Positions 1-64,000 of a stretch of DNA of 64,000 nt are shown here, one piece after another. Source of the stretch: Desulfonatronovibrio magnus (GTDB taxonomy: Bacteria; Desulfobacterota; Desulfovibrionia; Desulfovibrionales; Desulfonatronovibrionaceae); NCBI RefSeq assembly GCF_000934755.1, contig NZ_KN882175.1, positions 210,456-274,455 of the forward strand. The letters are read 5' to 3'. The notes beneath the pieces are model-generated. The model made no database searches. It worked only from the letters and a program-made list of their open reading frames with translations, and was not told the origin of the DNA. Position 1 is the stretch's first letter, and each line of letters opens with the position of its first letter. The position numbers and the translations under genes are program-made.

Positions 1-356
1 ATGGGCATCTTAGCTTTAACAATTTTGTGATTTCCAAATGAGGTCTCTACGTTCACATCCGGAAAAGCACAGTTGTCAGGATCATGAGTTTTTCCTTCAG
101 CCAGACCAAGAGAACCATAATTATACCCCTGAATTCGCAGAGAGTTATAAGAAACACCTACATGAGTGATATTATCACTGCCTGCTGTCACTTTTCCATA
201 GCTTCTTGGATATAAAATTTCCCTGCCCCTGAGACTTGACAGCCAGACTTCACACTTACCAGCACAATCAGCACGGCATAGTGTGCAAAGTCCTGATTCA
301 GCAGGATTCCCCCTGTTCACTGTTCCCAATACATCATTGCTTTTAGAAATTTTCAC
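1..356 (-). CDS. FMN-dependent glutamate synthase-like protein, N-terminal part (runs off left edge)
   Basis: An open frame starts at a GTG (354-356) preceded by a strong AGGAGGG Shine-Dalgarno and stays open to base 1, giving about 118 residues. The N-terminus has a cysteine cluster (GLCTLCRADCAGKC) followed by YPRSYGKVTAGS and THVGVSYNSLRIQGYNYG. I recognise these as the start of the GltB-like FMN-binding glutamate synthase family (COG0069 type) of anaerobes. The family transfers amide nitrogen to 2-oxoglutarate or acts as a related FMN oxidoreductase; the clustered cysteines suggest an Fe-S centre. The rest of the gene lies outside the window, so integrity cannot be judged. It is the last conserved gene before the accessory region to its right. 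Confidence 0.68.
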   Translation of the reverse strand, partial: MKISKSNDVLGTVNRGNPAESGLCTLCRADCAGKCEVWLSSLRGREILYPRSYGKVTAGSDNITHVGVSYNSLRIQGYNYGSLGLAEGKTHDPDNCAFPDVNVETSFGNHKIVKAKMP

Positions 357-1493
357 CCTTCCCTCCTGTTTGCATTATTGATAAAAATTACCAGATCCAG
401 TTTCCATTGTCTGTTGAATCATATTCCACAAGTCATACAAGTAACTACAATCGAATATCCAATAAATTTAGAATATTATGGCTTTGCCATACAGATTGCT
501 TCGGTCGCTTAGGCACCTTCGTGGGTGACAGATTTTGAGCAACTACATCTGTAACACCTCATGTGTCATTGCGAGCGAGTCTTCGAGCGCGGCAATCTCT
601 AACGTGCTAAGGATATTTTCCTCTTTTTTTGTGGCTCCAGCCAGTTTTTGAAGAAGCGGCTGGAGCCGCAAGAACTAAACGTCCCCAGGCTGGAGCCTGG
701 GAACGAGGTGTATAAGTTACTCACAGGTTCGGCCCCGGGCCGCCCGGGTGAAGAGCTTCTAACTATAAACTACAACATTTTTGTAGAATAGGGAAACATT
801 GTGATAAATTTCTTTTTTTGATTAGCTAAACACTTTCAGAAAACTGCATTTTAGAGCAATGATTGCAATATGGGCTTTTTTGAAGACCTGGATGCAGGTA
901 TTTTTTCGATTGTGTATCTTCTGCTGGAATTCAGTCTGATTATAGACTTTTCACCAAAGGCTGGATTAGAAACAAATGAAGATTCATTTATTTTGAATAC
1001 TGGCAAATCAAGGCTTGACAATTCAGGCAGGACTGAACTTTTTTCTGAACATGCACGTATAGTCTGCTATACAAAAACCTTCATCTTAACTGCTTAATGT
1101 TATGAAGCTCCCATAAGCTGATATGCTACTAATATCTCTCTTCTATCTAAAACTTTCTGTGTTTCCTGGTTCAGTTTGTATCGTTGTGGCTGATGCCTGG
1201 TCAATATAGATATTAGACATTTTTGGCATATGAGAATTAATCATATTGATTTTTTAAAAAATCTGTGCAATATTAGTTAGAGAGATAAATTTGTGTCACA
1301 AAGCCTACTTTCCAGATAAGTTTTCAGCTTAACCCACATGCCGCTACACATGAAAAACGCTAATCCTATTCAATTTTTTGAGTTCTTCCAGATATGCTCT
1401 TCAATTTTTATTAATCATTGTTTATGGCGAGTCTGTTTTAGACAAGAGCATGTAAGTTTTTTGAGCAATCATTTTAAGCACTGTTAAGTTGAG
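357..1493. other. Gene-poor region with repeat fragments
   Basis: No convincing coding sequence is seen on either strand over about 1.1 kb. The left half holds one copy of a dispersed intergenic repeat (about 478-765), including a GC-rich palindromic tail. A 75-codon frame at 870-1097 has no recognisable motif and is not called. The region is AT-rich and looks like eroded DNA at the edge of an island. Confidence 0.5.
478..765 (+). repeat. Dispersed intergenic repeat family R4, copy 1
   Basis: This copy runs from a GCCATACAGATTGCTT motif, through a TGCGAGCGAGTCTTCGAGCG core, to a GTTACTCACAGGTTCGG tail with GC-rich palindromes. The same order is found at 48185-48385 and, inverted, at 20470-20690. 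Within this copy extra hairpins flank 625-705 (GGCTCCAGCC / GGCTGGAGCC and CCAGGCTGGAGCCTGG). No coding potential is seen. Confidence 0.8.
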
Positions 1494-1760
1494 GTGTTAA
1501 TGCTTGAAATCAGATTTGAACTTGGCGCTCAAATCCATCTGCCAGTAAATTCGAGGATACCGGCATATAAACTGAGAGACAAGCTGCGTTTTTATGATAA
1601 TCACTTCTGGTTTTTTCAGGAGTCTGTTACGACCTTGGAAGATATTTATGAAAACAAAATCGACGTACTGATTAACAACAGATTTGTTAATGAATTTGCG
1701 CTCAGTGATCTGAGGCTTCCCCCATTGGTTGGACAAAAAATGGGTCAAGTTAAGGTGTAG
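1494..1760 (+). CDS. Small unrecognised frame interrupted by the IS3 element
   Basis: An 88-codon frame opens 5' of the IS3-family element and its last codons are inside the element. If the element and one copy of the proposed GGA duplication are removed, the frame reads on only six codons past the flank (GTSIIT) before a stop at about 3020. I do not recognise the product (start MLMLEIRFELGAQ), and the opposite strand is also open over most of it, so it may be a non-coding remnant. Kept only because the insertion point falls inside it. Confidence 0.2.
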   Translation: MLMLEIRFELGAQIHLPVNSRIPAYKLRDKLRFYDNHFWFFQESVTTLEDIYENKIDVLINNRFVNEFALSDLRLPPLVGQKMGQVKV

Positions 1761-1813
1761 GCCACTGGTTTTTTTCAAGGGCAGGAACCCCCATGGGGGT
1801 TCCTGGGATCGCA

Positions 1814-2686
1814 TCAGTTAATTCGTTCTTTGTCAAATAAATATGCATGCTCTGGAGTCCTTTTCCCCAAGGAATCATGCGGACGTTCCTGATTATAAAA
1901 GAGAAAATAATTCTTCAAATTTTCGAAGGCACCTCGGCCATCACTGTAATTCTTGAGGTAGACCTCTTCGTATTTTACTGATCGCCAAAGACGTTCGATA
2001 AATATGTTGTCCTGGAAGCGACCTCGCCCATCCATGCTGATATTGATCTGGGCATCTTTTAGTCTGTCTGTATGTTTAGGGCTTGTAAACTGAGATCCCT
2101 GGTCAGTATTAAAAATATCCGGCTTGCTAATGCTCAGGGCTTCCTCAAGAGCCTCGAGGCAAAAGTAGACATCCAGAGAGTTTGACAGACGCCAGGATAA
2201 AACATAGCGGCTGAACCAGTCCATGATGGCCACCAGGTACAGAAATCCTTTATCCATTCTGATATAGGTTATGTCAGCTGCCCAAACCTGATCAGCTCGG
2301 TTGATATCCAGATTACGCAACAGATACGGATATACATTATGTTCCGGATGTGGACGACTGGTGTGGGGTCCGGGCACTACGGCCATGATGCCCATCTTGC
2401 GCATCAGTCGCTCTACACGCTTGTGATTGACCAGCTCTCCCTGACTGCGTAACCAGTCAGTCATTCTGGGGCTGCCGTAAAACGGACGCCTTGTGTACTG
2501 TTCGTCAATCATCCGCATCAGGAGCTCATTGTAACTGTTGTCACGACACTGTTGATAATAATAAGAAGATCTGGGCAGTCCCAGAAGTTCACATTGCCTG
2601 CTAACAGGGATGAAACTGTTGTCAGGCTCAATAGCATGGCGCATATACTTAACCGAGCAGGCCAGATTTTTTTTTAAGCCAGTCAA
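1814..2686 (-). CDS. IS3-family transposase OrfB (DDE catalytic part)
   Basis: This is the catalytic half of an IS3 transposase with an HTH_21-like start (VSRQCELLGLPRSSYYY) and an integrase (rve) core. The DDE residues are visible in AADITYI, NTDQGSQFTS and NIFIERLWRSVKYEE. The C-terminus FYNQERPHDSLGKRTP is typical. It would be made as an OrfAB fusion by slippage in the A run at 2667-2675. The frame is full length and free of stops. OrfB lies in the +1 frame relative to OrfA rather than the usual -1 frame (see findings). Confidence 0.9.
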   Translation of the reverse strand: MTGLKKNLACSVKYMRHAIEPDNSFIPVSRQCELLGLPRSSYYYQQCRDNSYNELLMRMIDEQYTRRPFYGSPRMTDWLRSQGELVNHKRVERLMRKMGIMAVVPGPHTSRPHPEHNVYPYLLRNLDINRADQVWAADITYIRMDKGFLYLVAIMDWFSRYVLSWRLSNSLDVYFCLEALEEALSISKPDIFNTDQGSQFTSPKHTDRLKDAQINISMDGRGRFQDNIFIERLWRSVKYEEVYLKNYSDGRGAFENLKNYFLFYNQERPHDSLGKRTPEHAYLFDKERIN

Positions 2687-2936
2687 GTTCCACCTTGAGC
2701 TGGCCTATTTGCTGGTATAGCTGGGCTTCTATCTCCTCTTTTTCCTTGGTTCTTTTTTTGTGAGAACCATCGAAGAGTTCTGGAGTATTTTCAATGAGCT
2801 GCTTCTTCCATTTGGAAATTTGATTTGGATGAACTTTGTACAGGCTGGCCAGCTCAGCCAAGGTCTTTTCTCCCTTGTATGCCTGCAGGGCTACCTGGGC
2901 TTTGAAAGAAGCGCTGTGATTTTTTCGTTTGGACAT
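2649..2936 (-). CDS. IS3-family transposase OrfA (HTH DNA-binding part)
   Basis: A 95-residue HTH_Tnp_1 type protein (SASFKAQVALQAYKGEKT, LASLYKVHPNQISKWKKQL) followed by a leucine-zipper-like stretch ending LKVELDWLKKK. OrfA binds the element ends and, alone, usually represses transposition. It overlaps orfB by 38 bases, with a run of nine A residues (coding sense) at the overlap. Confidence 0.88.
   Translation of the reverse strand: MSKRKNHSASFKAQVALQAYKGEKTLAELASLYKVHPNQISKWKKQLIENTPELFDGSHKKRTKEKEEIEAQLYQQIGQLKVELDWLKKKSGLLG
2667..2675 (-). promoter_or_regulatory. Homopolymer slippage site in the IS3 orfA/orfB overlap
   Basis: Nine consecutive A residues on the coding strand sit in the orfA/orfB overlap. 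OrfA reads AAA AAA AAA TCT; orfB reads AA-T CTG. Joining the frames needs loss of one A or gain of two, as transcriptional slippage on long A runs can give. Ordinary -1 ribosomal frameshifting does not reach orfB. Confidence 0.55.
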
Positions 2937-3354
2937 TTTCCCTCCCGATTCCGGACTTGTGGATGTTCATAAAATCCACCTTAACTCCTTGTCCAGTTTT
3001 TGGGAGGAACTTCAATCATAACATGAACTTTTCCGGACACCGAGAGGCATATGCAAATTGCATAGTGATTGGACTTGTCTGGGAAAGGGGTTGCGGATGC
3101 TATATTTGGAAAAATGCAGTGACTTTTAGTATCAATAAGTTTAAGGTTTCGTATCAGAAGATCACCTTTCAGAACCTGACCCTTATAATTGTTGACACTC
3201 TGACTTATGACAATCAACAACCAGATGAGTATATAAATAATCGGGTACAATATACAGACTCGATTTATGTTTTGAAATAAGTGCTTATGAACTTTACCAA
3301 TAGAAAGCTTGGCAATTTTAGGATCGCTAAACTTCTTTCTGAGTATGTACGTAG

Positions 3355-3540
3355 GCTGAAACACTTTTAAGAGAGCTGGAAGCCCGTGGACACCACGATA
3401 TTCACGACATAACCCTTATGGCATTGAAAACTGGTATGCACTTTTCTGAAATTGCAAAGCTTGCCTGGGAGAACATTGACCTGTCAAACCTGATCATTAT
3501 TATAAATGACTCAAAGAGTGGCGAGGTTAGCAAAACCTCA
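3355..3540 (+). pseudogene. Tyrosine recombinase/integrase fragment
   Basis: After a TAG stop at 3352 the plus strand encodes LLRELEARGHHDIHDITL followed by MALKTGMHFSEIAKLAWENI and DSKSG. This matches the box I region of phage-type tyrosine integrases (TGMRxxEIxxLxWxxIDL), including E but with H in place of the usual arginine at the catalytic box (TGMHFSEI). No second half (HxxR, Tyr) follows: the frame runs into the antisense of brxL at 3540. It is a short internal remnant, probably of the integrase that brought the island. Confidence 0.7.
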
Positions 3541-5583
3541 CTCCCTGATAAAAGTCACCTCAAAGGCCTTGCAGGGGCGGTATTGCTGCAGGCGGTTGGC
3601 AAAGGTGAAGTGGTCATTCATATCATAGCGCTGGAATATATCTAAGCCCCGGTCCAGGCTGATTTTCCAGCCGTGGTCAGTAACTATGTGCCTGGCATGT
3701 ATAGAACCGGCAGCATTAAAGTTCCAGGTGAAACTTATCCCTATTGAATCTGCTGACTCCTTGATCTGGTCCAGAAACTGTTTCTGCTGATCCGGCTTTT
3801 GATCATCTTCTGAGGTGATAAGATGGACATTGCTTTCCTCTTCCTTGAGCTTGATTCTGGCCAGGGACTCAAGAAATTCCATAAAATTGCGGATCTGAAA
3901 AAATGCCCTGATATACGGATCTGTTACTGTAATCTTGCTTGCACCCTTAAGATAGGGGCCAAAAAGCCCTTCATAGGAAATGCCTCGCTGATTTTCCTGG
4001 ATAACTATGTGCTGCTCAGTAAGTTCCTGCTGGGGAGCCGTATCCTCTTGTGCTGACAGATCAGCAGGATCCCCTGAATCTTCAGGCTGCTCACTGACAT
4101 CGTTTTCACTCAGGGTGCGGTGATAGTATTTTGGATACTCACGTTCTTCCAGGGTTTTGACTGAATATTTCTTGTTGCTTTCATCTGTATAGCTGAAATT
4201 AACCCTGGCGTAAGTGGAGTCAATGCGCATGAGCTGGTCTTTGACCCGCTTGCGGCCCTCAACAGCAAAGTCCAGGATTTCCCGAATTTCTTCAGGAGTT
4301 GCCTGGCCATGAGGAAAAATAATCTTCATCAGCCCGGAAAAAGTCTTGTTAATAGCGTCTCTATCCCTGGTGGCTATATCAGACGACAGAGTATAAAGTT
4401 GTTTATATCTGTCTGAATAGTCATGGTTGCGCATGGCTCTCAAGATTTCAGCAAGATAATCTACCACGAATCCATAGCCGTCAGAAAACATCTCACCTCT
4501 GATTATGTCCACCTCCCAGCCGGGGATATAAAAATGAATCCGGTCCAGAAAAGCTGAATCATGATATTTTTCAGGCAGATCACAAAACAGGGCTTCGTGC
4601 TTGAGCATATAGGGAACAGTATGACTGGTATTGCCCACAAAGGTCATGGATGCTTCAGCTCCCAGAGTTTCCACACCTCTGGAGAAGGATTTATTGGCCA
4701 TGTAGTTCTTCAAAATGTCAACAAGGGCCTTGTTCACCTGTTTCTGCTTCCCGGCAAATTCATCAAAAGCCACTACATCCCAATAGCCTACCAGGCCGAT
4801 TTTGCCGCTTTGATTGTTGACAAAAAGCTTGGCCACAGTGACTTCACCCCCTGAGATAAGTATGCCATGAGGTGAAAACTCAGAATATATATGAGATTTG
4901 CCTGTCCCTTTGGGGCCAAGCTCAATAAGATTGTAATTTCGTTCGCAAAAAGGAATGAGACGAACCAGCTGGGTCAGCTTGCTGCGGCGCCCAAACATTT
5001 CAGGATTAAAACCAATGCTTTTCACAAGCAGGTCAATCCATTCCCGGGTGGTAAAATCCTTTCTTGTTTCTATATAATTGTCATAATCAAAATTGGATAG
5101 TTGAATGGGCTTGAGACTTGATAAAATCCACGGAGAGATCCTCTGATCTTCGGTAAACACATATTCTACATCAGCTATGCACCATACCCCACTGACCAGA
5201 AGCTTGGGATGACTCTTAACAGTCCCGGAATCAACCAGAACCTTTTTGATACCCAGATTAGAGAATTGAGCCTCATAGTTATCTGTCTTATCATTCAGGT
5301 CCACGCTGATCTTATCTATAACCTTGTGCCGTCCCTTTTCCTTGATTGTCGAACGGATAAGTCCTGCTTCGTTGCGATGGACATAATGTCTGGACAGAAT
5401 TTCCCTGACCGTATCAATACCGGACTGAATGCTGGCTTCGTCATCAGTGGCGCAGTACTGACCAAGCAGATATTCCAGAACATAAGTCGGCACAATGGCG
5501 TTGCCCTTGACTGTCTTGACCAGATCTTTGCGGACTACAAGACCTGCAAAAAGCTGACTGATTTTTTTATCCAGTTCCATCAT
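3538..5583 (-). CDS. brxL: BREX protein BrxL with AAA+ ATPase core and MIT_C-like C-terminal domain
   Basis: A 681-residue protein that looks full length. The N-terminal BrxL domain (KFxGLVVRKDL-like start, YVLEYLLGQYCATDDE) is followed by an AAA+ core with Walker A GPKGTGKS (223-230), Walker B VVAFDEFAG (about 270-278) and sensor FVGNTSHTV. An acidic/Gln-rich linker (about 490-533) leads to a C-terminal domain (534-681) that does not show a Lon Ser-Lys dyad. It resembles the PLD-like C-terminal domain of MITD1 (SYEGLFGPYL, DPYIR, HLITS, IHARHIVTDHGWKI, RGLDIFQ, RPCKAFEV). BrxL is the DNA-binding hexameric ATPase of type 1 BREX. It is the only intact-looking gene of this locus besides most of brxA, and an IS66-like MITE sits 46 bases upstream of its start. 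Confidence 0.9.
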   Translation of the reverse strand: MMELDKKISQLFAGLVVRKDLVKTVKGNAIVPTYVLEYLLGQYCATDDEASIQSGIDTVREILSRHYVHRNEAGLIRSTIKEKGRHKVIDKISVDLNDKTDNYEAQFSNLGIKKVLVDSGTVKSHPKLLVSGVWCIADVEYVFTEDQRISPWILSSLKPIQLSNFDYDNYIETRKDFTTREWIDLLVKSIGFNPEMFGRRSKLTQLVRLIPFCERNYNLIELGPKGTGKSHIYSEFSPHGILISGGEVTVAKLFVNNQSGKIGLVGYWDVVAFDEFAGKQKQVNKALVDILKNYMANKSFSRGVETLGAEASMTFVGNTSHTVPYMLKHEALFCDLPEKYHDSAFLDRIHFYIPGWEVDIIRGEMFSDGYGFVVDYLAEILRAMRNHDYSDRYKQLYTLSSDIATRDRDAINKTFSGLMKIIFPHGQATPEEIREILDFAVEGRKRVKDQLMRIDSTYARVNFSYTDESNKKYSVKTLEEREYPKYYHRTLSENDVSEQPEDSGDPADLSAQEDTAPQQELTEQHIVIQENQRGISYEGLFGPYLKGASKITVTDPYIRAFFQIRNFMEFLESLARIKLKEEESNVHLITSEDDQKPDQQKQFLDQIKESADSIGISFTWNFNAAGSIHARHIVTDHGWKISLDRGLDIFQRYDMNDHFTFANRLQQYRPCKAFEVTFIRE

Positions 5584-5629
5584 AGTTAGTGCCTGTTCCC
5601 TGCTTTTCGATTGAAAAGGGATAAATTGT

Positions 5630-5855
5630 GTAACTGTTCACTATATTGGCAGCCTCTGCCCAATTTGGTTTTCTTTTGTTGCAAACTCCCGGCTTGAGCC
5701 CGTAAGCCAAAATCATTATGTTTTCCAATAGCCGGGAGACAGTGTTTTCGCCATGCTTTTGGCTAACGGGCTCAAGGCGGGTCAAACAAGCAACAATGCG
5801 AAAAGCCAAACAGGCCAGAGGCTTGATCCAATAAAAAAATGTGTTGAGCAATTAC
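5630..5855. mobile_element. IS66-like MITE (226 bp, long imperfect inverted repeat)
   Basis: The element begins GTAACTGTTCAC and ends (read inward) GTAATTGCTCAACAC. It is flanked on both sides by a perfect 8-bp direct repeat TAAATTGT (5622-5629 and 5856-5863). GTAA termini and an 8-bp duplication are the hallmark of the IS66 family. The two halves are imperfect inverted copies of about 100 bases (AGCCTCTG, CTTGAGCCCGT and AGCCAAAA are shared), so the transcript could form one long hairpin. No transposase is encoded. It lies between the pglZ remnant and brxL. Confidence 0.8.
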
Positions 5856-5880
5856 TAAATTGTCATGAAAATACAGATCA

Positions 5881-7392
5881 TCAAAAATCAAAATCGCTGG
5901 TAAATGATCTTCTCAGTATGTATCTGAGGGACTTATAGTCTTTGTAATGACTGGTTCCAGAAACTTTTTCCAAAAGCTTGAGTATCACTTCCTGATTGTT
6001 AAACTGATCAGCCTTGCTGGTCAGCAGGAAGCGAACCTTTAGTTCCCGATCTCTTGGATTATCCGAGACAATATCAAATGAAAGATCATGAGAATCGGAA
6101 ATGAGTTCGCATTCAAGGGTATATATACCCGCCCTGAGATTTCTGGGCCGGACTTTGTCACTTACCGGATTTTCCTGATAAAAGCCCACTGCAAGCTGTC
6201 CAGAAGTAATGATATTCCCGGCTCCGGCAAGAATATTCACACTTACTGCGGAAATATTGCTTTTACGCTTTTTGTTCACCTTGAGGACAGGCACAACAAC
6301 TTCCTGCAGGGCTGCACCACCGTGCACAAATCTGCTTCCAGAACCTCTTAAGCGCAGCCGGTTAATGGATCTGGGTATCTGTATCTCCACATCCCCATCA
6401 AGCTTCAACAAGGATGATGTAAACTTGTGCAGCCCAGGAGCATCCTTTAGACCTTTACCCAGCACAAATCTTCTGTCCCTGAAAAATATTTCATCACCGC
6501 AGGCAGCACTTCCTGAAAAATCACTCTCCTCAATGGGCCGGTCCTGATAGATAAAGCCATGGTCGGCAGTTATGATCAGATTGCTGGCGTTGGCTCCTGT
6601 CATCTTTTTTATGAGCCTGATCATGTCCTCCAGGGTTTTTTCAACAGCCTCAAAAACCTGATCTTCTGACTCTCTCTTATCGCCTGCAGCATCTATCCGG
6701 TTATGATAAACATAAACAACATCATTTTCCCGGATCAGGATTCTGCAGTCATCACCCTTCATGGCCATAAATTCATCAGCCTTGAGTGCGGCGGCCCGCT
6801 TACCCCCCATCTTTGCCAGATGAAGGATTTTTGTTCTATTAACAAGCCCAACAGAACTTTGGCCATCAACCAGCACGGCAGAGGTCTCATTTTCAGCCAA
6901 GGCCAGTTTTCTGTGAGGCAGAAGGGCAGCCATACCCATCTGGGTATAGCTTGGGAGCATGGTCAGCATAGGTTCCAGCTCAGCTTCATAGCGGTCCTGC
7001 TGACGGATAAGGCTTAAAAGTTCTTCGCCTATTTCGTAGCGCAGGGCATCTGAGATGATTACACAGACCTTGAGATCTTTTTCCAGAAAAGGAACTTCCA
7101 GAAAGCGACGGAAAAATTCATCCTGGCGAAAATACGGCCTTGCCTCCCATTGAGAGGCAGCGTCAACATGAACTTGCCACTGATCATTCAGCTTGAGCAG
7201 GTAGCCATTGGAGTAAAAATTATCTATCTGTTCAGCCAAATCCTTCATTAATGATGCATGGCCTGGTGGTTTCAAGGCCCATAATATCTTCAAGTATTCT
7301 GTCCACATTTTTTCCATATGATTCAGCAGGCTTTTGTGCTGACATGCCTTCCTTATCAAGACTGAGCAGAAAAATATTTTCCGGTTTGACAT
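5881..7392 (-). pseudogene. pglZ: BREX PglZ (BrxZ), N-terminal part deleted
   Basis: The C-terminal half of the PglZ alkaline-phosphatase superfamily protein is present: VCVIISDALRYE (about 109-120), LPSYTQMGMAALLPH, IITADHGFIYQ (273-283) and FVHGGAALQEVVVP (about 355-368) carry the expected metal-binding Asp/His residues. Type 1 PglZ proteins are about 830 residues; here homology begins only near 7260. Upstream codons are the AAA ATPase gene read out of frame, so the first ~45 residues are not PglZ. An internal deletion therefore fused the end of the AAA gene to the middle of pglZ. The catalytic half could still be made if a start such as 7317 is used, but BREX function is unlikely. Confidence 0.85.
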
Positions 7393-8380
7393 GGGTCAGT
7401 ACATGGGGTGAGTGAGTTGAAATAACAAACTGACAGTTGGGGAATGCTTCCGTTAGTCGGGGCACAATAAGGCGTTGCCATTTTGGATGAAGGTGCAGAT
7501 CAATTTCGTCAATTAGGACGACTCCTTTTCCATGCAGAGGGTCGTCTAAGTTAGGGTTGGCTATGGCCATTCGTCTGGCCAGATCCCCAACCATGGCCAT
7601 AAGGCATTTTTCACCGTCAGAAAGCTGATTGACAATAAGAGCCTGGCCATTTTTTTTGACTTCCATGCGCAAAGGGTTTCTTCTTACGGCAAGATCTGTA
7701 AGCTCAGGCATAAAAATACTCAGGGCCTTTCGTACTGATTCTAATTGACGATCTGGAAATGATAATTTGTTTGGTTCATTAAATACATCTTATATTTCAG
7801 GATGGCGTCGCATCTCATTTTCCAGGTCTTCCCTTTCTCTGAACCATTCAAAAAAGGTCCTGAAATTTACCCCGCCTGTGAGAGATTCTTCATAGGCTGC
7901 CAGGAGATTGAATTTATGTTTTGATCTGATTCTCAGAGGAATATCCAGTACTGCTCTGTTTACTGGGTAATAGACCATAATGGGCAAATCGGTATTTTCA
8001 CTTTCCTCAGTTATACGATCTTGTATATGTTTAGTATGTTCATTTAGTTCATTAAAATCAGAACGCTTCTTCAACTTGGAATGTCCCTGACGAGACTTGA
8101 CAATCTTCCATTTGATATCCTGGCTCTTATCGCTGCATGCAATATTCAAAGAGGCAACAGACTTGCCGTTCATTATATCGCTTTCAGTAATGGGGCGGCC
8201 TGATGATCCTGAGTGCTTGACCCGGTTCACAAACCAGGAAAGCATGATCGCAGCCGCATCCAGCACACTGGACTTACCCGAACCATTGACTCCCACAAAG
8301 ACATTCAGCTGGTCATGAAAGTCCAGACTCAGGGACTCAGCGCCGCGAAAATTGGTCAAAAGCATATTTTTTATATTCAT
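7232..8380 (-). pseudogene. BREX-associated AAA ATPase with in-frame stop and deleted C-terminus
   Basis: The frame starts 12 bases after the pglX stop with a GAGGACA ribosome-binding site. It is an OLD/RecF-like AAA ATPase: Walker A GVNGSGKSS (30-38), then ABC-type signature QLSDGEKCL, Walker B GVVLIDEIDLHLHP and H-loop ISTHSPHV. A TAA at 7790-7792 interrupts it; the frame continues unshifted on both sides (HPEI-stop-DVFNEPNKLSFPDRQ), so this is a point nonsense change, not a frameshift. After MGLETTRP (about 7265) the sequence switches to pglZ, removing the last ~50-100 residues. Similar ATPases accompany some type 1 BREX loci between pglX and pglZ; their role is not settled. Confidence 0.82.
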
Positions 8381-8392
8381 AAAAATGTCCTC

Positions 8393-9085
8393 TTAAGTTG
8401 ACAGCCCAGGCACTTTTTTCAAGGCCTTGCCAAACTTGGGATAATTGACCTTAACCCCATCATCAAGGTCGATTTCAATCTTTTCAACTGCCAGGGGATA
8501 AAGAATCTTACGTTCGTAATCCTCAAGATCGTTTATGATCTTCTTGATTTTCTCAATTTCATTTATGGCTCTGGTTTTCTCACTTGATGAGGCATTGGTG
8601 CTGTTGCTCACACCCTTTAAGTGCTGTTTGCGGGAACTTAACTTGACCAGAAACTCGCGCAGATACTTGTTCAAAACAATACTTGCAGTATCAGGCTGAT
8701 AGCGGTGCATGTAGATCAGGGCATTAAAACTGCCCTTGGGGCTGGAAAACATCCAGTAGATGGGCCTTTTTTTATAGCGCCGGACATGGTCGTTGTAAAA
8801 ATCCTTAAGCAGATATTTACGCAGATTTTTGCCCAGAGCCTTTTCAATAAAGCGCAGATTGTCTTCAAAATTCTCCCGGCCAAAGGTGATTTTCAGAAAT
8901 TCTTTGAACCTCTCTGCCAGGTCATCTGTGAACCAGTCACCATCAAGAATGGGAATGACATTTTCTTTGTCCGGGGCAAAGGTTGGCTCAGGAACCTGCT
9001 TCAGATAATCCTCAAAGGTTTCACCCTGATTGGCCAGAATAAGACCTGGCTTATCTAAGGAATATCGGCCGAACATGCAGCAAGT
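8393..9085 (-). pseudogene. pglX: BREX adenine methyltransferase PglX, C-terminal remnant
   Basis: About 230 residues match the C-terminus of PglX (about 1200 residues): CMFGRYSLDKPGLILANQGE, FLKDFYNDHVRRYKKRPIYW, SSPKGSFNALIYMHRY and DLDDGVKVNYPKFGKALKKV, ending at the natural stop. The methyltransferase domain with its NPPY motif is missing. Upstream the sequence runs directly into the last codons of brxA in another frame, so a deletion removed brxB, brxC and most of pglX. The remnant has no start of its own with a ribosome-binding site and is probably not made. Confidence 0.88.
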
Positions 9086-9653
9086 ATAAGTCCTGTTTCT
9101 GCTGAGCTGCCAATAAATCTGCCAGTTCACTACTGATAATGGCAGGCAATATCTGATGCTGCGCCGTGATCAACTGAGCCTCCCGCATCATCCTGAAAAG
9201 TACCTGGCGCAATTTCAGCCTGGTTGCAGGCTTTATTCTGTCTAAGCTGTCATCCCATTCCGCTTTTGCATTAAAAAACATATCAAATTCTTCATGAGGA
9301 ATATCCGGACGAAAGGTGATATAGCGTTCTCTCAAAATCTCAGTGGCAAATTCACGAATAAATTGATGGGCTCTGCAGACACCCACCCACAGCAGGTATC
9401 CTTTTTCCAGGTCAGAAGTATGTCTGAAATATTCAATTTCATTTGATGACAGGGTCTTGAGGCGGGAGCAAATCTGGCCGGATATTTTTTGTGAACTGGC
9501 TGACGAACGAAGCTGAAGAAGGTTCTGATCCATTACCTTTTTTCTTACCCTGTCCCAGTCAGGCAGGTCAGAATAAAGGTCAATAAACATGGAGGACTCA
9601 AATATAAAAAGCCCCCCAGTGGTAAATGACATGGAATATTTCTTTGGTGGCAT
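9051..9653 (-). CDS. brxA: BREX protein BrxA (DUF1819), last residues replaced
   Basis: A 200-residue protein with the BrxA pattern YSMSFTTGGLFIFESSMF, LLQLRSSASSQKISGQI, SRLKTLS, YLLWVGVCRAHQFIREFA, FFNAKAEWDDSLDRI and KLRQVLFRMMREA. BrxA is a small DNA-binding helical protein, first gene of type 1 BREX operons. Homology ends near residue 190; the final DLYLLHVRPIFLR is mostly pglX sequence read out of frame because of the deletion junction at about 9075-9090. The fold may survive. Transcribed away from tRNA-Leu, toward the other BREX remnants. Confidence 0.88.
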   Translation of the reverse strand: MPPKKYSMSFTTGGLFIFESSMFIDLYSDLPDWDRVRKKVMDQNLLQLRSSASSQKISGQICSRLKTLSSNEIEYFRHTSDLEKGYLLWVGVCRAHQFIREFATEILRERYITFRPDIPHEEFDMFFNAKAEWDDSLDRIKPATRLKLRQVLFRMMREAQLITAQHQILPAIISSELADLLAAQQKQDLYLLHVRPIFLR

Positions 9654-9834
9654 TCTTCAGTTTTTAAGCTGTTATATGTTCATTTACAGAATTCTTAGAC
9701 AGATCACAGAAAATTCTGAAAATCTACATACCTTTAGAGGGAAAAATAGGTGACCATTGCAGGATGATTTTTGTGTGCATTTTTTTATCGTAAAAATACG
9801 GGGAGAGAATGGGGAGAGATTGTCATGAAATAAA

Positions 9835-9865
9835 AAAGGGTTCAAGCTAAGTGCCTGAACCCTTT
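9835..9865 (-). terminator. Rho-independent terminator after secG-tRNA-Leu
   Basis: A perfect 10-bp stem, AAAGGGTTCA / TGAACCCTTT, with an 11-base loop is followed on the minus strand by TTTTTTAT. It lies 10 bases past the tRNA 3' end and would stop read-through from secG and the tRNA into the BREX remnant. Confidence 0.85.
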
Positions 9866-9874
9866 GAGTTTTTT

Positions 9875-9960
9875 TGGTGCCGAAGGGGGGACTCGAACCC
9901 CCACGGGCGTGGCCCACTACCCCCTCAAGATAGCGTGTCTACCAGTTCCACCACTTCGGC
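9875..9960 (-). tRNA. tRNA-Leu(GAG)
   Basis: An 86-nt cloverleaf with long variable arm: acceptor stem GCCGAAG / CTTCGGC, discriminator A and encoded CCA; D-arm TGGTGGAACTGGTAGACACG; anticodon stem-loop CTATC-TTGAGGG-GGTAG (anticodon GAG, reading CUU/CUC); T-arm GGGGG-TTCGAGT-CCCCC. It lies just downstream of secG, a common arrangement. Its 3' end faces the BREX/integrase region, making it the likely island integration site. Confidence 0.95.
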
Positions 9961-10026
9961 ACTATTGGGAAAGTCGAAATAACGAATGCGGTTAATATAA
10001 TGTCTTTCTGATTTTGTCCAGCATTT

Positions 10027-10371
10027 TTATTGAGTTGCTGGTGCGGAATTTTCCTCAGTTTCTATGGGAGTCTGCACTGGCAGAGACGGAGTCATTTCAT
10101 CTCTTCTGGTCTCATCCAGAATAATCGAGCTTGGCTGAGTAGTATGCTTTTTGGCACTCATGTAGGTAAAGGTAAGAGAAGTGCAGAAAAAAACAGCAGC
10201 CACTCCTACAGTAAGCTTGGTCAGAATTCCTCCAGCTCCGCTGCTGCCGAACAGGCTGCCGCCGCCCCCGCCAAATATGACACCCATGCCCTGCTGCCCT
10301 GACTGCAATAGAACAAGAACAACCAGCGTGATGCAGGATATAATGTGAATTGTTATGATAAGAGTTTGCAA
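10027..10371 (-). CDS. secG: Protein-export membrane protein SecG
   Basis: A 114-residue SecG, the small membrane subunit of SecYEG. It has an N-terminal membrane helix (TLIITIHIISCITLVVLVLL), the conserved Gly-rich loop (QQGMGVIFGGGGG, LFGSSGAGG) and a second helix (LTVGVAAVFFCTSLTFTYM). The hydrophilic C-terminal tail is of ordinary length. It is downstream of tpiA with a strong terminator hairpin between them, so it may depend on partial read-through or its own promoter; tRNA-Leu follows 66 bases on. Confidence 0.93.
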   Translation of the reverse strand: MQTLIITIHIISCITLVVLVLLQSGQQGMGVIFGGGGGSLFGSSGAGGILTKLTVGVAAVFFCTSLTFTYMSAKKHTTQPSSIILDETRRDEMTPSLPVQTPIETEENSAPATQ

Positions 10372-10402
10372 GAAACGCCTCCGTAAGGAAAATTAAAAAA
10401 AA

Positions 10403-10431
10403 TGGATCAGTTCAGACCACTAAACAGATCC
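10403..10431 (-). terminator. Terminator between tpiA and secG
   Basis: On the minus strand TGGATCTGTTTAG and CTGAACTGATCCA form a stem of about 12 pairs with one bulge-like mismatch and a short loop, followed by eight T residues. Confidence 0.75.
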
Positions 10432-10441
10432 AAAAAAATAC

Positions 10442-11194
10442 TTAAGCTGTGACAATCTTTGAAAAGGAATCAGCCTTCAAACTCGCACCTCCTACCAGCA
10501 CACCATCTACATTGTCAAGAGAAATAATAGTAGCGCAATTATCAGGCTTTACACTGCCTCCATATAAAATCCGAATATCCTTGCCTTCTTGCTGGTTCGG
10601 TTCAAGCCAGGAGCGAATCAGATCGTGAGCCTGGGCAATGTCCTCAGGTCCGGCAGTTTCCCCCGTTCCAATGGCCCATACTGGTTCATAGGCAATAATA
10701 AAGTTTTCGGCCTTGACCTGTCCTGCCCTCGCAAGACCTTTTTCGAGCTGTCCAAGAAGAACCTGTTCAACCAATCCCTGCTTTCGCTCTTCAATGGTTT
10801 CTCCAATACATAATATGATCTTTAAATTACTATTAAGACCATATAATACCTTTTCAGCCAGAAAATCATCTCTCTCACCAAGGACATGCCTTCGTTCAGA
10901 GTGGCCGACCAGGGCAAAAGAGCAACCACAGTCAGTCAATTGCTGCGGGCTTATCTCGCCTGTATATGCACCCTCCTGCTCCGGATAAAAATTCTGGCCT
11001 CCAAGAAAATACCCAGTTTGTCCGGCAAGCATTTCACTTACACCGTAAAGAGCAGTAAAAGGGGGAATAAGCAAAACTTCCCGGTCGTCGGGTAATTTAT
11101 CGCCTACTGCCACCACCAGCTCCCTTGCTGTGCGGCTGGCATCATCTCTGGTTTTGTACATTTTCCAGTTGGCAGCCATAATTTTTTTTAACAT
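10442..11194 (-). CDS. tpiA: Triosephosphate isomerase
   Basis: A 250-residue TIM that interconverts dihydroxyacetone phosphate and glyceraldehyde-3-phosphate in glycolysis/gluconeogenesis. ANWKMYK near the N-terminus supplies the substrate-binding Asn and Lys, GHSERR (97-102) carries the catalytic His, and YEPVWAIGTG (169-178) the catalytic Glu and flexible loop. The phosphate-binding LYGGSVKPDN and VLVGGASL are in place. Length is normal. It follows pgk on the same strand; a 151-bp MITE lies in the 290-base gap. Confidence 0.97.
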   Translation of the reverse strand: MLKKIMAANWKMYKTRDDASRTARELVVAVGDKLPDDREVLLIPPFTALYGVSEMLAGQTGYFLGGQNFYPEQEGAYTGEISPQQLTDCGCSFALVGHSERRHVLGERDDFLAEKVLYGLNSNLKIILCIGETIEERKQGLVEQVLLGQLEKGLARAGQVKAENFIIAYEPVWAIGTGETAGPEDIAQAHDLIRSWLEPNQQEGKDIRILYGGSVKPDNCATIISLDNVDGVLVGGASLKADSFSKIVTA

Positions 11195-11267
11195 TTTATT
11201 TGAACTCCCATATCATACTCATTTAAAAATAATTCTGATCTTAATTTGAATCAGCGGTTTGCCAGGA

Positions 11268-11418
11268 GGGAGCATTACGCGTTTCTGAAAAGTCAATTGG
11301 GGACAGTCCCGAAGCCAGGGACAGTCCCCGTGCCAAGCCGTCGCAATCGGGTTTTAAGTCCATAATAGCTATGACATACAGCTCGAATTTATAGTTTTCA
11401 GAAACGCGTAATGCTCCC
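11268..11418. mobile_element. MITE family R1, copy 1 (151 bp)
   Basis: Ends are perfect 24-bp inverted repeats starting GGGAGCATTACGCGTTTC. The flanking 8-mers TGCCAGGA (11260-11267) and TGCCGGGA (11419-11426) match at 7 of 8 positions and look like a target duplication. The interior contains a GGGGAC..GTCCCC double palindrome. Copy 2 (26145-26295) has the same length. No coding capacity. Confidence 0.85.
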
Positions 11419-11484
11419 TGCCGGGATTGATCCCGAACAACTTAAAATAAATCTGTACCTGCTTTGGCCATATTCAGCAACTGC

Positions 11485-12663
11485 TCAACCTTTCTGCTGT
11501 AAAGCCTGGAACCCGGGCAATACTTTGCCTTCGAGAAATTCCATAAATGAACCTCCACCTGTAGAAATGAAGCTGAACTTTTCAGTTATGTTCATTTTAT
11601 GTATCAAAGCATCAGTATCACCTCCGCCAACTATGGTTTCAGCAGGCAAATCACCCACCAGATCTGCAATATTGTAAGACCCTTGGGCAAAGGTTCTGTT
11701 TTCAAATGCTCCCATGGGGCCATTCCAGACGATGGTTCCAGCTTTGGTCAAAACTTCGGCAAATAAAGTGCATGAAGCCGGGCCGATATCTAAGGCCATT
11801 TTATCTGAAGGAATGTTTTGAAAAGGAACTACCTCTGCACCGTCCTGAATGTCCACACCATCACCAGCAATAAAGTCAACCGGCAGGTAAAAACCAACTT
11901 TTTTATCTCTGGCATTCTGCATTATGACCTGGGCTTCATCCAGTAAGTGATCTTCTACAAGAGATTTGCCTACATCATATCCCATAGCCTTTATGAAGGT
12001 ATTGGCCATGGCACCTCCAATAATCATGGAGTTAACCTTATCCATGAGATTGTTCAGAACTCCAAGTTTGGAAGATACTTTTGCGCCTCCGGAAATTAAT
12101 ATAAACGGTCTGGCAGGGTCAACAATTCTGGACAGATACTCCCACTCCTTTTTCAGCAAAAGACCACCCATGCACTGCTCAAAATGATCGGTAATGCCTA
12201 CTACAGAAGCATGTGCTCTGTGGGAAACTCCAAAAGCATCATTCACGTAGGCCTGGCCCAGTTTAGCCAGCTGCGCGGAAAATTCAGAATCATTTTTTTG
12301 TTCACCCTCATGGAACCGCAAGTTCTCCAGCATAAGGACCTGCCCGGGTTTCAAAGCTTGGGCCATGGCTTCTGTTTCAGAACCAATACAGTCTGGAGCC
12401 AGTGCAACATCTATTTCCAACAGTTCAGAAAGTCTTGCAGCAACAGGTTTCAATGAAAGATCCGGCACTATTTTTCCCTTGGGTTTGCCGAGATGCGAAC
12501 AAATTATCAGAGAAGCGTTCTTTTCAAGAGCAAGCTTAAGAGTTGGAATGCTGGCCTTAATGCGATTGTCATCCTGAATTTCCTGGTTCTTGATGGGTAC
12601 ATTGTAATCGACCCTGATAAGAAGTTTTTTACCGCCAATATCTTCTGTATCAATAAATTTCAT
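11485..12663 (-). CDS. pgk: Phosphoglycerate kinase
   Basis: A 392-residue PGK, transferring phosphate from 1,3-bisphosphoglycerate to ADP. The start at 12663 is chosen over an upstream ATG at 12693 because GGAG lies 8 bases before it and the protein then begins MKFIDTEDIGGKKLLIRVDYNVP as in the family. Substrate-binding SHLGKPKG, NDAFGVSHRAHAS and nucleotide-binding VWNGPMGAFE and GGGDTDALI are intact. It heads a pgk-tpiA-secG run on the minus strand. Confidence 0.97.
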   Translation of the reverse strand: MKFIDTEDIGGKKLLIRVDYNVPIKNQEIQDDNRIKASIPTLKLALEKNASLIICSHLGKPKGKIVPDLSLKPVAARLSELLEIDVALAPDCIGSETEAMAQALKPGQVLMLENLRFHEGEQKNDSEFSAQLAKLGQAYVNDAFGVSHRAHASVVGITDHFEQCMGGLLLKKEWEYLSRIVDPARPFILISGGAKVSSKLGVLNNLMDKVNSMIIGGAMANTFIKAMGYDVGKSLVEDHLLDEAQVIMQNARDKKVGFYLPVDFIAGDGVDIQDGAEVVPFQNIPSDKMALDIGPASCTLFAEVLTKAGTIVWNGPMGAFENRTFAQGSYNIADLVGDLPAETIVGGGDTDALIHKMNITEKFSFISTGGGSFMEFLEGKVLPGFQALQQKG

Positions 12664-12820
12664 AATATCTCCATATGGTTGATGGTTCTTCATTAACTAA
12701 TCAAACGGTTATCGTTACTGAAGGTTGTTAAACCATAAAGAATAAAATTTCAACACTGAGTCGACAGTGAATTAAAAAGATTTCGCCTCTTGCGCAAGTG
12801 GTTCAGGTTAAAAAAACGAG

Positions 12821-12848
12821 AAAGGGCGAACACAAGGTTCGCCCTTTT
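12821..12848 (-). terminator. Terminator of the liv/paaK operon
   Basis: A perfect 11-bp stem AAAGGGCGAAC / GTTCGCCCTTT with a 5-base loop lies between paaK and the pgk promoter region. On the minus strand it is followed by TTTCTCGTTTTTTT. It lies about 50 bases past the paaK stop. Confidence 0.88.
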
Positions 12849-12899
12849 GAAAAAAACGCTATGATCAGGGACAGCTTTTATAAAAATATATAGCCGCAT

Positions 12900-14165
12900 C
12901 TACTCCCAGGATCTTTTATCTTCAATACCAGATCCCTTCTCAAACATTTCGTGACCATCCTCCAGCACATGCACCTCGGCCCGTAACTTAATTTTTTCCT
13001 GAAAAGTTTTGGAAACCTTCAGGGTATCCGTATCTCTTGAGCAGCAAAGGTATAAACTTATTTTATCCTTTCCACCTGGGTTGGTGGTCACAATTTTCCA
13101 TGTTTTGATATCAGGAAAAACTGAAAGAGCCTGTGCCACCTGTGCCGGATATACAAACTGTCCTTTGACCTTGACTGTATCATCCACTCTGCCCATAATA
13201 CCCTGAAGACGCGGGCTTTTACGCCCACAGGGGCATGGATCTTCTGTAATTACAGACAAGTCGCCTGTAGCGAGACGTATGAGCGGATAGTCAGGATTAA
13301 ATGGAGTAACCACAACCTCACCTGGTTGCCCCGGAGACAAAGGTTTTCTGGTCTCTGGATCACAAACTTCCACATGACACCTGCTTGAAAGATGCATGCC
13401 GGACTTCTCCGGACACTCATAGGCAATACAGCCCAGATCAGCAGTGCCATACCCCTGCCTGACCAGCATACCGAAACGTTCTTCAAGTTCGCTTCTGAGA
13501 GTCTCTGACAGCTTTTCTGCAGCTACAAAGGCCACTCTTAATTTAAAGTCCTTTTTTAAGTCCAGACCATTTTTTTCAGCCTTATCTGCGATAATCTTGA
13601 GAAAACTGGCCATACCAACAAATCCATTAACCCCAAGCCTGGTCATGACGTCAATCTGACCTTCAGTATTGCCTGGTCCGGCAGGAAAAACAGCGCATCC
13701 AATCTCATGCAAAGGCTCTTCCATCATCAACCCTGCAGGAGTGAAGTGATAGCTGAAGGTCATCTGTACAACATCCCTACTGCGAAAGCCTGCCGCATAA
13801 AATGCCTCAGCAAATCCCCAGAAATCCTTTTTTCTTGCCTCAGGATCCACAATAGGTCCGGGCGACATGAAAATATGGCGCAGTTCTCCTAAATCACAGG
13901 CCAGCAAACCACCCAAACGGCTGTCCTGAGTTTGCAGATGCACAAGGTCTTTCTTGGGCAGTACAGGAATTTTGTCCCAGTCACCCAGTCCTTTAATATC
14001 TTCAGCATTCAAGCCAGCCTTTTCAAGTCTTTGCCTGAAGGCAGGCGAATAGCTGCAGGCGTGATGCAGCAGTGTTTGAAGATTTTCCCAGACATGCCTC
14101 TGACGCTCAGAAGCGCTCTGAACTTCCTGATCATTGTAATAACCTGTTGATCTATCCTTATTCAT
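12900..14165 (-). CDS. Phenylacetate-CoA ligase family protein (PaaK-like)
   Basis: A 421-residue AMP-forming ligase of the PaaK family, which activates aryl-acetic or related acids as CoA thioesters. The family start (YNDQEVQSASERQRHVWENL), MSPGPIVDPEARKKDF, RQGYGTADLGCIAYEC (adenylate binding) and LATGDLSVITEDPCPCGR followed by GRVDDTVKVKGQFVYP (C-terminal hinge) are present. The SSGTTG-type loop is replaced by MSPGP, a variant I have seen in these liv-linked paralogues but cannot check. It is the last gene of the Liv operon, 29 bases after livF, which suggests a role linked to the imported substrate. The true substrate is unknown. Confidence 0.85.
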   Translation of the reverse strand: MNKDRSTGYYNDQEVQSASERQRHVWENLQTLLHHACSYSPAFRQRLEKAGLNAEDIKGLGDWDKIPVLPKKDLVHLQTQDSRLGGLLACDLGELRHIFMSPGPIVDPEARKKDFWGFAEAFYAAGFRSRDVVQMTFSYHFTPAGLMMEEPLHEIGCAVFPAGPGNTEGQIDVMTRLGVNGFVGMASFLKIIADKAEKNGLDLKKDFKLRVAFVAAEKLSETLRSELEERFGMLVRQGYGTADLGCIAYECPEKSGMHLSSRCHVEVCDPETRKPLSPGQPGEVVVTPFNPDYPLIRLATGDLSVITEDPCPCGRKSPRLQGIMGRVDDTVKVKGQFVYPAQVAQALSVFPDIKTWKIVTTNPGGKDKISLYLCCSRDTDTLKVSKTFQEKIKLRAEVHVLEDGHEMFEKGSGIEDKRSWE

Positions 14166-14194
14166 GTAATCAATCCATTGGTTTGTAAAGGCTG

Positions 14195-14992
14195 TTATCC
14201 AAGCCAGCGTTTTCTACGTCTGTAATGCTTCACATCCCGGTAACTACGCTTTTCTCCAGTTTTGCCGATGCCGAGATAAAATTCCTGAACATCTGGATTT
14301 TCAAGCAGGCTCTTTGCCCTGCCATCCATAACTATCCGTCCGTTTTCCAGAATATAACCATGACTCGAAATACTCAGAGCAGCCCTGGCATTCTGCTCAA
14401 CAAGCAAAATGGTTACTCCCTCTTCACTGTTTACTCTTTTGATAATCTCGAAAATCTCTTCCACAAGCAAAGGGGCAAGCCCAAGAGAAGGCTCATCAAG
14501 CAAAAGCAATTTAGGCTTAGCCATTAGTGCCCTGCCAATGGCCAGCATCTGCTGTTCCCCACCGGACAGATATCCGGCCAGCTGCTTTCTGCGCTCCTTA
14601 AGCCGGGGAAAATATTCATAGACCATTTCTTTTGATACGGAAAACTCACTCTTAGGGCGAATGAAACCCCCGCATTTGAGATTTTCTTCAACATTCAGGT
14701 CTTCAAATATTCTACGGCCCTCCATGACCTGGAAAATGCCGAGACGGACAATTTTTTCCGGCCATAATTTATGAATGGGCTGCTCATCATAAAATATGGA
14801 TCCCTCGGTTATTTCGCCGTCTTCTGTTGCCAGCAGCCCGGAAATAGACTTAAGAGTTGTTGATTTGCCTGCGCCATTGGATCCCAGCAATGCTGTTATG
14901 GAACCCCTTTCCACCTTGATGGATAGTCCTTTAAGCACCAGGACAACATCATTGTAAACAACTTCAAGGTTCTCAACACTGAGTATGTTCAA
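14195..14992 (-). CDS. livF: Liv-type ABC transporter ATP-binding protein (LivF)
   Basis: One of two ATPases of a branched-chain amino-acid type (HAAT) importer. Walker A GSNGAGKST, signature YLSGGEQQM, Walker B LLLLDEPSLGLAP and H-loop VEQNA are intact. At 265 residues it is about 25 longer than E. coli LivF; the extra C-terminus (SYRDVKHYRRRKRWLG) is strongly basic. It is 29 bases ahead of paaK and separated from livK by a 315-base gap with a 7-bp tandem array. Confidence 0.93.
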   Translation of the reverse strand: MNILSVENLEVVYNDVVLVLKGLSIKVERGSITALLGSNGAGKSTTLKSISGLLATEDGEITEGSIFYDEQPIHKLWPEKIVRLGIFQVMEGRRIFEDLNVEENLKCGGFIRPKSEFSVSKEMVYEYFPRLKERRKQLAGYLSGGEQQMLAIGRALMAKPKLLLLDEPSLGLAPLLVEEIFEIIKRVNSEEGVTILLVEQNARAALSISSHGYILENGRIVMDGRAKSLLENPDVQEFYLGIGKTGEKRSYRDVKHYRRRKRWLG

Positions 14993-15073
14993 ACCTTATC
15001 TCCGTTGATGTTATTATAGTTAATACCGTCAAGCTCCAAAACTTGGAGCTCTATTTTTCTTCTGTCAAAAAAG

Positions 15074-15096
15074 ATGCAATACGCGTTTCTGAAATA
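15074..15096. repeat. Solitary end of MITE family R1
   Basis: GCAATACGCGTTTCTGAAA matches the R1 terminal repeat at all but one base; no partner end or interior follows. It is probably a relic of an excised or deleted copy, in the livF-livK gap. Confidence 0.6.
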
Positions 15097-15159
15097 AATG
15101 AACTGTTTGTTTAGCTGAATCTGTTTAGCTATTGATGACACCTTAGCCCAGAGACAGGC

Positions 15160-15291
15160 TCTTCAGCATCTTCCAGCCTTCAGCCTTCAGCCTTCAGCCT
15201 TCAGTCTCCAGCCTTCAGCCTTCAGTCTCCAGCCTTCAGCCTTCAGTCTCCAGCCTTCAGCCTTCAGCCTTCAGTCTGCAGTCTTCAGCCC
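15160..15291. repeat. Heptanucleotide tandem array (CCTTCAG)n
   Basis: About 17 units of a 7-bp motif CCTTCAG, alternating with TCTCCAG so that a 21-bp higher-order period appears in the middle. It ends 16 bases before the livK stop codon. No coding role is seen; it is a candidate variable-number repeat. Confidence 0.9.
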
Positions 15292-15307
15292 AGAAAAAAC
15301 TATAAAG

Positions 15308-16471
15308 CTATTTCCCAAGCCAGTCATCACGTCTTTCAAGCTCTTCTTCAGCCAGTAGCTCCATACCATCCTGATGCAGACGATAAATATAAACCGACAT
15401 ATTAGGTCTGTGATCATCAGGATAAAAGCTGACTGCAGGGGTTAACCCCATAGGATCGAAGTCACGCAAAGTCCTTACTGCATCGCGAATGCCAGATCCG
15501 TTGAGCTCATCATTCTCCATAGCTATTCTGATGCCCTCTGCCATAACCAGCATGGAAGCAAATCCCCTTATATAATGAGTCATTTGAGGTCTGCCGCCTG
15601 TAATCTCCTCGATGACAGCCATTCCAGGAACATCTGCACCGTAAATTACTCCTGTCTGCAGACCAAGGTGCCCGTTTACAGAACTGCCGGCCAGCGACAG
15701 CAGCTGCTCATCACTACCCCAGATATTGGTGATGAAAACAGCATCCATATTAAGACGTTCAGCATCTTTCAGGATTACTGCTGTTGAAGAAATGGTCCCA
15801 CCAACCCATACGTAATCAGGCTTGTTTCTATTTAGTCTGATAAGCTGTGTGGTAGCGTCCATATCCCCAAGGCCAACATTTTCTTCGCCCACTATCTCAA
15901 ACCCAAGCTCCCGGGCATACTCACGCCCAGCAGGTATGGGAGCCAGACCATAGGGATGGTTTGGATAAACAAAAGCAAGCCTGGGAGCACGATCTTTGTC
16001 CCAGTTACGATGCAGATAGTTAAGTACTCCACGCAATTGAGTTGAATAGTCTGCAGCAATAAAAAAATTATACGGAGCAACATTGGGGTCAGTCAGATGG
16101 GCTGAGTAAGACGCGGAAAATGTCGGGATGCGGTCTCTTGCCACCTGACGAACAAGCGCTTCAGTGTCAGCTGTTCCCCAGCCCTGCAGGGCCACCATAC
16201 CCTGGCTCTTGAATCTGTTATAGGCTGCCAGAGCCTGCTGCACATTGTAGGCATAATCCACCTGCATCAAATGAATCTTCTGACCATTAATACCGCCTTG
16301 ATCATTAATGTATTTGACAGCATCCTTGACTCCATCGGCATAAGGCCTTCCAACATCAGAGGTTGCACCGCTGAGATCTGAAATCAGTCCAATTCTAATC
16401 TCTGCCTGAGCGACTCCTGAAAAACAGGCCATTATAGTTGCCAATAAGATAAACTGCATGAATCGTTTCAT
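15308..16471 (-). CDS. Periplasmic substrate-binding protein of a Liv-type ABC transporter
   Basis: A 387-residue type I periplasmic binding protein (Peripla_BP_6). A signal peptide is clear (MKRFMQFILLATIMACFSG, cleavage after AQA at about 23), followed by IRIGLISDLSGATSDVG. Other family segments are NGQKIHLMQVDYAYN, FSASYSAHLTD and YPNHPYGLAP. The ligand may be a branched-chain amino acid, another amino acid or an aromatic acid; binding residues cannot be assigned by eye. The gene lies 27 bases after livM. Confidence 0.9.
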   Translation of the reverse strand: MKRFMQFILLATIMACFSGVAQAEIRIGLISDLSGATSDVGRPYADGVKDAVKYINDQGGINGQKIHLMQVDYAYNVQQALAAYNRFKSQGMVALQGWGTADTEALVRQVARDRIPTFSASYSAHLTDPNVAPYNFFIAADYSTQLRGVLNYLHRNWDKDRAPRLAFVYPNHPYGLAPIPAGREYARELGFEIVGEENVGLGDMDATTQLIRLNRNKPDYVWVGGTISSTAVILKDAERLNMDAVFITNIWGSDEQLLSLAGSSVNGHLGLQTGVIYGADVPGMAVIEEITGGRPQMTHYIRGFASMLVMAEGIRIAMENDELNGSGIRDAVRTLRDFDPMGLTPAVSFYPDDHRPNMSVYIYRLHQDGMELLAEEELERRDDWLGK

Positions 16472-16498
16472 AACAACCCCCCATAGAAAAGTAAGATA

Positions 16499-17545
16499 TT
16501 AATGAGCAAAAGGATGCAGCTTGAAGTATGATTTGGCAAGCTGCCATCGTCTGGCCAGTCCATCCGGTTCAAAAATAAGAAACAGAACCAGAATAAGGCC
16601 GAATATACCATCACGCATGGCAAGAAAATATGTGCTGATATTGGGAAAAAAGCCACTCAAATGATCTGCTATAAAGCTTAGCACTTCCGGAAGAAGAGTA
16701 ATAAAAACAGCCCCGAATACACTGCCCAGTACGCTTCCCAGTCCTCCAATGATGATCATGGCCAGATAACTAATGGAAAGAGTTATTTCAAACTGTTCTG
16801 GAGTGATGTACATGGTATAGTGGGCCCACAGACCGCCGGCGATCCCTGCCAGGAAAGAACTTATGCCAAAGGCCTGCAGTTTGTAATAAAACAGATTTAT
16901 ACCTACTGATTCCGCAGAAAGATGAAAATCCCGAATAGCTACAAAAGCCCGGCCTGACTTGGTGCGCAGCACGTTTTTGACCATAATTACGGCCAGCACG
17001 GCAAAAGCAAGTGTAAGATAAAACATTTTAAGATCAGTATCAAAATCAAAGCCGAATATTACTGGTGTGTCTAAGCCCATACCAATGGCACCGCCTGTGA
17101 CACTAGTCCAATGCATGAAAATATAGACAAGTATCAACTGAGCAGCGAGAGTAGCTATGGCCAGATAAATCCCTTTGAGACGCAGGGAAGGTATTCCAAA
17201 TATCATCCCAACCATGGCTGTAATGCCGCCGGCCAGAATAAGGGCCGGCAGAAAAGGCATCCCACTCAGGGTGAGGACTCCGGAGGCATAGGCTCCTACT
17301 CCAATAAATGCCCCATGTCCGAGAGATATCTGGCCGCAGGAACCAGTTAGCAGATTCAGCGATACTGCTCCGATAACCGCAATGTTAATCAGGTTCAGCA
17401 GGGACACCTGATAGGAGCTGAGAAAAAAAGGTGATATCAGCAATACGATAAAGAAAATTGCCAGACTGCTTTTTTGGAATCCAGTATGAAAAACCTGACT
17501 TTCCCTTGCATAAGTTGTAAAAAAAAGACCGCATTTTCCCTGCAT
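16499..17545 (-). CDS. livM: Liv-type ABC transporter permease (LivM)
   Basis: A 348-residue polytopic inner-membrane permease of the BPD_transp_2 family. The LivM signature GQISLGHGAFIGVGAY is near residue 75, and IIGGLGSVLGSVFGA marks the coupling region. At least eight hydrophobic segments are seen. The N-terminal 20 residues are longer than usual and the exact start is uncertain. Two bases separate it from livH, so the two are translationally linked. Confidence 0.93.
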   Translation of the reverse strand: MQGKCGLFFTTYARESQVFHTGFQKSSLAIFFIVLLISPFFLSSYQVSLLNLINIAVIGAVSLNLLTGSCGQISLGHGAFIGVGAYASGVLTLSGMPFLPALILAGGITAMVGMIFGIPSLRLKGIYLAIATLAAQLILVYIFMHWTSVTGGAIGMGLDTPVIFGFDFDTDLKMFYLTLAFAVLAVIMVKNVLRTKSGRAFVAIRDFHLSAESVGINLFYYKLQAFGISSFLAGIAGGLWAHYTMYITPEQFEITLSISYLAMIIIGGLGSVLGSVFGAVFITLLPEVLSFIADHLSGFFPNISTYFLAMRDGIFGLILVLFLIFEPDGLARRWQLAKSYFKLHPFAH

Positions 17546-17547
17546 GA

Positions 17548-18435
17548 CTAAACTCTCTCTATCTCATGTGTTCCGAACAAACCATAAGGCCTGATCATAA
17601 GAATTATAACCAGAACTACATAAGCTGCCACCTCCCGGAAACCGGCCAGACCAAAAAGTTGCTGGGCCAGACCGTCTGACACATTTTCAAGAATCCCAAT
17701 AATCAGACCGCCGATGGCTGCACCGAGAAGACTGTCCAAACCGCCGAGAATAACTGCGGGAAACACTTTGAGTCCCAGGTGGCCAAGCTGGGGGTTTATT
17801 CCGTTAATGTTGCCAAGAATAATTCCGCCTATGCTGGAAACAACAGCTGCTATACACCAGGACATGGCAAAAATGTTTTTCACCCCTATACCCATGGACT
17901 GCGCTGCCTGCTGATCAAAAGCTGTAGCCCGCATGGCAATACCCATGGTTGAGTATTTGAAAAAAAATGAAAAAATTACAAACAAAACAACAGAGAGGCA
18001 AAATGCTGCAATGTAAACTGGAGCTACTGGCAACCCAAGAATCCAGACAGGTTCTGTTGGCAATACCTGTGGATAAACTCTGATGGAAGTCCCCCAGAAA
18101 AGCTGAATAACCGCCTTCAGCACCGTGGACAGGCCTACCGTAACCATGATTACACTGATAATTGGTTCGCCAATCATGGGCCTTAAAATTACTCTCTCAA
18201 GACACAAGCCGAGAATAACTGAAAATATCAAGGTCATAAAAAACGAAATAAGGAAGGGCAGGCCCAGCTGCACAGTCAATGCAAAACATACATATGCTCC
18301 AAACATAACCAGTTCGCCCTGAGCAAAGTTTACTACCTTTGTGGCCTTGTAAATAATGACAAAGCCAAGGGCAACAAGACTGTAAATACTCCCTATGACC
18401 AGACCATTTAATACCAGATGTAAATAATATTCCAT
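17548..18435 (-). CDS. livH: Liv-type ABC transporter permease (LivH)
   Basis: A 295-residue permease with the LivH motif TKVVNFAQGELVMFGAY close to the N-terminus, GIGVKNIFAMSW, and VILGGLDSLLGAAIGG in the coupling region. About eight membrane helices are seen, with normal length and termini. It pairs with LivM to form the channel. Located between the acyl-CoA synthetase gene and livM in one transcription unit. Confidence 0.93.
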   Translation of the reverse strand: MEYYLHLVLNGLVIGSIYSLVALGFVIIYKATKVVNFAQGELVMFGAYVCFALTVQLGLPFLISFFMTLIFSVILGLCLERVILRPMIGEPIISVIMVTVGLSTVLKAVIQLFWGTSIRVYPQVLPTEPVWILGLPVAPVYIAAFCLSVVLFVIFSFFFKYSTMGIAMRATAFDQQAAQSMGIGVKNIFAMSWCIAAVVSSIGGIILGNINGINPQLGHLGLKVFPAVILGGLDSLLGAAIGGLIIGILENVSDGLAQQLFGLAGFREVAAYVVLVIILMIRPYGLFGTHEIERV

Positions 18436-18517
18436 AGTATATTCCAGATGATTACGGAGGTTTAAAGTTCATGTTTCAAATAAAATATAAAAAAAATAAA
18501 GAAGCAACCGCCTTATG

Positions 18518-20407
18518 TCAGGCAACATCCTTAATGGCAATGCTTCCTTTCATTTCCCGGGTACTTCCATCCTGATACTGAATTCTGGCCACCATATCCA
18601 CCTTGCTCTTATCTGTGTACAGATTGTCTATCAGTTCCTGGTACCTTTCACCAACAACTTTTCGCCTTATCTTTCTGGTCCTGGTGAGTTCACCATCGTC
18701 GGCATCCAACTCCTTGAAAAGCAGTGCAAAACGTCTGATTCTGGTATTTTCCGGCAGGGTGGAGTTAATCTTTCTGACTTCTTCAGCAATCAGATTATAT
18801 ACTTCTTTTTTGGCGGCAAGATCCTGGTAAGTAGTGTAGGTAATTAGCTTGCTTTCACTCCATCTGCCGGTAATTTCTTCATCAATACAGATAATGGCTG
18901 CTATGTACTCTTTGCCTTTGCCCATGACCACAGCTTCTCTGATATAAGGCGAAAACTTGAGCTTGTTCTCCATGAATTGTGGAGAAAACTTAGTGCCGTC
19001 GGCCAGTTCCATGACATCTTTTAGTCTGTCAATAACCACCAGCTGCCCATTATCCTTAAAGTAACCCGCATCCCCGGAAAGCAGCCAGCCATCATCGGAC
19101 AATGTTTCTGCTGTGGCTTTTTTATCCTTGTAATAACCCTGAAATACTGCATCAGACTTGGATAGAATCTCTCCTTCCTCGGAAATCTTTATCCGGGTCT
19201 CAGGAATTGGCTCACCTACAGTATCGAAATCAATATGGCCATCTCTATGAATGCAGGAAATGCCTGCAATTTCAGTCTGGCCATAAATCTGTTTAAGGTT
19301 GACTCCCATGGCATGAAAAAACTTGAAAGTATCAGGACCCAAAGCTGCACCGCCAGTTGTGGCAGAACGAATTTTTGAAAAACCAAGGCGATCTCTTAGA
19401 GATCGAAATAAAAAAAATTGTGACAAGGCATAGCGGGTTTTCAGACCCAGCCCTGGTTCTTTCCTGCCCAGCCTGCACTCAGCCATCTCAATGCCGATAC
19501 CCATGCATGTATGATATATAAATCTTTTAAGCCGGGTAGTTTCCATAATGCGAACCTGAATTCTGGCTGCAAGGTTCTCCCAGACCCTGGGGGGAGAAAA
19601 TATAATATGAGGGCCAATTTCACGGATATCATTCTGAACAGTTTCCTGTTCTTCAGGAAAATTAACACAAAAACCGTACAGCAATGAAGAAGCTACAGCC
19701 ATCATCTGCTCCCCCATCCAGGCCAGGGGCAAAAAAGAAACAAATTCATCAGTCTGATGCTTGGGATCCACCTGGCCAAGGTTGTAGGCCATGGATAAAA
19801 GATTTTTATGGGAAAGCATGGCCAGTTTGGGACGCCCTGTCGTACCTGAAGTAGTGGCAATCAAACATACATCATCAGGGCTGACCTCACTTACCCATTT
19901 TTCAAAATCACCACTGCTCTCCTTGCCCTGCTGTCTTACATGGTCAAAGTGCATCAGACCAGGATGATCATACTGTGAAAGTCCCTTGGCATCATGAAAG
20001 ACTATATACTCAAGATGAGATACTGTCTCTCGAAGAGACAGCATTTTATCAACCTGTTCCTGATCTTCAGCAATAACCAGCTTACACCCAGTGAGCTCAA
20101 ATATGTATTCAATTTCCTGAGCCTGAACATCCTGATATACACCCAGTGAAATTCCTCCCAGGCTTTGGATAGCCAGTTCAGCCCACAACCATTCAGGTCT
20201 GTTATCTCCAATTAGAACAATTACATCGCCTTTGCCCAGTCCGAGTTTTTTTAAACCGGCAGCAAATTCAGCTGTAATTTCAAGATAATCCTGCCAGGAA
20301 TAGGTCTGCCATATCCCCCATTCTTTTTCCCGCAAGGCTGTGACTGAGCTTAGCTTTCCGGCATTTTCCAGAAGAAGCCGTGGAAGAGTTGTATTGTGAT
20401 CTGTCAT
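18518..20407 (-). CDS. Long-chain acyl-CoA synthetase (AMP-forming), FadD15-like
   Basis: A 629-residue AMP-dependent synthetase. The AMP-binding motif TTSGTTGRPKLAML, the adenine-binding IYGQTEIAGI, and LLSGDAGYFKDNGQLVVIDRLKD (hinge) are intact. The late lysine region (TRTRKIRRKVVGERYQELI) is of the FadD15/long-chain class. It makes acyl-CoA from a carboxylic acid, ATP and CoA. Its place between livG and livH argues that it acts on the same metabolic route as the transporter, though the real substrate is not known. A 490-base repeat-filled gap separates it from livG. Confidence 0.9.
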   Translation of the reverse strand: MTDHNTTLPRLLLENAGKLSSVTALREKEWGIWQTYSWQDYLEITAEFAAGLKKLGLGKGDVIVLIGDNRPEWLWAELAIQSLGGISLGVYQDVQAQEIEYIFELTGCKLVIAEDQEQVDKMLSLRETVSHLEYIVFHDAKGLSQYDHPGLMHFDHVRQQGKESSGDFEKWVSEVSPDDVCLIATTSGTTGRPKLAMLSHKNLLSMAYNLGQVDPKHQTDEFVSFLPLAWMGEQMMAVASSLLYGFCVNFPEEQETVQNDIREIGPHIIFSPPRVWENLAARIQVRIMETTRLKRFIYHTCMGIGIEMAECRLGRKEPGLGLKTRYALSQFFLFRSLRDRLGFSKIRSATTGGAALGPDTFKFFHAMGVNLKQIYGQTEIAGISCIHRDGHIDFDTVGEPIPETRIKISEEGEILSKSDAVFQGYYKDKKATAETLSDDGWLLSGDAGYFKDNGQLVVIDRLKDVMELADGTKFSPQFMENKLKFSPYIREAVVMGKGKEYIAAIICIDEEITGRWSESKLITYTTYQDLAAKKEVYNLIAEEVRKINSTLPENTRIRRFALLFKELDADDGELTRTRKIRRKVVGERYQELIDNLYTDKSKVDMVARIQYQDGSTREMKGSIAIKDVA

Positions 20408-20469
20408 ACTATTTTATAATCTTGAAAGTTAAAGATTTAAGACTGAAGTACGATAAACTTGAGAGTTAA

Positions 20470-20690
20470 AAGCTCCTCACCCGGGCGGCCCGGGACCGAA
20501 CCTGTGAGTAACTTGAAATAGCCTTAACGCGAGATTGCTTCGCTTCGCTCGCAACAAGGATTGCCGCGCTCGAAGACTCGCTCGCAATGACACCTGAGTT
20601 GTAAGGGATGTGGTTGCTGAAAACCTGTCACCCACGAGGGAGCCTAAGCGACCGAAGCAATCTGTATGGTAAAACCGTAATGCTCTGAAT
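20470..20690 (-). repeat. Dispersed repeat family R4, copy 2 (inverted)
   Basis: Reverse complement of the copies at 478-765 and 48185-48385, with the GC-rich tail (CTCACCCGGGCGGCCCGGGACC) at the left and AAGCAATCTGTATGG at the right. It interrupts the Liv operon between livG and the acyl-CoA synthetase. Confidence 0.82.
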
Positions 20691-20763
20691 TTATTACATA
20701 TACGTTTGTAGTTACTTGTAAGTGCTCTTAACCATTTGTATTCATTTACAATTATTCTACCTG

Positions 20764-20850
20764 TTCGTCATTCCGGCGAAAGCCGGAATCCAGTATTTTT
20801 TCAAATATAAAACTGGATGCAGGATCAAGTCCGGCATGACGGGGAAAACT
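20764..20850. repeat. Palindromic CGTCATTCCGGCGAAAGCCGG repeat element
   Basis: Begins CGTCATTCCGGCGAAAGCC and ends AGTCCGGCATGACGG, with an internal CCAGT..ACTGG pair, so the whole ~85 bases can fold. This is the widespread bacterial intergenic repeat of the 'GTCATTCCGGCGAAAGCCGGAATCC' kind. It lies with R4 in the livG to ligase gap. Confidence 0.8.
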
Positions 20851-20897
20851 TTTGACTGTCCAGTTATTAACCGAAAAAAAACAAAAAGATCAAAGCA

Positions 20898-21680
20898 TCA
20901 CCTTCCAAGGTAGGCTGCATTTTCTCCACCAAGATAGGCGGCAATAACGTCCGGATCAGACTGCACCTCTTCCGGAGTTCCCTCAGCCAGAACCTGACCG
21001 AAATCCAAAACCACAACCTTGCTGGAAATGTCCATAACCACCCCCATATCGTGCTCAACCAGCAAAACAGTGATTTTCCATTCTTCATTGATGTCAAGGA
21101 TGTAGCGGGCCATTTCTTCAGTTTCTTCCAGGTTCATTCCAGCCATGGGTTCGTCCAGCAGGATAAGTCTGGGGTCAGCAGCCAGAGCACGGCCAAGCTC
21201 CACCCTCTTCTGTACACCATAAGGCAAACTTCCTGCTGTTTTATGCCTGTAAGACGAAAGTCCCAGAAAATCTATCACTTCTTCAATTCTTCTGCGGTGC
21301 TGGTCTTCCTCATTTCTGGCCCTGCCAAAATATAAGAGCGATGACAGTATTCCATATTTGATCTTACCGTGCCTGCCCACCATAAGGTTGTCCAGAACAC
21401 TCATACCTTTAAAAAGAGCTATATTCTGAAAAGTTCTGGACATACCTGTTTTCACCCTGGAGTGGGCAGGCAACGCCAGAAGATCCATACCGTCCAGAAC
21501 AATTGAACCACTGTCAGGATGATACCTGCCGCTTATACAGTTGAGCATACTGGTTTTACCGGCACCATTGGGGCCGATAAGGGAAACAATCTGCCCCTCT
21601 TCAACAGTAAAACCAACATCCATCAAGGCAGCAATGCCCTTAAAGGTTAATGTTATATCATTGACTTGCAAAAGAGCCAT
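20898..21680 (-). CDS. livG: Liv-type ABC transporter ATP-binding protein (LivG)
   Basis: The second ATPase of the importer, 260 residues. Walker A GPNGAGKTS, the LivG-specific signature PYGVQKRVELGRALA, Walker B LILLDEPMAGMN and H-loop VEHDMGVVM are intact. The C-terminal GQVLAEGTPEEVQSDPDVIAAYLGG is typical of LivG. It is 4 bases after the CBS-ACT gene, so the two are co-translated. Confidence 0.94.
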   Translation of the reverse strand: MALLQVNDITLTFKGIAALMDVGFTVEEGQIVSLIGPNGAGKTSMLNCISGRYHPDSGSIVLDGMDLLALPAHSRVKTGMSRTFQNIALFKGMSVLDNLMVGRHGKIKYGILSSLLYFGRARNEEDQHRRRIEEVIDFLGLSSYRHKTAGSLPYGVQKRVELGRALAADPRLILLDEPMAGMNLEETEEMARYILDINEEWKITVLLVEHDMGVVMDISSKVVVLDFGQVLAEGTPEEVQSDPDVIAAYLGGENAAYLGR

Positions 21681-21684
21681 TCAT

Positions 21685-22338
21685 TTAACTCCATTCCGAC
21701 CTGAAATCTTCAGGCCCGACAACTTTATATCCAAGTTTAACCAGTTCTTTGACAATGGGTCCCTGATCTTCAGTCTGAACCCTGAAAACAACCATTCTGC
21801 TGCTCTTGTGAAAAAAAGTGGCAGTAGATATTATACTTATACCCATATTAAATATCAGTCCTGAAACTTCAGCTATGACCCCTTTGCGGTCCTCAATCTC
21901 GAACACTATCCTTGCCCCGCCCTGGGCGAGCCCCATCTCCTCCACGAGCACATCCAGCATTATATCCCGGTTAATGTATCCGACCAGCCTGTCTTTATAG
22001 TTCAAGACAGGCAAACCAGCCAGATTCAAGTCAAACATTACCTTGGCGGCAACCTCAATCTCTGCCTCTGGAAGAACTGATGGTACATCCTTTTTGATGA
22101 TTTTTTCCACAGTCATCTTATTGAGCACATAGTTAAGCTCATGCCTGCTCAAGGTAGTTGCCGGAGAAGGGAGTGTTGCCTGCAAATCCTCTTTTTTGAC
22201 CGCTCCCTTAAACATGCCATCATCGACCACCATAAGCATCCATAGATTGTGGTCTTTCATAATACGGTCCGCTTCCATCATCAGAGTCTTAGATGTGATG
22301 GTGGGAAAATCAGTCGACATTTTCAGTCCCACAAACAT
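21685..22338 (-). CDS. CBS-domain and ACT-domain protein (AcuB-like)
   Basis: A 217-residue protein with two CBS motifs (about residues 10-120; VLPEAEIEVAAKVMFDLNLAGLPVLN) followed by an ACT domain (RIVFEIEDRKGVIAEVSGLI). The start at 22338 is taken because AGGAGG lies 8 bases before this ATG; the upstream TTG at 22362 lies before that Shine-Dalgarno. CBS domains usually bind adenosine nucleotides and ACT domains amino acids, so a regulator of transport or ligase activity is plausible. As the first gene of the Liv operon it may sense the imported amino acid, which is inference. Confidence 0.85.
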   Translation of the reverse strand: MFVGLKMSTDFPTITSKTLMMEADRIMKDHNLWMLMVVDDGMFKGAVKKEDLQATLPSPATTLSRHELNYVLNKMTVEKIIKKDVPSVLPEAEIEVAAKVMFDLNLAGLPVLNYKDRLVGYINRDIMLDVLVEEMGLAQGGARIVFEIEDRKGVIAEVSGLIFNMGISIISTATFFHKSSRMVVFRVQTEDQGPIVKELVKLGYKVVGPEDFRSEWS

Positions 22339-22347
22339 TTGATTATC

Positions 22348-22354
22348 CTCCTGA
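22348..22354 (-). promoter_or_regulatory. Ribosome-binding site that sets the CBS-ACT start
   Basis: CAGGAGG on the minus strand, 8 to 9 bases before the ATG at 22336-22338. Confidence 0.75.
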
Positions 22355-22583
22355 CGTAACAAGAAAAAGTTAAGAAAAAAAACAAGTTATTTCATCGTTT
22401 GTTCCGTTAACGGCATATAGTCAAGGTGAGTGGAAATTGAGATGCACTTAAAACAAAAAGCTGAACTCTGCAGCGCAACATAAAAAAGCTTCACGTCTTG
22501 TCATGGTTTAGATTTTTGCGTGTGGGATGGGGCCTGGCTCTTCCGGGTCCCGCGTGAGCACCAGCAAAATTTTTATGTGTCAT

Positions 22584-23036
22584 TTAATTAAGTACAAGAC
22601 TCATGACCAGTGCGTCTTCATGGTTGTCGGGATAGTAATTTTTACGCCGTGCTTTTTCCTCAAAGCCAAGCTGCCTGTAGATTTTCAGAGCAGGTTCATT
22701 AGAGGGCCTGACTTCCAAAAAAATTTTCCTTGCTTTTCTTTGTCTGCATATGTTTAAAGTTTCCTGAACAAGCATCATTCCAAGGCCGGCCCCTCGTTCC
22801 TCAGGCATTACAGCGATGTTGATTATTTCAGCCTCCTCGTGAAGGTGAAAAAAAGATATATATCCCTTGACAGCATCACTGCGCAATACCATCAAAATGA
22901 AAAAATTACTTTTTTGAAGCAGGGCTTTGTATTGATCTAAGGTCCAGGGCTGCTTAAAGCAGGATTGCTCTATATGAACAATATCAATAAGATGGACATC
23001 ATCCACAGGCCTTATTGTATAAATTGAGTTTTTCAC
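22584..23036 (-). CDS. rimI: Ribosomal protein S18-alanine N-acetyltransferase (RimI-like)
   Basis: A 150-residue GNAT. The acetyl-CoA loop VMPEERGAGLGMMLV and the RimI-type end LEVRPSNEPALKIYRQLGFEEKARRKNYY followed by DALVMSL are clear. RimI acetylates the N-terminal alanine of S18; related proteins modify other substrates. It stands alone on the minus strand, with the Nudix gene diverging upstream. tsaE is far away at 55724, so there is no tsa cluster. Confidence 0.85.
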   Translation of the reverse strand: MKNSIYTIRPVDDVHLIDIVHIEQSCFKQPWTLDQYKALLQKSNFFILMVLRSDAVKGYISFFHLHEEAEIINIAVMPEERGAGLGMMLVQETLNICRQRKARKIFLEVRPSNEPALKIYRQLGFEEKARRKNYYPDNHEDALVMSLVLN

Positions 23037-23231
23037 TTGAAGTCTTTTTTAACGGTTGCCCGAGGGGAGTGTTCCAGTATACAAAACGAGACTGGCCCTT
23101 AATGTGCAAACTGCCTGCTGCAGCCTGCCTTCAAAAGACTGTATGACGCAGGCTCCACTTATCAAGGCAGTTACTCGCAAGTTTGGTACAGGTCCGCCGA
23201 ATGGTACGGTTTTAAGGAAAACAGGTAGTCA

Positions 23232-23810
23232 ATGGTCAAGCCAATTTTTTTCTCGGATCAAAATATGAATCAAAAGGTAAAATCTCACTCCGATACTTTA
23301 AAAGAAAACTACTTGGAAGTCATGGACTCTGCAGACAGACCCCTGGCTGTTTTGCCTGAGACAGAAATTCACAGGCAGGGTCTTTTGCACAGGTCAATTA
23401 TTGCCCTGCTTTACGACAGACAATTCAGGCTATTGTTGAAGAAAAGAAGTCTTTTACAAGAACTTTACCCAGGTAGATGGGACTTATCCTCCACAGGTCA
23501 TGTTCTCACAGGAGAGTCAACCATCTCAGCAGCACTCAGGCAAATGCATACAACTTTTAGTTTTCAGCCAAGAAAGCTGAAACTCATCACCACCCTTAAG
23601 GCTGATCTGAGTACAAATTTTGAATTTATCTCAATATTTGACGCTGGAAGAATATTATCGCCTCTGGAACTGAACACCAGGGAAGTTGAAGATATAGTTT
23701 ATGTCACCAAACAGGACCTCAGGATGATGGTTCGGGAAAGCCCGGAAATTATCACTCCTGCTGTTGTGAGAATCTGGAGAAAAGATCTTCTCTTTCCAAA
23801 GTTGGTATGA
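23232..23810 (+). CDS. Nudix-fold protein with degenerate catalytic box
   Basis: A 192-residue protein of the IPP-isomerase/YfcD-like Nudix group (start YLEVMDSADRPLAVLPETEIHRQGLLHRS, then LLLKKRS and GRWDLSSTGHV). The Nudix box should read G-x5-E-x7-R-E-U-x-E-E-x-G-U. Here it is G89, E95, R103, then Q104-M-H-T107-T108-F-S110, so the three catalytic glutamates and the glycine are all replaced. Hydrolase activity is therefore doubtful. The first ATG (23232) or the ATG at 23265 could be the start. A dispersed repeat lies just downstream. Confidence 0.8.
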   Translation: MVKPIFFSDQNMNQKVKSHSDTLKENYLEVMDSADRPLAVLPETEIHRQGLLHRSIIALLYDRQFRLLLKKRSLLQELYPGRWDLSSTGHVLTGESTISAALRQMHTTFSFQPRKLKLITTLKADLSTNFEFISIFDAGRILSPLELNTREVEDIVYVTKQDLRMMVRESPEIITPAVVRIWRKDLLFPKLV

Positions 23811-23862
23811 AAATCTCACCTAACTCCCGACTTAACAATACTTCAATTGGATTCAGGGAAAA

Positions 23863-24032
23863 GCCCGCATTAGTAATTTACTCCTGAAACCCTGTCATAA
23901 AAAACAAGAAATTGTTATCAGTTAATAGTTAATTGTTGAAGAACAAAAGCCTGAATTCACTGCCTTACCCTGATAACAATTAACAGATAACAAACAACAG
24001 ATAACTGGGTTGCGGGTAAAGCCCGCATTAGT
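23863..24032 (+). repeat. Dispersed repeat family R3, copy 1
   Basis: About 165 bases beginning AGCCCGCATTAGTAATTTAC and ending GGGTAAAGCCCGCATTAGTT. The core TTGAAGAACAAAAGCCTGAA is flanked by inverted TTGTTATCAGTTAA and ATAACAATTAACAGATAAC, giving a long-loop hairpin. Other copies: 36128-36280, 37690-37846, and 45464-45620 in inverse orientation. Confidence 0.85.
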
Positions 24033-25053
24033 TTATATAAACGTGTCTGTATTTCCTGGCATCGCTAAGAGTCAAACCAGCACCACGGACCACTGTGGTC
24101 AGAGGATCAGGGTCAATGTGCACTGCCACCTGGGTCTCAGTGGTAATAAGTTTGTCCAAACCTTTTAGTAACGCCCCTCCCCCGGCTAGCAGCAGACCGT
24201 TGTCAGCTATGTCGGATACAAGCTCCGGGGGTGTTTTTTCTAATGCTCTTCTCACAGCCTGGACTATGGCGTTAACCGGCTCCTGGATGCATTCCCTGAT
24301 CTCACCGTCACTGACTGTAATGGTTTTGGGATTACCATTAACCATATTTTTCCCCATTACATTAAAAGTCAGGGTCTCTTCCATGGGGCTGGCCGTACCA
24401 ATGGCTATCTTAACTTTTTCAGACATGTTTTCACCAATAAGCAATTTGTACTGATCCTGAATATAGCGCTGAATTGCTTCATTCATTTCATCTCCGGCAA
24501 TACGCACAGACTCTGAATATCCGACAGCAGACAATAAAATGACAGCTACCTCTGTGGTACCCCCGCCAATATCCACTACAAGGTTTCCAAGAGGTTCTTC
24601 AATGGGCAGACCAGCACCAATAGCCGCACTCATAGGTTCTTCAACCAGACTGACTTCTCTTGCTCCGGACTGCATACCGGATTCTATAACCGCCCGCTTC
24701 TCAACCTGAGTGATGCCTGTGGGCACACAGATTACAATCCGAGGTTTGATTAGATTCATTCCTTTGATTACTTTCTTGATAAAAAAAGTAATCATAGCAT
24801 TGGTAACCTCAAAATCAGCAATAACTCCGTCTTTCATGGGGCGGATAGCTACAATCTTCTGAGGAGTTCTGCCCAGAAACTCCTTGGCTTCACGGCCAAC
24901 AGCCAGTACCCTTCCATCCCTTGAGTCAAGAGCCACAACCGAGGGCTCGTCAAGGACAATTCCATTTTTTGGAGTATACAACAAGGTATTGGCAGTACCA
25001 AGATCCATGGCCAGACTTTTACCCATAAGTCCAAACAATTTCTTAAAAAACAT
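24028..25053 (-). CDS. mreB: Rod-shape determining protein MreB
   Basis: A 341-residue bacterial actin. The phosphate-1 loop AMDLGTANTLLY, the connector VCVPTGITQVEKRAV, phosphate-2 VVDIGGGTTEVAVI and adenosine loop LLLAGGGALLKGLD are intact. It polymerises on the inner membrane to guide lateral wall synthesis. The usual mreC/mreD partners are not downstream; a repeat and the opposing Nudix gene follow. Confidence 0.97.
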   Translation of the reverse strand: MFFKKLFGLMGKSLAMDLGTANTLLYTPKNGIVLDEPSVVALDSRDGRVLAVGREAKEFLGRTPQKIVAIRPMKDGVIADFEVTNAMITFFIKKVIKGMNLIKPRIVICVPTGITQVEKRAVIESGMQSGAREVSLVEEPMSAAIGAGLPIEEPLGNLVVDIGGGTTEVAVILLSAVGYSESVRIAGDEMNEAIQRYIQDQYKLLIGENMSEKVKIAIGTASPMEETLTFNVMGKNMVNGNPKTITVSDGEIRECIQEPVNAIVQAVRRALEKTPPELVSDIADNGLLLAGGGALLKGLDKLITTETQVAVHIDPDPLTTVVRGAGLTLSDARKYRHVYIN

Positions 25054-25096
25054 TTAACAGCCCCAGGTTAAAAAAATTAATAGTCGCCTCATAGTA

Positions 25097-26050
25097 TCAT
25101 TTTATGCGGCTTTTGAGGTACAGATTTTCCAGAAAAAGGGCCAGATAATCACCAACCATCTGGACAAACACGCGGGTCTCGTCATTGATATAAATTGAAT
25201 CAGGATCTGAAAGCACCAGCACGCCCCTGGTCTTGCGATGAACAACAAGAGGCAGACAGATCACAGACTTAAAGTTCATCTGAGTAAATTCTTTACCAAA
25301 AAGATGCAAACCGGCAGGTCCATCCTGTTCCCCGGAAAAAACAGGTGTGCCATATTTGAACACCCAGCCTACCAACCCGGCATCAATATTAAACTTATGT
25401 ACAGAAAAGTCCACTTGCGGCAAAAAATCTCCACCTGTTCCTTCAACAAAATAACCATGTCCCAGCTCATCTCGAGCGGCCATAAAACAATGCCTGAAGC
25501 CGGTGGCCTGAACCAGAACATCAAGCAGTTTTTCCAGAAAAACACGCCACCGTGGAAATTTGACCCTGAGATTAAGCACAAGGCTGAGATATCTGTAATA
25601 GTCAATGCTTTGTACGCTATGATCAGCACGACCGATGCCGGTCCTGACATCCTCAATGAGTTGCGCGAACTGGTGCAGAATTTTCTGATCCTTGTCACTG
25701 AAGGAATAGGTCTTTTTACTGTCTATGCAAAGCACCCCTGAAGCCCCGGGAAGCGATACCCCCATAAAAGCCTTAATCTTGGATTCACCTTCTGAAGGAT
25801 AATACCCCAGACAGCCCACATTGCGGTCAAACTTGTTAATGAGTAAAGGCTTCTGGTTTCTGATGATCCAGCCTACAAGACCGGCCCCTGGCTTTATGGT
25901 TGTACCAGGGTTGATGCTGTCTCCCAGACTAAAGCTGGAGGCAAGTACATAATCATCCCTTTTGTCCTTCAAAAAAAGGACTGCCGAATAACCATCAAAA
26001 ACGCTGCAGACCAGCCCTAAAATTCTGTCCAACCAGTTAGATCCATACAT
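25097..26050 (-). CDS. Protein with two GAF domains
   Basis: A 317-residue protein with two GAF-like halves (about 1-140: GAGLVGWIIRNQKPLLINKF and GVLCIDSKKTYSF; about 165-310: AGLVGWVFKYGTPVFSGEQ and GVLVLSDPDSIYI). No output domain follows, so it probably acts as a separate sensor or partner protein. The open frame continues upstream to 26173, but those codons come from repeat R6 (CCTGCTTACCTTAAAATGGC), so the ATG at 26050 is preferred; no clear Shine-Dalgarno is seen. It precedes mreB by 43 bases and may be co-transcribed with it. Confidence 0.75.
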   Translation of the reverse strand: MYGSNWLDRILGLVCSVFDGYSAVLFLKDKRDDYVLASSFSLGDSINPGTTIKPGAGLVGWIIRNQKPLLINKFDRNVGCLGYYPSEGESKIKAFMGVSLPGASGVLCIDSKKTYSFSDKDQKILHQFAQLIEDVRTGIGRADHSVQSIDYYRYLSLVLNLRVKFPRWRVFLEKLLDVLVQATGFRHCFMAARDELGHGYFVEGTGGDFLPQVDFSVHKFNIDAGLVGWVFKYGTPVFSGEQDGPAGLHLFGKEFTQMNFKSVICLPLVVHRKTRGVLVLSDPDSIYINDETRVFVQMVGDYLALFLENLYLKSRIK

Positions 26051-26065
26051 TTGTAAGCACTTTGG

Positions 26066-26096
26066 GTAATAGTTTAGCCATTTTAAGGTAAGCAGG
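26066..26096 (-). repeat. Fragment of repeat family R6
   Basis: On the minus strand CCTGCTTACCTTAAAATGGCTAAACTATTAC (given here as the segment) matches the right end of the copies at 52038-52190 and 52470-52620. Confidence 0.65.
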
Positions 26097-26144
26097 AACC
26101 AGGCACTACCGGACCCGCTATAACAATAACCGATGTTTTGAACG

Positions 26145-26295
26145 GGGAGCATTACACGTTTCTGTAAAGTCAATTGGGGACAATCCCGAAGCCAGGGACA
26201 GTCCCCGAGTCAAGCTGTCACAATCGGGTTTTAACCCCAAAACAGCTATGACATACAACTTAGATTTAAAGTTTTCAGAAACGCGTAATGCTGCC
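26145..26295. mobile_element. MITE family R1, copy 2 (151 bp)
   Basis: Same length and interior as copy 1 at 11268-11418, with near-perfect inverted ends (GGGAGCATTACACGTTTC and GGCAGCATTACGCGTTTC). It is flanked by a perfect 8-bp direct repeat TTTGAACG (26137-26144 and 26296-26303). No transposase encoded. Confidence 0.88.
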
Positions 26296-26305
26296 TTTGA
26301 ACGTG

Positions 26306-26539
26306 TCATTCATGAGGCAATGGGTCCCTGAAGAACCAGTCTCCGTGCCACATCCGAAAGTCTAAACTATTACCACTTTGGTAAAAAAGTATCATTTCAG
26401 CCCTGCTGCAGGGCAGATCCCGGACAAGCTTCATAAGCCTGATGTTTGCAGAAACATTTGCTTGCTCGCCTTGACAGGGTGTGACCGGCAGGTCACTGAA
26501 ATCTTGATCAATAATACGCGCCTGCAGGTTATTATGCAT
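26306..26539 (-). CDS. Possible small protein overlapping the DUF6485 gene
   Basis: A 77-codon frame whose ATG overlaps the end of the upstream DUF6485 gene by 8 bases and whose stop lies 3 bases outside the MITE duplication. No motif is recognised (SDLPVTPCQGEQANVSANI). The overlap would fit translational coupling, but chance cannot be excluded. Confidence 0.3.
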   Translation of the reverse strand: MHNNLQARIIDQDFSDLPVTPCQGEQANVSANIRLMKLVRDLPCSRAEMILFYQSGNSLDFRMWHGDWFFRDPLPHE

Positions 26540-26747
26540 TCTTGGTTCTTCTTTGACAATAGAATTCTATAGATCGATTATAAGTTCTTTCTTCTTCAGG
26601 AGTGAAATAGCAGGCAGGTATCTCGGAACGTTGACGATGGTAATGAAGGCACTCACAACACAACCCATGTCTCGGACATGAGGCATAAGTGCATGAACAG
26701 TGTGTAATGTTTACATCCGACTTTGGACACTTATCAATCTTCTGCAT
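26532..26747 (-). CDS. Small cysteine-rich protein (DUF6485 family)
   Basis: A 71-residue protein with eight cysteines and a compact motif HCSCTYASCPRHGLCCECL, then HYHRQRSEIPACYFTPEEER and TYNRS. This is the DUF6485 cysteine-rich small domain family common in anaerobic bacteria and archaea. The Cys spacing suggests a metal (zinc or iron-sulfur) site. No function is established that I know of. It stands as an isolated gene among repeats. Confidence 0.8.
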   Translation of the reverse strand: MQKIDKCPKSDVNITHCSCTYASCPRHGLCCECLHYHRQRSEIPACYFTPEEERTYNRSIEFYCQRRTKNA

Positions 26748-26874
26748 AATTTCATTCCTTTATGACAGTGTTACTTTTTAATTGATATTGTAAGAAAAAA
26801 AGGTTATATTTGAATGTTAGAAAATAAGTAACAAATTCACTCTTTGAATTTGGAGCAAGACCTGATTCTTTATA

Positions 26875-26918
26875 AGCTCCTCACCCTGGCGGCCCGGACC
26901 GAACATGCGAGTAACTGT
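26875..26918 (-). repeat. R4 tail-only copy
   Basis: GCTCCTCACCCTGGCGGCCC then GGACCGAACATGCGAGTAAC is the inverse of the 44-base tail seen in the full R4 copies. Confidence 0.7.
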
Positions 26919-27010
26919 CTTTAAAGTGGAGCCTGCATCCTGCAGGCTATTTATTTCCAGGCGGCTGGAAGCCGCCTTCACCGTGAAGAACAGTCCCATA
27001 ATTGAAAATT

Positions 27011-27113
27011 GGGACAGTCCCCCGCGAGGTGCTATAAAAAAGATTGATACTGCATTGGTTCCTGGAAGAAATTTGCCTTAATGAAAAAATTTACACAGCG
27101 AGGGACATTCCCC
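27011..27113 (+). repeat. Dispersed repeat family R5, copy 1
   Basis: Starts GGGACAGTCCCCCGCGAGGT, contains AAAAAAGATTGATACTGCAT and ends ACACAGCGAGGGACATTCCC; the two ends are themselves imperfect palindromes. Matches 48504-48605 in inverse orientation. Confidence 0.75.
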
Positions 27114-27269
27114 CTCCGGGCTGTAAGCCTCCGGGCAGGAAGCTGTGCCAGACGCAAAGTTTCCATCTTATTACCAACACGATTCCAGTTACTTGTAAGT
27201 TACAGTCTTTAATAGACGGCTGATTATCTCCTTGATGACGGCAAAGACTGTGTAAACATAGGAAAATAC

Positions 27270-28997
27270 ATGAAAAAATGGTACGATTATTTTACTGAGT
27301 CACAGTCTTACGACTGGTCTGACAAAATGTTACCTGTTCCAAGGTTCAAAATCAATAATATATTCGGGCTTAAAAAGTACTTGGATCTAATTCATATTAA
27401 AATGTGTTTAATCAAGCCTTTTCTTGAAACAAAAAAATATCCCCTTGTAGAGGCTAGAGAGCTGTTGCCCTCATTTGAGTCTGACCTCTTTGAGTATGAA
27501 GATCTTCCTGGCTTCAGCCTTGTGGCCTTTGCCAGACCCATTGAATATTTTAATGAAATTTTTCAATTCGATATTATTCATAACTGTTGGGAAAACATTG
27601 ATGGTTCAGAAGGAGATTCCTGTCCTTTGTTCAACCCTACTCACTTGAGTAACAAGGCTGTCTTCCAGAGCAGGCTGCCTAAAAACCTTCAAGAATCATT
27701 CAGGGAGTGCTTCAGTAAAAGAGATGTTTCAGAATTGACCAACTACCCCTGTACCCTCGAGTACATTCTTGAAATGGATCGTGGCCATGTTATGGGCATG
27801 AATGCCAGAAATGATTTCTACCTGGCCGGAATTTATGCCTCCTTTCCCTCAGAGCTGGACCCGGAGCTCAAAAGATTCGGGCTGAAAATTAAAAAATTCA
27901 AACCCAATGACAATCTGGGCTATGAACTTAACCGTACCTTTGTGTATCAATTCCTTATGGAACTTTATGGTTATCCTGTTGTATCTGAACGAAGGACGTC
28001 AGCTGCCCTTTTTGCAAGAAGACTTTTTAAGACAGGCGAGCATTTTCTCATCCGCGCTCTTGGACAAACCGACCGAACTATTACAACACTTTATTCCACA
28101 GGCGACCAAAAATTCTATCCATCCCTGGAAAAACTGGCACTGGTGCGAGTTGAAACCAAAAAGAAAGATACAATTAAATTTTTAAAGGATAATAAATATT
28201 TCATCGATGAACGAAAAAAAGCAGTTATACTAAGGGTAAAATACAAACAACACAAATATGACCCTAACAATGTACGGGAAGAAAGGGCCCTGTCCATTGA
28301 AAGACAGGACGTGATTCACCCCATGACCGGTGAGGCCTGCTCCACCCTGAATATAGTCAATGATACCTCTTATATGACCCTGAAGCTCAACGATATTGTC
28401 AAGGGTGAATTTAGCGGACGAATAAAATATAAAAGGGAAATCATCGAGAATACAGACACCCATGAAAAGAGGCTCAAATTTCTTTTTGCCTGGTTGAGCA
28501 AGCACCAGCGAAGAATTATTGGGTATTCAGATGAATTTTACGCTGATGTTAACAAAGTTATGGAAAATTACCTGCTGGACGCCAAACATTATGATACTTT
28601 TAACGATCTTTACAGATTATATCAGGAAGTATGGAATAAATACAGCTACATCAAGCAGGCCCGAAAAATCAGGATCTTGCAGGAACTTCTTCAGAAGCAG
28701 TACTCGGGCCGAAAAATCAACTATCTCGAGATGCTTGATCATACCAACAAGCTTCTCAACGAATTAAAGTTTGAACTGGTCAACTATTTTGATGACATTG
28801 TTGCCAGAACCATAAATATTGTTGAAAAGATTTCCAACGACTACTACCTTATCCATAATTACATCCAGTATAAGGAAGAAAAAGATCTCACCGAGTATGG
28901 CCGTGATGTCCGTAAAAGCTATGGCCGCATGGTTTCACTTCTTGATGAGCTAAAGTCCATAAGAAAGATTAAAATGGACAAAAATTTTACTAATTGA
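27270..28997 (+). CDS. Conserved-looking protein of unknown function (575 aa)
   Basis: I do not recognise this protein. It is soluble: no signal peptide or membrane segment is seen. The middle (about 200-300) contains LGYELNRTFVYQFLMELYGY and SERRTSAALFARRLFKTGEHFLI; residues 330-400 are rich in Lys/Arg with RVKYKQHKYDP. The last 150 residues are long amphipathic helices (KQARKIRILQELLQKQ, NYFDDIVARTINIVEKIS). No nucleotide-binding or metal motif is apparent. It ends 50 bases before gcvT on the same strand. The codon use looks like that of its neighbours, so there is no sign of recent transfer. Confidence 0.75.
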   Translation: MKKWYDYFTESQSYDWSDKMLPVPRFKINNIFGLKKYLDLIHIKMCLIKPFLETKKYPLVEARELLPSFESDLFEYEDLPGFSLVAFARPIEYFNEIFQFDIIHNCWENIDGSEGDSCPLFNPTHLSNKAVFQSRLPKNLQESFRECFSKRDVSELTNYPCTLEYILEMDRGHVMGMNARNDFYLAGIYASFPSELDPELKRFGLKIKKFKPNDNLGYELNRTFVYQFLMELYGYPVVSERRTSAALFARRLFKTGEHFLIRALGQTDRTITTLYSTGDQKFYPSLEKLALVRVETKKKDTIKFLKDNKYFIDERKKAVILRVKYKQHKYDPNNVREERALSIERQDVIHPMTGEACSTLNIVNDTSYMTLKLNDIVKGEFSGRIKYKREIIENTDTHEKRLKFLFAWLSKHQRRIIGYSDEFYADVNKVMENYLLDAKHYDTFNDLYRLYQEVWNKYSYIKQARKIRILQELLQKQYSGRKINYLEMLDHTNKLLNELKFELVNYFDDIVARTINIVEKISNDYYLIHNYIQYKEEKDLTEYGRDVRKSYGRMVSLLDELKSIRKIKMDKNFTN

Positions 28998-29047
28998 TTT
29001 ATAAGCAAATAACGTTGACACCTTTGCAGATGCCTTAAGGAAAAATT

Positions 29048-30121
29048 ATGACCACTATAAAAAGCCCGCTTGACCATGAACATAATCAGGCAGGAGCCAG
29101 AATGACCCTGTTTGCCGGATGGATGATGCCCATTCAATACAGCGGCATTCTTGATGAACATAAACATACCAGAAACGCCGCTTCAGTGTTTGATATAAGC
29201 CACATGGGCGAACTTCTCATCACCGGCAAGGGTTGCAAAGACGAATTGAGCAAGCTTCTCACTCATGACTTTTCTGCCTCGACACCAGGCCGTTGCTCTT
29301 ACGGATTCATCCTTTCTCCCACAGGAACCATCATGGATGATCTAATTGTCTATCCCCTTGAAGATGACAAATTCATTCTGGTAGTCAATGCTTCTCAAAA
29401 AAAGGAAGATCTTGTTCATCTGCAGAAAAATCTCTCCTCAAAGGTCAAAGTCACGGATATGACCATGGAAATGGCCAAACTGGACCTGCAGGGACCGGAA
29501 TCAATCCATGTTCTTGAAAGCATAAGCAACCAGAACTGGAGAGATCTGTCATATTTTCACTTTAGACATGCCAGTTTCTGTGGTCAAAAAATACTGGTCA
29601 GCAGAACCGGATATACAGGTGAACTGGGATATGAACTATATATTCCGGTCAAAGGAGTAGAAAAGGTCTGGCAAGAACTGCTACGGGATAAACGGGTAAA
29701 GCCTGCAGGGCTTGGAGCCAGAGACACTTTGCGACTTGAGGCTGGTCTTCCGCTTTACGGACAGGATTTGGATTTAAACCATACACCTGCAGAAGCTGGG
29801 TATGAATTTGTGCTCAAGTCCGCATCACGCTACCAGGGCAAGGGTCACGCCTTGAAGATTTCAGAGCGCCTTACGGGGTTGACAATTAAGGGCAGAAGGA
29901 CTCCAAGGCATTCAGACAGAGTTTTTGTTCACGATAAAGAAGCCGGCATTGTAACTAGTGGCTCTTTTGCTCCCTCCCTGGGGCATTGTATTGCTCTTGC
30001 TTACATCAGGCGGGAGTTTGAATCCGAGGAAAACTTTACCATTAGAAAAGGCAATGTCAGCCTTGAGGCCCATAAGACTGAACTGCCGTTTTACAAGGGA
30101 ACAGCAAGAATAAAACTGTAG
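29048..30121 (+). CDS. gcvT: Glycine cleavage system T protein (aminomethyltransferase)
   Basis: A 357-residue GcvT. FAGWMMPIQYSGILDEH at the N-terminus, VFDISHMGELLITG, the folate-binding Asp region GTIMDDLIVYPL, SRTGYTGELGYELYIP and GLGARDTLRLEAGLPLYGQDL are intact. It transfers the aminomethyl carbon from the H protein to tetrahydrofolate. The other gcv genes (gcvH, gcvP) are not in the neighbourhood as far as the window shows. AAGGA precedes the ATG. rsmE follows after 22 bases. Confidence 0.95.
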   Translation: MTTIKSPLDHEHNQAGARMTLFAGWMMPIQYSGILDEHKHTRNAASVFDISHMGELLITGKGCKDELSKLLTHDFSASTPGRCSYGFILSPTGTIMDDLIVYPLEDDKFILVVNASQKKEDLVHLQKNLSSKVKVTDMTMEMAKLDLQGPESIHVLESISNQNWRDLSYFHFRHASFCGQKILVSRTGYTGELGYELYIPVKGVEKVWQELLRDKRVKPAGLGARDTLRLEAGLPLYGQDLDLNHTPAEAGYEFVLKSASRYQGKGHALKISERLTGLTIKGRRTPRHSDRVFVHDKEAGIVTSGSFAPSLGHCIALAYIRREFESEENFTIRKGNVSLEAHKTELPFYKGTARIKL

Positions 30122-30143
30122 TGATGTCTGCATTGAATTAAAC

Positions 30144-30887
30144 ATGTATAAAAAGATCCACAACTTTTATCTTGCGCCAGATCAGTGGCATGAGCCCTAT
30201 CTGCTCAAGGACCAGGAAGCCAGGCATCTGTCAAAGGTGCTGCGCATAAAAGAAGGTGTGCAGGTCAGACTCATAAATGGCGAGGGACGCACCGGGCTGT
30301 TTATTGTACAAAGTATTTCCAAAAATCAGGTGCTTCTGAAACCTGTAGAATTTTTTAAATTCGATCCCCCAGTAGACAGAACAGTCCTTGCCCTGGCCTG
30401 GAATAAAAGCTTCAGACGCTCATGGATGATGGAAAAGGCAGTTGAACTGGGGGTTTGGAAAATTCTTTTATGGCAGGCAAGACACAGCCAGGGAAGTATA
30501 AAAGATGCAAGATCTGAAAACTGGCAGGGCAAAATCATAGCTGCCGGCAAGCAATGTGAAAACCCCTGGCTGCCCCAACTGAGCTTTCTTCCCGATGGTG
30601 CTTTGGAAGTCATTGATACTGCAAGGGCAATCCAGAGCAAAATACTGCTCTGGGAAGAAGAAACAGAAAACAGCCTTGTTCAGTGTTACCAGGATTTGAA
30701 ACCAATGGAAAAAATCGTGGTGGTAGGTCCTGAGGGCGGGCTTGACCCTTCAGAGGTTGAAGCTTTTATTGATGCTGGTTTTCAGGCCGTATCACTTGGA
30801 CCAAGAGTGCTCAGGTGGGAAACTGCTGCTCTGGCTCCACTATATCTGGAAATGCTTTTTAACTCCAGCAATACTTGGAAAGCTTAG
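30144..30887 (+). CDS. rsmE: 16S rRNA m3U1498 methyltransferase RsmE
   Basis: A 247-residue SPOUT methyltransferase. The N-terminal PUA-like part (EARHLSKVLRIKEGVQVRL) is followed by the knot with VVGPEGGLDPSEVEAFIDAGF and SLGPRVLRWETAALAPLYL, which bind S-adenosylmethionine. Length is normal. It lies 22 bases after gcvT in the same unit; a tandem-repeat region separates it from convergent metG. Confidence 0.93.
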   Translation: MYKKIHNFYLAPDQWHEPYLLKDQEARHLSKVLRIKEGVQVRLINGEGRTGLFIVQSISKNQVLLKPVEFFKFDPPVDRTVLALAWNKSFRRSWMMEKAVELGVWKILLWQARHSQGSIKDARSENWQGKIIAAGKQCENPWLPQLSFLPDGALEVIDTARAIQSKILLWEEETENSLVQCYQDLKPMEKIVVVGPEGGLDPSEVEAFIDAGFQAVSLGPRVLRWETAALAPLYLEMLFNSSNTWKA

Positions 30888-30964
30888 TATCTTGTATACG
30901 CGCCCCCCCCTTGACTGTATTACCTTTTTGACTCCTGCCCCTAACCTCCGACTTCTCTGCCCCC

Positions 30965-31055
30965 TGACCTCTGATCTCTGACTTCTGATCTCTGACTTCT
31001 GATCTCTGACTTCTGACCTCTGACTTCTGACCTCTGATCTCTGACTTCTGACCTC
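30965..31055. repeat. Heptanucleotide tandem array (TGAYYTC)n
   Basis: Thirteen contiguous 7-bp units of TGACTTC, TGATCTC and TGACCTC. The array runs into the first two bases of the metG stop codon (31054-31056). It separates the convergent rsmE and metG genes. Confidence 0.9.
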
Positions 31056-32979
31056 AACTTATCTTCAAACCAGGTTTTGTTCCCGGTTCCGCCTTAAGCA
31101 GTGACATTTTTTTGCCATGGCGAACCGCAAGCACCATGCCCTGGGACTGGACTCCGCGAATTTTTTTCGGTTCCAAGTTGGCCAGCACAACAACCTCTCT
31201 TCCTTCAAGGTCACTGACAGCGAAAAAGTCGGCAAGACCAGCAACAATCTGCCTTGGCTGATTCTCACCGATTTCAACTTCCAATTGAAAAAGCTTATCA
31301 GCACCCTTAACTTTTTCAGCGCTAAGCACTTTTCCGGTAACAATATGCATGCGCTTAAAATCATCAAAACTGATGGTGGAAATTTTATTGTCATCTGCAG
31401 TCGATGCAGGTTTACTTTGAGTGGCCTGTTTCTTCTCCTGATCAGTGGTCACATCCACCCTTGGAAAAAGATTGGATTTTTTTGCTACCAGTCCTCCCGG
31501 CACAAGACCGTTCCACTTACTCCATTCCGCATGCAGATCAACCTCTTGCAAATCAAAGCCTGAACCAACCTGTTCAAGCATTTGTTCTGCTGTACCAGGC
31601 ATAACCGGCCACATGTGCAAAGCTATCTTGCGAATGCCCTCCAGAAGGATATACATTACAGTCTGCAGGCGATCATTTTTTCCTTCCTTGTAAAGCATCC
31701 ATGGAGCGGACTGATCAACATACTTGTTAAGATGACTGACAAAAACCCAGAGCCTGGCCAGGGCTTTGGCAAAATCAAATTTTTCAAAAAGCTCCACATA
31801 ATCCTTGAAACAGCTGTACCCAAGCTCCATGGTATGCTCATCTTCTTGCTGAGTAGCTGAAATTTGAGGAACTACTCCTTTGAAATATTTATGGGTCATG
31901 GCCAGCACACGATTGGTCAGATTTCCGAGATCATTGGCCAGATCCGCGTTGAGCCTGCCAACTAAGGCCTCCTCAGAAAAAGAAGCATCAAGACCGAACT
32001 GCATTTCCCGAAGAAGAAAATATCTGAAAGGAGCGAGTCCATACTTGTCCACCATGGACATGGGTTCTATTACATTACCCAGACTCTTGGACATCTTGGT
32101 TTCTTTTACAGTCCAGTAGCCATGAACCCGGAGTCCTTGGTACAAAGGAATACCGGCTGACATGAGCATGGTAGGCCAGAATACAGCATGAGGCTTCAGT
32201 ATGTCCTTGGCAACAATATGATGAGCCCCGGGCCAGTACTTTTTGAACCCTTCTCCATCAGGCCATTGAAGAGCTGTAATATAATTTATCAAAGCATCAA
32301 ACCATACATAGGTCACATACTGATCATCAAATGGCAGTTCTATACCCCAGGTAAGCCTGGTTTTCGGCCTTGAAATGCAAAGGTCGTTCAGTTCGTCTCC
32401 CAGCATGCCCAGCACTTCATTGCGGTACCGTTCAGGTTTAATAAAATCTGGGTTGTCCAAAATATGCTTTTTAAGAGGCTCTAAGTATCTGGTCATACGG
32501 AAAAAATAATTTTTTTCCTGAATAAAGTCCGGCTTTTTCTGATGGTCGGGACACAACCCGTCAACAAGCTCTTTTTCTGTGTAAAAACGCTCGCAACCAA
32601 AACAGTAGTGGCCACCGTATTCTCCAAAGTATATATCCCCGTTGTCATAAACCCTTTGCAAAATCTCCTGGACGCATTTTTTATGCTGACTTTCAGTTGT
32701 GCGGATAAATCTATCTGGAGCAACTTCCAGCCAGGGCCAGGCGTCCTTGAAAAGTTTGCTGATCTTCTCTACATATTCTTCAGGAGTTTGCTGATGGGCC
32801 TGGGCAGCTTCAACGATTTTATCACCATGTTCATCAGTGCCGGTAACAAAAAAAGCAGGGTCATTGCCGAGCTTTTTCATTCTATAGATACTGTCGGCCA
32901 CTATTGTAGTATAGGCATGGCCTAAGTGAGGTCTGGCATTAACATAATATATGGGTGTGGATATAAAGAAAGGGTTCAA
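31054..32979 (-). CDS. metG: Methionyl-tRNA synthetase
   Basis: A 641-residue class I synthetase. The HIGH signature is HLGHAYTT (about 18-25), the zinc knuckle is CFGCERFYTEKELVDGLC, and the KMSKS loop is TKMSKSLGNVI. The C-terminal OB-fold tRNA-binding domain (FDDFKRMHIVTGKVLSAEKV) is present, as in dimeric MetG. The start overlaps the end of ricT by 4 bases, so the genes are translationally coupled. Confidence 0.97.
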   Translation of the reverse strand: MNPFFISTPIYYVNARPHLGHAYTTIVADSIYRMKKLGNDPAFFVTGTDEHGDKIVEAAQAHQQTPEEYVEKISKLFKDAWPWLEVAPDRFIRTTESQHKKCVQEILQRVYDNGDIYFGEYGGHYCFGCERFYTEKELVDGLCPDHQKKPDFIQEKNYFFRMTRYLEPLKKHILDNPDFIKPERYRNEVLGMLGDELNDLCISRPKTRLTWGIELPFDDQYVTYVWFDALINYITALQWPDGEGFKKYWPGAHHIVAKDILKPHAVFWPTMLMSAGIPLYQGLRVHGYWTVKETKMSKSLGNVIEPMSMVDKYGLAPFRYFLLREMQFGLDASFSEEALVGRLNADLANDLGNLTNRVLAMTHKYFKGVVPQISATQQEDEHTMELGYSCFKDYVELFEKFDFAKALARLWVFVSHLNKYVDQSAPWMLYKEGKNDRLQTVMYILLEGIRKIALHMWPVMPGTAEQMLEQVGSGFDLQEVDLHAEWSKWNGLVPGGLVAKKSNLFPRVDVTTDQEKKQATQSKPASTADDNKISTISFDDFKRMHIVTGKVLSAEKVKGADKLFQLEVEIGENQPRQIVAGLADFFAVSDLEGREVVVLANLEPKKIRGVQSQGMVLAVRHGKKMSLLKAEPGTKPGLKIS

Positions 32980-33821
32980 GATTTTGCCTCCTGCCTGCCT
33001 GGCTTGTTCCTGCTTTGTCTCTTAATTAGTTCGTTCCATTCCTGGAGAGGAAGCTCCTTTTCAACTCCATCTTCATTCAGCACAGTTAGAGAGTCTCTAA
33101 ACATATTGGCCCTGATTACCCTCAGATAGCCCTGATCTGTTTTGTATCTCTTACCCAGTTTGGGAATCTTTTTCTGAAATCTGGCATAGTTTGCCTGCTC
33201 AAAATTCAGACAGCACAACAGACGCCCACAAACTCCGGAAATTTTGGCTGGATTGAGAAATAGATTCTGATCCTTGGCCATTTTAATGGTCACCGGCTCA
33301 AATTGGCGCATAAACCTGCGACAGCAGCATACCTGGCCGCAATTCCCCAGACCTCCCACCATCTGAGTTTCATGACGAACCCCTATCTGACGCAGCTCAA
33401 TTCTGGTTTTATAAATCTTGACCAGGTCCTTTACCAGTTCCCGAAAATCCACTCGACCGGGGGCAGTAAAGAAAAAAATCATTTTGCTCCGGTCAAAATA
33501 GACATCCACATCAACCAGCTTCATATCCAGGCCTCTATTCTTAATGCATTCCTTGCAATACCTGAATGCTTCCCGGGCCAGAGTGAGATTTTCCTGCTGG
33601 CTGACCAGATCATCTTCATTGGCAAGCCTGAATATTGGCTTGAGCTGTTCTTTGGTAAAACCATCTGGAATGGTGTCTCTGACCAGAATTACATAGGCCA
33701 GACCCAACCCCTCTTCAGTCTTGACTATGACTGAATCACCAGATTCCACTACAAACGGGCTGGCCTGAAAGTAGTATACCTGGCCCTGGTCTTTGAATTT
33801 AACACCGATAACTTGTGTCAT
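32976..33821 (-). CDS. ricT: PSP1 / RicT (YaaT) family protein
   Basis: A 281-residue PSP1-domain protein. The cysteine-rich core GNCGQVCCCRRFMRQF with SGVCGRLLCCLNFEQ matches the RicT/YaaT family, whose Bacillus member binds Fe-S clusters in the Y-complex and affects RNase Y. Other family segments: FFFTAPGRVDFRELVKDL and RIELRQIGVRHE. The ricT-metG order recurs in this lineage. Its role outside Firmicutes is not known. Confidence 0.9.
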   Translation of the reverse strand: MTQVIGVKFKDQGQVYYFQASPFVVESGDSVIVKTEEGLGLAYVILVRDTIPDGFTKEQLKPIFRLANEDDLVSQQENLTLAREAFRYCKECIKNRGLDMKLVDVDVYFDRSKMIFFFTAPGRVDFRELVKDLVKIYKTRIELRQIGVRHETQMVGGLGNCGQVCCCRRFMRQFEPVTIKMAKDQNLFLNPAKISGVCGRLLCCLNFEQANYARFQKKIPKLGKRYKTDQGYLRVIRANMFRDSLTVLNEDGVEKELPLQEWNELIKRQSRNKPGRQEAKS

Positions 33822-33963
33822 AAGATCCTTTAATGACTTGCTTATTAGAGCCTGTTACAGAGAAAATGATTTCCGACGCAGTCCCTGGCTCGGATGACAA
33901 GTTCCTCCAGCCGTTTCCCAAGCTTCTTGGACAATAAGTATAAACTGCCTTGCACAGATCGTG

Positions 33964-34212
33964 TTAATCCTTATGGGTTGCGCGCTTGCTTGCTAAATAC
34001 AGAGTATCAGGACAAAAATCCTGTCCATGTTTCCATTGTATACTACCCAGGACAGGCTTTACTGATTTGAACATATTGATATCTCTTAGTTCTTTGAATA
34101 TTCCTTTATCCAAATATGGCGAAACATTAAACACACGTTCTTCACCATTATCGAATAATAAATTAAGTGTATAGTCGTCATTAGGACGAACATCCTTGAC
34201 TCGTGGATTCAT
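33964..34212 (-). CDS. DUF2442 family small protein
   Basis: An 82-residue protein with the DUF2442 pattern (RVKDVRPNDDYTLNLLFDNGE, VFNVSPYL, FKSVKPVLGSIQWKHGQDFCPDTLY). It lies 7 bases after a DUF4160 gene on the same strand. This pair recurs widely and is suspected to be toxin-antitoxin-like, but neither half is assigned as toxin with certainty. Confidence 0.85.
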   Translation of the reverse strand: MNPRVKDVRPNDDYTLNLLFDNGEERVFNVSPYLDKGIFKELRDINMFKSVKPVLGSIQWKHGQDFCPDTLYLASKRATHKD

Positions 34213-34219
34213 GTTTTTC

Positions 34220-34489
34220 TCATCTCAAAGGTTCAATTTTAAATATTTCCTGCCCATTTATCGCCAGTTCCCAATCGGCCAAAAGTTCATCTCTATGGAT
34301 TTCGATCCACGCCTGAACCAGCCTCATTTTGCTGGTCTTCAGTTTTCCAGCAATCATCTCTGCATCGACTATGGAAAACACAGCCTCGTCATCTTGGTAT
34401 TTGACATGAATATGCGGTAGCTTGTGCTGTTGGTTGTCAAAGAAATACATCGAAATGATGATTCCGTAGAACATGGAAATTATCGCCAT
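34220..34489 (-). CDS. DUF4160 family small protein
   Basis: An 89-residue protein if the ATG at 34489 (MAIISMFYG) is used. This matches the family start better than the upstream ATG at 34519, and an AGAGAA stretch precedes it. The DUF4160 core MYFFDNQQHKLPHIHVKYQ, AVFSIVDAEMIAGKL and WIEIHRDELLADWELA is complete. Partner of the DUF2442 gene. Confidence 0.85.
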   Translation of the reverse strand: MAIISMFYGIIISMYFFDNQQHKLPHIHVKYQDDEAVFSIVDAEMIAGKLKTSKMRLVQAWIEIHRDELLADWELAINGQEIFKIEPLR

Positions 34490-34623
34490 TTTATTATTCT
34501 CTTTCTGGTTTTCCTGCATTTATTGCAACCAGTAAGCAGTTAGTATATATATTGTTATCTGTTATTGGTTATCAGTTATCTAATTGTTTCGTAATCATTT
34601 AGCCTTTTTTTAAGGAAAGCCCT

Positions 34624-36057
34624 TTACTCCTGAACTGCCTCAGGCTTAAGGCGTCTGAGTATTTCCTTGGCTGCAATCCTGCCTGCACCCATGGCTTCCA
34701 CAACTGTAGCCGCTCCAGTTACAATGTCACCCCCGGCAAATACATTGGCAATACTGGTTTCCCCAGTCAGGGAGTCAGCTTCGATATTGCCCCATTTGTT
34801 CAGTTTAAGGTCAGGAGTTGTCTGGGTCAGTACTTTATTAGCTCCAGTTCCCACAGCAATAATGGCCAGATCAGTCTCCATCTCAAAAGTATCACCCTCA
34901 ATGGGCACCGGTCTTCTTCTACCGCTTGCATCCGGTTCTCCAAGCTCCATCCTTTGCAGCACAACCTTATTGAGGTTTTTATGCTCATCACCGCTAAAAG
35001 ATAGCGGTGAGGCCAGAATCTCAAGATCTATACCTTCTTCCAACGCATGTTCAAGCTCTTCCCGGCGAACAGGCATCTCACCCTTTGTTCTGCGGTAGAC
35101 TACTGTAACTTTGGATGCTCCAAGACGATAAGCAGTCCTTGCCGCATCCATGGCCACATTGCCCCCTCCAACCACAATAACCCTTTTGCCTTCAGGTACA
35201 GGTGTGTCATATTCAGGAAACTTATAGCCATGCATAAGATTAACCCGGGTCAGGTATTCGTTGGCTGAATATACCCCTACCAGATTCTCACCAGGCAACT
35301 TCATAAACCTGGGCAGCCCGGCTCCAACCCCGATAAAAACTGCCTTATACCCCTCAGAAAACAACTCATCTATAGTCACGCTCATGCCGCCTACAAAATT
35401 ACACCTGAAATCAACTCCGAGATGTTTCAGGGATTCAACTTCCCTTTTTACAACTGACTTGGGCAGCCTGAACTCGGGTATACCATAAACCAGAACCCCT
35501 CCAGGTTCATGCAGAGCCTCAAACACCGTAACCTTGATCCCACGAGCTGCAAGATAACCCGCCAGGGTTAGACTGCTCGGTCCTGCACCAAATGCCGCAA
35601 CCTTGAGGCTTTCGTCAGGCAGCATACATTCCATGAACCCGGTTTCTTCCTCGCAGGAGTTGCGTGCGTAAAAATTATCAGCTACGTATCTTTCCAAACG
35701 GCCAATTGCTATGGGCTGTCCTGTAGGCCTGAGCTTGCAGGATCCCTCACACTGATTCTCCTGTGGACACACTCTGCCGCAGATAGCCGGGAGGCTGTTA
35801 GTATCCTTTATGATCCTGAAAGCTTCTTCAAACTGCTCCTGAGCAACCAGATTGATAAATTTTTTGCAGTCAACCTCCACAGGACATCCTTTCCGACATG
35901 TATCCTTTTTACATTGAAGACACCTTTTTGCTTCTTTTACAGCATGCTCCCGCTCATACCCCAGGGCCACTTCTGAAAAAATCTTGCCCCTTTCCACAGC
36001 ATCGCGCATGGGCATCCCAACCCTTGGGACAATTTTACGTTTTCGTTTTTTAGTCAT
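34624..36057 (-). CDS. nfnB: NfnB / GltD-like flavoprotein, large subunit of NADH-dependent ferredoxin:NADP oxidoreductase
   Basis: A 477-residue protein. Its N-terminal Fe-S module (RCLQCKKDTCRKGCPVEVDC and ICGRVCPQENQCEGSC) binds two [4Fe-4S] clusters. Two Rossmann motifs follow: VAAFGAGPSSLTLAGYLAAR for FAD and VIVVGGGNVAMDAARTAYRL for NAD(P)H. The end carries NVFAGGDIVTGAATVVEAMG. With NfnA it performs flavin-based electron bifurcation among NADPH, NAD+ and ferredoxin, which suits a sulfate reducer. GltD of glutamate synthase is similar, but the nfnA neighbour decides for Nfn. A repeat copy separates it from nfnA. Confidence 0.9.
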   Translation of the reverse strand: MTKKRKRKIVPRVGMPMRDAVERGKIFSEVALGYEREHAVKEAKRCLQCKKDTCRKGCPVEVDCKKFINLVAQEQFEEAFRIIKDTNSLPAICGRVCPQENQCEGSCKLRPTGQPIAIGRLERYVADNFYARNSCEEETGFMECMLPDESLKVAAFGAGPSSLTLAGYLAARGIKVTVFEALHEPGGVLVYGIPEFRLPKSVVKREVESLKHLGVDFRCNFVGGMSVTIDELFSEGYKAVFIGVGAGLPRFMKLPGENLVGVYSANEYLTRVNLMHGYKFPEYDTPVPEGKRVIVVGGGNVAMDAARTAYRLGASKVTVVYRRTKGEMPVRREELEHALEEGIDLEILASPLSFSGDEHKNLNKVVLQRMELGEPDASGRRRPVPIEGDTFEMETDLAIIAVGTGANKVLTQTTPDLKLNKWGNIEADSLTGETSIANVFAGGDIVTGAATVVEAMGAGRIAAKEILRRLKPEAVQE

Positions 36058-36127
36058 AAAGATTTACCTTTTGTGTATCTATTGGCCATTATTTTTTTGT
36101 GAAGCACATCAGATGTTATTATATTAA

Positions 36128-36280
36128 GCTTTAGTAACTTACTTCTGAAATCCTGTCATAAAATACAAGAAATTGTTATCAGTTAATTGTTAATTGTTGA
36201 AGAACAAAAGCCTGAATTCACTGCCCTACTCTGATAACAATTAACTGATAACTGACTTGCGGGCACAGCCCGCGTTAGTA
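36128..36280 (+). repeat. Dispersed repeat family R3, copy 2
   Basis: Same order as the 23863 copy, from GCTTTAGTAACTTACTTCTG to GGCACAGCCCGCGTTAGT. Here GTTATCAGTTAATTG and CAATTAACTGATAAC form a perfect 15-bp inverted pair. It lies in the 254-base gap between nfnA and nfnB. Confidence 0.85.
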
Positions 36281-36311
36281 CATGAAGCTGCGCGACTTGC
36301 AATGAAAAGGG

Positions 36312-37145
36312 CTATTGCCTTTTCTCAAATAATGCCATTGACTGTTTTTCCTGGGACTTGAAAGCATTCAGCCTCATCATGAGTTCATCAAAATCCACAT
36401 GCGCAGCTTCAAATTCAGGTCCGTCCACACAGGCAAAAAAAGTTTCACCCTTGACGCTGACTCTGCATGCACCACACATCCCAACACCATCCACCATTAT
36501 GGAGTTAAGACTGACAATGGTCCGTACATCAAAAGGTGCAGTTACGCCTGCTACAGCCTTCATCATGGGCACAGGCCCCACAGCTACAACCTCATGCACA
36601 TCATTATTATCCTCAAGATATTTCTTAAGTACTTCAGTTACAAAACCTTTATGTCCGAGACTGCCGTCATCAGTGGCCACCAGCACCTGAGCTGAGATCT
36701 TTTCCAGTTCCGGCTTAAAAAGCAAAAGATCCTGACTTCTGGCTCCAATGACTGATATAACCTGGTTGCCGGCTTCGTAATTACCCTTGGCTATATGATG
36801 CATGGCCGCAATACCTGTCCCTCCGCCCACACAAAGCACCTTGCCGGAACGGGTTATGTGCGTTGGTTTCCCCAGGGGACCGCAGAGATCAAGGATAGTA
36901 TCCCCCTCTGCAAATGTATCCAACAAAGCGGTTGACTTGCCCAGCACAAGATAAACAATGAGAATGGTGCCCTGCTCAGGGTCTCTGTCAGCAATGGTCA
37001 GGGGTATGCGCTCCCCGGTGGGTGTAAGCCGCAGGACAACAAAATTTCCAGGCCTGGCGTTTTTGGCGATATGCGGGGCATAGACCGTCAATTCACTGAC
37101 TTTATCAGGAATAAGAATCCTTTTTTTTAATATTTTGTTGATCAT
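36312..37145 (-). CDS. nfnA: NfnA, small subunit of NADH-dependent ferredoxin:NADP oxidoreductase
   Basis: A ferredoxin-NADP reductase-like protein of about 277 residues from the ATG at 37145 (MINKILKKRIL). An in-frame TTG at 37166 would add seven residues. RPGNFVVLRL with RIPLTIAD binds FAD, GKVLCVGGGTGIAAM binds NAD(H), and the C-terminal DGVGMCGACRVSV followed by FFACVDGPEF supplies the four cysteines for a [2Fe-2S] cluster. It is the first gene of the nfnAB pair. Confidence 0.92.
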   Translation of the reverse strand: MINKILKKRILIPDKVSELTVYAPHIAKNARPGNFVVLRLTPTGERIPLTIADRDPEQGTILIVYLVLGKSTALLDTFAEGDTILDLCGPLGKPTHITRSGKVLCVGGGTGIAAMHHIAKGNYEAGNQVISVIGARSQDLLLFKPELEKISAQVLVATDDGSLGHKGFVTEVLKKYLEDNNDVHEVVAVGPVPMMKAVAGVTAPFDVRTIVSLNSIMVDGVGMCGACRVSVKGETFFACVDGPEFEAAHVDFDELMMRLNAFKSQEKQSMALFEKRQ

Positions 37146-37273
37146 AACATCCAGATTTTCAGACAAACCATTAAAGAAAAAGCTTGCCCTTTGCGGTAAA
37201 AGAGTTATATAATTTAATTATAGGCACAACATGTCAAAAACATGAATTCGACACAGTCAAGGATTTGAACTCA

Positions 37274-37642
37274 ATGAACAGCATTACTGCTTCCAGCCTT
37301 AATAACCCTGTTCAGCAATATGCCAGCATCCAGAACAAAACATCTTCTGGAAAGAGCCATTTACCGACAAGGGTTGAATCAGTCCAGAAAAGCTTTGGCT
37401 TTAAATGGAAAAGCTTTGGAATTGAGTACCAGTCTGAAGACATCAGCATCGAAGAACCTGCAAGGCTGTCCAAAAGCTTTATGCATGAACTCAGAGAAGC
37501 ATCTCAAATAAATTCCCTTCCAGCATACGAAACCAACTCCCATTATGGTCCATTGCAACCCAAATCAGCTGCTTCAGCTTATGCCAGACAATGGCAGGCT
37601 CCTCTGGAATACATCCGCCCCATGATCAACGTGGCAGTTTAG
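37274..37642 (+). CDS. Unrecognised protein (122 aa)
   Basis: An open frame from 37184 is present, but the ATG at 37274 (MNSITASSLNNPVQQYAS) is the likelier start, with GGA 13 bases before it. It is Ser/Gln/Asn-rich, and no membrane segment, cysteine pair or known motif is seen. EISIEEPARLSKSFMHELRE-like helices occupy the centre. It diverges from nfnA and is followed by an R3 repeat. Function unknown; it could be a lineage-specific protein. Confidence 0.5.
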   Translation: MNSITASSLNNPVQQYASIQNKTSSGKSHLPTRVESVQKSFGFKWKSFGIEYQSEDISIEEPARLSKSFMHELREASQINSLPAYETNSHYGPLQPKSAASAYARQWQAPLEYIRPMINVAV

Positions 37643-37689
37643 TGACTAACTCGGGCCGCACCCGCAACCACAATTTAAAAATGGATCGT

Positions 37690-37846
37690 TTAGTAATCTA
37701 CTCTTGAAACCCTGTCATAAAAAACAATAAATTGTTGTCAGTTATCAATTAATTCTTGAAGAACAAAAGCCTGAATTCACTGCCCTACTCTGATAACAAT
37801 TAACTAATAACAAATAACTTGGTTGTGGGCACAGCCCGCATTAGTT
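37690..37846 (+). repeat. Dispersed repeat family R3, copy 3
   Basis: From TTTAGTAATCTACTCTTGAA to GGCACAGCCCGCATTAGTT, with the core TTGAAGAACAAAAGCCTGAA. It lies between the small unknown gene and the end of alaS. Confidence 0.85.
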
Positions 37847-37879
37847 CAGGCGTTGAGTGGATTTTTCAACCATTCCCCT

Positions 37880-40534
37880 TCAGCCTTCAGCCTGAAAATC
37901 CTTTAACAACGTTTCAAACTTCAAGAGCGCAGAGTCAATACCCTGAATATCTGAACCTCCTGCCTGAGCCAGTTCAGGTCTTCCTCCTCCACTGCCTTTT
38001 ACCTCTGCTGCCACTTCCTTGATTAGTGAAGGAGCAGTATACTTGCTGTGCAAATCTTTACTTACATATAATAGCAGCATGGGCTTTTCATTGATTACAG
38101 CAGCCAGCATCACAGCCCCTGAAGGCATCTTGGACCGGATATCGTCCATCAGTTTTCGAAGACTGTTCATGTCAGGGCTGTCAACCTTTCGAGCAATAAC
38201 TCTAATTCCGCCTATATCTTTTGCTGATGCAGCCAGTTCCTTGCCCGCTCCAGAAGATAATTTTTCCTGCAACGCCTTGCTTTCCCGTGTTGCCTGGCGC
38301 AACTCCTCCACTAATGTCTGAACTTTATTCACAACCTTTTCTGGCCTGGATTTAAGTAAAGCTTGAAGCTCCCTGATAATAGCCCGGTTACTCTGCCACA
38401 ACTTCAAAGCCTCCCATCCAGTAACAGCTTCTATACGACGAACACCAGCAGCTACTCCACCTTCACTAAGTATGCTAAAGCTTCCTGCCTGACCTGTAGA
38501 CTGCAGATGAGTCCCACCGCAGAGTTCCATGGAGACATCTCCTAATGAAACCACCCTGACCTGGTCCGCATACTTTTCTCCAAACAAGGCCAGTGCCCCT
38601 TTCTGAACTGCCTGCTCATGTTCCATTTCATCGGTCTCAACAGGGATATCCGCAAGGATGGAAGCGTTGACATCATCTTCAATGCGCTGGAGCTCTTCAC
38701 TATCAAGGGCCTTCATATGGGTAAAATCAAATCTGAGTCTGTTCTCATCCACAAGAGAACCTGCCTGTCGAACATGATCCCCCAATACCCGGCGAAGTGC
38801 AGCATGAAGCAAGTGAGTAACTGTATGGTTTCTGGCAACAGCAACCCTTTTTCCATCATCAACAGTCAAATCTATGGCTTGATCCTGGACAATGCTGCCC
38901 TGAGAAACTTTAACTCTGTGGACAATCATGCCACTTAAAGGCTTAAGTGTATCAAGCACTCTTGCTGTACCTGTCTTGGAAATTATCCTGCCGTTGTCCC
39001 CAACCTGCCCTCCTGACTCAGCATAAAACGGGGTGGTGGTGGATACAATCCACCCTTCTTGATCCTGCTTAAGTTCTTTGATAATTTCACCGTTGGAAAG
39101 AAGCAGAAAAGCTGCCCTGCCCTGCGATTTCAAGTGGTCGTAGCCTACAAAATCGACCTCAAAACCATCTCCTGCAGCCTTGGACAGAGCTTTAAACAAA
39201 TTTTCAGCATCAGCGCCTTTCCATGAGGCCTTGGCTCTAATTTTCTGTTCGTCCATCAGGGCATTAAAACCTTGTTCATCAACAGTCAGCCCATTTTTCT
39301 CGGCAATATCGTTTACAATATCCAAAGGAAAGCCATAGGTGTCATAAAGTTTAAATGCAGCTTCCCCGGAAATCTGATCCTTACCTGAATTAATCACTAA
39401 GCTTATTTCATCTTCGAGAATGGAAAGTCCTTTTTCTAAGGTTTCGGCAAAACGTTCTTCTTCCTGTTTAATGGCTTTTTCCATGAATTCCCGGGTTTCC
39501 AGGAGTTCCGGGTATGCGTCCCCCATAGTTCTGGCGACTTCTGCTGCTACCTTATAGAGAAAAGGCTTTCGCATGCCGATACTGCGACCAAATCTGTAGG
39601 CTCGACGAATCAGCCTGCGCAGAATATATCCCCGGCCTTCATTGGATGGAAGAATGCTGTCGGCCACCATAAAGGCTCCGGCGCGGGCGTGATCAGCAAT
39701 GACCCTCAAGGCAACATCACTGTCCTGATCTTGTCCGTACCGTATAGAGGCAAGCTGTGCCATATGATCAATAAGCTTGCGAAAAAGATCTGTATCATAA
39801 TTGGAAAATACACCCTGACACACTGCACTGATTCTTTCCAAGCCCATACCAGTGTCAATGCTTGGCCTTGGAAGAGGATTAAGATTGCCCTGGTTGTCAC
39901 GATCATACTGCATGAATACCAGGTTCCAGATTTCAAGGTAACGATCGCAGTCACATACTCCAATGGCGCACTCATCGCCACAGGACATGGCCTGCCCCTG
40001 GTCGTAAAGGATCTCTGAGCAGGGACCGCATGGTCCTGTATCACCCATAGACCAGAAATTATCTTTTTCCCCAAGGCGAAAGATGCGATTTTCAGGCACC
40101 CCTGCAATTTTGACCCACAAATCTCTTGCCTCGTCATCATCTTGAAAGATGGTTATGTACAGCTTCTCGCTGGCCAGTCCCAGTTCCCGGGTCAAAAAAT
40201 CCCAGGCCAGTTCTATGGCCCTGGCCTTAAAGTAATCTCCAAAAGAAAAATTGCCCAGCATCTCAAAAAAGGTATGGTGTCTTGCTGTTCTGCCCACATT
40301 CTCCAGATCATTATGCTTTCCACCTACGCGCAGACATTTCTGGGAAGTTACTGCCTTGTCATAATCTCGCTTTTCCTGCCCCAGAAAAACAGACTTGAAC
40401 TGCACCATCCCGGCATTAGTAAACAGCAGGGTAGGATCATTTTGTGGAACTAAGGAAGAGCTGGACACTAAGGAATGCCCGTTATTTTCAAAAAAACTCA
40501 GAAACTTGTCTCTGATTTGGGATGCGGTCAGCAC
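37880..40534 (-). CDS. alaS: Alanyl-tRNA synthetase
   Basis: An 884-residue class II synthetase. The catalytic start IRDKFLSFFENNGHSLVSSS and TNAGMVQFKSVFLG are present, followed by the editing site zinc ligands HTVTHLLHA (about 570) and CGGTH (about 680) and the C-Ala domain ending GGRPELAQAGG. Length is normal. The last codons (DFQAEG) and the stop fall in two units of the CTTCAGC heptamer that forms arrays elsewhere. It follows recA by 12 bases. Confidence 0.97.
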   Translation of the reverse strand: MLTASQIRDKFLSFFENNGHSLVSSSSLVPQNDPTLLFTNAGMVQFKSVFLGQEKRDYDKAVTSQKCLRVGGKHNDLENVGRTARHHTFFEMLGNFSFGDYFKARAIELAWDFLTRELGLASEKLYITIFQDDDEARDLWVKIAGVPENRIFRLGEKDNFWSMGDTGPCGPCSEILYDQGQAMSCGDECAIGVCDCDRYLEIWNLVFMQYDRDNQGNLNPLPRPSIDTGMGLERISAVCQGVFSNYDTDLFRKLIDHMAQLASIRYGQDQDSDVALRVIADHARAGAFMVADSILPSNEGRGYILRRLIRRAYRFGRSIGMRKPFLYKVAAEVARTMGDAYPELLETREFMEKAIKQEEERFAETLEKGLSILEDEISLVINSGKDQISGEAAFKLYDTYGFPLDIVNDIAEKNGLTVDEQGFNALMDEQKIRAKASWKGADAENLFKALSKAAGDGFEVDFVGYDHLKSQGRAAFLLLSNGEIIKELKQDQEGWIVSTTTPFYAESGGQVGDNGRIISKTGTARVLDTLKPLSGMIVHRVKVSQGSIVQDQAIDLTVDDGKRVAVARNHTVTHLLHAALRRVLGDHVRQAGSLVDENRLRFDFTHMKALDSEELQRIEDDVNASILADIPVETDEMEHEQAVQKGALALFGEKYADQVRVVSLGDVSMELCGGTHLQSTGQAGSFSILSEGGVAAGVRRIEAVTGWEALKLWQSNRAIIRELQALLKSRPEKVVNKVQTLVEELRQATRESKALQEKLSSGAGKELAASAKDIGGIRVIARKVDSPDMNSLRKLMDDIRSKMPSGAVMLAAVINEKPMLLLYVSKDLHSKYTAPSLIKEVAAEVKGSGGGRPELAQAGGSDIQGIDSALLKFETLLKDFQAEG

Positions 40535-40546
40535 AGGTATTTCTCC

Positions 40547-41617
40547 TTACTTTGATTCTTTTTTCGGTCCTTCCTCTAATGCTTTATCTTCAGCCTTGTC
40601 AGGCTCTTTTATACCCATATGCACCAGCAGATCATGTTCGATGGACTGAGCAATTTCAGTATTTTCCTGCAAAAAAGCCCTGACATTTTCCTTGCCCTGA
40701 CCAAGACGCTCTGAACCATAAGCAAACCAGGCACCACTTTTGTCAACAATACCATGCTCCACGCCAAGGTCCAGGAGTTCGCCAACTCTTGATACTCCCA
40801 TGCCGTACAGAATATCAAACTGAGTCTCCCTGAAGGGCGGGGCCACCTTGTTTTTAACCACTTTAACTCTGACGCGGTTGCCTACAATTTCATCTTTATC
40901 TTTCAAGGTCTGAATCTTGCGAATATCCATGCGGATGGTGGCATAAAACTTCAGGGCATTACCTCCGGAAGTGGTTTCCGGACTTCCGTAACCCATGGCT
41001 CCTATCTTCATTCTTATCTGATTTATGAACACCAGAGAAGTTTTGGACTTATGGATAGTTCCTGTCAGCTTGCGCATGGCATGAGACATTAATCTCGCCT
41101 GTCCCCCTACCTGGGTTTCGCCCATACTTCCTTCAAGCTCAGCCTGGGGTATCAGGGCTGCCACTGAATCCACAACAACCACATCCACTCCACCGGAGCG
41201 GACCAGCAGGTCAGCTATTTCCAGGGCCTGTTCACCATAGTCAGGCTGAGAAATGAGCAACTCCTCGGTGTTTACCCCCAGCCTTCGTGCATAACTGACA
41301 TCTAATGCATGCTCTGCATCAACAAAGGCAGCTACGCCTCCCTTTTTCTGTGCTTCGGCTATAATATGCAAGGCAAGAGTGGTCTTTCCTGAAGATTCAG
41401 GGCCATATATCTCTGTGACCCTGCCTCTCGGAATACCGCCCAGCCCAAGGGCAAGATCAAGTCCAATGGAACCTGTAGGTATAAAGGGAATGGATTGATG
41501 AGCGTCATCGGAAAGCCGCATGACAGAACCCTGTCCATATTTACGCTCAATGGTGGTTATGGCTGTTTCCAGGGCCTCTTTACGTAACTCTTGTGGGGAC
41601 AAACCTTTTTTGGCCAT
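40547..41617 (-). CDS. recA: Recombinase RecA
   Basis: A 356-residue RecA, which forms filaments on single-stranded DNA, drives strand exchange and stimulates LexA cleavage. Walker [48 protein letters not shown] and loop L2 [19 protein letters not shown] with [13 protein letters not shown] are intact. The acidic C-terminus is normal. GGAG lies 9 bases before the ATG. No recX is adjacent, and I could not identify an SOS box upstream. Confidence 0.98.
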
Positions 41618-41962
41618 TGGTATCTCCAGAAATCATATCAGATTTTTGTAAAAGAATATGCTGACTGCCCTGTGTCTGCTGATCTTCCACTTCAGGAGGC
41701 TAAGTCACAGGCTGTACATGGACGTCCTTTGTCCTGGAGTCAGCGGTTCAGCATCAGACAAAAGATTACATGATACTGCTAAAATAAAATAAAATCAAAC
41801 ATGTTTTAAGGCCGTGAAGCTCCTGAAATGCCAGACTTTGGAAAACCTTGCAGTGACTTTCTTCCTGATGGGGGCTGTACCCGCAACCCAAAAAAAGATA
41901 TTTGTATATGTTTAGCGCTTTTAAGGAAAGCAGGGGACAGTCTCGAAAAGTTACTCACTGGT
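41618..41962. other. Gap between recA and folE2
   Basis: No gene is seen. It contains an R6 fragment (41911-41936, minus) and, at 41955-41992, an R4 tail that overlaps the 3' end of folE2. Confidence 0.5.
41911..41936 (-). repeat. Fragment of repeat family R6
   Basis: On the minus strand CCTGCTTTCCTTAAAAGCGC then TAAA, the conserved right end of R6. Confidence 0.65.
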
Positions 41963-41992
41963 TCAGTCCCGGCCACCCGGGTGTGGCACTTT
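41955..41992 (+). repeat. R4 tail-only copy
   Basis: GTTACTCACTGGTTCAGTCC then CGGCCACCCGGGTG, a diverged tail of R4. It extends over the last codons of folE2, whose C-terminus VPHPGGRD is partly repeat-derived. Confidence 0.6.
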
Positions 41993-42754
41993 AGAATCTA
42001 TCCGAGCATATGCGCTATGATTATGAATGGACTCAAAACTTTCCACATCAACCTCATACCATCTGATTAAATGATGTCGGTCCAGACTTCTCGCAGCACG
42101 CCGCACCACATCTTCAACAAATGACGGCCTGGCAAAGGCTGCATCAGTTACATACTTTTCGTCTTCACGCTTCAACAGAGGATAGACAGGTGATGAGCCT
42201 GATTCAGAAGCAATATCAATCAGTTCTTCAAGCCAGAGTAATCCTTTAAATCCGCATTTAATCCGGACATTTGCTCTCTGGCTGTGAGCTCCCATTTTGC
42301 TGATGGCAAGAGAACAGGGGCACACAGTCATTACAGGTACTTCCACCCCGAGAGTCATGCGCACTTCTTTATCTTCCAGTTCACCGCACAAAAATGAATT
42401 AAAGTCCATGACAAACTCATTTCTGCTCATTGGTGCAGTGCGCACATAAAAATAGGGAAAATCGAATCTGACAACCGCCCGTTCTGCTTCAAGTCTGTGC
42501 CTGACACTTTCCAGGAGTTCCTTGAAGCTGTCATAGTCCAGCACTTTGGACCAGGCACTCAATACCTCAAGAAACCTGCTCATGTGTGTGCCTTTAAAAC
42601 GGGCTGGAAGATCAACGCACAAATCGACCTGGGCCACTGTATGTTGACTGCCCTTGGAACGATCCTGAATCAGAAGGGGAATCTGCAGATTCTTAACCCC
42701 TACCCTGTCAATGGACAGAGGTACTTCCGACGGACCATTCTGGATGTCTTCCAT
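41963..42754 (-). CDS. folE2: GTP cyclohydrolase I type 2 (FolE2)
   Basis: A 263-residue FolE2/MptA-type (COG1469) enzyme that opens GTP to dihydroneopterin triphosphate for folate or queuosine-type products. It has [18 protein letters not shown] at the start, [38 protein letters not shown] (metal-binding Cys) and the C-terminal [13 protein letters not shown]. FolE2 can use metals other than zinc. Its start overlaps the nikR stop by one base. The last residues differ from the family because an R4 tail lies there. Confidence 0.93.
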
Positions 42755-43173
42755 CAGACAATATCCTTTCCGGTGGTGGTCAAATTCAGCTTGCCATGTT
42801 TGACCCCCTTTGTTGAAATGAGTCTTTGTGCAGTCTCTTTTATGTTTTTTCCGGTTCCACGCAGAATTAACACCTCAAGGCAGTTATGGTGATCCAGATG
42901 TATATGTAATGATGTGACTATTTCGTCCAGAGCTTCGTGTTGTATCTCTGTCAACTTTTGAGACAGATCACTCTGGTGATGGTCATAAACCAGAGACAGT
43001 ACTCCCACGGTCTCCAGAGAATCATCCTGCCATTCTTTCTGCACCAAGGCACCGCGAATCAGATCCCGGATAGCCTCAGACCTTGTCTGGTAACTGCGTT
43101 CCTCGCAAAGATCGTCAAACTTTGTCAGCAGATCAAGATCCAAGGAAACACCAAAACGAATCGTCTTGCCCAT
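42754..43173 (-). CDS. nikR: Nickel-responsive transcriptional regulator NikR
   Basis: A 139-residue NikR. The N-terminal ribbon-helix-helix ([33 protein letters not shown]) binds DNA. The C-terminal ACT-like domain carries the nickel ligands: His in VYDHHQSDL, two His in [11 protein letters not shown] and the Cys there. It represses nickel uptake when nickel is plentiful. Neither nikABCDE nor an obvious palindromic operator is seen next to it; folE2 is translationally coupled. Confidence 0.93.
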
Positions 43174-43216
43174 ACGGTCCTCCCATATATTGTTGCTATC
43201 CTGTTCAATGGACTCA

Positions 43217-43885
43217 TCAATTCAATGATATTTCCATCAAGGTTACTAAAGCTGTGTTACAATTAACACTCACACTTTCCTGTTTAAGTTCTGTGATTGT
43301 AAAATTATTCTGTTGAAATAACTTCCAGACCTCTGCAGAAACATTTCTGCGGGGATCAGCTATCCAGATCACACCATGGGGCTTGAGGCAATGTCTGAAA
43401 AGGTCTATCAATGGGTAGCAGAAGCGCTTTTCATACAAAACATCTGCTGCCCATATAAAATCAAATGTTTTAGCCCTGAATCCGGGATGCCTCCAGTCCA
43501 TCTGCACCCTGTTTAATCTGCCGGTCTTGTTCTGGTGTGCATTAACTCCAGTAAAATAAAGAGCATCCCACATAATATCCATGGCAGTAATATCAGCAAA
43601 GTTGCGGCTTGCAATTAAAGAACTTAAACCAAGACCACACCCAATATCAAGGCAGCGCCGGCCTCTGATCCGCCCGGACATGGAATTGATGTGCTCAGCC
43701 AGGACCATTGCTGCGGGCCATAACTCGGTCCAGTATGGAATATGATCCTCATCTTCTGGATTGTCCCCGGTCATCTGATCCCATAAATCTTCAAGATTGC
43801 CTGCCCTGTCAAGGATCCACTCTTCCTTAGATAACTTTACCAGGATTCTGGAAGAATTTACCATGCTGCTTTCTGATTCAGGCAT
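43217..43885 (-). CDS. SAM-dependent methyltransferase (METTL/ETFB-lysine methyltransferase-like)
   Basis: A 222-residue class I methyltransferase: [17 protein letters not shown] (motif I), [20 protein letters not shown] (motif II) and [15 protein letters not shown] (motif IV) resemble the protein-lysine methyltransferase group (Methyltransf_16). The target is unknown. It overlaps the end of ftsX by 8 bases, so it belongs to the ftsEX unit. The true start may be the ATG 7 codons in ([11 protein letters not shown]). Confidence 0.8.
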
Positions 43886-44753
43886 GATCCCTGCCCGCAG
43901 GCAGGCTGCTGATAATTCCTACCATGGTTAGTGCGCCCACGAGGCCGAAAACATAACTTACCGGCAAAAAATCTATCCTGACCCACAAAGGGGCAAAATA
44001 TAATATATCCTTAACCAGCAAATGACCGCCTTTGAGCAGCAAAACCGACAATATTCCTCCGCACATACCCTGAACAGCACCGGTAATAATCAAGGGCAGC
44101 CTGATATATCCTGAGCTTGCTCCAATCAGAGAAAGAATTTCCACTTCTTCCTTTCTGTTGATCTGATTGAGCTTTAAGGTATTGGCCACCACAAGCCCGG
44201 TAATGACAAACATCAGACCGATCAGGGGAACAAAAATTCTGGAGACAATATTCAGCCAGTTTCTGGCCATATCCATCTGCAGAGGATTATAGCTGATTCT
44301 GTCAATGCCTGGCAATTGCTGGAGATCATTATAAATTGACCTGGCCCGATTATCAGAATCGGATGATGCAAGAGAAAACTCGATCAAGGCTGTTGACGGG
44401 AGAGGGTTGGACTTACTCAGATGACCGGGATCAAAATCACTCCCCATGGAATCCACGAGAAGCTGCAAAGCCTGTTCTGGAGTAAAGGTTTCCACGGAGT
44501 CTATATCCCATTCAGCAATGAGTGCCCACTGCTCTTCTACTTCCTCCATGGGATAGCCATGTTCCCAGTAGACCTGATATTCTATCTTGTCTTGAGTGGT
44601 AGTCACTATGACATTGAAATTATAAAGAAGAAGCAGAAACAGTCCTGCCAGAAAAGACACAAATGTGACCGCACTCAGGGTAAAAATCTGAGCCCATTTG
44701 TTACGTCCCAGATTGAGCAGGCCCTGAATAAAAAGGTGAAAAAATATTCTCAT
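43878..44753 (-). CDS. ftsX: Cell division protein FtsX
   Basis: A 291-residue permease-like protein with four membrane segments: one near the N-terminus (IFTLSAVTFVSFLAGLFLLL) and three in the C-terminal half. The periplasmic loop contains FTPEQALQLL and NPLPSTALIEF. The MacB/FtsX core NRKEEVEILSLIGASSGYIR is present. With FtsE it controls peptidoglycan hydrolases at the septum. It overlaps ftsE by 4 bases. Confidence 0.95.
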   Translation of the reverse strand: MRIFFHLFIQGLLNLGRNKWAQIFTLSAVTFVSFLAGLFLLLLYNFNVIVTTTQDKIEYQVYWEHGYPMEEVEEQWALIAEWDIDSVETFTPEQALQLLVDSMGSDFDPGHLSKSNPLPSTALIEFSLASSDSDNRARSIYNDLQQLPGIDRISYNPLQMDMARNWLNIVSRIFVPLIGLMFVITGLVVANTLKLNQINRKEEVEILSLIGASSGYIRLPLIITGAVQGMCGGILSVLLLKGGHLLVKDILYFAPLWVRIDFLPVSYVFGLVGALTMVGIISSLPAGRDHA

Positions 44754-45454
44754 GGGTTATTATCTTCAAGCGACCAGTTGGCGTCCACAATACTCCCATC
44801 TTTCAGGCATAGTGTCTTGGCGCTGTTCAGACTTTTGATCAGATCCTCGTTGTGAGTGGCAAACACTACAGTAGTGCCATGAACATGAAACTGTCTGAAG
44901 ACTTCCATTAGCTGCCAGGAAAGCTTGGAATCAAGATTGCCCGTGGGCTCATCAGCAAGAAGTACCTGGGGGTTTACTACAACAGCCCTGGCCACAGCCA
45001 CGCGCTGCTGTTCTCCTCCGGAAAGTTCCCTGCACAGGCACCATGATTTTTTGTCAAGCCTGAGACCACGCAACACCGCCCTTACCCTTTTCTGGACTTT
45101 ATTTTTGACCATTCCCCTGACAATCAGAGGCAGGGCCACATTTTCCCAGACAGTGCGATCAGGCAAAATTTTGAAATCCTGAAACACTATTGCCACCTGC
45201 CGTCTGAGAAGATGCAGCTTTTTCTTGGGTAATGATTTAAGCTCAAAACCGGCTATGGATGCTGCTCCTCGCTGAAGGGGCAGGCTGCCATGCAATATGC
45301 GCATAAGTGTAGTCTTCCCGGCCCCGGAAGGTCCTGTAAGAAATAAAAAGTCACCCTTATTGAGAACAAAGGAAATATTCTTGAGGGCCCAGTAACGCCC
45401 GAAAGAGTGTGAAAGATACCTGGTATTAATCATATTGCAAATCAAATGATACAA
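44750..45454 (-). CDS. ftsE: Cell division ATP-binding protein FtsE
   Basis: An ABC ATPase with Walker A GPSGAGKTTLMR, signature ELSGGEQQRVAVARA, Walker B VLLADEPTGNLD and H-loop FATHNE. The ATG 7 codons in (45433; MINTRYLSHSFGRYWALKNI) matches family starts better than the first one. It energises FtsX. A dispersed repeat lies immediately upstream, where the promoter would be expected. Confidence 0.95.
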   Translation of the reverse strand: MYHLICNMINTRYLSHSFGRYWALKNISFVLNKGDFLFLTGPSGAGKTTLMRILHGSLPLQRGAASIAGFELKSLPKKKLHLLRRQVAIVFQDFKILPDRTVWENVALPLIVRGMVKNKVQKRVRAVLRGLRLDKKSWCLCRELSGGEQQRVAVARAVVVNPQVLLADEPTGNLDSKLSWQLMEVFRQFHVHGTTVVFATHNEDLIKSLNSAKTLCLKDGSIVDANWSLEDNNP

Positions 45455-45463
45455 ACGCTGGTT

Positions 45464-45620
45464 GTGCCCGCAACTCAGTTATCTGTTATTTGTTAATTGT
45501 TATCAGGGTAAGGCAGAAAATTAAGGCTTTTGTTCTTCAACAATTAACTATTAACTGATAACTGATAACAATTTATTGTTTTTATCTACAGGATTGAAGC
45601 GGGTAAGTTACTAACGCGGG
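45464..45620 (-). repeat. Dispersed repeat family R3, copy 4 (inverted)
   Basis: The reverse complement of the other R3 copies, running from a GGTTGTGCCCGCAACTCAGT end to AGTTACTAACGCGGG. It lies between nrdJ and ftsE, directly upstream of ftsE. Confidence 0.85.
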
Positions 45621-45628
45621 TTCTGCTT

Positions 45629-47872
45629 TTACCCACATTTGGTATAACCGCAGCTATTGCATACAAAACAGCCCTCCTGAAAGACCAGCTCACCTGAACA
45701 ATCAGGACAGACCGGTTTATGCAGGCTCTTATAGTCACTGCCTTTCATTTTCTTGTCCTGAAGGTACCTGTTCTCAAGAACCCAGCCTACGGCATCAGGA
45801 ATAGATAACAACAAACCTTTCTTTTGAAATACAGGATGTTCCCCGCCGATGCCCTTGATCTGTTTCACTACATCCCGGACATCAACCCCGGAACGAAGGG
45901 CCAGCGAAACCAGCCTGCCAATGGCCTCTGCCTTGGCTGTAATGGACCTGCCTGAACGGCCAATGGTGGCAAATACTTCAAAAGGCTTACCATCCACCTC
46001 ATTTACTGTCAGGTATAGTTCGCCAAGTCCAGTCCTGACCTTCTGGGTAAAGCCGTAGACAATGTCCGGGCGCTCTTTGACTCCGGCACTGACAGTCTTT
46101 TCCTTGCTATCCTTGGCTTTTTGTCCGTCACCAGTACATAATACCTGTGAGCTTTTACATCCGTCTCTGTAGACTGTCACTCCCTTACAGCCCATTTCAT
46201 AGGCCATCCAGTAAATACTCCATATGTCTTCAATCGTGGCTTCATGGGGCAAATTGACAGTTTTGGAAACTGCATTGTCAGTATATTTCTGAAAAGCTGC
46301 CTGCATCTTAAGGTGATACTCAGGAGAAATATCCATGGCTGTTACAAACACATCACGAAGAGACCGGCTCAAAAAGTCCATTTTACTGATGCTGCCCTTG
46401 CGGGCGATACTCTCCATTAACCCCACGCTGTGATCCTGAGATTTTTTCAGGGCTGCTTCAAGATGAGGATTCACCTCCACCAGCCTTTCTCCATCCATGA
46501 CCTGACGGGTGAAGCTCAACGCAAACACAGGTTCAACGCCTGACGAACACCCTGCAATGATGGACAATGTTCCTGTAGGAGCAATGGTTGTGGTGGTAGC
46601 ATTGCGATAAGGACCAAAATTCTGTCTGGCATAAACCGAATCATCATAACCAGGAAAAGGTCCTCTCTCAGAAGCAAGAATCTTGGATGCGGATTTGGAT
46701 TCCTTTTCAACAAACTCCATAATCTTTTCAGCCAGAACTAATGCTTTATGACTATTATAAGGTATCTCAAGCTGAAACAAAAGATCTGCCCAGCCCATAA
46801 CACCCAGCCCGATCTTGCGATTTTTCCGGACCATTTCAGTAATTCTGTCCAGCGGATATCTTGAAGCGTCTATAACGTTATCCAGAAAACGCACACTCAA
46901 ATGAATTGTTTGCTTAAGTCCCTGCCAGTCAACTCCATCACCAGACTCAGGGGCATAAAATTTATCAAGATTGATGGAACCAAGATTACATGCTTCGTAA
47001 GGTAGCAATGGCTGCTCGCCACATGGATTTGTACTTTCAATCTCACCCTGCTCAGGAGTGGGATTGTCCCGATTGATACGATCCAGAAATATAATCCCGG
47101 GATCTCCACTTTCCCATGCCTTGTGAACCAGCAAAGAAAATACATCCCTGGCCTTAATTCTGTCTTTTTCCTTTCCAGTATGTGGAGCAATTAAAGGATA
47201 TTCATCATCATTTTCCACCGCCTGCATGAAAACTTCTGTAAGACCGATGGAAAGATTAAAATTATTCAGATCACCGTCCCTCTCCTTAGCCCTGATAAAA
47301 TCGATAATATCTGGATGATCCACTCGCAGAATACCCATATTGGCTCCACGCCGTGTTCCACCCTGTTTGACCTGTTCTGTGGCAGTATTGAAAATTTTCA
47401 AAAACGAAATAGGACCTGATGCAATGCCCCCTGTCGAGCCCACTCGGCTGGCTTTGGCTCTGAGCCTTGAAAAAGAAAAACCAGTGCCTCCTCCGGATTT
47501 ATGTATCAAGGCAGCATACTTGATGGCATCAAAAATTTCTTCCATGGAGTCGCCTACCGGCAAAACAAAGCAGGCAGCAAGCTGACCAAGTTCTGTTCCA
47601 GCATTCATCAGGGTAGGTGAATTAGGCAAAAATTTAAATTCAATCATCATGTCATAAAAAATTCTTGCCAGTTCTTCTGCATTTAACGATGACTGCTCAT
47701 ATTTCTGTTCTTCGTTGGCTATGCTGGAGGCAACGCGCCAGAACATGGCTTTATAATCCTCGAGAGGCTGTCCATCCCCACCTTTTTGCAGGTATCTTTT
47801 ATTTAAAACTGTCTTGGCATTATCGTTTAATATCGGCACCTTCAGGTCTGCCGGTAATGGGCTGGGCTTCAT
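45629..47872 (-). CDS. nrdJ: Adenosylcobalamin-dependent ribonucleotide reductase (class II)
   Basis: A 747-residue NrdJ that reduces ribonucleotides to deoxyribonucleotides using coenzyme B12 and works with or without oxygen. Family segments include NSPTLMNAGTELGQLAACFV, HKSGGGTGFSFSRLR, STNPCGEQPLLPYEACNLGS and ATTTTIAPTGTLSIIAGCSS. The C-terminus has four cysteines in CPDCSGELVFQEGCFVCNSC, a zinc-ribbon that relays electrons. AGAGGA precedes the ATG. I looked for a cobalamin riboswitch upstream and saw none. Confidence 0.96.
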   Translation of the reverse strand: MKPSPLPADLKVPILNDNAKTVLNKRYLQKGGDGQPLEDYKAMFWRVASSIANEEQKYEQSSLNAEELARIFYDMMIEFKFLPNSPTLMNAGTELGQLAACFVLPVGDSMEEIFDAIKYAALIHKSGGGTGFSFSRLRAKASRVGSTGGIASGPISFLKIFNTATEQVKQGGTRRGANMGILRVDHPDIIDFIRAKERDGDLNNFNLSIGLTEVFMQAVENDDEYPLIAPHTGKEKDRIKARDVFSLLVHKAWESGDPGIIFLDRINRDNPTPEQGEIESTNPCGEQPLLPYEACNLGSINLDKFYAPESGDGVDWQGLKQTIHLSVRFLDNVIDASRYPLDRITEMVRKNRKIGLGVMGWADLLFQLEIPYNSHKALVLAEKIMEFVEKESKSASKILASERGPFPGYDDSVYARQNFGPYRNATTTTIAPTGTLSIIAGCSSGVEPVFALSFTRQVMDGERLVEVNPHLEAALKKSQDHSVGLMESIARKGSISKMDFLSRSLRDVFVTAMDISPEYHLKMQAAFQKYTDNAVSKTVNLPHEATIEDIWSIYWMAYEMGCKGVTVYRDGCKSSQVLCTGDGQKAKDSKEKTVSAGVKERPDIVYGFTQKVRTGLGELYLTVNEVDGKPFEVFATIGRSGRSITAKAEAIGRLVSLALRSGVDVRDVVKQIKGIGGEHPVFQKKGLLLSIPDAVGWVLENRYLQDKKMKGSDYKSLHKPVCPDCSGELVFQEGCFVCNSCGYTKCG

Positions 47873-48184
47873 GTAAATCCTCTTATAATGGTTTTTTGTT
47901 CAAATCGACTGTATTTTTACAATACCTTTGTTCAGAAAAAGCCTTGCAATTCTTTATCACCTGGTTTTGAAATTGCGGTCATCCCCAAAATTTTACAATA
48001 ATTCTCCAGGATATTCCAGAAAAAAAACAGAGACAAACGTATACTGTTTACAGCTTTTTATAAAATAAATATCAATGACTTGGCCAAAAGTTGCGGTTAT
48101 GGTAGACTCAAATAATTTATATCAGTCACTATTACAGGCGCTTACAAGTAACTGGAATCATATTGGAAATAAAATCAAAGCATT

Positions 48185-48385
48185 ATGTTTTTGCCATACA
48201 GATTGCTTTGGTCGCTTAGGCTCACTCTTGGGTGACAGGTTTTCAGCAACCACATCCCTGACACCTCAGGTGTCATTGCGAGCGAGTCTTCGAGCGCGGC
48301 AATCCCTAACGCGCTAAGGCTAATCTTTAGTTACTCACAGGTTCGGTCCCGGTCCGCCCGGGGGAGGAGTTTACAAGCAACTACA
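48185..48385 (+). repeat. Dispersed repeat family R4, copy 3
   Basis: From TTTTTGCCATACAGATTGCT through GTCATTGCGAGCGAGTCTTC to GTTACTCACAGGTTCGGTCC and GGGGGAGGAG. Same order as 478-765; inverse of 20470-20690. Confidence 0.85.
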
Positions 48386-48503
48386 ATCGTTTTGCTAATA
48401 AAATCAGATGTTTACAGTTTTTACATTTTTACGATTTTTGCTTATGATTGATGCTCATTTGCCTGATAATTTCCGTCAAAGATGAGAGCTTTGCGCCTGG
48501 CAC

Positions 48504-48605
48504 AGGGACTGTCCCTCGCTGTGTAAATTTTATCATTAAGGCAAATTTCTACCATGAACCTATGCAACATCAATCTTTTTTATAGTACCTCGCGGGGACT
48601 GTCCC
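48504..48605 (-). repeat. Dispersed repeat family R5, copy 2 (inverted)
   Basis: GGGACTGTCCCTCGCTGTGT at the left and ACCTCGCGGGGACTGTCCC at the right; reverse complement of 27011-27113. Confidence 0.75.
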
Positions 48606-48629
48606 AACTTTCAGAAAAGTGACAGACTC

Positions 48630-48680
48630 GTAAAGTTACTCACAAGTTCGGTCCCGGTCCGCCCGGGGGAGGAGCTTCTA
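48630..48680 (+). repeat. R4 tail-only copy
   Basis: AAAGTTACTCACAAGTTCGG then TCCCGGTCCGCCCGGGGGAG, nearly identical to the tail of the full copy 300 bases to the left. Confidence 0.75.
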
Positions 48681-48789
48681 AACAATTGATACTATCTGAA
48701 AACGTAACATCTTTTCCTTTCCAGCCATGAAAAATGCATGAGCACTCTGGTTAATCCCAATGCTCAAAAAAATCCATAAGGTTTAAATT

Positions 48790-49611
48790 GTGAAAATTAT
48801 TGTATCATTCATCAGCGTCCTGCTCTTCTTATATCTTGTCATACTGGGGTATATGTACCTGTTTCAACACAGGATGATATATATACCTTTTTCTCAAATT
48901 GAATCTGACCCGGAACAGATCGGCCTGAGTTATCAGGAAGTATACCTGGACTCCCAGGGGAAGGAGATCCATGGCTGGTTTATTCCGGCAGAGAATGAAC
49001 GTGGCGTAATACTATTCTGTCATGGCAATGCAGGCAATATCTCTCATCGCCTGCAGACAATTTCCATATTTAACTCCCTGAATATGTCCACATTTATATT
49101 TGATTATCAGGGATATGGGAAAAGCAGCGGAAGGCCCGGGGAAAAAGCTACATACCAAGATGCTCTTGCTGCCTGGACATATCTGACCGAAACCCGAAAC
49201 ATCCAGGAGAACAGAATATTCATTTTCGGCCGCTCCCTTGGAGGTGCTGTTGCAGCCGAGCTTGGAGCACGCAAGTCTCCTGCAGGAATTGTTTTGGAGT
49301 CAACTTTTACCAGCGTTCCTGATCTTGGGTCTGAGCTTTTTAGATTTCTTCCAGTAAGACTTCTGTCGCGCTTCAAGTATAACACCTTAGAAAAAGTGGA
49401 AAGCTTTTCCGCTCCAGTTAAGATCATACACAGCCAGGATGACGAAATAATCCCTTTCCATCATGGGCGCACTCTTTACAAGGCTTCCCCGGAACCCAGA
49501 TATTTTACTGAAATTTCAGGAGGGCACAATACAGGCTTTATGGAGAGTATTGAGGAATACACCATGGCTCTTGATGAATTTTTCGAAAGATATCAACCAT
49601 CAGCAGAATGA
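48790..49611 (+). CDS. Membrane-anchored alpha/beta hydrolase (YfhR/BEM46-like)
   Basis: A 273-residue protein starting at GTG. One N-terminal membrane segment (IIVSFISVLLFLYLVILGYM) is followed by an alpha/beta hydrolase fold. The oxyanion region is LFCHGNAGNISHR, the nucleophile elbow IFGRSLGGAVA (Ser about 152), the acid HSQDDEIIPF and the histidine GGHNTGF. The substrate of this family is unknown; serine esterase activity on lipids or peptides is likely. It is a single-gene unit. Confidence 0.9.
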   Translation: MKIIVSFISVLLFLYLVILGYMYLFQHRMIYIPFSQIESDPEQIGLSYQEVYLDSQGKEIHGWFIPAENERGVILFCHGNAGNISHRLQTISIFNSLNMSTFIFDYQGYGKSSGRPGEKATYQDALAAWTYLTETRNIQENRIFIFGRSLGGAVAAELGARKSPAGIVLESTFTSVPDLGSELFRFLPVRLLSRFKYNTLEKVESFSAPVKIIHSQDDEIIPFHHGRTLYKASPEPRYFTEISGGHNTGFMESIEEYTMALDEFFERYQPSAE

Positions 49612-49728
49612 GTGGTCAATATCCCGCACCTCATTCATAGAAAATGCCTGACAGATAATAAAGCCAGCACTCCGAAATCCTGAGCACTCACACTGATTGA
49701 ATTAAAACAATCCACTCATAATTCTGGT

Positions 49729-50901
49729 CTATGGCTTGTCCTCATCAGAGCCGATATAGCAAGTCTGGTCTTCAGGTTTTTGTGCTGATTTTAAAGACTG
49801 CTCTGTAAAACCGTTAATGGGACCAAGGTACCTGCGGTCTCGTTCTGCCACAGGCGGACTCTGCATGTAGACCGTCATTAGATGTGCCAGAGATTCCATG
49901 GACCCAAGATGAGTCCTCTCGTAACCATGAGATGCATCTACACCAAAGCAGGTCAGCGCAGTTCTCAGATCATTGCCTGCTTCAATGGCTGAAGCGGCAT
50001 CGCATCTATAGTAACGGAATACATCCCTTTGATGAAGAATCTTGTGCCTATGACAAAGTTCAATGAGCAGGTGTGTCAAGTGATAGTCAAAAGGTCCACT
50101 GGAGTCTTTGATACATATTGTTACGCCTTTCTCAAATCTGTTACGGCCTTCTACAAGAGGGGCATTATCAATACTGACCATTTCCGCCACATCACCATGC
50201 AAAATACCGGAAGCACCTGAACCAACCTCTTCAGAAATGGTAAAAAGCAGATGGCAGTCTATGGGCAGAGTGATCTCAGCTTCAACAACTGCATGCGCTG
50301 CAGCAAGCAGCACAGCCACCCCGGCCTTATTGTCGAGATGCCTGGCATTGACATAACCACCTGGGCTGATCTCTAAAGGTGAGTCAATGGATACCCAGTC
50401 CCCCACGTTAAAACCAAGTTCCACAAGATCATCAACACTCAAAGAGTCTTCGTCCACTCTGACCTCTAATTGATCCCAGGTGACAGGCTGAGTGTCAATT
50501 TCCTGGTCATAAGCATGTCCTGATGACTTAAGAGGCAAAATAGTCCCTCTACGGGCACCAAAATCGGTAAAAATACTGACTCTTGCACCCTCAGCAAACC
50601 GGCTGGACCAGGTTCCAATGGATGTTATGGACAAACGTCCATTACTCTTGAGCCTTGTAACCATGGCCCCCAAAGTATCTAAATGAGCTACCACAGCCCG
50701 GTCAGGAGATGATTTATGCCCTTTGATATCCGCCCTGATAGCTCCTCTCCTGGTCAACTCATAGCTGATGCCAAGATTCTCTAATTCATTACAGGTAAAA
50801 TGAACAATTTTATCAGTGTAACCTGTGGGACTGGGAATATTCAAAAGTTTACCCAGTATTTTTTTCATATAATGCATGTCAATTGACAGTTTACTTTCCA
50901 T
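49729..50901 (-). CDS. M42-family metallopeptidase (NAGGN-osmoprotectant type)
   Basis: A 390-residue dinuclear-metal aminopeptidase-like protein. Metal ligands can be seen: His/Asp in VVAHLDTLGA, Asp in ARHLDNKAGVAVL, Glu pair in FTISEEVGSGA, Asp in SIDNAPL and His in YERTHLGSMESL. The long form and its wording (TRRGAIRADIKG, GTWSSRFAEGARV) recall the M42 peptidase of the N-acetylglutaminylglutamine amide osmoprotectant cluster. The two synthesis genes of that cluster are not in this window. General M42 peptidase is the safe call. Confidence 0.82.
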   Translation of the reverse strand: MESKLSIDMHYMKKILGKLLNIPSPTGYTDKIVHFTCNELENLGISYELTRRGAIRADIKGHKSSPDRAVVAHLDTLGAMVTRLKSNGRLSITSIGTWSSRFAEGARVSIFTDFGARRGTILPLKSSGHAYDQEIDTQPVTWDQLEVRVDEDSLSVDDLVELGFNVGDWVSIDSPLEISPGGYVNARHLDNKAGVAVLLAAAHAVVEAEITLPIDCHLLFTISEEVGSGASGILHGDVAEMVSIDNAPLVEGRNRFEKGVTICIKDSSGPFDYHLTHLLIELCHRHKILHQRDVFRYYRCDAASAIEAGNDLRTALTCFGVDASHGYERTHLGSMESLAHLMTVYMQSPPVAERDRRYLGPINGFTEQSLKSAQKPEDQTCYIGSDEDKP

Positions 50902-51028
50902 TTACTTTTCCTTGATAATATTTCTGTAGCTGGTAAATCGACGAGTAACTTATACCCCTCGTACCCAACCTTCAGCCTCCAGCCTCTTCTCCAAATTGTA
51001 GCTGAAGCCACAAACAACAGGTAAGACA

Positions 51029-51928
51029 CTAAGCCTGTCTCGGCATAATAATATCCACTCTTGTGCCCTGACCTTCCTTAGAAGATATCCAGAATCTTCC
51101 GTTAAACTGCTTTGTTACGCAATAAGCCTTGGTCAGGCCAAAGCCGCCTCCCATGGTTCTGCGCTCAACAGTGTTGGAAGCCCTGAACCCAAAGTCCACT
51201 ACCCTTTGAACTTCTTCTTCCGGGATGCCCATACCTGTATCTTCAACGGAAAAGCGCAGATTCTGACCATCATCAAGCAGACCGGCTAAAACTTTTCCCC
51301 CGGGATCAGTATATTTACGTGCATTGGCTATGAGATCGCGCATTACATCCTGAAAAACCGGTGGCATGAAAATATGGTCTCCGTCTACACTTTCCATCTG
51401 AAAGGCTACAAAATAGTCCTTTGGAGTCCAGGCCGCAATATTATATACAAAACCGTATCTGCCCTTGCTGTTTCTGGCTATTGCTTCGAAAACATCCAGA
51501 AAATTCTGTTTAAGCTGACTCAAATCATGCTTTTCCCACTTATTCGGGGCTTTGTACCTGGCAAGAATCTCCTGAGCTCTGACTTTAAGTATATTCAATA
51601 CAGAATTAATATTTTCTACCGACTCTCTGGCATCATCCTCATTTTGCAAATGAGGGTGGCTACTCAGCAGTTCCTGGACACGTTTCAAAATAAAATCAAG
51701 ATGTTCATCAATGTTTTGGGCATACTCAACAATCTTGTCAGAATCAGTCAGACCATCCTTTATTTTAAAGCACAGACCAACACAATCCTGCATGCACTGA
51801 TCCTGACCTGATAACATCTCAAGTATCTGCAATTCTCCCGAAATAATATTGATTACGTTGTAAAAACTGTGCATATCCAGCATAATACTGTCCTGGGGAC
51901 TCATGGGGACATCCTTAATTATTTCCAT
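51029..51928 (-). CDS. Sensor-less histidine kinase
   Basis: A protein of about 299 residues. The start is placed at the ATG at 51928, because AAGGAGG lies 8 bases before it; an ATG two codons upstream sits on the Shine-Dalgarno itself. A phospho-acceptor-like segment MLDMHSFYNVINII (His about 20) and a long helical stretch lead to a GHKL ATPase: DLIANARKYTDPGG (N box), VEDTGMGIPEEEV (G1), MGGGFGLTKAY (G2). No membrane segment, PAS or GAF domain and no response-regulator gene are near, so it is an orphan cytoplasmic kinase. Confidence 0.85.
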   Translation of the reverse strand: MEIIKDVPMSPQDSIMLDMHSFYNVINIISGELQILEMLSGQDQCMQDCVGLCFKIKDGLTDSDKIVEYAQNIDEHLDFILKRVQELLSSHPHLQNEDDARESVENINSVLNILKVRAQEILARYKAPNKWEKHDLSQLKQNFLDVFEAIARNSKGRYGFVYNIAAWTPKDYFVAFQMESVDGDHIFMPPVFQDVMRDLIANARKYTDPGGKVLAGLLDDGQNLRFSVEDTGMGIPEEEVQRVVDFGFRASNTVERRTMGGGFGLTKAYCVTKQFNGRFWISSKEGQGTRVDIIMPRQA

Positions 51929-52037
51929 GCTCATTCCTCCTTCAATGATTTTCTGCTTGTGCCGGGTACCTGGCTGTTTTGCCATGTCCACCTGTTTCAC
52001 CTTTCAGTCACGCATAACTATCACACATGCTAACAGT

Positions 52038-52190
52038 TCAGCCCTTTGCGTATGGCACGGGATCTGGCTCTTCCGAGAACTACCTGTTTCAAAAATGATA
52101 CTTTTAAACCATTGGTTGATTATCAAGTGGGCCTTAAGTGCCTGCTACCTGCTTTCCTTAAAAAAGCTAAACTGTTACCATACATAAACT
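52038..52190 (+). repeat. Dispersed repeat family R6, copy 1
   Basis: From AGCCCTTTGCGTATGGCAC through CTGGCTCTTCCG and ATTGGTTGAT to CCTGCTTTCCTTAAAAAAGC and TAAACTGTTAC. Aligns with 52470-52620. Confidence 0.72.
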
Positions 52191-52469
52191 GCATCAGCAT
52201 AAAAGACAATGCTTTCACTTTGTCCCTTAAGAAAAAAGTCACTTTCATGATGAATAATCAAGCTTAGATAGCAGGATCGCCTGAAGGCAGGCTTGACTTT
52301 TTACTGTTCATAAGAGAATAATTACAATTTTTCGTTACAGTTTAGTTCATGACAGTTATGACGGAAGAGGTCTCCCGGAACTGATTTTTTATCTGTAAGC
52401 CTTGACCAGACTTAATCAAAAAACCGAAACTTGCCATAGCTGAACATTCAAACTGTAATAACTCTAACA

Positions 52470-52620
52470 TCTTAGCCCTTTGCATGTGACACAGGGACTG
52501 ATTCTTCCGGAATCCTATTGTCTCAAAAATGAGACGATTAAAACACTGGTTGATGCTCAACCGGGGCCCGGAATGTCTATCCCCTGCTTTCCTTAAATAC
52601 AGCTAAGCTATTACTAACTG
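52470..52620 (+). repeat. Dispersed repeat family R6, copy 2
   Basis: From AGCCCTTTGCATGTGACAC through CTGATTCTTCCG and CTGGTTGATG to CCTGCTTTCCTTAAATACAG and CTAAGCTATTAC. It diverges in the middle from copy 1. A left-end fragment (TTTGCGTGTGGGATGGGGCC, TGGCTCTTCCGG) is at about 22515-22555 and a right-end fragment at 55207-55237. Confidence 0.72.
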
Positions 52621-52792
52621 GACAGTCAAAAGTTCTTATGCAACTCTTTGGGTTTATTGCATTTTACAAGCTTTAGATATCCAGACGTTTACAAAGCCTA
52701 ACTATTTGAAATCATAATATTTTTTTCTTAAACTAATAACAATTAACTGATAACTTTTAACTCTCAAGTTACTAAGAATCCAGGAGTTATTT

Positions 52793-53521
52793 ATGCCGGT
52801 ATTGGTAGTCAATGTTGATCATATAGCCACCATTAGACAGGCCAGAATGGGCAACGAACCTGACCCTGTGACTGCAGCCCACCTGGCGGAAATGGCCGGC
52901 GCAAGAGGGATAATTGTTCATCTGCGTGAAGACCGTAGACATATTCAGGACAGAGATGTAGAACTTTTGCGGTCCACCATCAAAACCAACCTTCACTTTG
53001 AAATGGCCGCGACTCGGGAAATGCAGGAAATAGCGCTTAAGACCATGCCGTACATGATATGTCTTGTCCCGGAAAAACGCCAGGAACTGACCACTGAAGG
53101 CGGACTGGAGTGCACTGGTCGTGAGAGCTTTTTGTCTGATTATCTTGCGCCCTTTCATGAAAAAAATATTCGCAGCAGCCTGTTTATTGATGCTGATCTT
53201 CATCAGATAGATGCTGCAGCAAAAGCAGGAACAGAATATATTGAAATCCACACAGGGCGATACTGCGATGCCGGAAATCACTTAGAGCAGCGCAAAGAAC
53301 TGGACAGAATAATTGCAGGTATCACCCATGCCCGAAAAATTGGGCTCAAAGTCAACTTAGGACATGGGCTCAATTACCAGAACATTTTTGGATTTCAGCA
53401 TGTACCTGGCATACATGAATACTCTATTGGTCACAGCATTATTTCCCGCGCTGTTCTTACAGGCATGTCCGAAGCAGTAGGAAGAATGGCGGACATTATC
53501 TCCGGGTTTAATAACACATAA
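52793..53521 (+). CDS. pdxJ: Pyridoxine 5'-phosphate synthase PdxJ
   Basis: A 242-residue TIM-barrel enzyme that condenses 1-deoxyxylulose 5-phosphate with 3-amino-1-hydroxyacetone phosphate to pyridoxine phosphate. [52 protein letters not shown] and [12 protein letters not shown] are intact. It is followed by nnr after 75 bases; acpS, often between these genes in relatives, is absent here. Confidence 0.97.
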
Positions 53522-53596
53522 ATAAGCAGCTGATTTCAAGCATGTTGCAGGAGCTTAAAACCAGGTTTATCAGCTGCATCGCTAACAGGGGTTGTT

Positions 53597-55168
53597 ATGT
53601 ATCTGCCTTTGCCTACGCCCGGCGAGATGGGCGCATGGGACAGAATGGCCATGAATGAAGTGGGCATTCTTCCTGAAATACTAATGGAAAATGCCAGCCG
53701 TGAGGCCTTGAACGTAATTAAATTTCGATTTAACAGCTTCAAAGGAGGCTCAGCTCTGGTTTTTGCAGGGTCTGGCAACAATGGCGGTGATGCCTTTGCT
53801 TTGGCCAGACACCTCTGGAATCATGATGTCAAGGTTATGATTCTTCATTCCAAAAGGCTTAAGGAGTACCAGGGGGCAGCGGGGTACCATCTATCCCTGG
53901 TCAAAACTCTTAACATTCCCCTCATGTACCTGCACGAGTACAATCTGGATTTTTTAAAAGACGTTGACATTATCGTTGATGGTCTTTTGGGTACCGGATT
54001 CAGCGGAGAGTTGCGCCAGGACTATGTGGACTGGATTAAAGCCATTAACAAGCTCGGTTGCAAAAGCTATGTTATTTCACTTGACATTCCGTCCGGCATA
54101 AACGGCATTACCGGCAAGCCTAACCCGGTAGCAGTCAAAGCTGACGATACCATTACTTTTGAAGAAGCCAAGCTGGGACTGCTTCAAGCTGATGCCAGAG
54201 AATTTACCGGATGTCTGTCAGTTGGAAAAATCGGAATACCCAAAAAAATCAAGCGCGACAATCCTCCTCAGCACTTTGGCATGACCGTGCAGGTTCTGGA
54301 ACAGCTGGCCTTCCCCAAAAAGACCATGCACAAGGGCCATGGCGGACATGTTCTAATAATTGGTGGCTCATCAGGAATGTCAGGAGCTGCACTGCTCAGT
54401 GCCCTTGGAGCTCTACGTTCAGGTGCAGGACTGGTTACCATTGCCTGCCCCGCAGGATTGACCGGAGACATCCGATCCTGCTGGCCGGAAATAATGCTTT
54501 TACCTCTTGGCAATGCTAAATCATGGAGCCAGGAACTTATGGACGAACTTACCCCTGAGCTTCACCGTTTTACATCAATTGTAATCGGACCCGGTATGGG
54601 AAGAGATGAATCAACCCGAGATTTTATCAGATCTTTTGCACGCCAGACTGCCAATAAAATTATTTTTGATGCTGATGCTCTATTTCTTTTAGCATCTGAT
54701 CAAGAACTGATAAAAACTTTGCCCGATAAAAAAAATGCTGTCTTTACACCTCATCCAGGCGAGATGGCCAGATTTTTCAACGTGCCTGCTTCAGATATCA
54801 ATCTGGACCGCACAAAATTTGCCAGAGAATTTGTACAGAAATTTCAGGTAAACCTTGTACTCAAAGGAGCAGGAACAATCATTGCCAGCCCGGATTCACC
54901 TTTTTATGTGTCTCCATTTGCAGCTCCAAACCTCGCAGTCGGAGGATCAGGCGATGTCCTTGCAGGTGTCATAGCCAGCCTTATGGGCCAGCAACTTTCT
55001 CCTGTTGATGCCTGCAATATTGGAGTATACTGGCACGGCCTTGCAGGTAAGGAGCTTGAAAAAAAATATCCCCTTAGAGGGAATCTGGCCAGAGAAATTG
55101 CAGATTATCTGCCTGCAGTGCTGGCAAAAGTCCGCGAAAACGAAAACAAGACTTGCCTCACAGACTGA
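53597..55168 (+). CDS. nnr: Bifunctional NAD(P)H-hydrate repair enzyme (epimerase and dehydratase)
   Basis: A 523-residue fusion. The N-terminal YjeF_N epimerase (about 1-215) has VFAGSGNNGGDAFALARHL and VDGLLGTGFSG. The C-terminal ribokinase-like ADP-dependent dehydratase (about 230-515) has GHVLIIGGSSGMSGA, VIGPGMGRDE, FTPHPGEMAR and VGGSGDVLAGVIASLMGQ. It restores NAD(P)H from its R and S hydrates. Both halves are complete. Confidence 0.95.
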   Translation: MYLPLPTPGEMGAWDRMAMNEVGILPEILMENASREALNVIKFRFNSFKGGSALVFAGSGNNGGDAFALARHLWNHDVKVMILHSKRLKEYQGAAGYHLSLVKTLNIPLMYLHEYNLDFLKDVDIIVDGLLGTGFSGELRQDYVDWIKAINKLGCKSYVISLDIPSGINGITGKPNPVAVKADDTITFEEAKLGLLQADAREFTGCLSVGKIGIPKKIKRDNPPQHFGMTVQVLEQLAFPKKTMHKGHGGHVLIIGGSSGMSGAALLSALGALRSGAGLVTIACPAGLTGDIRSCWPEIMLLPLGNAKSWSQELMDELTPELHRFTSIVIGPGMGRDESTRDFIRSFARQTANKIIFDADALFLLASDQELIKTLPDKKNAVFTPHPGEMARFFNVPASDINLDRTKFAREFVQKFQVNLVLKGAGTIIASPDSPFYVSPFAAPNLAVGGSGDVLAGVIASLMGQQLSPVDACNIGVYWHGLAGKELEKKYPLRGNLAREIADYLPAVLAKVRENENKTCLTD

Positions 55169-55206
55169 AATTTCATCATTGGTTACAGTTCTGCCCACTG
55201 ACAGCA

Positions 55207-55237
55207 CCCTGCTTTCCTTAACACGGCTAAACTGATA
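55207..55237 (+). repeat. Fragment of repeat family R6
   Basis: CCCTGCTTTCCTTAACACGG then CTAAACTGATAAC, right end of R6, 28 bases before the CBS gene start. Confidence 0.6.
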
Positions 55238-55264
55238 ACTTCACAGGAAAAAGGAAGTAAAAAT

Positions 55265-55720
55265 ATGATAACAGCTCAGGATATAATGACCCCTGACCCC
55301 ATCACGCTGACCCCTGAAACAGAAATCCCTGAAGCCGCAACCCTGCTGCTGGAAAAAAATATCAACGGCATTCCAGTTGTGGATAAGGATAACCAACTCA
55401 TTGGAATAATCTGTCAAAGCGATCTGGTGTCATTGCAGCGCAAGTTCCCTCTTCCCTCAATCTTTACTGTTCTTGACAGCCTGTTTCCATTGTCATCCAC
55501 CACAAAACTGGAAAGAGAAATAAAAAAAATTGCAGCTGCCAAGGTTGAAGATGCCATGACAACCAAACCCAAGTCTGTCTTAAAGGACACTACGCTTGAA
55601 GAACTGGCTGAGATTATGGTTGTTCGTAAATACCATACTTTACCAGTGGTGGAGGACGGAAAACTGATTGGGGTGGTAGGCAAGGCTGATGTTCTGAAAA
55701 CTCTTATGAAACAGGAATAA
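55265..55720 (+). CDS. CBS-domain protein
   Basis: A 151-residue protein made of two CBS motifs (TAQDIMTPDPITLTPETEI, INGIPVVDKDNQLIGIICQS and VEDAMTTKPKSVLKDTTLEE, YHTLPVVEDGKLIGVVGKAD). CBS pairs usually bind adenine nucleotides and act as energy sensors. The partner is not evident. tsaE follows after 3 bases, in the same unit. AAAGGAAG precedes the start. Confidence 0.9.
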   Translation: MITAQDIMTPDPITLTPETEIPEAATLLLEKNINGIPVVDKDNQLIGIICQSDLVSLQRKFPLPSIFTVLDSLFPLSSTTKLEREIKKIAAAKVEDAMTTKPKSVLKDTTLEELAEIMVVRKYHTLPVVEDGKLIGVVGKADVLKTLMKQE

Positions 55721-55723
55721 ACA

Positions 55724-56194
55724 TTGACTGGTAGATCATTTCTGCTTTCAGACGAATCTGCAACCATAAGGCTTGGCCTGTCTATAGGCTCCACAATGCT
55801 TCAGCACGGGCTTTTTCCGCCTGTTCTCCTCAAAGGACCTTTGGGAGCGGGAAAAACCTGTATTGCAAAAGGAATTGTGAAAAGTTTACCCGGCAGCAAG
55901 GATGCCGAAGTCAGCAGTCCCAGTTTTAATATTCTGAATATTTATCCCACTAAGCCCCCAACAGCTCATTTTGACCTTTACCGCTTAGAAGGAGCATATC
56001 TCGATCCGGAAAGCGAGGATATCATACTGAGCAATAAAATGCTTGTGCTTATTGAGTGGAGCGAATATTTACCACCGGAAATTGTCTTCAAAGATGCATT
56101 GAATATAATTTTCAGATCATTGGACCCTGGCAGAACGGTAGTTATTGAAAGCACCAGTCCGCTTGTTTCATATATTGAAAGCTTGACAGGTTGA
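55724..56194 (+). CDS. tsaE: tRNA N6-threonylcarbamoyladenosine biosynthesis ATPase TsaE
   Basis: A 156-residue P-loop ATPase with LLKGPLGAGKTCIAKGIV (Walker A about 35-45), SSPSFNILNIY, HFDLYRLEG and IEWSEYLPPE, as in TsaE (YjeE). It works with TsaB/TsaD in t6A37 formation. The start is a TTG 3 bases after the CBS gene stop; no ATG lies near. Length is normal. Confidence 0.9.
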   Translation: MTGRSFLLSDESATIRLGLSIGSTMLQHGLFPPVLLKGPLGAGKTCIAKGIVKSLPGSKDAEVSSPSFNILNIYPTKPPTAHFDLYRLEGAYLDPESEDIILSNKMLVLIEWSEYLPPEIVFKDALNIIFRSLDPGRTVVIESTSPLVSYIESLTG

Positions 56195-56292
56195 CAGCTG
56201 TTTGTGAATGATATTTTGTCAGGTGTCTAATGTGAGCTGTGCCCACAACCTGCTGATGGCTGATAGCTGGTGGTTGATTAAAGCACGGACTA

Positions 56293-56325
56293 CTCCCCTC
56301 CTTTTCAATGAGGGGGTTGTTGTTT
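56293..56325 (+). terminator. Terminator after tsaE
   Basis: CTCCCCTC / GAGGGGG forms a short GC-rich stem with a 9-base loop and is followed by TTGTTGTTTTCTTGTT. It ends the pdxJ-nnr-CBS-tsaE unit before lysC. Confidence 0.65.
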
Positions 56326-56447
56326 TCTTGTTCACAGGCTTCAGCCTGGGAACACCTCTTTTTTAGTAAAACAAAAGACAGACACTCAAATGACACAAGT
56401 AACAAGCTAAGCTTTTACAAATACCCATTTTTAAGGAGAAAACTTGG

Positions 56448-57683
56448 ATGCGAATTTTGGTCCAGAAATACGGTGGAACATCAGTTGCTGATTACGAATG
56501 CATGAGTCAGGTCAGGGACAAGGTCCTTGGAAACCTGGATAAAGGATACAAGGTTATTGTTGTCCTCTCAGCCATGTCCGGAGAAACCAACCGGCTTATC
56601 GAACTGGCCTCAAAATGGTCTAAAAGGCCTGACCCATGCGAGATGGATGTTTTATTATCCACAGGCGAACAGACTTCCATTGCCTTGTTTACCATGATGC
56701 TCAAGGATTATGGGATTAAGGCCAGGTCTTTTCTGGGTTTTCAAATCCCTATTCAGACTGATAAAAGCTTTGGTAAAGCCCGTATTCTGGATATAGACAA
56801 GGATCGGGTGGAAGAAATACTTGAGAAGTATGATGTTCTTGTGGTTGCAGGTTTTCAGGGGTGTGACTGTGAGCAGCGCATAACCACTCTCGGCCGTGGA
56901 GGGTCTGACACGTCTGCTGTTGCCATGGCCGCAGCCTTGGATGCAGAGGTCTGTGAAATTTATACTGATGTTGACGGCGTCTACACTACTGATCCAAATA
57001 TTTGCCCCCAGGCTAGAAAGATCAATAAAATCGCTTATGATGAGATGCTTGAGATGGCCAGCATGGGAGCTAAAGTGCTTCAAATCAGATCAGTGGAATT
57101 CGCTAAAAAATATAACGTTCCCATTCATGTTCGCTCCACTTTTTCAGCTGAGCAGGGAACACTGGTAGTTCAGGAGGATATAAGCATGGAATCAGCAATG
57201 GTATCGGGTGTGGCATACGATAAAGATCAGGCCAGAATTACTCTGGTTGATGTCTATGATGAACCAGGCGTGGCGGCCAAAATTTTTGAACCAATATCTG
57301 CAGCTAATATTGTTGTGGATATGATTGTTCAGAACCCCAGTCGTGAAGGCAAGACTGACATGACCTTTACCGTTCCCAAAAGCAATATTGAAGAAACCCT
57401 GAACATTCTAAAGCGTAAAAATGAAGATATTGGCGCAAGAGCCATCCTGCATGATGCAGATGTAGCCAAGGTTTCAGTCATTGGTGTAGGTATGCGCAAC
57501 CATTCAGGAGTTGCTGCCATTGCGTTTTCCGCATTGAAAAACGAGAATATAAATATCATGATTATCAGCACTTCAGAAATTAAGATTTCCTGTCTGATAG
57601 AAGAAAAATATACAGAACTCGCAGTAAGAACTCTCCATGAAGCCTTCGGGCTCGACCAGGAGCCACCCAAACAGGTCTGCTGA
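56448..57683 (+). CDS. lysC: Aspartate kinase
   Basis: A 411-residue monofunctional aspartokinase, first step to Lys, Thr, Met and Ile. VQKYGGTSVADYECM at the start, LLSTGEQTSIALF, TTLGRGGSDTSAVAMA and YTDVDGVYTTDP make up the kinase. Two C-terminal ACT domains (ITLVDVYDEPGVAAKIFEPI; VSVIGVGMRNHSGVAAIAF) are the feedback site. AAGGAGAA lies before the ATG. cimA follows after 18 bases. Confidence 0.97.
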   Translation: MRILVQKYGGTSVADYECMSQVRDKVLGNLDKGYKVIVVLSAMSGETNRLIELASKWSKRPDPCEMDVLLSTGEQTSIALFTMMLKDYGIKARSFLGFQIPIQTDKSFGKARILDIDKDRVEEILEKYDVLVVAGFQGCDCEQRITTLGRGGSDTSAVAMAAALDAEVCEIYTDVDGVYTTDPNICPQARKINKIAYDEMLEMASMGAKVLQIRSVEFAKKYNVPIHVRSTFSAEQGTLVVQEDISMESAMVSGVAYDKDQARITLVDVYDEPGVAAKIFEPISAANIVVDMIVQNPSREGKTDMTFTVPKSNIEETLNILKRKNEDIGARAILHDADVAKVSVIGVGMRNHSGVAAIAFSALKNENINIMIISTSEIKISCLIEEKYTELAVRTLHEAFGLDQEPPKQVC

Positions 57684-57701
57684 TTATCCAGGGAAAATGA
57701 A

Positions 57702-59327
57702 ATGAACAAAATACAGATATATGATACTACTTTAAGAGACGGTTCCCAGGCTGAAGACGTTCACTTTTCTACTGAGGACAAAATAAGAATCGCCTGCAAG
57801 CTGGATGAACTGGCTGTGCACTACATTGAAGGGGGGTGGCCCGCTTCAAATCCCACTGACCAGAAATTTTTCAGGGAGATCAGAAACTACGCCCTGAAAA
57901 ATTCCAAAATTACTGCTTTTGGCAGTACCCATCCAGCTAAGCGCACTCCTGAAAGTGACCCCAACCTGCAGTCATTAATTGCTGCAGAAACTGATGTATT
58001 AACAATTTTTGGAAAAACCTGGGACGTGCATGTTCATGATGCTCTCCGAACCACCTTAGAAAGAAATCTGGAGCTGATATACAATTCCCTTGCTTATCTT
58101 AAGCCCAAGGTTAAAGAACTTTTCTTTGACGCAGAACACTTTTTTGATGGGTTCAAGGCCAACAAAGAATATGCCTTGAGCTGTCTGCGCAAGGCACTGG
58201 AAGGTGGAGCCCAGATGGTTATCCTGTGCGATACCAACGGTGGCACCACGCCCATGGAGATTAAGGAAATAATAGATACAGTCAAGGCCGAGATCCCTGA
58301 TATTCCTTTTGGCATTCATACCCACAACGATTCTGAGCTTGCAGTAGCCAACGCTCTTATTGCTGTGGACCTTGGTGCCAGACAGGTTCAGGGAACCATC
58401 AACGGCTATGGAGAAAGATGCGGCAATGCCAACCTGTGTTCCATTATTCCCAATCTGCAGCTGAAAATGGGCATGGAGTGCATTCCTCAGCAAAATCTAA
58501 GTATTCTTACCTCAGTGGCACACTATGTTGCTGAGATTGCCAACCTGGGCGCTTTTCATCGTCAACCTTACGTTGGAAGGTCTGCATTTGCCCATAAAGG
58601 CGGCATCCATGTCAGTGCTGTGCAGCGAAATGCCAGAACTTACGAACATATTGTTCCGGAACTGGTAGGCAACAAACAGCGCATCCTTTTGTCCGATCTG
58701 GCCGGACAGAGCAATATTTTATTCAAAGCCAAACGATATGGATTTCACTTGGACAAAGATGATCCTTTTGTTCTGGATCTGCTCTCCAAGCTGAAAAACC
58801 TTGAAAGCCAGGGCTATGAGTATTCAGCAGCAGAAGCTTCCTTTGAACTCCTGCTCAATAGAACTCTGGGCCGTGCCAGGAAATACTTTTCCTTAGACTC
58901 ATACCGGGTTCTGGAGTCCAAAAGAGGACGCGAGGAAGAACCAATTTCTGAGGCTACTGTCATGGTCCGTGTGGGCGGCATGATGGAGCATACTGCTGCC
59001 AACGGAAAAGGTCCGGTTAATGCGTTGGACAACTCACTGCGCAAGGCATTGGAACGTTTCTATCCCTCATTGTCTGAAATGCATCTTGTGGATTTCAAGG
59101 TTCGAGTTTTTTCCATTAACGATACTGGAGATTTTGCCGGCACAGCATCCAGAGTAAAGGTGCTCATTGAGTCTGCGGACAAAATCAGCCAGTGGGTTAC
59201 TGTGGGAGTTTCCTTTAATATTATTGAGGCCAGTCGCCAGGCCCTTGAAGACTCCCTTAACTACAAACTTTTCAAGGACGATCAGGCCAAACTGACCAAA
59301 GCCATCAAAGATGCCGAAAAAGGTTAG
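57702..59327 (+). CDS. cimA: (R)-citramalate synthase
   Basis: A 541-residue member of the isopropylmalate/citramalate synthase family: YDTTLRDGSQAEDVHFSTED, YIEGGWPASNPTD, LCDTNGGTTPMEI, GIHTHNDSELAVANA, and GTINGYGERCGNANLCSI, with a C-terminal allosteric LeuA dimer domain (VRVGGMMEHTAANGKGPVNA). The YIEGGWPASNP motif marks the citramalate branch. It condenses pyruvate and acetyl-CoA for threonine-independent isoleucine synthesis. Linked to lysC. Confidence 0.95.
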   Translation: MNKIQIYDTTLRDGSQAEDVHFSTEDKIRIACKLDELAVHYIEGGWPASNPTDQKFFREIRNYALKNSKITAFGSTHPAKRTPESDPNLQSLIAAETDVLTIFGKTWDVHVHDALRTTLERNLELIYNSLAYLKPKVKELFFDAEHFFDGFKANKEYALSCLRKALEGGAQMVILCDTNGGTTPMEIKEIIDTVKAEIPDIPFGIHTHNDSELAVANALIAVDLGARQVQGTINGYGERCGNANLCSIIPNLQLKMGMECIPQQNLSILTSVAHYVAEIANLGAFHRQPYVGRSAFAHKGGIHVSAVQRNARTYEHIVPELVGNKQRILLSDLAGQSNILFKAKRYGFHLDKDDPFVLDLLSKLKNLESQGYEYSAAEASFELLLNRTLGRARKYFSLDSYRVLESKRGREEEPISEATVMVRVGGMMEHTAANGKGPVNALDNSLRKALERFYPSLSEMHLVDFKVRVFSINDTGDFAGTASRVKVLIESADKISQWVTVGVSFNIIEASRQALEDSLNYKLFKDDQAKLTKAIKDAEKG

Positions 59328-59332
59328 CTTGA

Positions 59333-59365
59333 GGGCATCAGCCTGAATCCTGCAGGCTGATGCCC
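59333..59365 (+). terminator. Perfect 13-bp hairpin after cimA
   Basis: GGGCATCAGCCTG / CAGGCTGATGCCC with a 7-base loop, 6 bases past the cimA stop. No T run follows, so it may be a processing or attenuation structure rather than a true rho-independent terminator. Confidence 0.5.
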
Positions 59366-59390
59366 TGAATAACTTTGAAGATAAGCCACT

Positions 59391-60593
59391 ATGCACAAGC
59401 CCTTAGCTGAACAGCTCCGGCCTCAAACCATGGAAGATTTTGTTGGCCAGGATCATCTCAAAACAAGAATCAGGGCCATGATCAGCAGCCAGCGACTGCC
59501 CAGCATTCTTTTTTTTGGTCCACCCGGATGTGGAAAATCCACGCTGGCCATGATTATTGCCCGTGGCCAGGGCAAGGACTTTATCAGAGTGAGCGCCCCT
59601 GAAATTGGTCTTGCCGAACTTAGAAAAAAGATTGCTTCCACCCAGGTTCTGATACTTGATGAATTGCATCGCTTTTCCAAAGCCCAGCAGGATTTTTTTC
59701 TGCCACTTCTGGAAACAGGCGAAATAATTCTCCTGGGCACTACTACTGAAAATCCTTCCTTCAGCGTTACCCGCCAGCTTTTATCAAGAATGAATGTTTT
59801 GAGGCTAAGGTCATTAACCAGGGATGAGCTTCTAAGTATTGCCCGCCGCTCTGGAGAAGTAATTGATTCAAGAATGCCTGAAAAAAGCTTAGAAATGCTG
59901 GCCACTCTCGCTGGAGGAGATGCCAGAAGTTTTTTGAATCTTCTGGAGTATGTTCGCGGACTTGATCAGAAGGAACTTGAACCGGACAGGCTTAAAATGG
60001 CTCTTCCTGAAGCGGTCATTCGCGGGGATCGAGCAGGTGATTCTCATTATGAACTGGCTTCAGCCCTGATTAAATCCATAAGAGGCAGTGATCCTGACGC
60101 AGCTTTGTATTATCTGGCCTGCCTGCTGGAATCTGGGGAAGATCCACGTTTTGTCTGTCGCAGGCTGATTCTTTCTGCTTCTGAAGATATTGGTCTGGCT
60201 GAACCAATGGCCCTGCCCATGGCTGTTTCATGTCAGCATGCTGTGGAGTTTGTAGGTATGCCGGAAGGTTTTATCCCCCTTGCAGAAACAGTGGTCTACT
60301 TAGCTCTTGCTCCAAAGTCCAATTCTTCATATGCTGGCTATCTCACCGCACAAAAAGAGATACGCCTCAATGGAGCTAAGCCGGTACCTCTGCACCTGCG
60401 CAATCCATCCACCAGCCTGCACAAAGAGTGGGGCTACGGTCAGGGATACAAATATCCCCATGCCTTTCCCGATGCCTGGGCAGACCAGGACTATCTTCCG
60501 TCTGACATCAAAGGCAAAAAATTCTATCATCCCAAACAACAGGGTTACGAACCTAAACTGCTGGCCTGGCTAAAAAAAAGAAAGAAAGTCTGA
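59391..60593 (+). CDS. rarA: Replication-associated recombination protein RarA (MgsA)
   Basis: A 400-residue clamp-loader-like AAA+ ATPase acting at stalled forks. LAEQLRPQTMEDFVGQDHL, Walker A FFGPPGCGKSTLAMI, Walker B VLILDELHRFSKAQQDFFL, sensor LLGTTTENPSFSV and LAGGDARSFLNLLEYV are intact, and the C-terminal tetramerisation part ends KGKKFYHPKQQGYEPKL. It is convergent with radA. Confidence 0.95.
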   Translation: MHKPLAEQLRPQTMEDFVGQDHLKTRIRAMISSQRLPSILFFGPPGCGKSTLAMIIARGQGKDFIRVSAPEIGLAELRKKIASTQVLILDELHRFSKAQQDFFLPLLETGEIILLGTTTENPSFSVTRQLLSRMNVLRLRSLTRDELLSIARRSGEVIDSRMPEKSLEMLATLAGGDARSFLNLLEYVRGLDQKELEPDRLKMALPEAVIRGDRAGDSHYELASALIKSIRGSDPDAALYYLACLLESGEDPRFVCRRLILSASEDIGLAEPMALPMAVSCQHAVEFVGMPEGFIPLAETVVYLALAPKSNSSYAGYLTAQKEIRLNGAKPVPLHLRNPSTSLHKEWGYGQGYKYPHAFPDAWADQDYLPSDIKGKKFYHPKQQGYEPKLLAWLKKRKKV

Positions 60594-60623
60594 GACGTAC
60601 TGTACACTCAACCTGATTACCAG

Positions 60624-61988
60624 CTATCTATCTGCAGATTGCTGAGCTGAACTGTCTGCAGTCATAAGTACTTCACTTAATTCCATTATAGTACCAAGAC
60701 CTGCTGAGGATTGACCTGACCTGGGGCAGACTATTGGTTTGTAACCCAGTTTTCCAGCCTGCTTCATACGCAGGTCATGCCCGAGAACAGGCCTGATCTG
60801 ACCGTTGAGATCCACCTCTCCCCAGAATACCGAACGTTCAGGAAGACTTACATTATGAAATGACGACAGAACAGAAGCCACCAGACCAAGATCCATGCCC
60901 GGATCTGTCAGCCTCAAGCCTCCGCCAATTTTTGCATAGATATCAGATTGAGCCAGATTGATACCAAGCTTTTTTTCCATGACTGCCAGGAGCAGGTGGA
61001 GTCGATTGATATCAAAACCCAAAGCGGTCCTCCTTGGTATGGCCAGAAAACTGGCTCCTGCCAGAGCCTGCACCTCCACTGCAAATGGTTTTTGTCCATC
61101 CACAGCCATGACAATGGAAGATCCGCTCAATTCAGGGTCACGGGCCTGGAGAAAAAAGGTGGAAGGATCCTGTACACTGCTTAGTCCGGAACTGGTCATC
61201 TCAAACATGACCAGTTCATTAGCCGGACCAAACCTGTTTTTCACCACCCTTAATATCCGAAAGAGATGCTCTTTATCCCCTTCGAGATAAAGCACTGTAT
61301 CAACCATATGCTCCAGAAGCTTGGGTCCGGCTATCTGTCCTTCTTTTGTGACATGCCCCACCAGTATAACACAGGTTCCGGTATCTTTGGCCCTTTGAAT
61401 AAGCTTGGAGGTCACTGAGCGAATCTGGGATGGTGTGCCTGGAATTGAATCAAGCTGTGCAGAAGCAACGGTCTGGACTGAATCTACAATAATCAATCCA
61501 ACTCGTCTCGCCTGTTCAAAGCAGATCTGAATATCCTCTAAGGCGTTGGTGGCAATGACCTTTATACCGCTGTCCAACAGTTCAAGCCTTTCTGCTCTGG
61601 ATCTAATCTGGGGAAGCGATTCTTCACCGCTTACATAAAGCGCTCCATGACCCTTCTGGGCCATAGCAGCGCAGAGTTGAAGCAGCAGGGTGGATTTTCC
61701 GATTCCTGGCTCGCCACCCACCAGGATGACCGAACCAGGTACCACTCCACCTCCCAGAAGATCATCAAACTCCGGCATGGCAGTGTTTAAAAAATCTGCT
61801 GAATCAGTACTGACTTCTTTTATGTCCTGGGGATGATTGTCTCTTGAAGACAGTGATGTGGATTTGACCTGTTCCAGATTGCGCGATTCTAAACTGTTCC
61901 ATTCACCGCAACGGGGGCATTGCCCCTGCCAGCGCGGAGACTGGGCACTGCAGAATGAACAGATATATACGCTTTTGGACTTCATCAA
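60624..61988 (-). CDS. radA: DNA repair protein RadA
   Basis: A 454-residue RadA/Sms that promotes branch migration in recombination. It has the zinc finger YICSFCSAQSPRWQGQCPRC, Walker A VGGEPGIGKSTLLLQL, the RadA-specific VVKNRFGPANE, and the C-terminal Lon-like domain with GGLRLTDPGMDLGLVASVLSS. Length is normal. It lies 3 bases after the DUF3426 gene. Confidence 0.96.
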   Translation of the reverse strand: MMKSKSVYICSFCSAQSPRWQGQCPRCGEWNSLESRNLEQVKSTSLSSRDNHPQDIKEVSTDSADFLNTAMPEFDDLLGGGVVPGSVILVGGEPGIGKSTLLLQLCAAMAQKGHGALYVSGEESLPQIRSRAERLELLDSGIKVIATNALEDIQICFEQARRVGLIIVDSVQTVASAQLDSIPGTPSQIRSVTSKLIQRAKDTGTCVILVGHVTKEGQIAGPKLLEHMVDTVLYLEGDKEHLFRILRVVKNRFGPANELVMFEMTSSGLSSVQDPSTFFLQARDPELSGSSIVMAVDGQKPFAVEVQALAGASFLAIPRRTALGFDINRLHLLLAVMEKKLGINLAQSDIYAKIGGGLRLTDPGMDLGLVASVLSSFHNVSLPERSVFWGEVDLNGQIRPVLGHDLRMKQAGKLGYKPIVCPRSGQSSAGLGTIMELSEVLMTADSSAQQSADR

Positions 61989-61991
61989 GAA

Positions 61992-62822
61992 CTACAAGGC
62001 AGGATTATGAGCTTCAATAACTTCAAGTCCGAATTCCTGTACATTTTCCGGTGGATCATAAAATACCACCATAAATGGGGTGTAACTGCCCGGATCAACA
62101 TGCTTGTTAGTGGTCAGTACTCCCAGCCTGGCCTGAAGAGTTGATTCCAGTTCCTCCCGATTAGAAACTTGAAGCTGGAATAATGAGGCCACGTTACCGC
62201 AGAGAAACTCCTTTTCCACAACAACATTACCCTGGGCATCATAAAGAGAGGCCCGGAGCTTGATCATGGATTTTGGTTCCTGAAAGTTATTAACAGCCTG
62301 ACCTTCAATCACAAACAATTGCCCAATTTTGTCATTGGTGACAAAGTATTGACGAATATTTTCCAGAGAGATATCTCTAACATCTTCTTCAGTGAACTCG
62401 GTCTGCCGTTGAACCTCATCTTGTTCGTCTTCTGGAGCAAGAAAAGGAATACTGAGGCCACTGAACCTCGGAGCCACAACAAAGAGTAACAAGCCAAGCA
62501 CAACGAGAGCAGTTGCCCCCATAACTGCTGCCATGATTTTCTTGCGTCTTGGCATGGGAGCAGCAGGAGCAATGTCAACATTCATATCATCAGGGTCCCA
62601 CTCTGGTTCATCTGGAGCCTGACTCTCTTCTGAAGCTGACTCACCCATGGAAAAATCATCAGAATATTCATCAGAAAGGTCGCTTAGAAAATCATCATCT
62701 TCATTCAAAGCAGAGAGCTTGAATACGTGCTCACACCTGGTACACCTGACTTTAATTTCATCCTTGAACTTGGACTCATCAAAATTATACTTGGTGGAAC
62801 AATTGGGGCATTGGACTATCAT
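61992..62822 (-). CDS. Zinc-ribbon DUF3426 membrane protein
   Basis: A 276-residue protein. The N-terminal MJ0042-type zinc ribbon (IVQCPNCSTKYNF, VRCTRCEHVF) is followed by an acidic stretch, one membrane helix (MAAVMGATALVVLGLLLFVV, about 94-113) and a C-terminal DUF3426 domain (FVIEGQAVNNF, IKLRASLYDAQGNVV, PFMVVFYDPPENVQEFGLEV). The role is unknown; a sensor or assembly factor at the membrane has been supposed. It lies between hpt and radA. Confidence 0.88.
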   Translation of the reverse strand: MIVQCPNCSTKYNFDESKFKDEIKVRCTRCEHVFKLSALNEDDDFLSDLSDEYSDDFSMGESASEESQAPDEPEWDPDDMNVDIAPAAPMPRRKKIMAAVMGATALVVLGLLLFVVAPRFSGLSIPFLAPEDEQDEVQRQTEFTEEDVRDISLENIRQYFVTNDKIGQLFVIEGQAVNNFQEPKSMIKLRASLYDAQGNVVVEKEFLCGNVASLFQLQVSNREELESTLQARLGVLTTNKHVDPGSYTPFMVVFYDPPENVQEFGLEVIEAHNPAL

Positions 62823-62853
62823 GACTGATCTCCGGTTATATGTCCGGTATTTA

Positions 62854-63393
62854 TCATTCGGGAATTAACTCAAATATTCCCGTCAGATTTCGATATTTTT
62901 CTGCATAATCCAGGCCATAGCCTACGAGAAATCCACTTTGCAGAACAAATCCGGGATAGTCAACCCTGACCTCCACCTGACGACGTTCATGCTTATCCAA
63001 TAAAGCGCACACAGCAATGGACAGTGCCCCCCTCGTCTTAAGGACTTGTGACAGATAGTGAATGGACAGGCCTGTATCCACAATATCTTCTATAATAAGT
63101 ACATGCTTATTGAGGACGGAAAGTTCCATATCCTTGGAAAACTGAACCTTTCCAGAACTCTGAGTGCCATCTCCATACGAAGACATACGCAAAAAGTCCA
63201 TTTCCGGATCAATGGTCATGCTCCTCAAAAGATCAGCATAAAATATGAAGGCACCTTTAAGCACACATACTGTTATTAATGGTTTATCCTTGTAATTTAA
63301 TGAAATTTCTGCACCCATTTCAGCAACACGCTGCTGTATTTCCTTGCTTGATATTCTCTCTATGAGCTTCATAATCAATCTCGCTGGTATCAA
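62854..63393 (-). CDS. hpt: Hypoxanthine phosphoribosyltransferase
   Basis: A 179-residue purine salvage enzyme with LITVCVLKGAFIFYADLLR, the SSYGDGTQSSGKV flexible loop and the PRPP motif VLIIEDIVDTGLSI. The C-terminal FVLQSGFLVGYGLDYAEKYRNLTGI is typical. The ATG 7 codons in (63372, MKLIERISS) is a likely start. First of an hpt - DUF3426 - radA unit. Confidence 0.94.
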   Translation of the reverse strand: MIPARLIMKLIERISSKEIQQRVAEMGAEISLNYKDKPLITVCVLKGAFIFYADLLRSMTIDPEMDFLRMSSYGDGTQSSGKVQFSKDMELSVLNKHVLIIEDIVDTGLSIHYLSQVLKTRGALSIAVCALLDKHERRQVEVRVDYPGFVLQSGFLVGYGLDYAEKYRNLTGIFELIPE

Positions 63394-63437
63394 CTTCTCT
63401 TAAAACTTCATGTGGTAAGGGATACGAAATATTAAAT

Positions 63438-63905
63438 TTACATTTCCATTAACATGGCGGTCTCGTCACAGTCTGGAAACTTGGGGCAGCGAAGACAGTC
63501 AGCCCAAACCTTTTGTGGCAGCACGTCCTTGCCAATTTCTTCAAAGCCCAGCTTCTGGAAAAAAACCGCCTGATAAGTCAAGGTAAAAACCTTGTAGATG
63601 CCAAGGGTCACAGCCTCACTTAAACATGATTCCACCAGTTTGCTGCCCCACCCTGTTCCCCTGGCGCGAGTAACAACAGCAAGAGATCTTATTTCAGCCA
63701 GATTATCCCATACAATGCTCAGAGCACAACAGCCCAGAATTCCTTCTGCGCCCTCTTGGCAAACTACATAATAGTCCCGCAGATGACCATATAAGTCACT
63801 GTAGGATCTTGGCAAAAGAAGTTCCTGCTTGGAGCATTCCATCAAAAGGGCATGAATCCATTTGACGTCGCCCATTCTGGCTTTGCGTAAAATATTTTTT
63901 CCCAC
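63438..63905 (-). CDS. Short ArgA-like N-acetyltransferase
   Basis: A 155-residue GNAT starting at GTG. LRKARMGDVKWIHALLMEC, ILGCCALSIVWDNLAEIRSL (substrate strand), VTRARGTGWGSKLVE (acetyl-CoA loop) and FFQKLGFEEIGKDVLPQKVW, then CLRCPKFPDCDETAM match the short N-acetylglutamate synthase group of bacteria that lack classical ArgA. It would start arginine biosynthesis. The C-terminal cysteines are a group feature. Confidence 0.85.
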   Translation of the reverse strand: MGKNILRKARMGDVKWIHALLMECSKQELLLPRSYSDLYGHLRDYYVVCQEGAEGILGCCALSIVWDNLAEIRSLAVVTRARGTGWGSKLVESCLSEAVTLGIYKVFTLTYQAVFFQKLGFEEIGKDVLPQKVWADCLRCPKFPDCDETAMLMEM

Positions 63906-63950
63906 CCTGTTTATCTTCCACCCGTAATTATTGCTCGTGACAGTAATAAT

Positions 63951-64000
63951 TCAAGACCCATTCTTAATCAACTCTTCAATGATCTCAATAAGAATTTCGG
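63951..64000 (-). CDS. 3' end of a gene running off the right edge
   Basis: On the minus strand an open frame enters from the right and ends EILIEIIEELIKNGS-stop at 63951-63953. About 16 codons are visible, too few to name the product. Its spacing (45 bases to the ArgA-like start) is compatible with one operon. Confidence 0.35.
   Translation of the reverse strand, partial: EILIEIIEELIKNGS

What the first reader, a model, noticed from the sequence alone, without database searches (positions are those of the whole stretch)
3538..3990. BrxL carries a MITD1-like C-terminal (MIT_C) domain
Residues 534-681 match the C-terminal domain of human MITD1 segment by segment: SYEGLFGPYL, DPYIR, NFMEFLE, HLITSEDD, IHARHIVTDHGWKI, RGLDIFQRY and RPCKAFEV. 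That domain has a phospholipase-D-like fold and binds membranes in eukaryotic abscission. No Lon Ser-Lys dyad is seen. A membrane- or nucleic-acid-binding effector module joined to the BREX AAA+ ring would be a different way of working from a Lon protease.
Basis: partly seen in the sequence, partly recalled or inferred. Interest (0 to 1): 0.68.

Follow-up and report, generated by a model that had tools for sequence, protein, structure and literature searches.

The report
Phage-defence BrxL with MITD1-like tail
This bacterial anti-phage protein (BrxL) ends in a phospholipase-D-type domain of the same family as the membrane-binding tail of the human cell-division protein MITD1; about a third of known BrxL proteins are already reported to carry such a domain, but its family tie to MITD1 and to bacterial dynamins does not appear in the papers I could read.

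Summary
Residues 534-679 of the 681-aa BrxL (window 3547-3984, minus strand) match Pfam MIT_C at E=3e-45 and human MITD1 directly at 2e-19. The predicted domain superposes on the MITD1 C-terminal domain at 1.6 A over 151 residues. No Lon_C match was found, whereas a second BrxL in the same genome has Lon_C. The domain is under purifying selection. Its key residues (D555, Y557, R559, Q563, N566, H629, R631, R645, D648) are nearly invariant in 131 domains, human MITD1 included. HARHIVTD is an HxRx4D variant of the HKD motif. MIT_C-type BrxL lies beside PglZ in 76 of 77 testable loci. The variant is already published as 'BrxL with C-terminal HKD-endoDNase' (1030 of 2913 type-1 systems; PMC12839542). 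New here, as far as I could check: the shared family with MITD1, at least two exchanges between Lon and MIT_C tails, MIT_C on bacterial dynamins, and MITD1 falling beside one BrxL/dynamin group. The most likely function is a PLD-fold effector acting on DNA held by the AAA+ ring; membrane binding is not excluded. The window's BREX locus is a deletion remnant in which brxL is still whole.

The parts
3538..5583 (-). brxL, whole ORF, 681 aa
   Evidence: TIGR02688 E 3.7e-196; PADLOC PDLC02508 over residues 1-681, 1175 bits
5161..5553 (-). BrxL_N domain (residues 11-141)
   Evidence: Pfam PF20442 E 2.9e-48
4192..5130 (-). BrxL AAA+ ATPase (residues 152-464)
   Evidence: Pfam PF13337 E 4e-130; residues 1-482 of the full model align with BrxL 8emh Z 30.4
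4015..4125 (-). flexible linker (about residues 487-523)
   Evidence: model pLDDT below 50 at 487-518; dN/dS 0.47 over residues 471-520 against 0.05-0.08 in the neighbouring domains
3547..3984 (-). MIT_C / PLD-like C-terminal domain (residues 534-679)
   Evidence: Pfam PF16565 E 3.2e-45; MITD1 4a5z phmmer 2.4e-19; structure Z 22.7 to 2ymb; dN/dS 0.079
3907..3921 (-). DPYIR motif (residues 555-559)
   Evidence: D 130/131, Y 130/131, R 128/131; kept in human MITD1
3676..3699 (-). HARHIVTD = HxRx4D motif (residues 629-636), variant of the HKD motif HxKx4D
   Evidence: H629 130/131, R631 131/131, D636 116/131; human MITD1 has H, R, N
3640..3651 (-). RGLD motif (residues 645-648)
   Evidence: R 130/131, G 131/131, D 131/131; also conserved in 45 sequences not found through this motif
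5881..7392 (-). pglZ remnant: C-terminal part only (residues 383-859 of an 859-aa homologue)
7232..8380 (-). PtuA-like ATPase split in two ORFs (7790-8380 and 7232-7711)
   Evidence: PADLOC PtuA matches on both halves
8393..9130 (-). pglX remnant: C-terminal part only (residues 947-1177 of a 1182-aa homologue)
9051..9653 (-). brxA
   Evidence: PADLOC BrxA E 2.1e-73

Best explanation
BrxL here is the 'HKD/PLD-tailed' form of the type-1 BREX effector. SHOWN: an MCM-like AAA+ part joined by a disordered linker to a PLD-fold domain of the MITD1 C-terminal (MIT_C) family, with a nearly invariant residue set that includes HxRx4D, DPYIR and RGxD. INFERRED: the AAA+ ring assembles on phage DNA as the solved BrxL does; the tethered PLD domains pair (PLD nucleases of one motif act as dimers, from general knowledge) and use the His629/Arg631 site on phosphodiester groups, most likely cutting or nicking the DNA held by the ring, as an added effector beside PglZ.
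For: Domain and fold. The nearest fold matches after MITD1 include the ATP-dependent restriction enzyme SauUSI (Z 9.8-10.0), NgoAVII R protein (8.7-9.0), Nuc (8.3-8.4) and BfiI (8.0-8.1). Conserved site across 131 domains, and across 45 sequences found without the motif pattern. Purifying selection on the domain, dN/dS 0.079, next to a relaxed linker at 0.47. Context: PglZ in 76 of 77 loci with enough upstream DNA, PglX in 47 of 49. Published reading as HKD-endoDNase with an HRD motif (PMC12839542). BrxL binds dsDNA as a ring (PMC10164562).
Against: No nuclease activity is reported for this domain in any paper I could read. The catalytic Lys of HKD is Arg everywhere, and the Asp is replaced by Asn, Ser or Gly in 15 of 131. 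Human MITD1 keeps His and Arg yet is described as a membrane binder (title of Hadders 2012, cited). Dynamin fusions of the same domain fit a membrane role. Fold matches to the nucleases are at Z 8-10, a level the tool calls middling, and lipid enzymes score alike.
Confidence: 0.55

Rival explanations
1. The domain is a non-catalytic lipid-binding module, as described for MITD1: it brings the BrxL ring to the inner membrane, where phage DNA enters or where the cell is damaged in abortive infection.
For: Same family as MITD1, up to 49% identity between human MITD1 and BrxL group II; same domain at the C-terminus of dynamin GTPases in three genomes; catalytic Lys replaced by Arg.
Against: The polar site (H, R, D, Q, N) is nearly invariant, more than a mere surface patch would need; BrxL is a DNA-bound ring; the BREX context is DNA restriction.
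Confidence: 0.25
2. The domain only joins rings: it replaces the Lon-like tail as the tail-to-tail dimerisation module of the BrxL double ring and has no catalysis of its own.
For: The Lon-type tail of Acinetobacter BrxL is inactive and joins two rings (PMC10164562); the two tails have been exchanged at least twice, as if one can stand in for the other.
Against: A long disordered tether suits a mobile effector better than a rigid joint; the conserved polar residues are not explained.
Confidence: 0.15
3. Lon-type protease domain, as the name BrxL suggests.
For: Database names.
Against: No Lon_C match in this protein while the genome's other BrxL has one at 9e-12; fold is MITD1/PLD.
Confidence: 0.01

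Closest known systems
BrxL with C-terminal HKD-endoDNase in type-1 BREX (PMC12839542; first reported by Li et al. 2025, not readable here)
   Same: Same BrxL parts, tail of PLD/HKD type replacing the Lon-like domain, HRD motif, BREX type-1 context
   Different: That paper does not mention MITD1 or dynamins; the window copy sits in a deleted locus
Human MITD1 C-terminal domain (PDB 2ymb, 4a5z)
   Same: Same Pfam family and fold, same conserved site (H, R, DPYIR, RGLD, RPC)
   Different: Attached to an MIT domain that binds ESCRT-III, Asn in place of D636; membrane binding and cytokinesis in eukaryotes
Acinetobacter BrxL (PDB 8emc/8emh)
   Same: N-terminal and AAA+ parts, 43-44% identity, Z 28-30
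   Different: Its tail is Lon/RadA-like; no match beyond residue about 482
PLD-type restriction nucleases SauUSI, NgoAVII R, BfiI, and Nuc
   Same: PLD fold; NTP-driven in the case of SauUSI
   Different: Z only 8-10, HKD with Lys (from general knowledge), 7-13% identity

Membership tests
BrxL (TIGR02688 / BREX type 1) | BrxL_N plus BrxL ATPase | tested here: met
BrxL (TIGR02688 / BREX type 1) | Part of an operon with intact brxB, brxC, pglX and pglZ | tested here: not met
   Only brxA, the C-terminal parts of pglX and pglZ, and brxL remain in the window; the only BrxC over the cut-off in the genome is on contig C52, and a second locus on C127 has PglX, PglZ and BrxL. Related MIT_C-type BrxL genes do sit beside pglZ and pglX
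MIT_C (PF16565, MITD1 C-terminal domain) | Profile score above the curated cut-off | tested here: met
   154 bits against 25
MIT_C (PF16565, MITD1 C-terminal domain) | Same fold as the MITD1 C-terminal domain | tested here: met
   Z 22.7, 1.6 A, 151 residues
MIT_C (PF16565, MITD1 C-terminal domain) | Binds membranes | not testable with these tools
   needs a liposome assay
HKD / phospholipase D nuclease | HxKx4D motif | tested here: not met
   HxRx4D in this protein; Arg in 131/131 domains, Asp in 116/131
HKD / phospholipase D nuclease | PLD fold | tested here: met
   PLD-fold structures fill most of the list below MITD1, Z 7-10; Pfam lists no PLDc family for this protein at E<=10
HKD / phospholipase D nuclease | Nuclease activity | not testable with these tools
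   no assay
Lon protease (Lon_C) | Lon_C domain with Ser-Lys dyad | tested here: not met
   no Lon_C match at E<=10

The most novel reading that the evidence does not exclude
The C-terminal domain of the eukaryotic abscission protein MITD1 comes from a bacterial defence module: MIT_C domains on BrxL and on bacterial dynamins share one conserved site with MITD1, which falls inside the BrxL-II/dynamin group, so MITD1 may still hold, or has only recently lost, an enzymatic site first used against phages.
Probability: 0.4. Interest if true: 0.72.

Novelty: new member of a known kind. Interest (0 to 1): 0.42.

Why it matters
How BrxL restricts phage is unsettled, and about a third of type-1 BREX systems with BrxL carry this tail. 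Recognising it as the MITD1 family gives two testable readings (DNA cleavage or membrane binding) and a set of residues to mutate. It also links a eukaryotic ESCRT cofactor to bacterial anti-phage proteins and bacterial dynamins, and raises whether human MITD1, which keeps nearly the whole site, has an untested activity.

Tried and rejected
The papers on MITD1 structure (PMC3491508) and on the Menshen system (PMC12065111) are not held, so the statement on membrane binding by MITD1 rests on the cited title. Loci could not serve as centres for the genome search; genome handles were used instead. MIT_C was not found in the phage collection. Weak MIT_C hits in an ABC transporter (G355) and a DEAD/MZB helicase (G307) fall below the cut-off for the whole protein and are not counted. 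A Lon fold was considered and rejected. Two ORFs (L009/L041 and L136) join other sequence to an MIT_C tail and look like rearranged or chimeric contigs; they were not used as architectures, although the L136 domain stayed in the MIT_C tree.

Full report
OBSERVATION. The 681-aa ORF at 3538-5583 (minus strand) is a whole BrxL. Pfam gives BrxL_N 11-141, BrxL_ATPase 152-464 and MIT_C (PF16565) 534-679 at E 3.2e-45, 154 bits against a cut-off of 25; no Lon_C is listed at E<=10. NCBIfam TIGR02688 and a PADLOC BrxL model (PDLC02508, residues 1-681) agree. A plain phmmer search of the PDB finds human MITD1 (4a5z E 2.4e-19, 2ymb E 4.3e-19) for residues 523-672, while the solved Acinetobacter BrxL matches only residues 3-471. 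A 7-sequence profile of the domain finds MITD1 at 3e-43.

FOLD. The domain alone was predicted at mean pLDDT 86. Its best structural matches are MITD1 4a5z (Z 20.6) and 2ymb (Z 20.4); next come SauUSI (10.0), phosphatidylserine synthase (9.1), NgoAVII R (8.7), NucT, Nuc and BfiI (8.1-8.5). In the full-length model residues 1-482 match BrxL 8emh (Z 30.4) and 523-681 match MITD1 2ymb_A (Z 22.7, 1.6 A, 151 residues); no BrxL alignment runs past residue 482. Residues 487-518 are disordered (pLDDT below 50). The AAA+ part of that model is of low confidence.

CONSERVED SITE. In 131 distinct MIT_C domains (human MITD1 among them) the following are nearly invariant: D555 130, Y557 130, R559 128, Q563 131, N566 130, T590 128, H629 130, R631 131, R645 130, G646 131, D648 131, R669 131; D636 is D in 116, N in 10. 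The genome scan was seeded with the pattern [LI][DG]RG[LF]DI[FY]Q, which biases R645-D648, so the count was repeated on 45 sequences found by Pfam or plasmid searches only, with the same outcome. HARHIVTD reads as HxRx4D, the HKD motif with Lys replaced by Arg. Human MITD1 keeps every one of these except D636 (N). dN/dS against the nearest relative (Desulfonatronovibrio, L043) is 0.030 in BrxL_N, 0.052 in the ATPase, 0.47 in the linker and 0.079 in MIT_C, so the tail is maintained and the linker is freer to drift.

HOW COMMON AND WHERE. In 395 genomes of the phylum, 38 have a BrxL ATPase match and 7 an unbroken BrxL with MIT_C. A scan of the GTDB species collection gave at least 572 relatives; the 80 best cover many phyla. 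Of 120 ORFs with the domain examined at that point, 114 carry the BrxL N-terminal/ATPase part in the same ORF. PglZ lies in 76 of 77 loci with 2.5 kb or more upstream, PglX in 47 of 49 with 6 kb or more. Plasmid BrxL proteins of Methylomonas, Mesorhizobium, Rhodococcus, Hymenobacter and others have it. PMC12839542 reports 1030 of 2913 type-1 BrxL with an HKD-endoDNase in place of the Lon domain, with an HRD motif; this is the same domain by position, motif and fold, although I could not compare accession lists.

EXCHANGE OF TAILS. On a tree of the N-terminal plus ATPase region (41 rows) the MIT_C label needs three changes, forced by well supported branches, and a single MIT_C clade is rejected (p-AU 1.3e-5). 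The genome of the window itself carries both kinds: the window BrxL with MIT_C and one on contig C127 with Lon_C at 9e-12. One long-branch group (L034, L035, L200) is involved in the count; the exchange around L180/L211/L033, with the Lon-type L021 as sister, does not depend on it.

OTHER CARRIERS. The same domain ends dynamin-family GTPases in three genomes: Candidatus Thiodictyon plasmid (Dynamin_N 2.8e-20, MIT_C 2.7e-21) and G412 (Dynamin_N 2.3e-22, MIT_C 3.9e-48), with the closely similar ORF of G561. In G412 the next gene, an SF1 helicase, matches the PADLOC candidate defence family PDC-S68; G561 has a closely similar neighbour. It also occurs with Sel1 repeats (L216) and with IF2_N (L212).

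TIE TO MITD1. One BrxL group (L033, L211, L180, L145/L146) is closer to human MITD1 than the window protein is: L033 against 4a5z E 1e-37, up to 49% identity for L145. In the domain tree human MITD1 lies in a set of eight rows with six BrxL and one dynamin (96/87). The tree is unrooted, holds one eukaryote and has long branches, so direction of transfer is not shown.

THE LOCUS. The window's BREX is a remnant: PglX keeps residues 947-1177 of 1182 and PglZ 383-859 of 859 relative to L047, and the PtuA-like gene is split by a stop. No brxB or brxC was seen in the window ORFs examined; the only BrxC over the cut-off in the genome is on contig C52. brxL is whole and, in comparison with L043, shows purifying selection; that comparison covers the time since the two lineages split and does not prove that the gene is still in use after the deletions. 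An IS3-type transposase pair lies next to it at 1814-2936 (by sequence).

MECHANISM. Shown: architecture, fold, conserved site, context. Inferred: that the site acts on phosphodiesters, that the domains pair, and that DNA held by the AAA+ ring is the target. BrxL forms DNA-binding rings that pair through their Lon-like tails (PMC10164562); an MIT_C tail could pair in the same place. I give the nuclease reading 0.55, membrane tether 0.25, ring-joining only 0.15.

VERDICT. Observation right; interpretation right on the domain and on its not being a Lon domain, but the variant is already described, and membrane versus nucleic acid is open. The unexpected part is the evolutionary tie to MITD1 and the dynamin fusions.

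Noticed in passing
L213:6574-9417; L214:6221-8992; L215:4967-7840: Bacterial dynamin-like GTPases with a C-terminal MIT_C domain; in L214 and L215 next to an SF1 helicase, which in L214 matches PADLOC candidate PDC-S68. Possibly a two-gene defence system that joins membrane remodelling and a MITD1-type domain.
   Followed up: partly
L034:1-19001 and L035: A divergent BREX-like cluster: SspC/BrxC-like ATPase, weak PglZ, BrxL group III with MIT_C, type IIG-like methyltransferase, with an Avs3a-like gene next to it in L034. Type-4 BrxL is reported to lack C-terminal extensions, so this may be a separate subtype.
   Followed up: partly
window 5881-9653: Deletion remnant of a type-1 BREX operon: brxA, C-terminal pglX, split PtuA-like gene, C-terminal pglZ; a second locus with PglX, PglZ and a Lon-tailed BrxL lies elsewhere in the genome (contig C127).
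   Followed up: yes
L216:7098-10307: 1070-aa protein with MIT_C followed by 17 Sel1 repeats, with a large ORF resembling a type IIG methyltransferase upstream.
   Followed up: no
L047:4633-5916: SduA (DUF4263, Shedu) gene inside a type-1 BREX operon between pglX and pglZ, at the place where the window has a PtuA-like gene.
   Followed up: no
window 1814-2936: IS3-type transposase pair just downstream of brxL.
   Followed up: no
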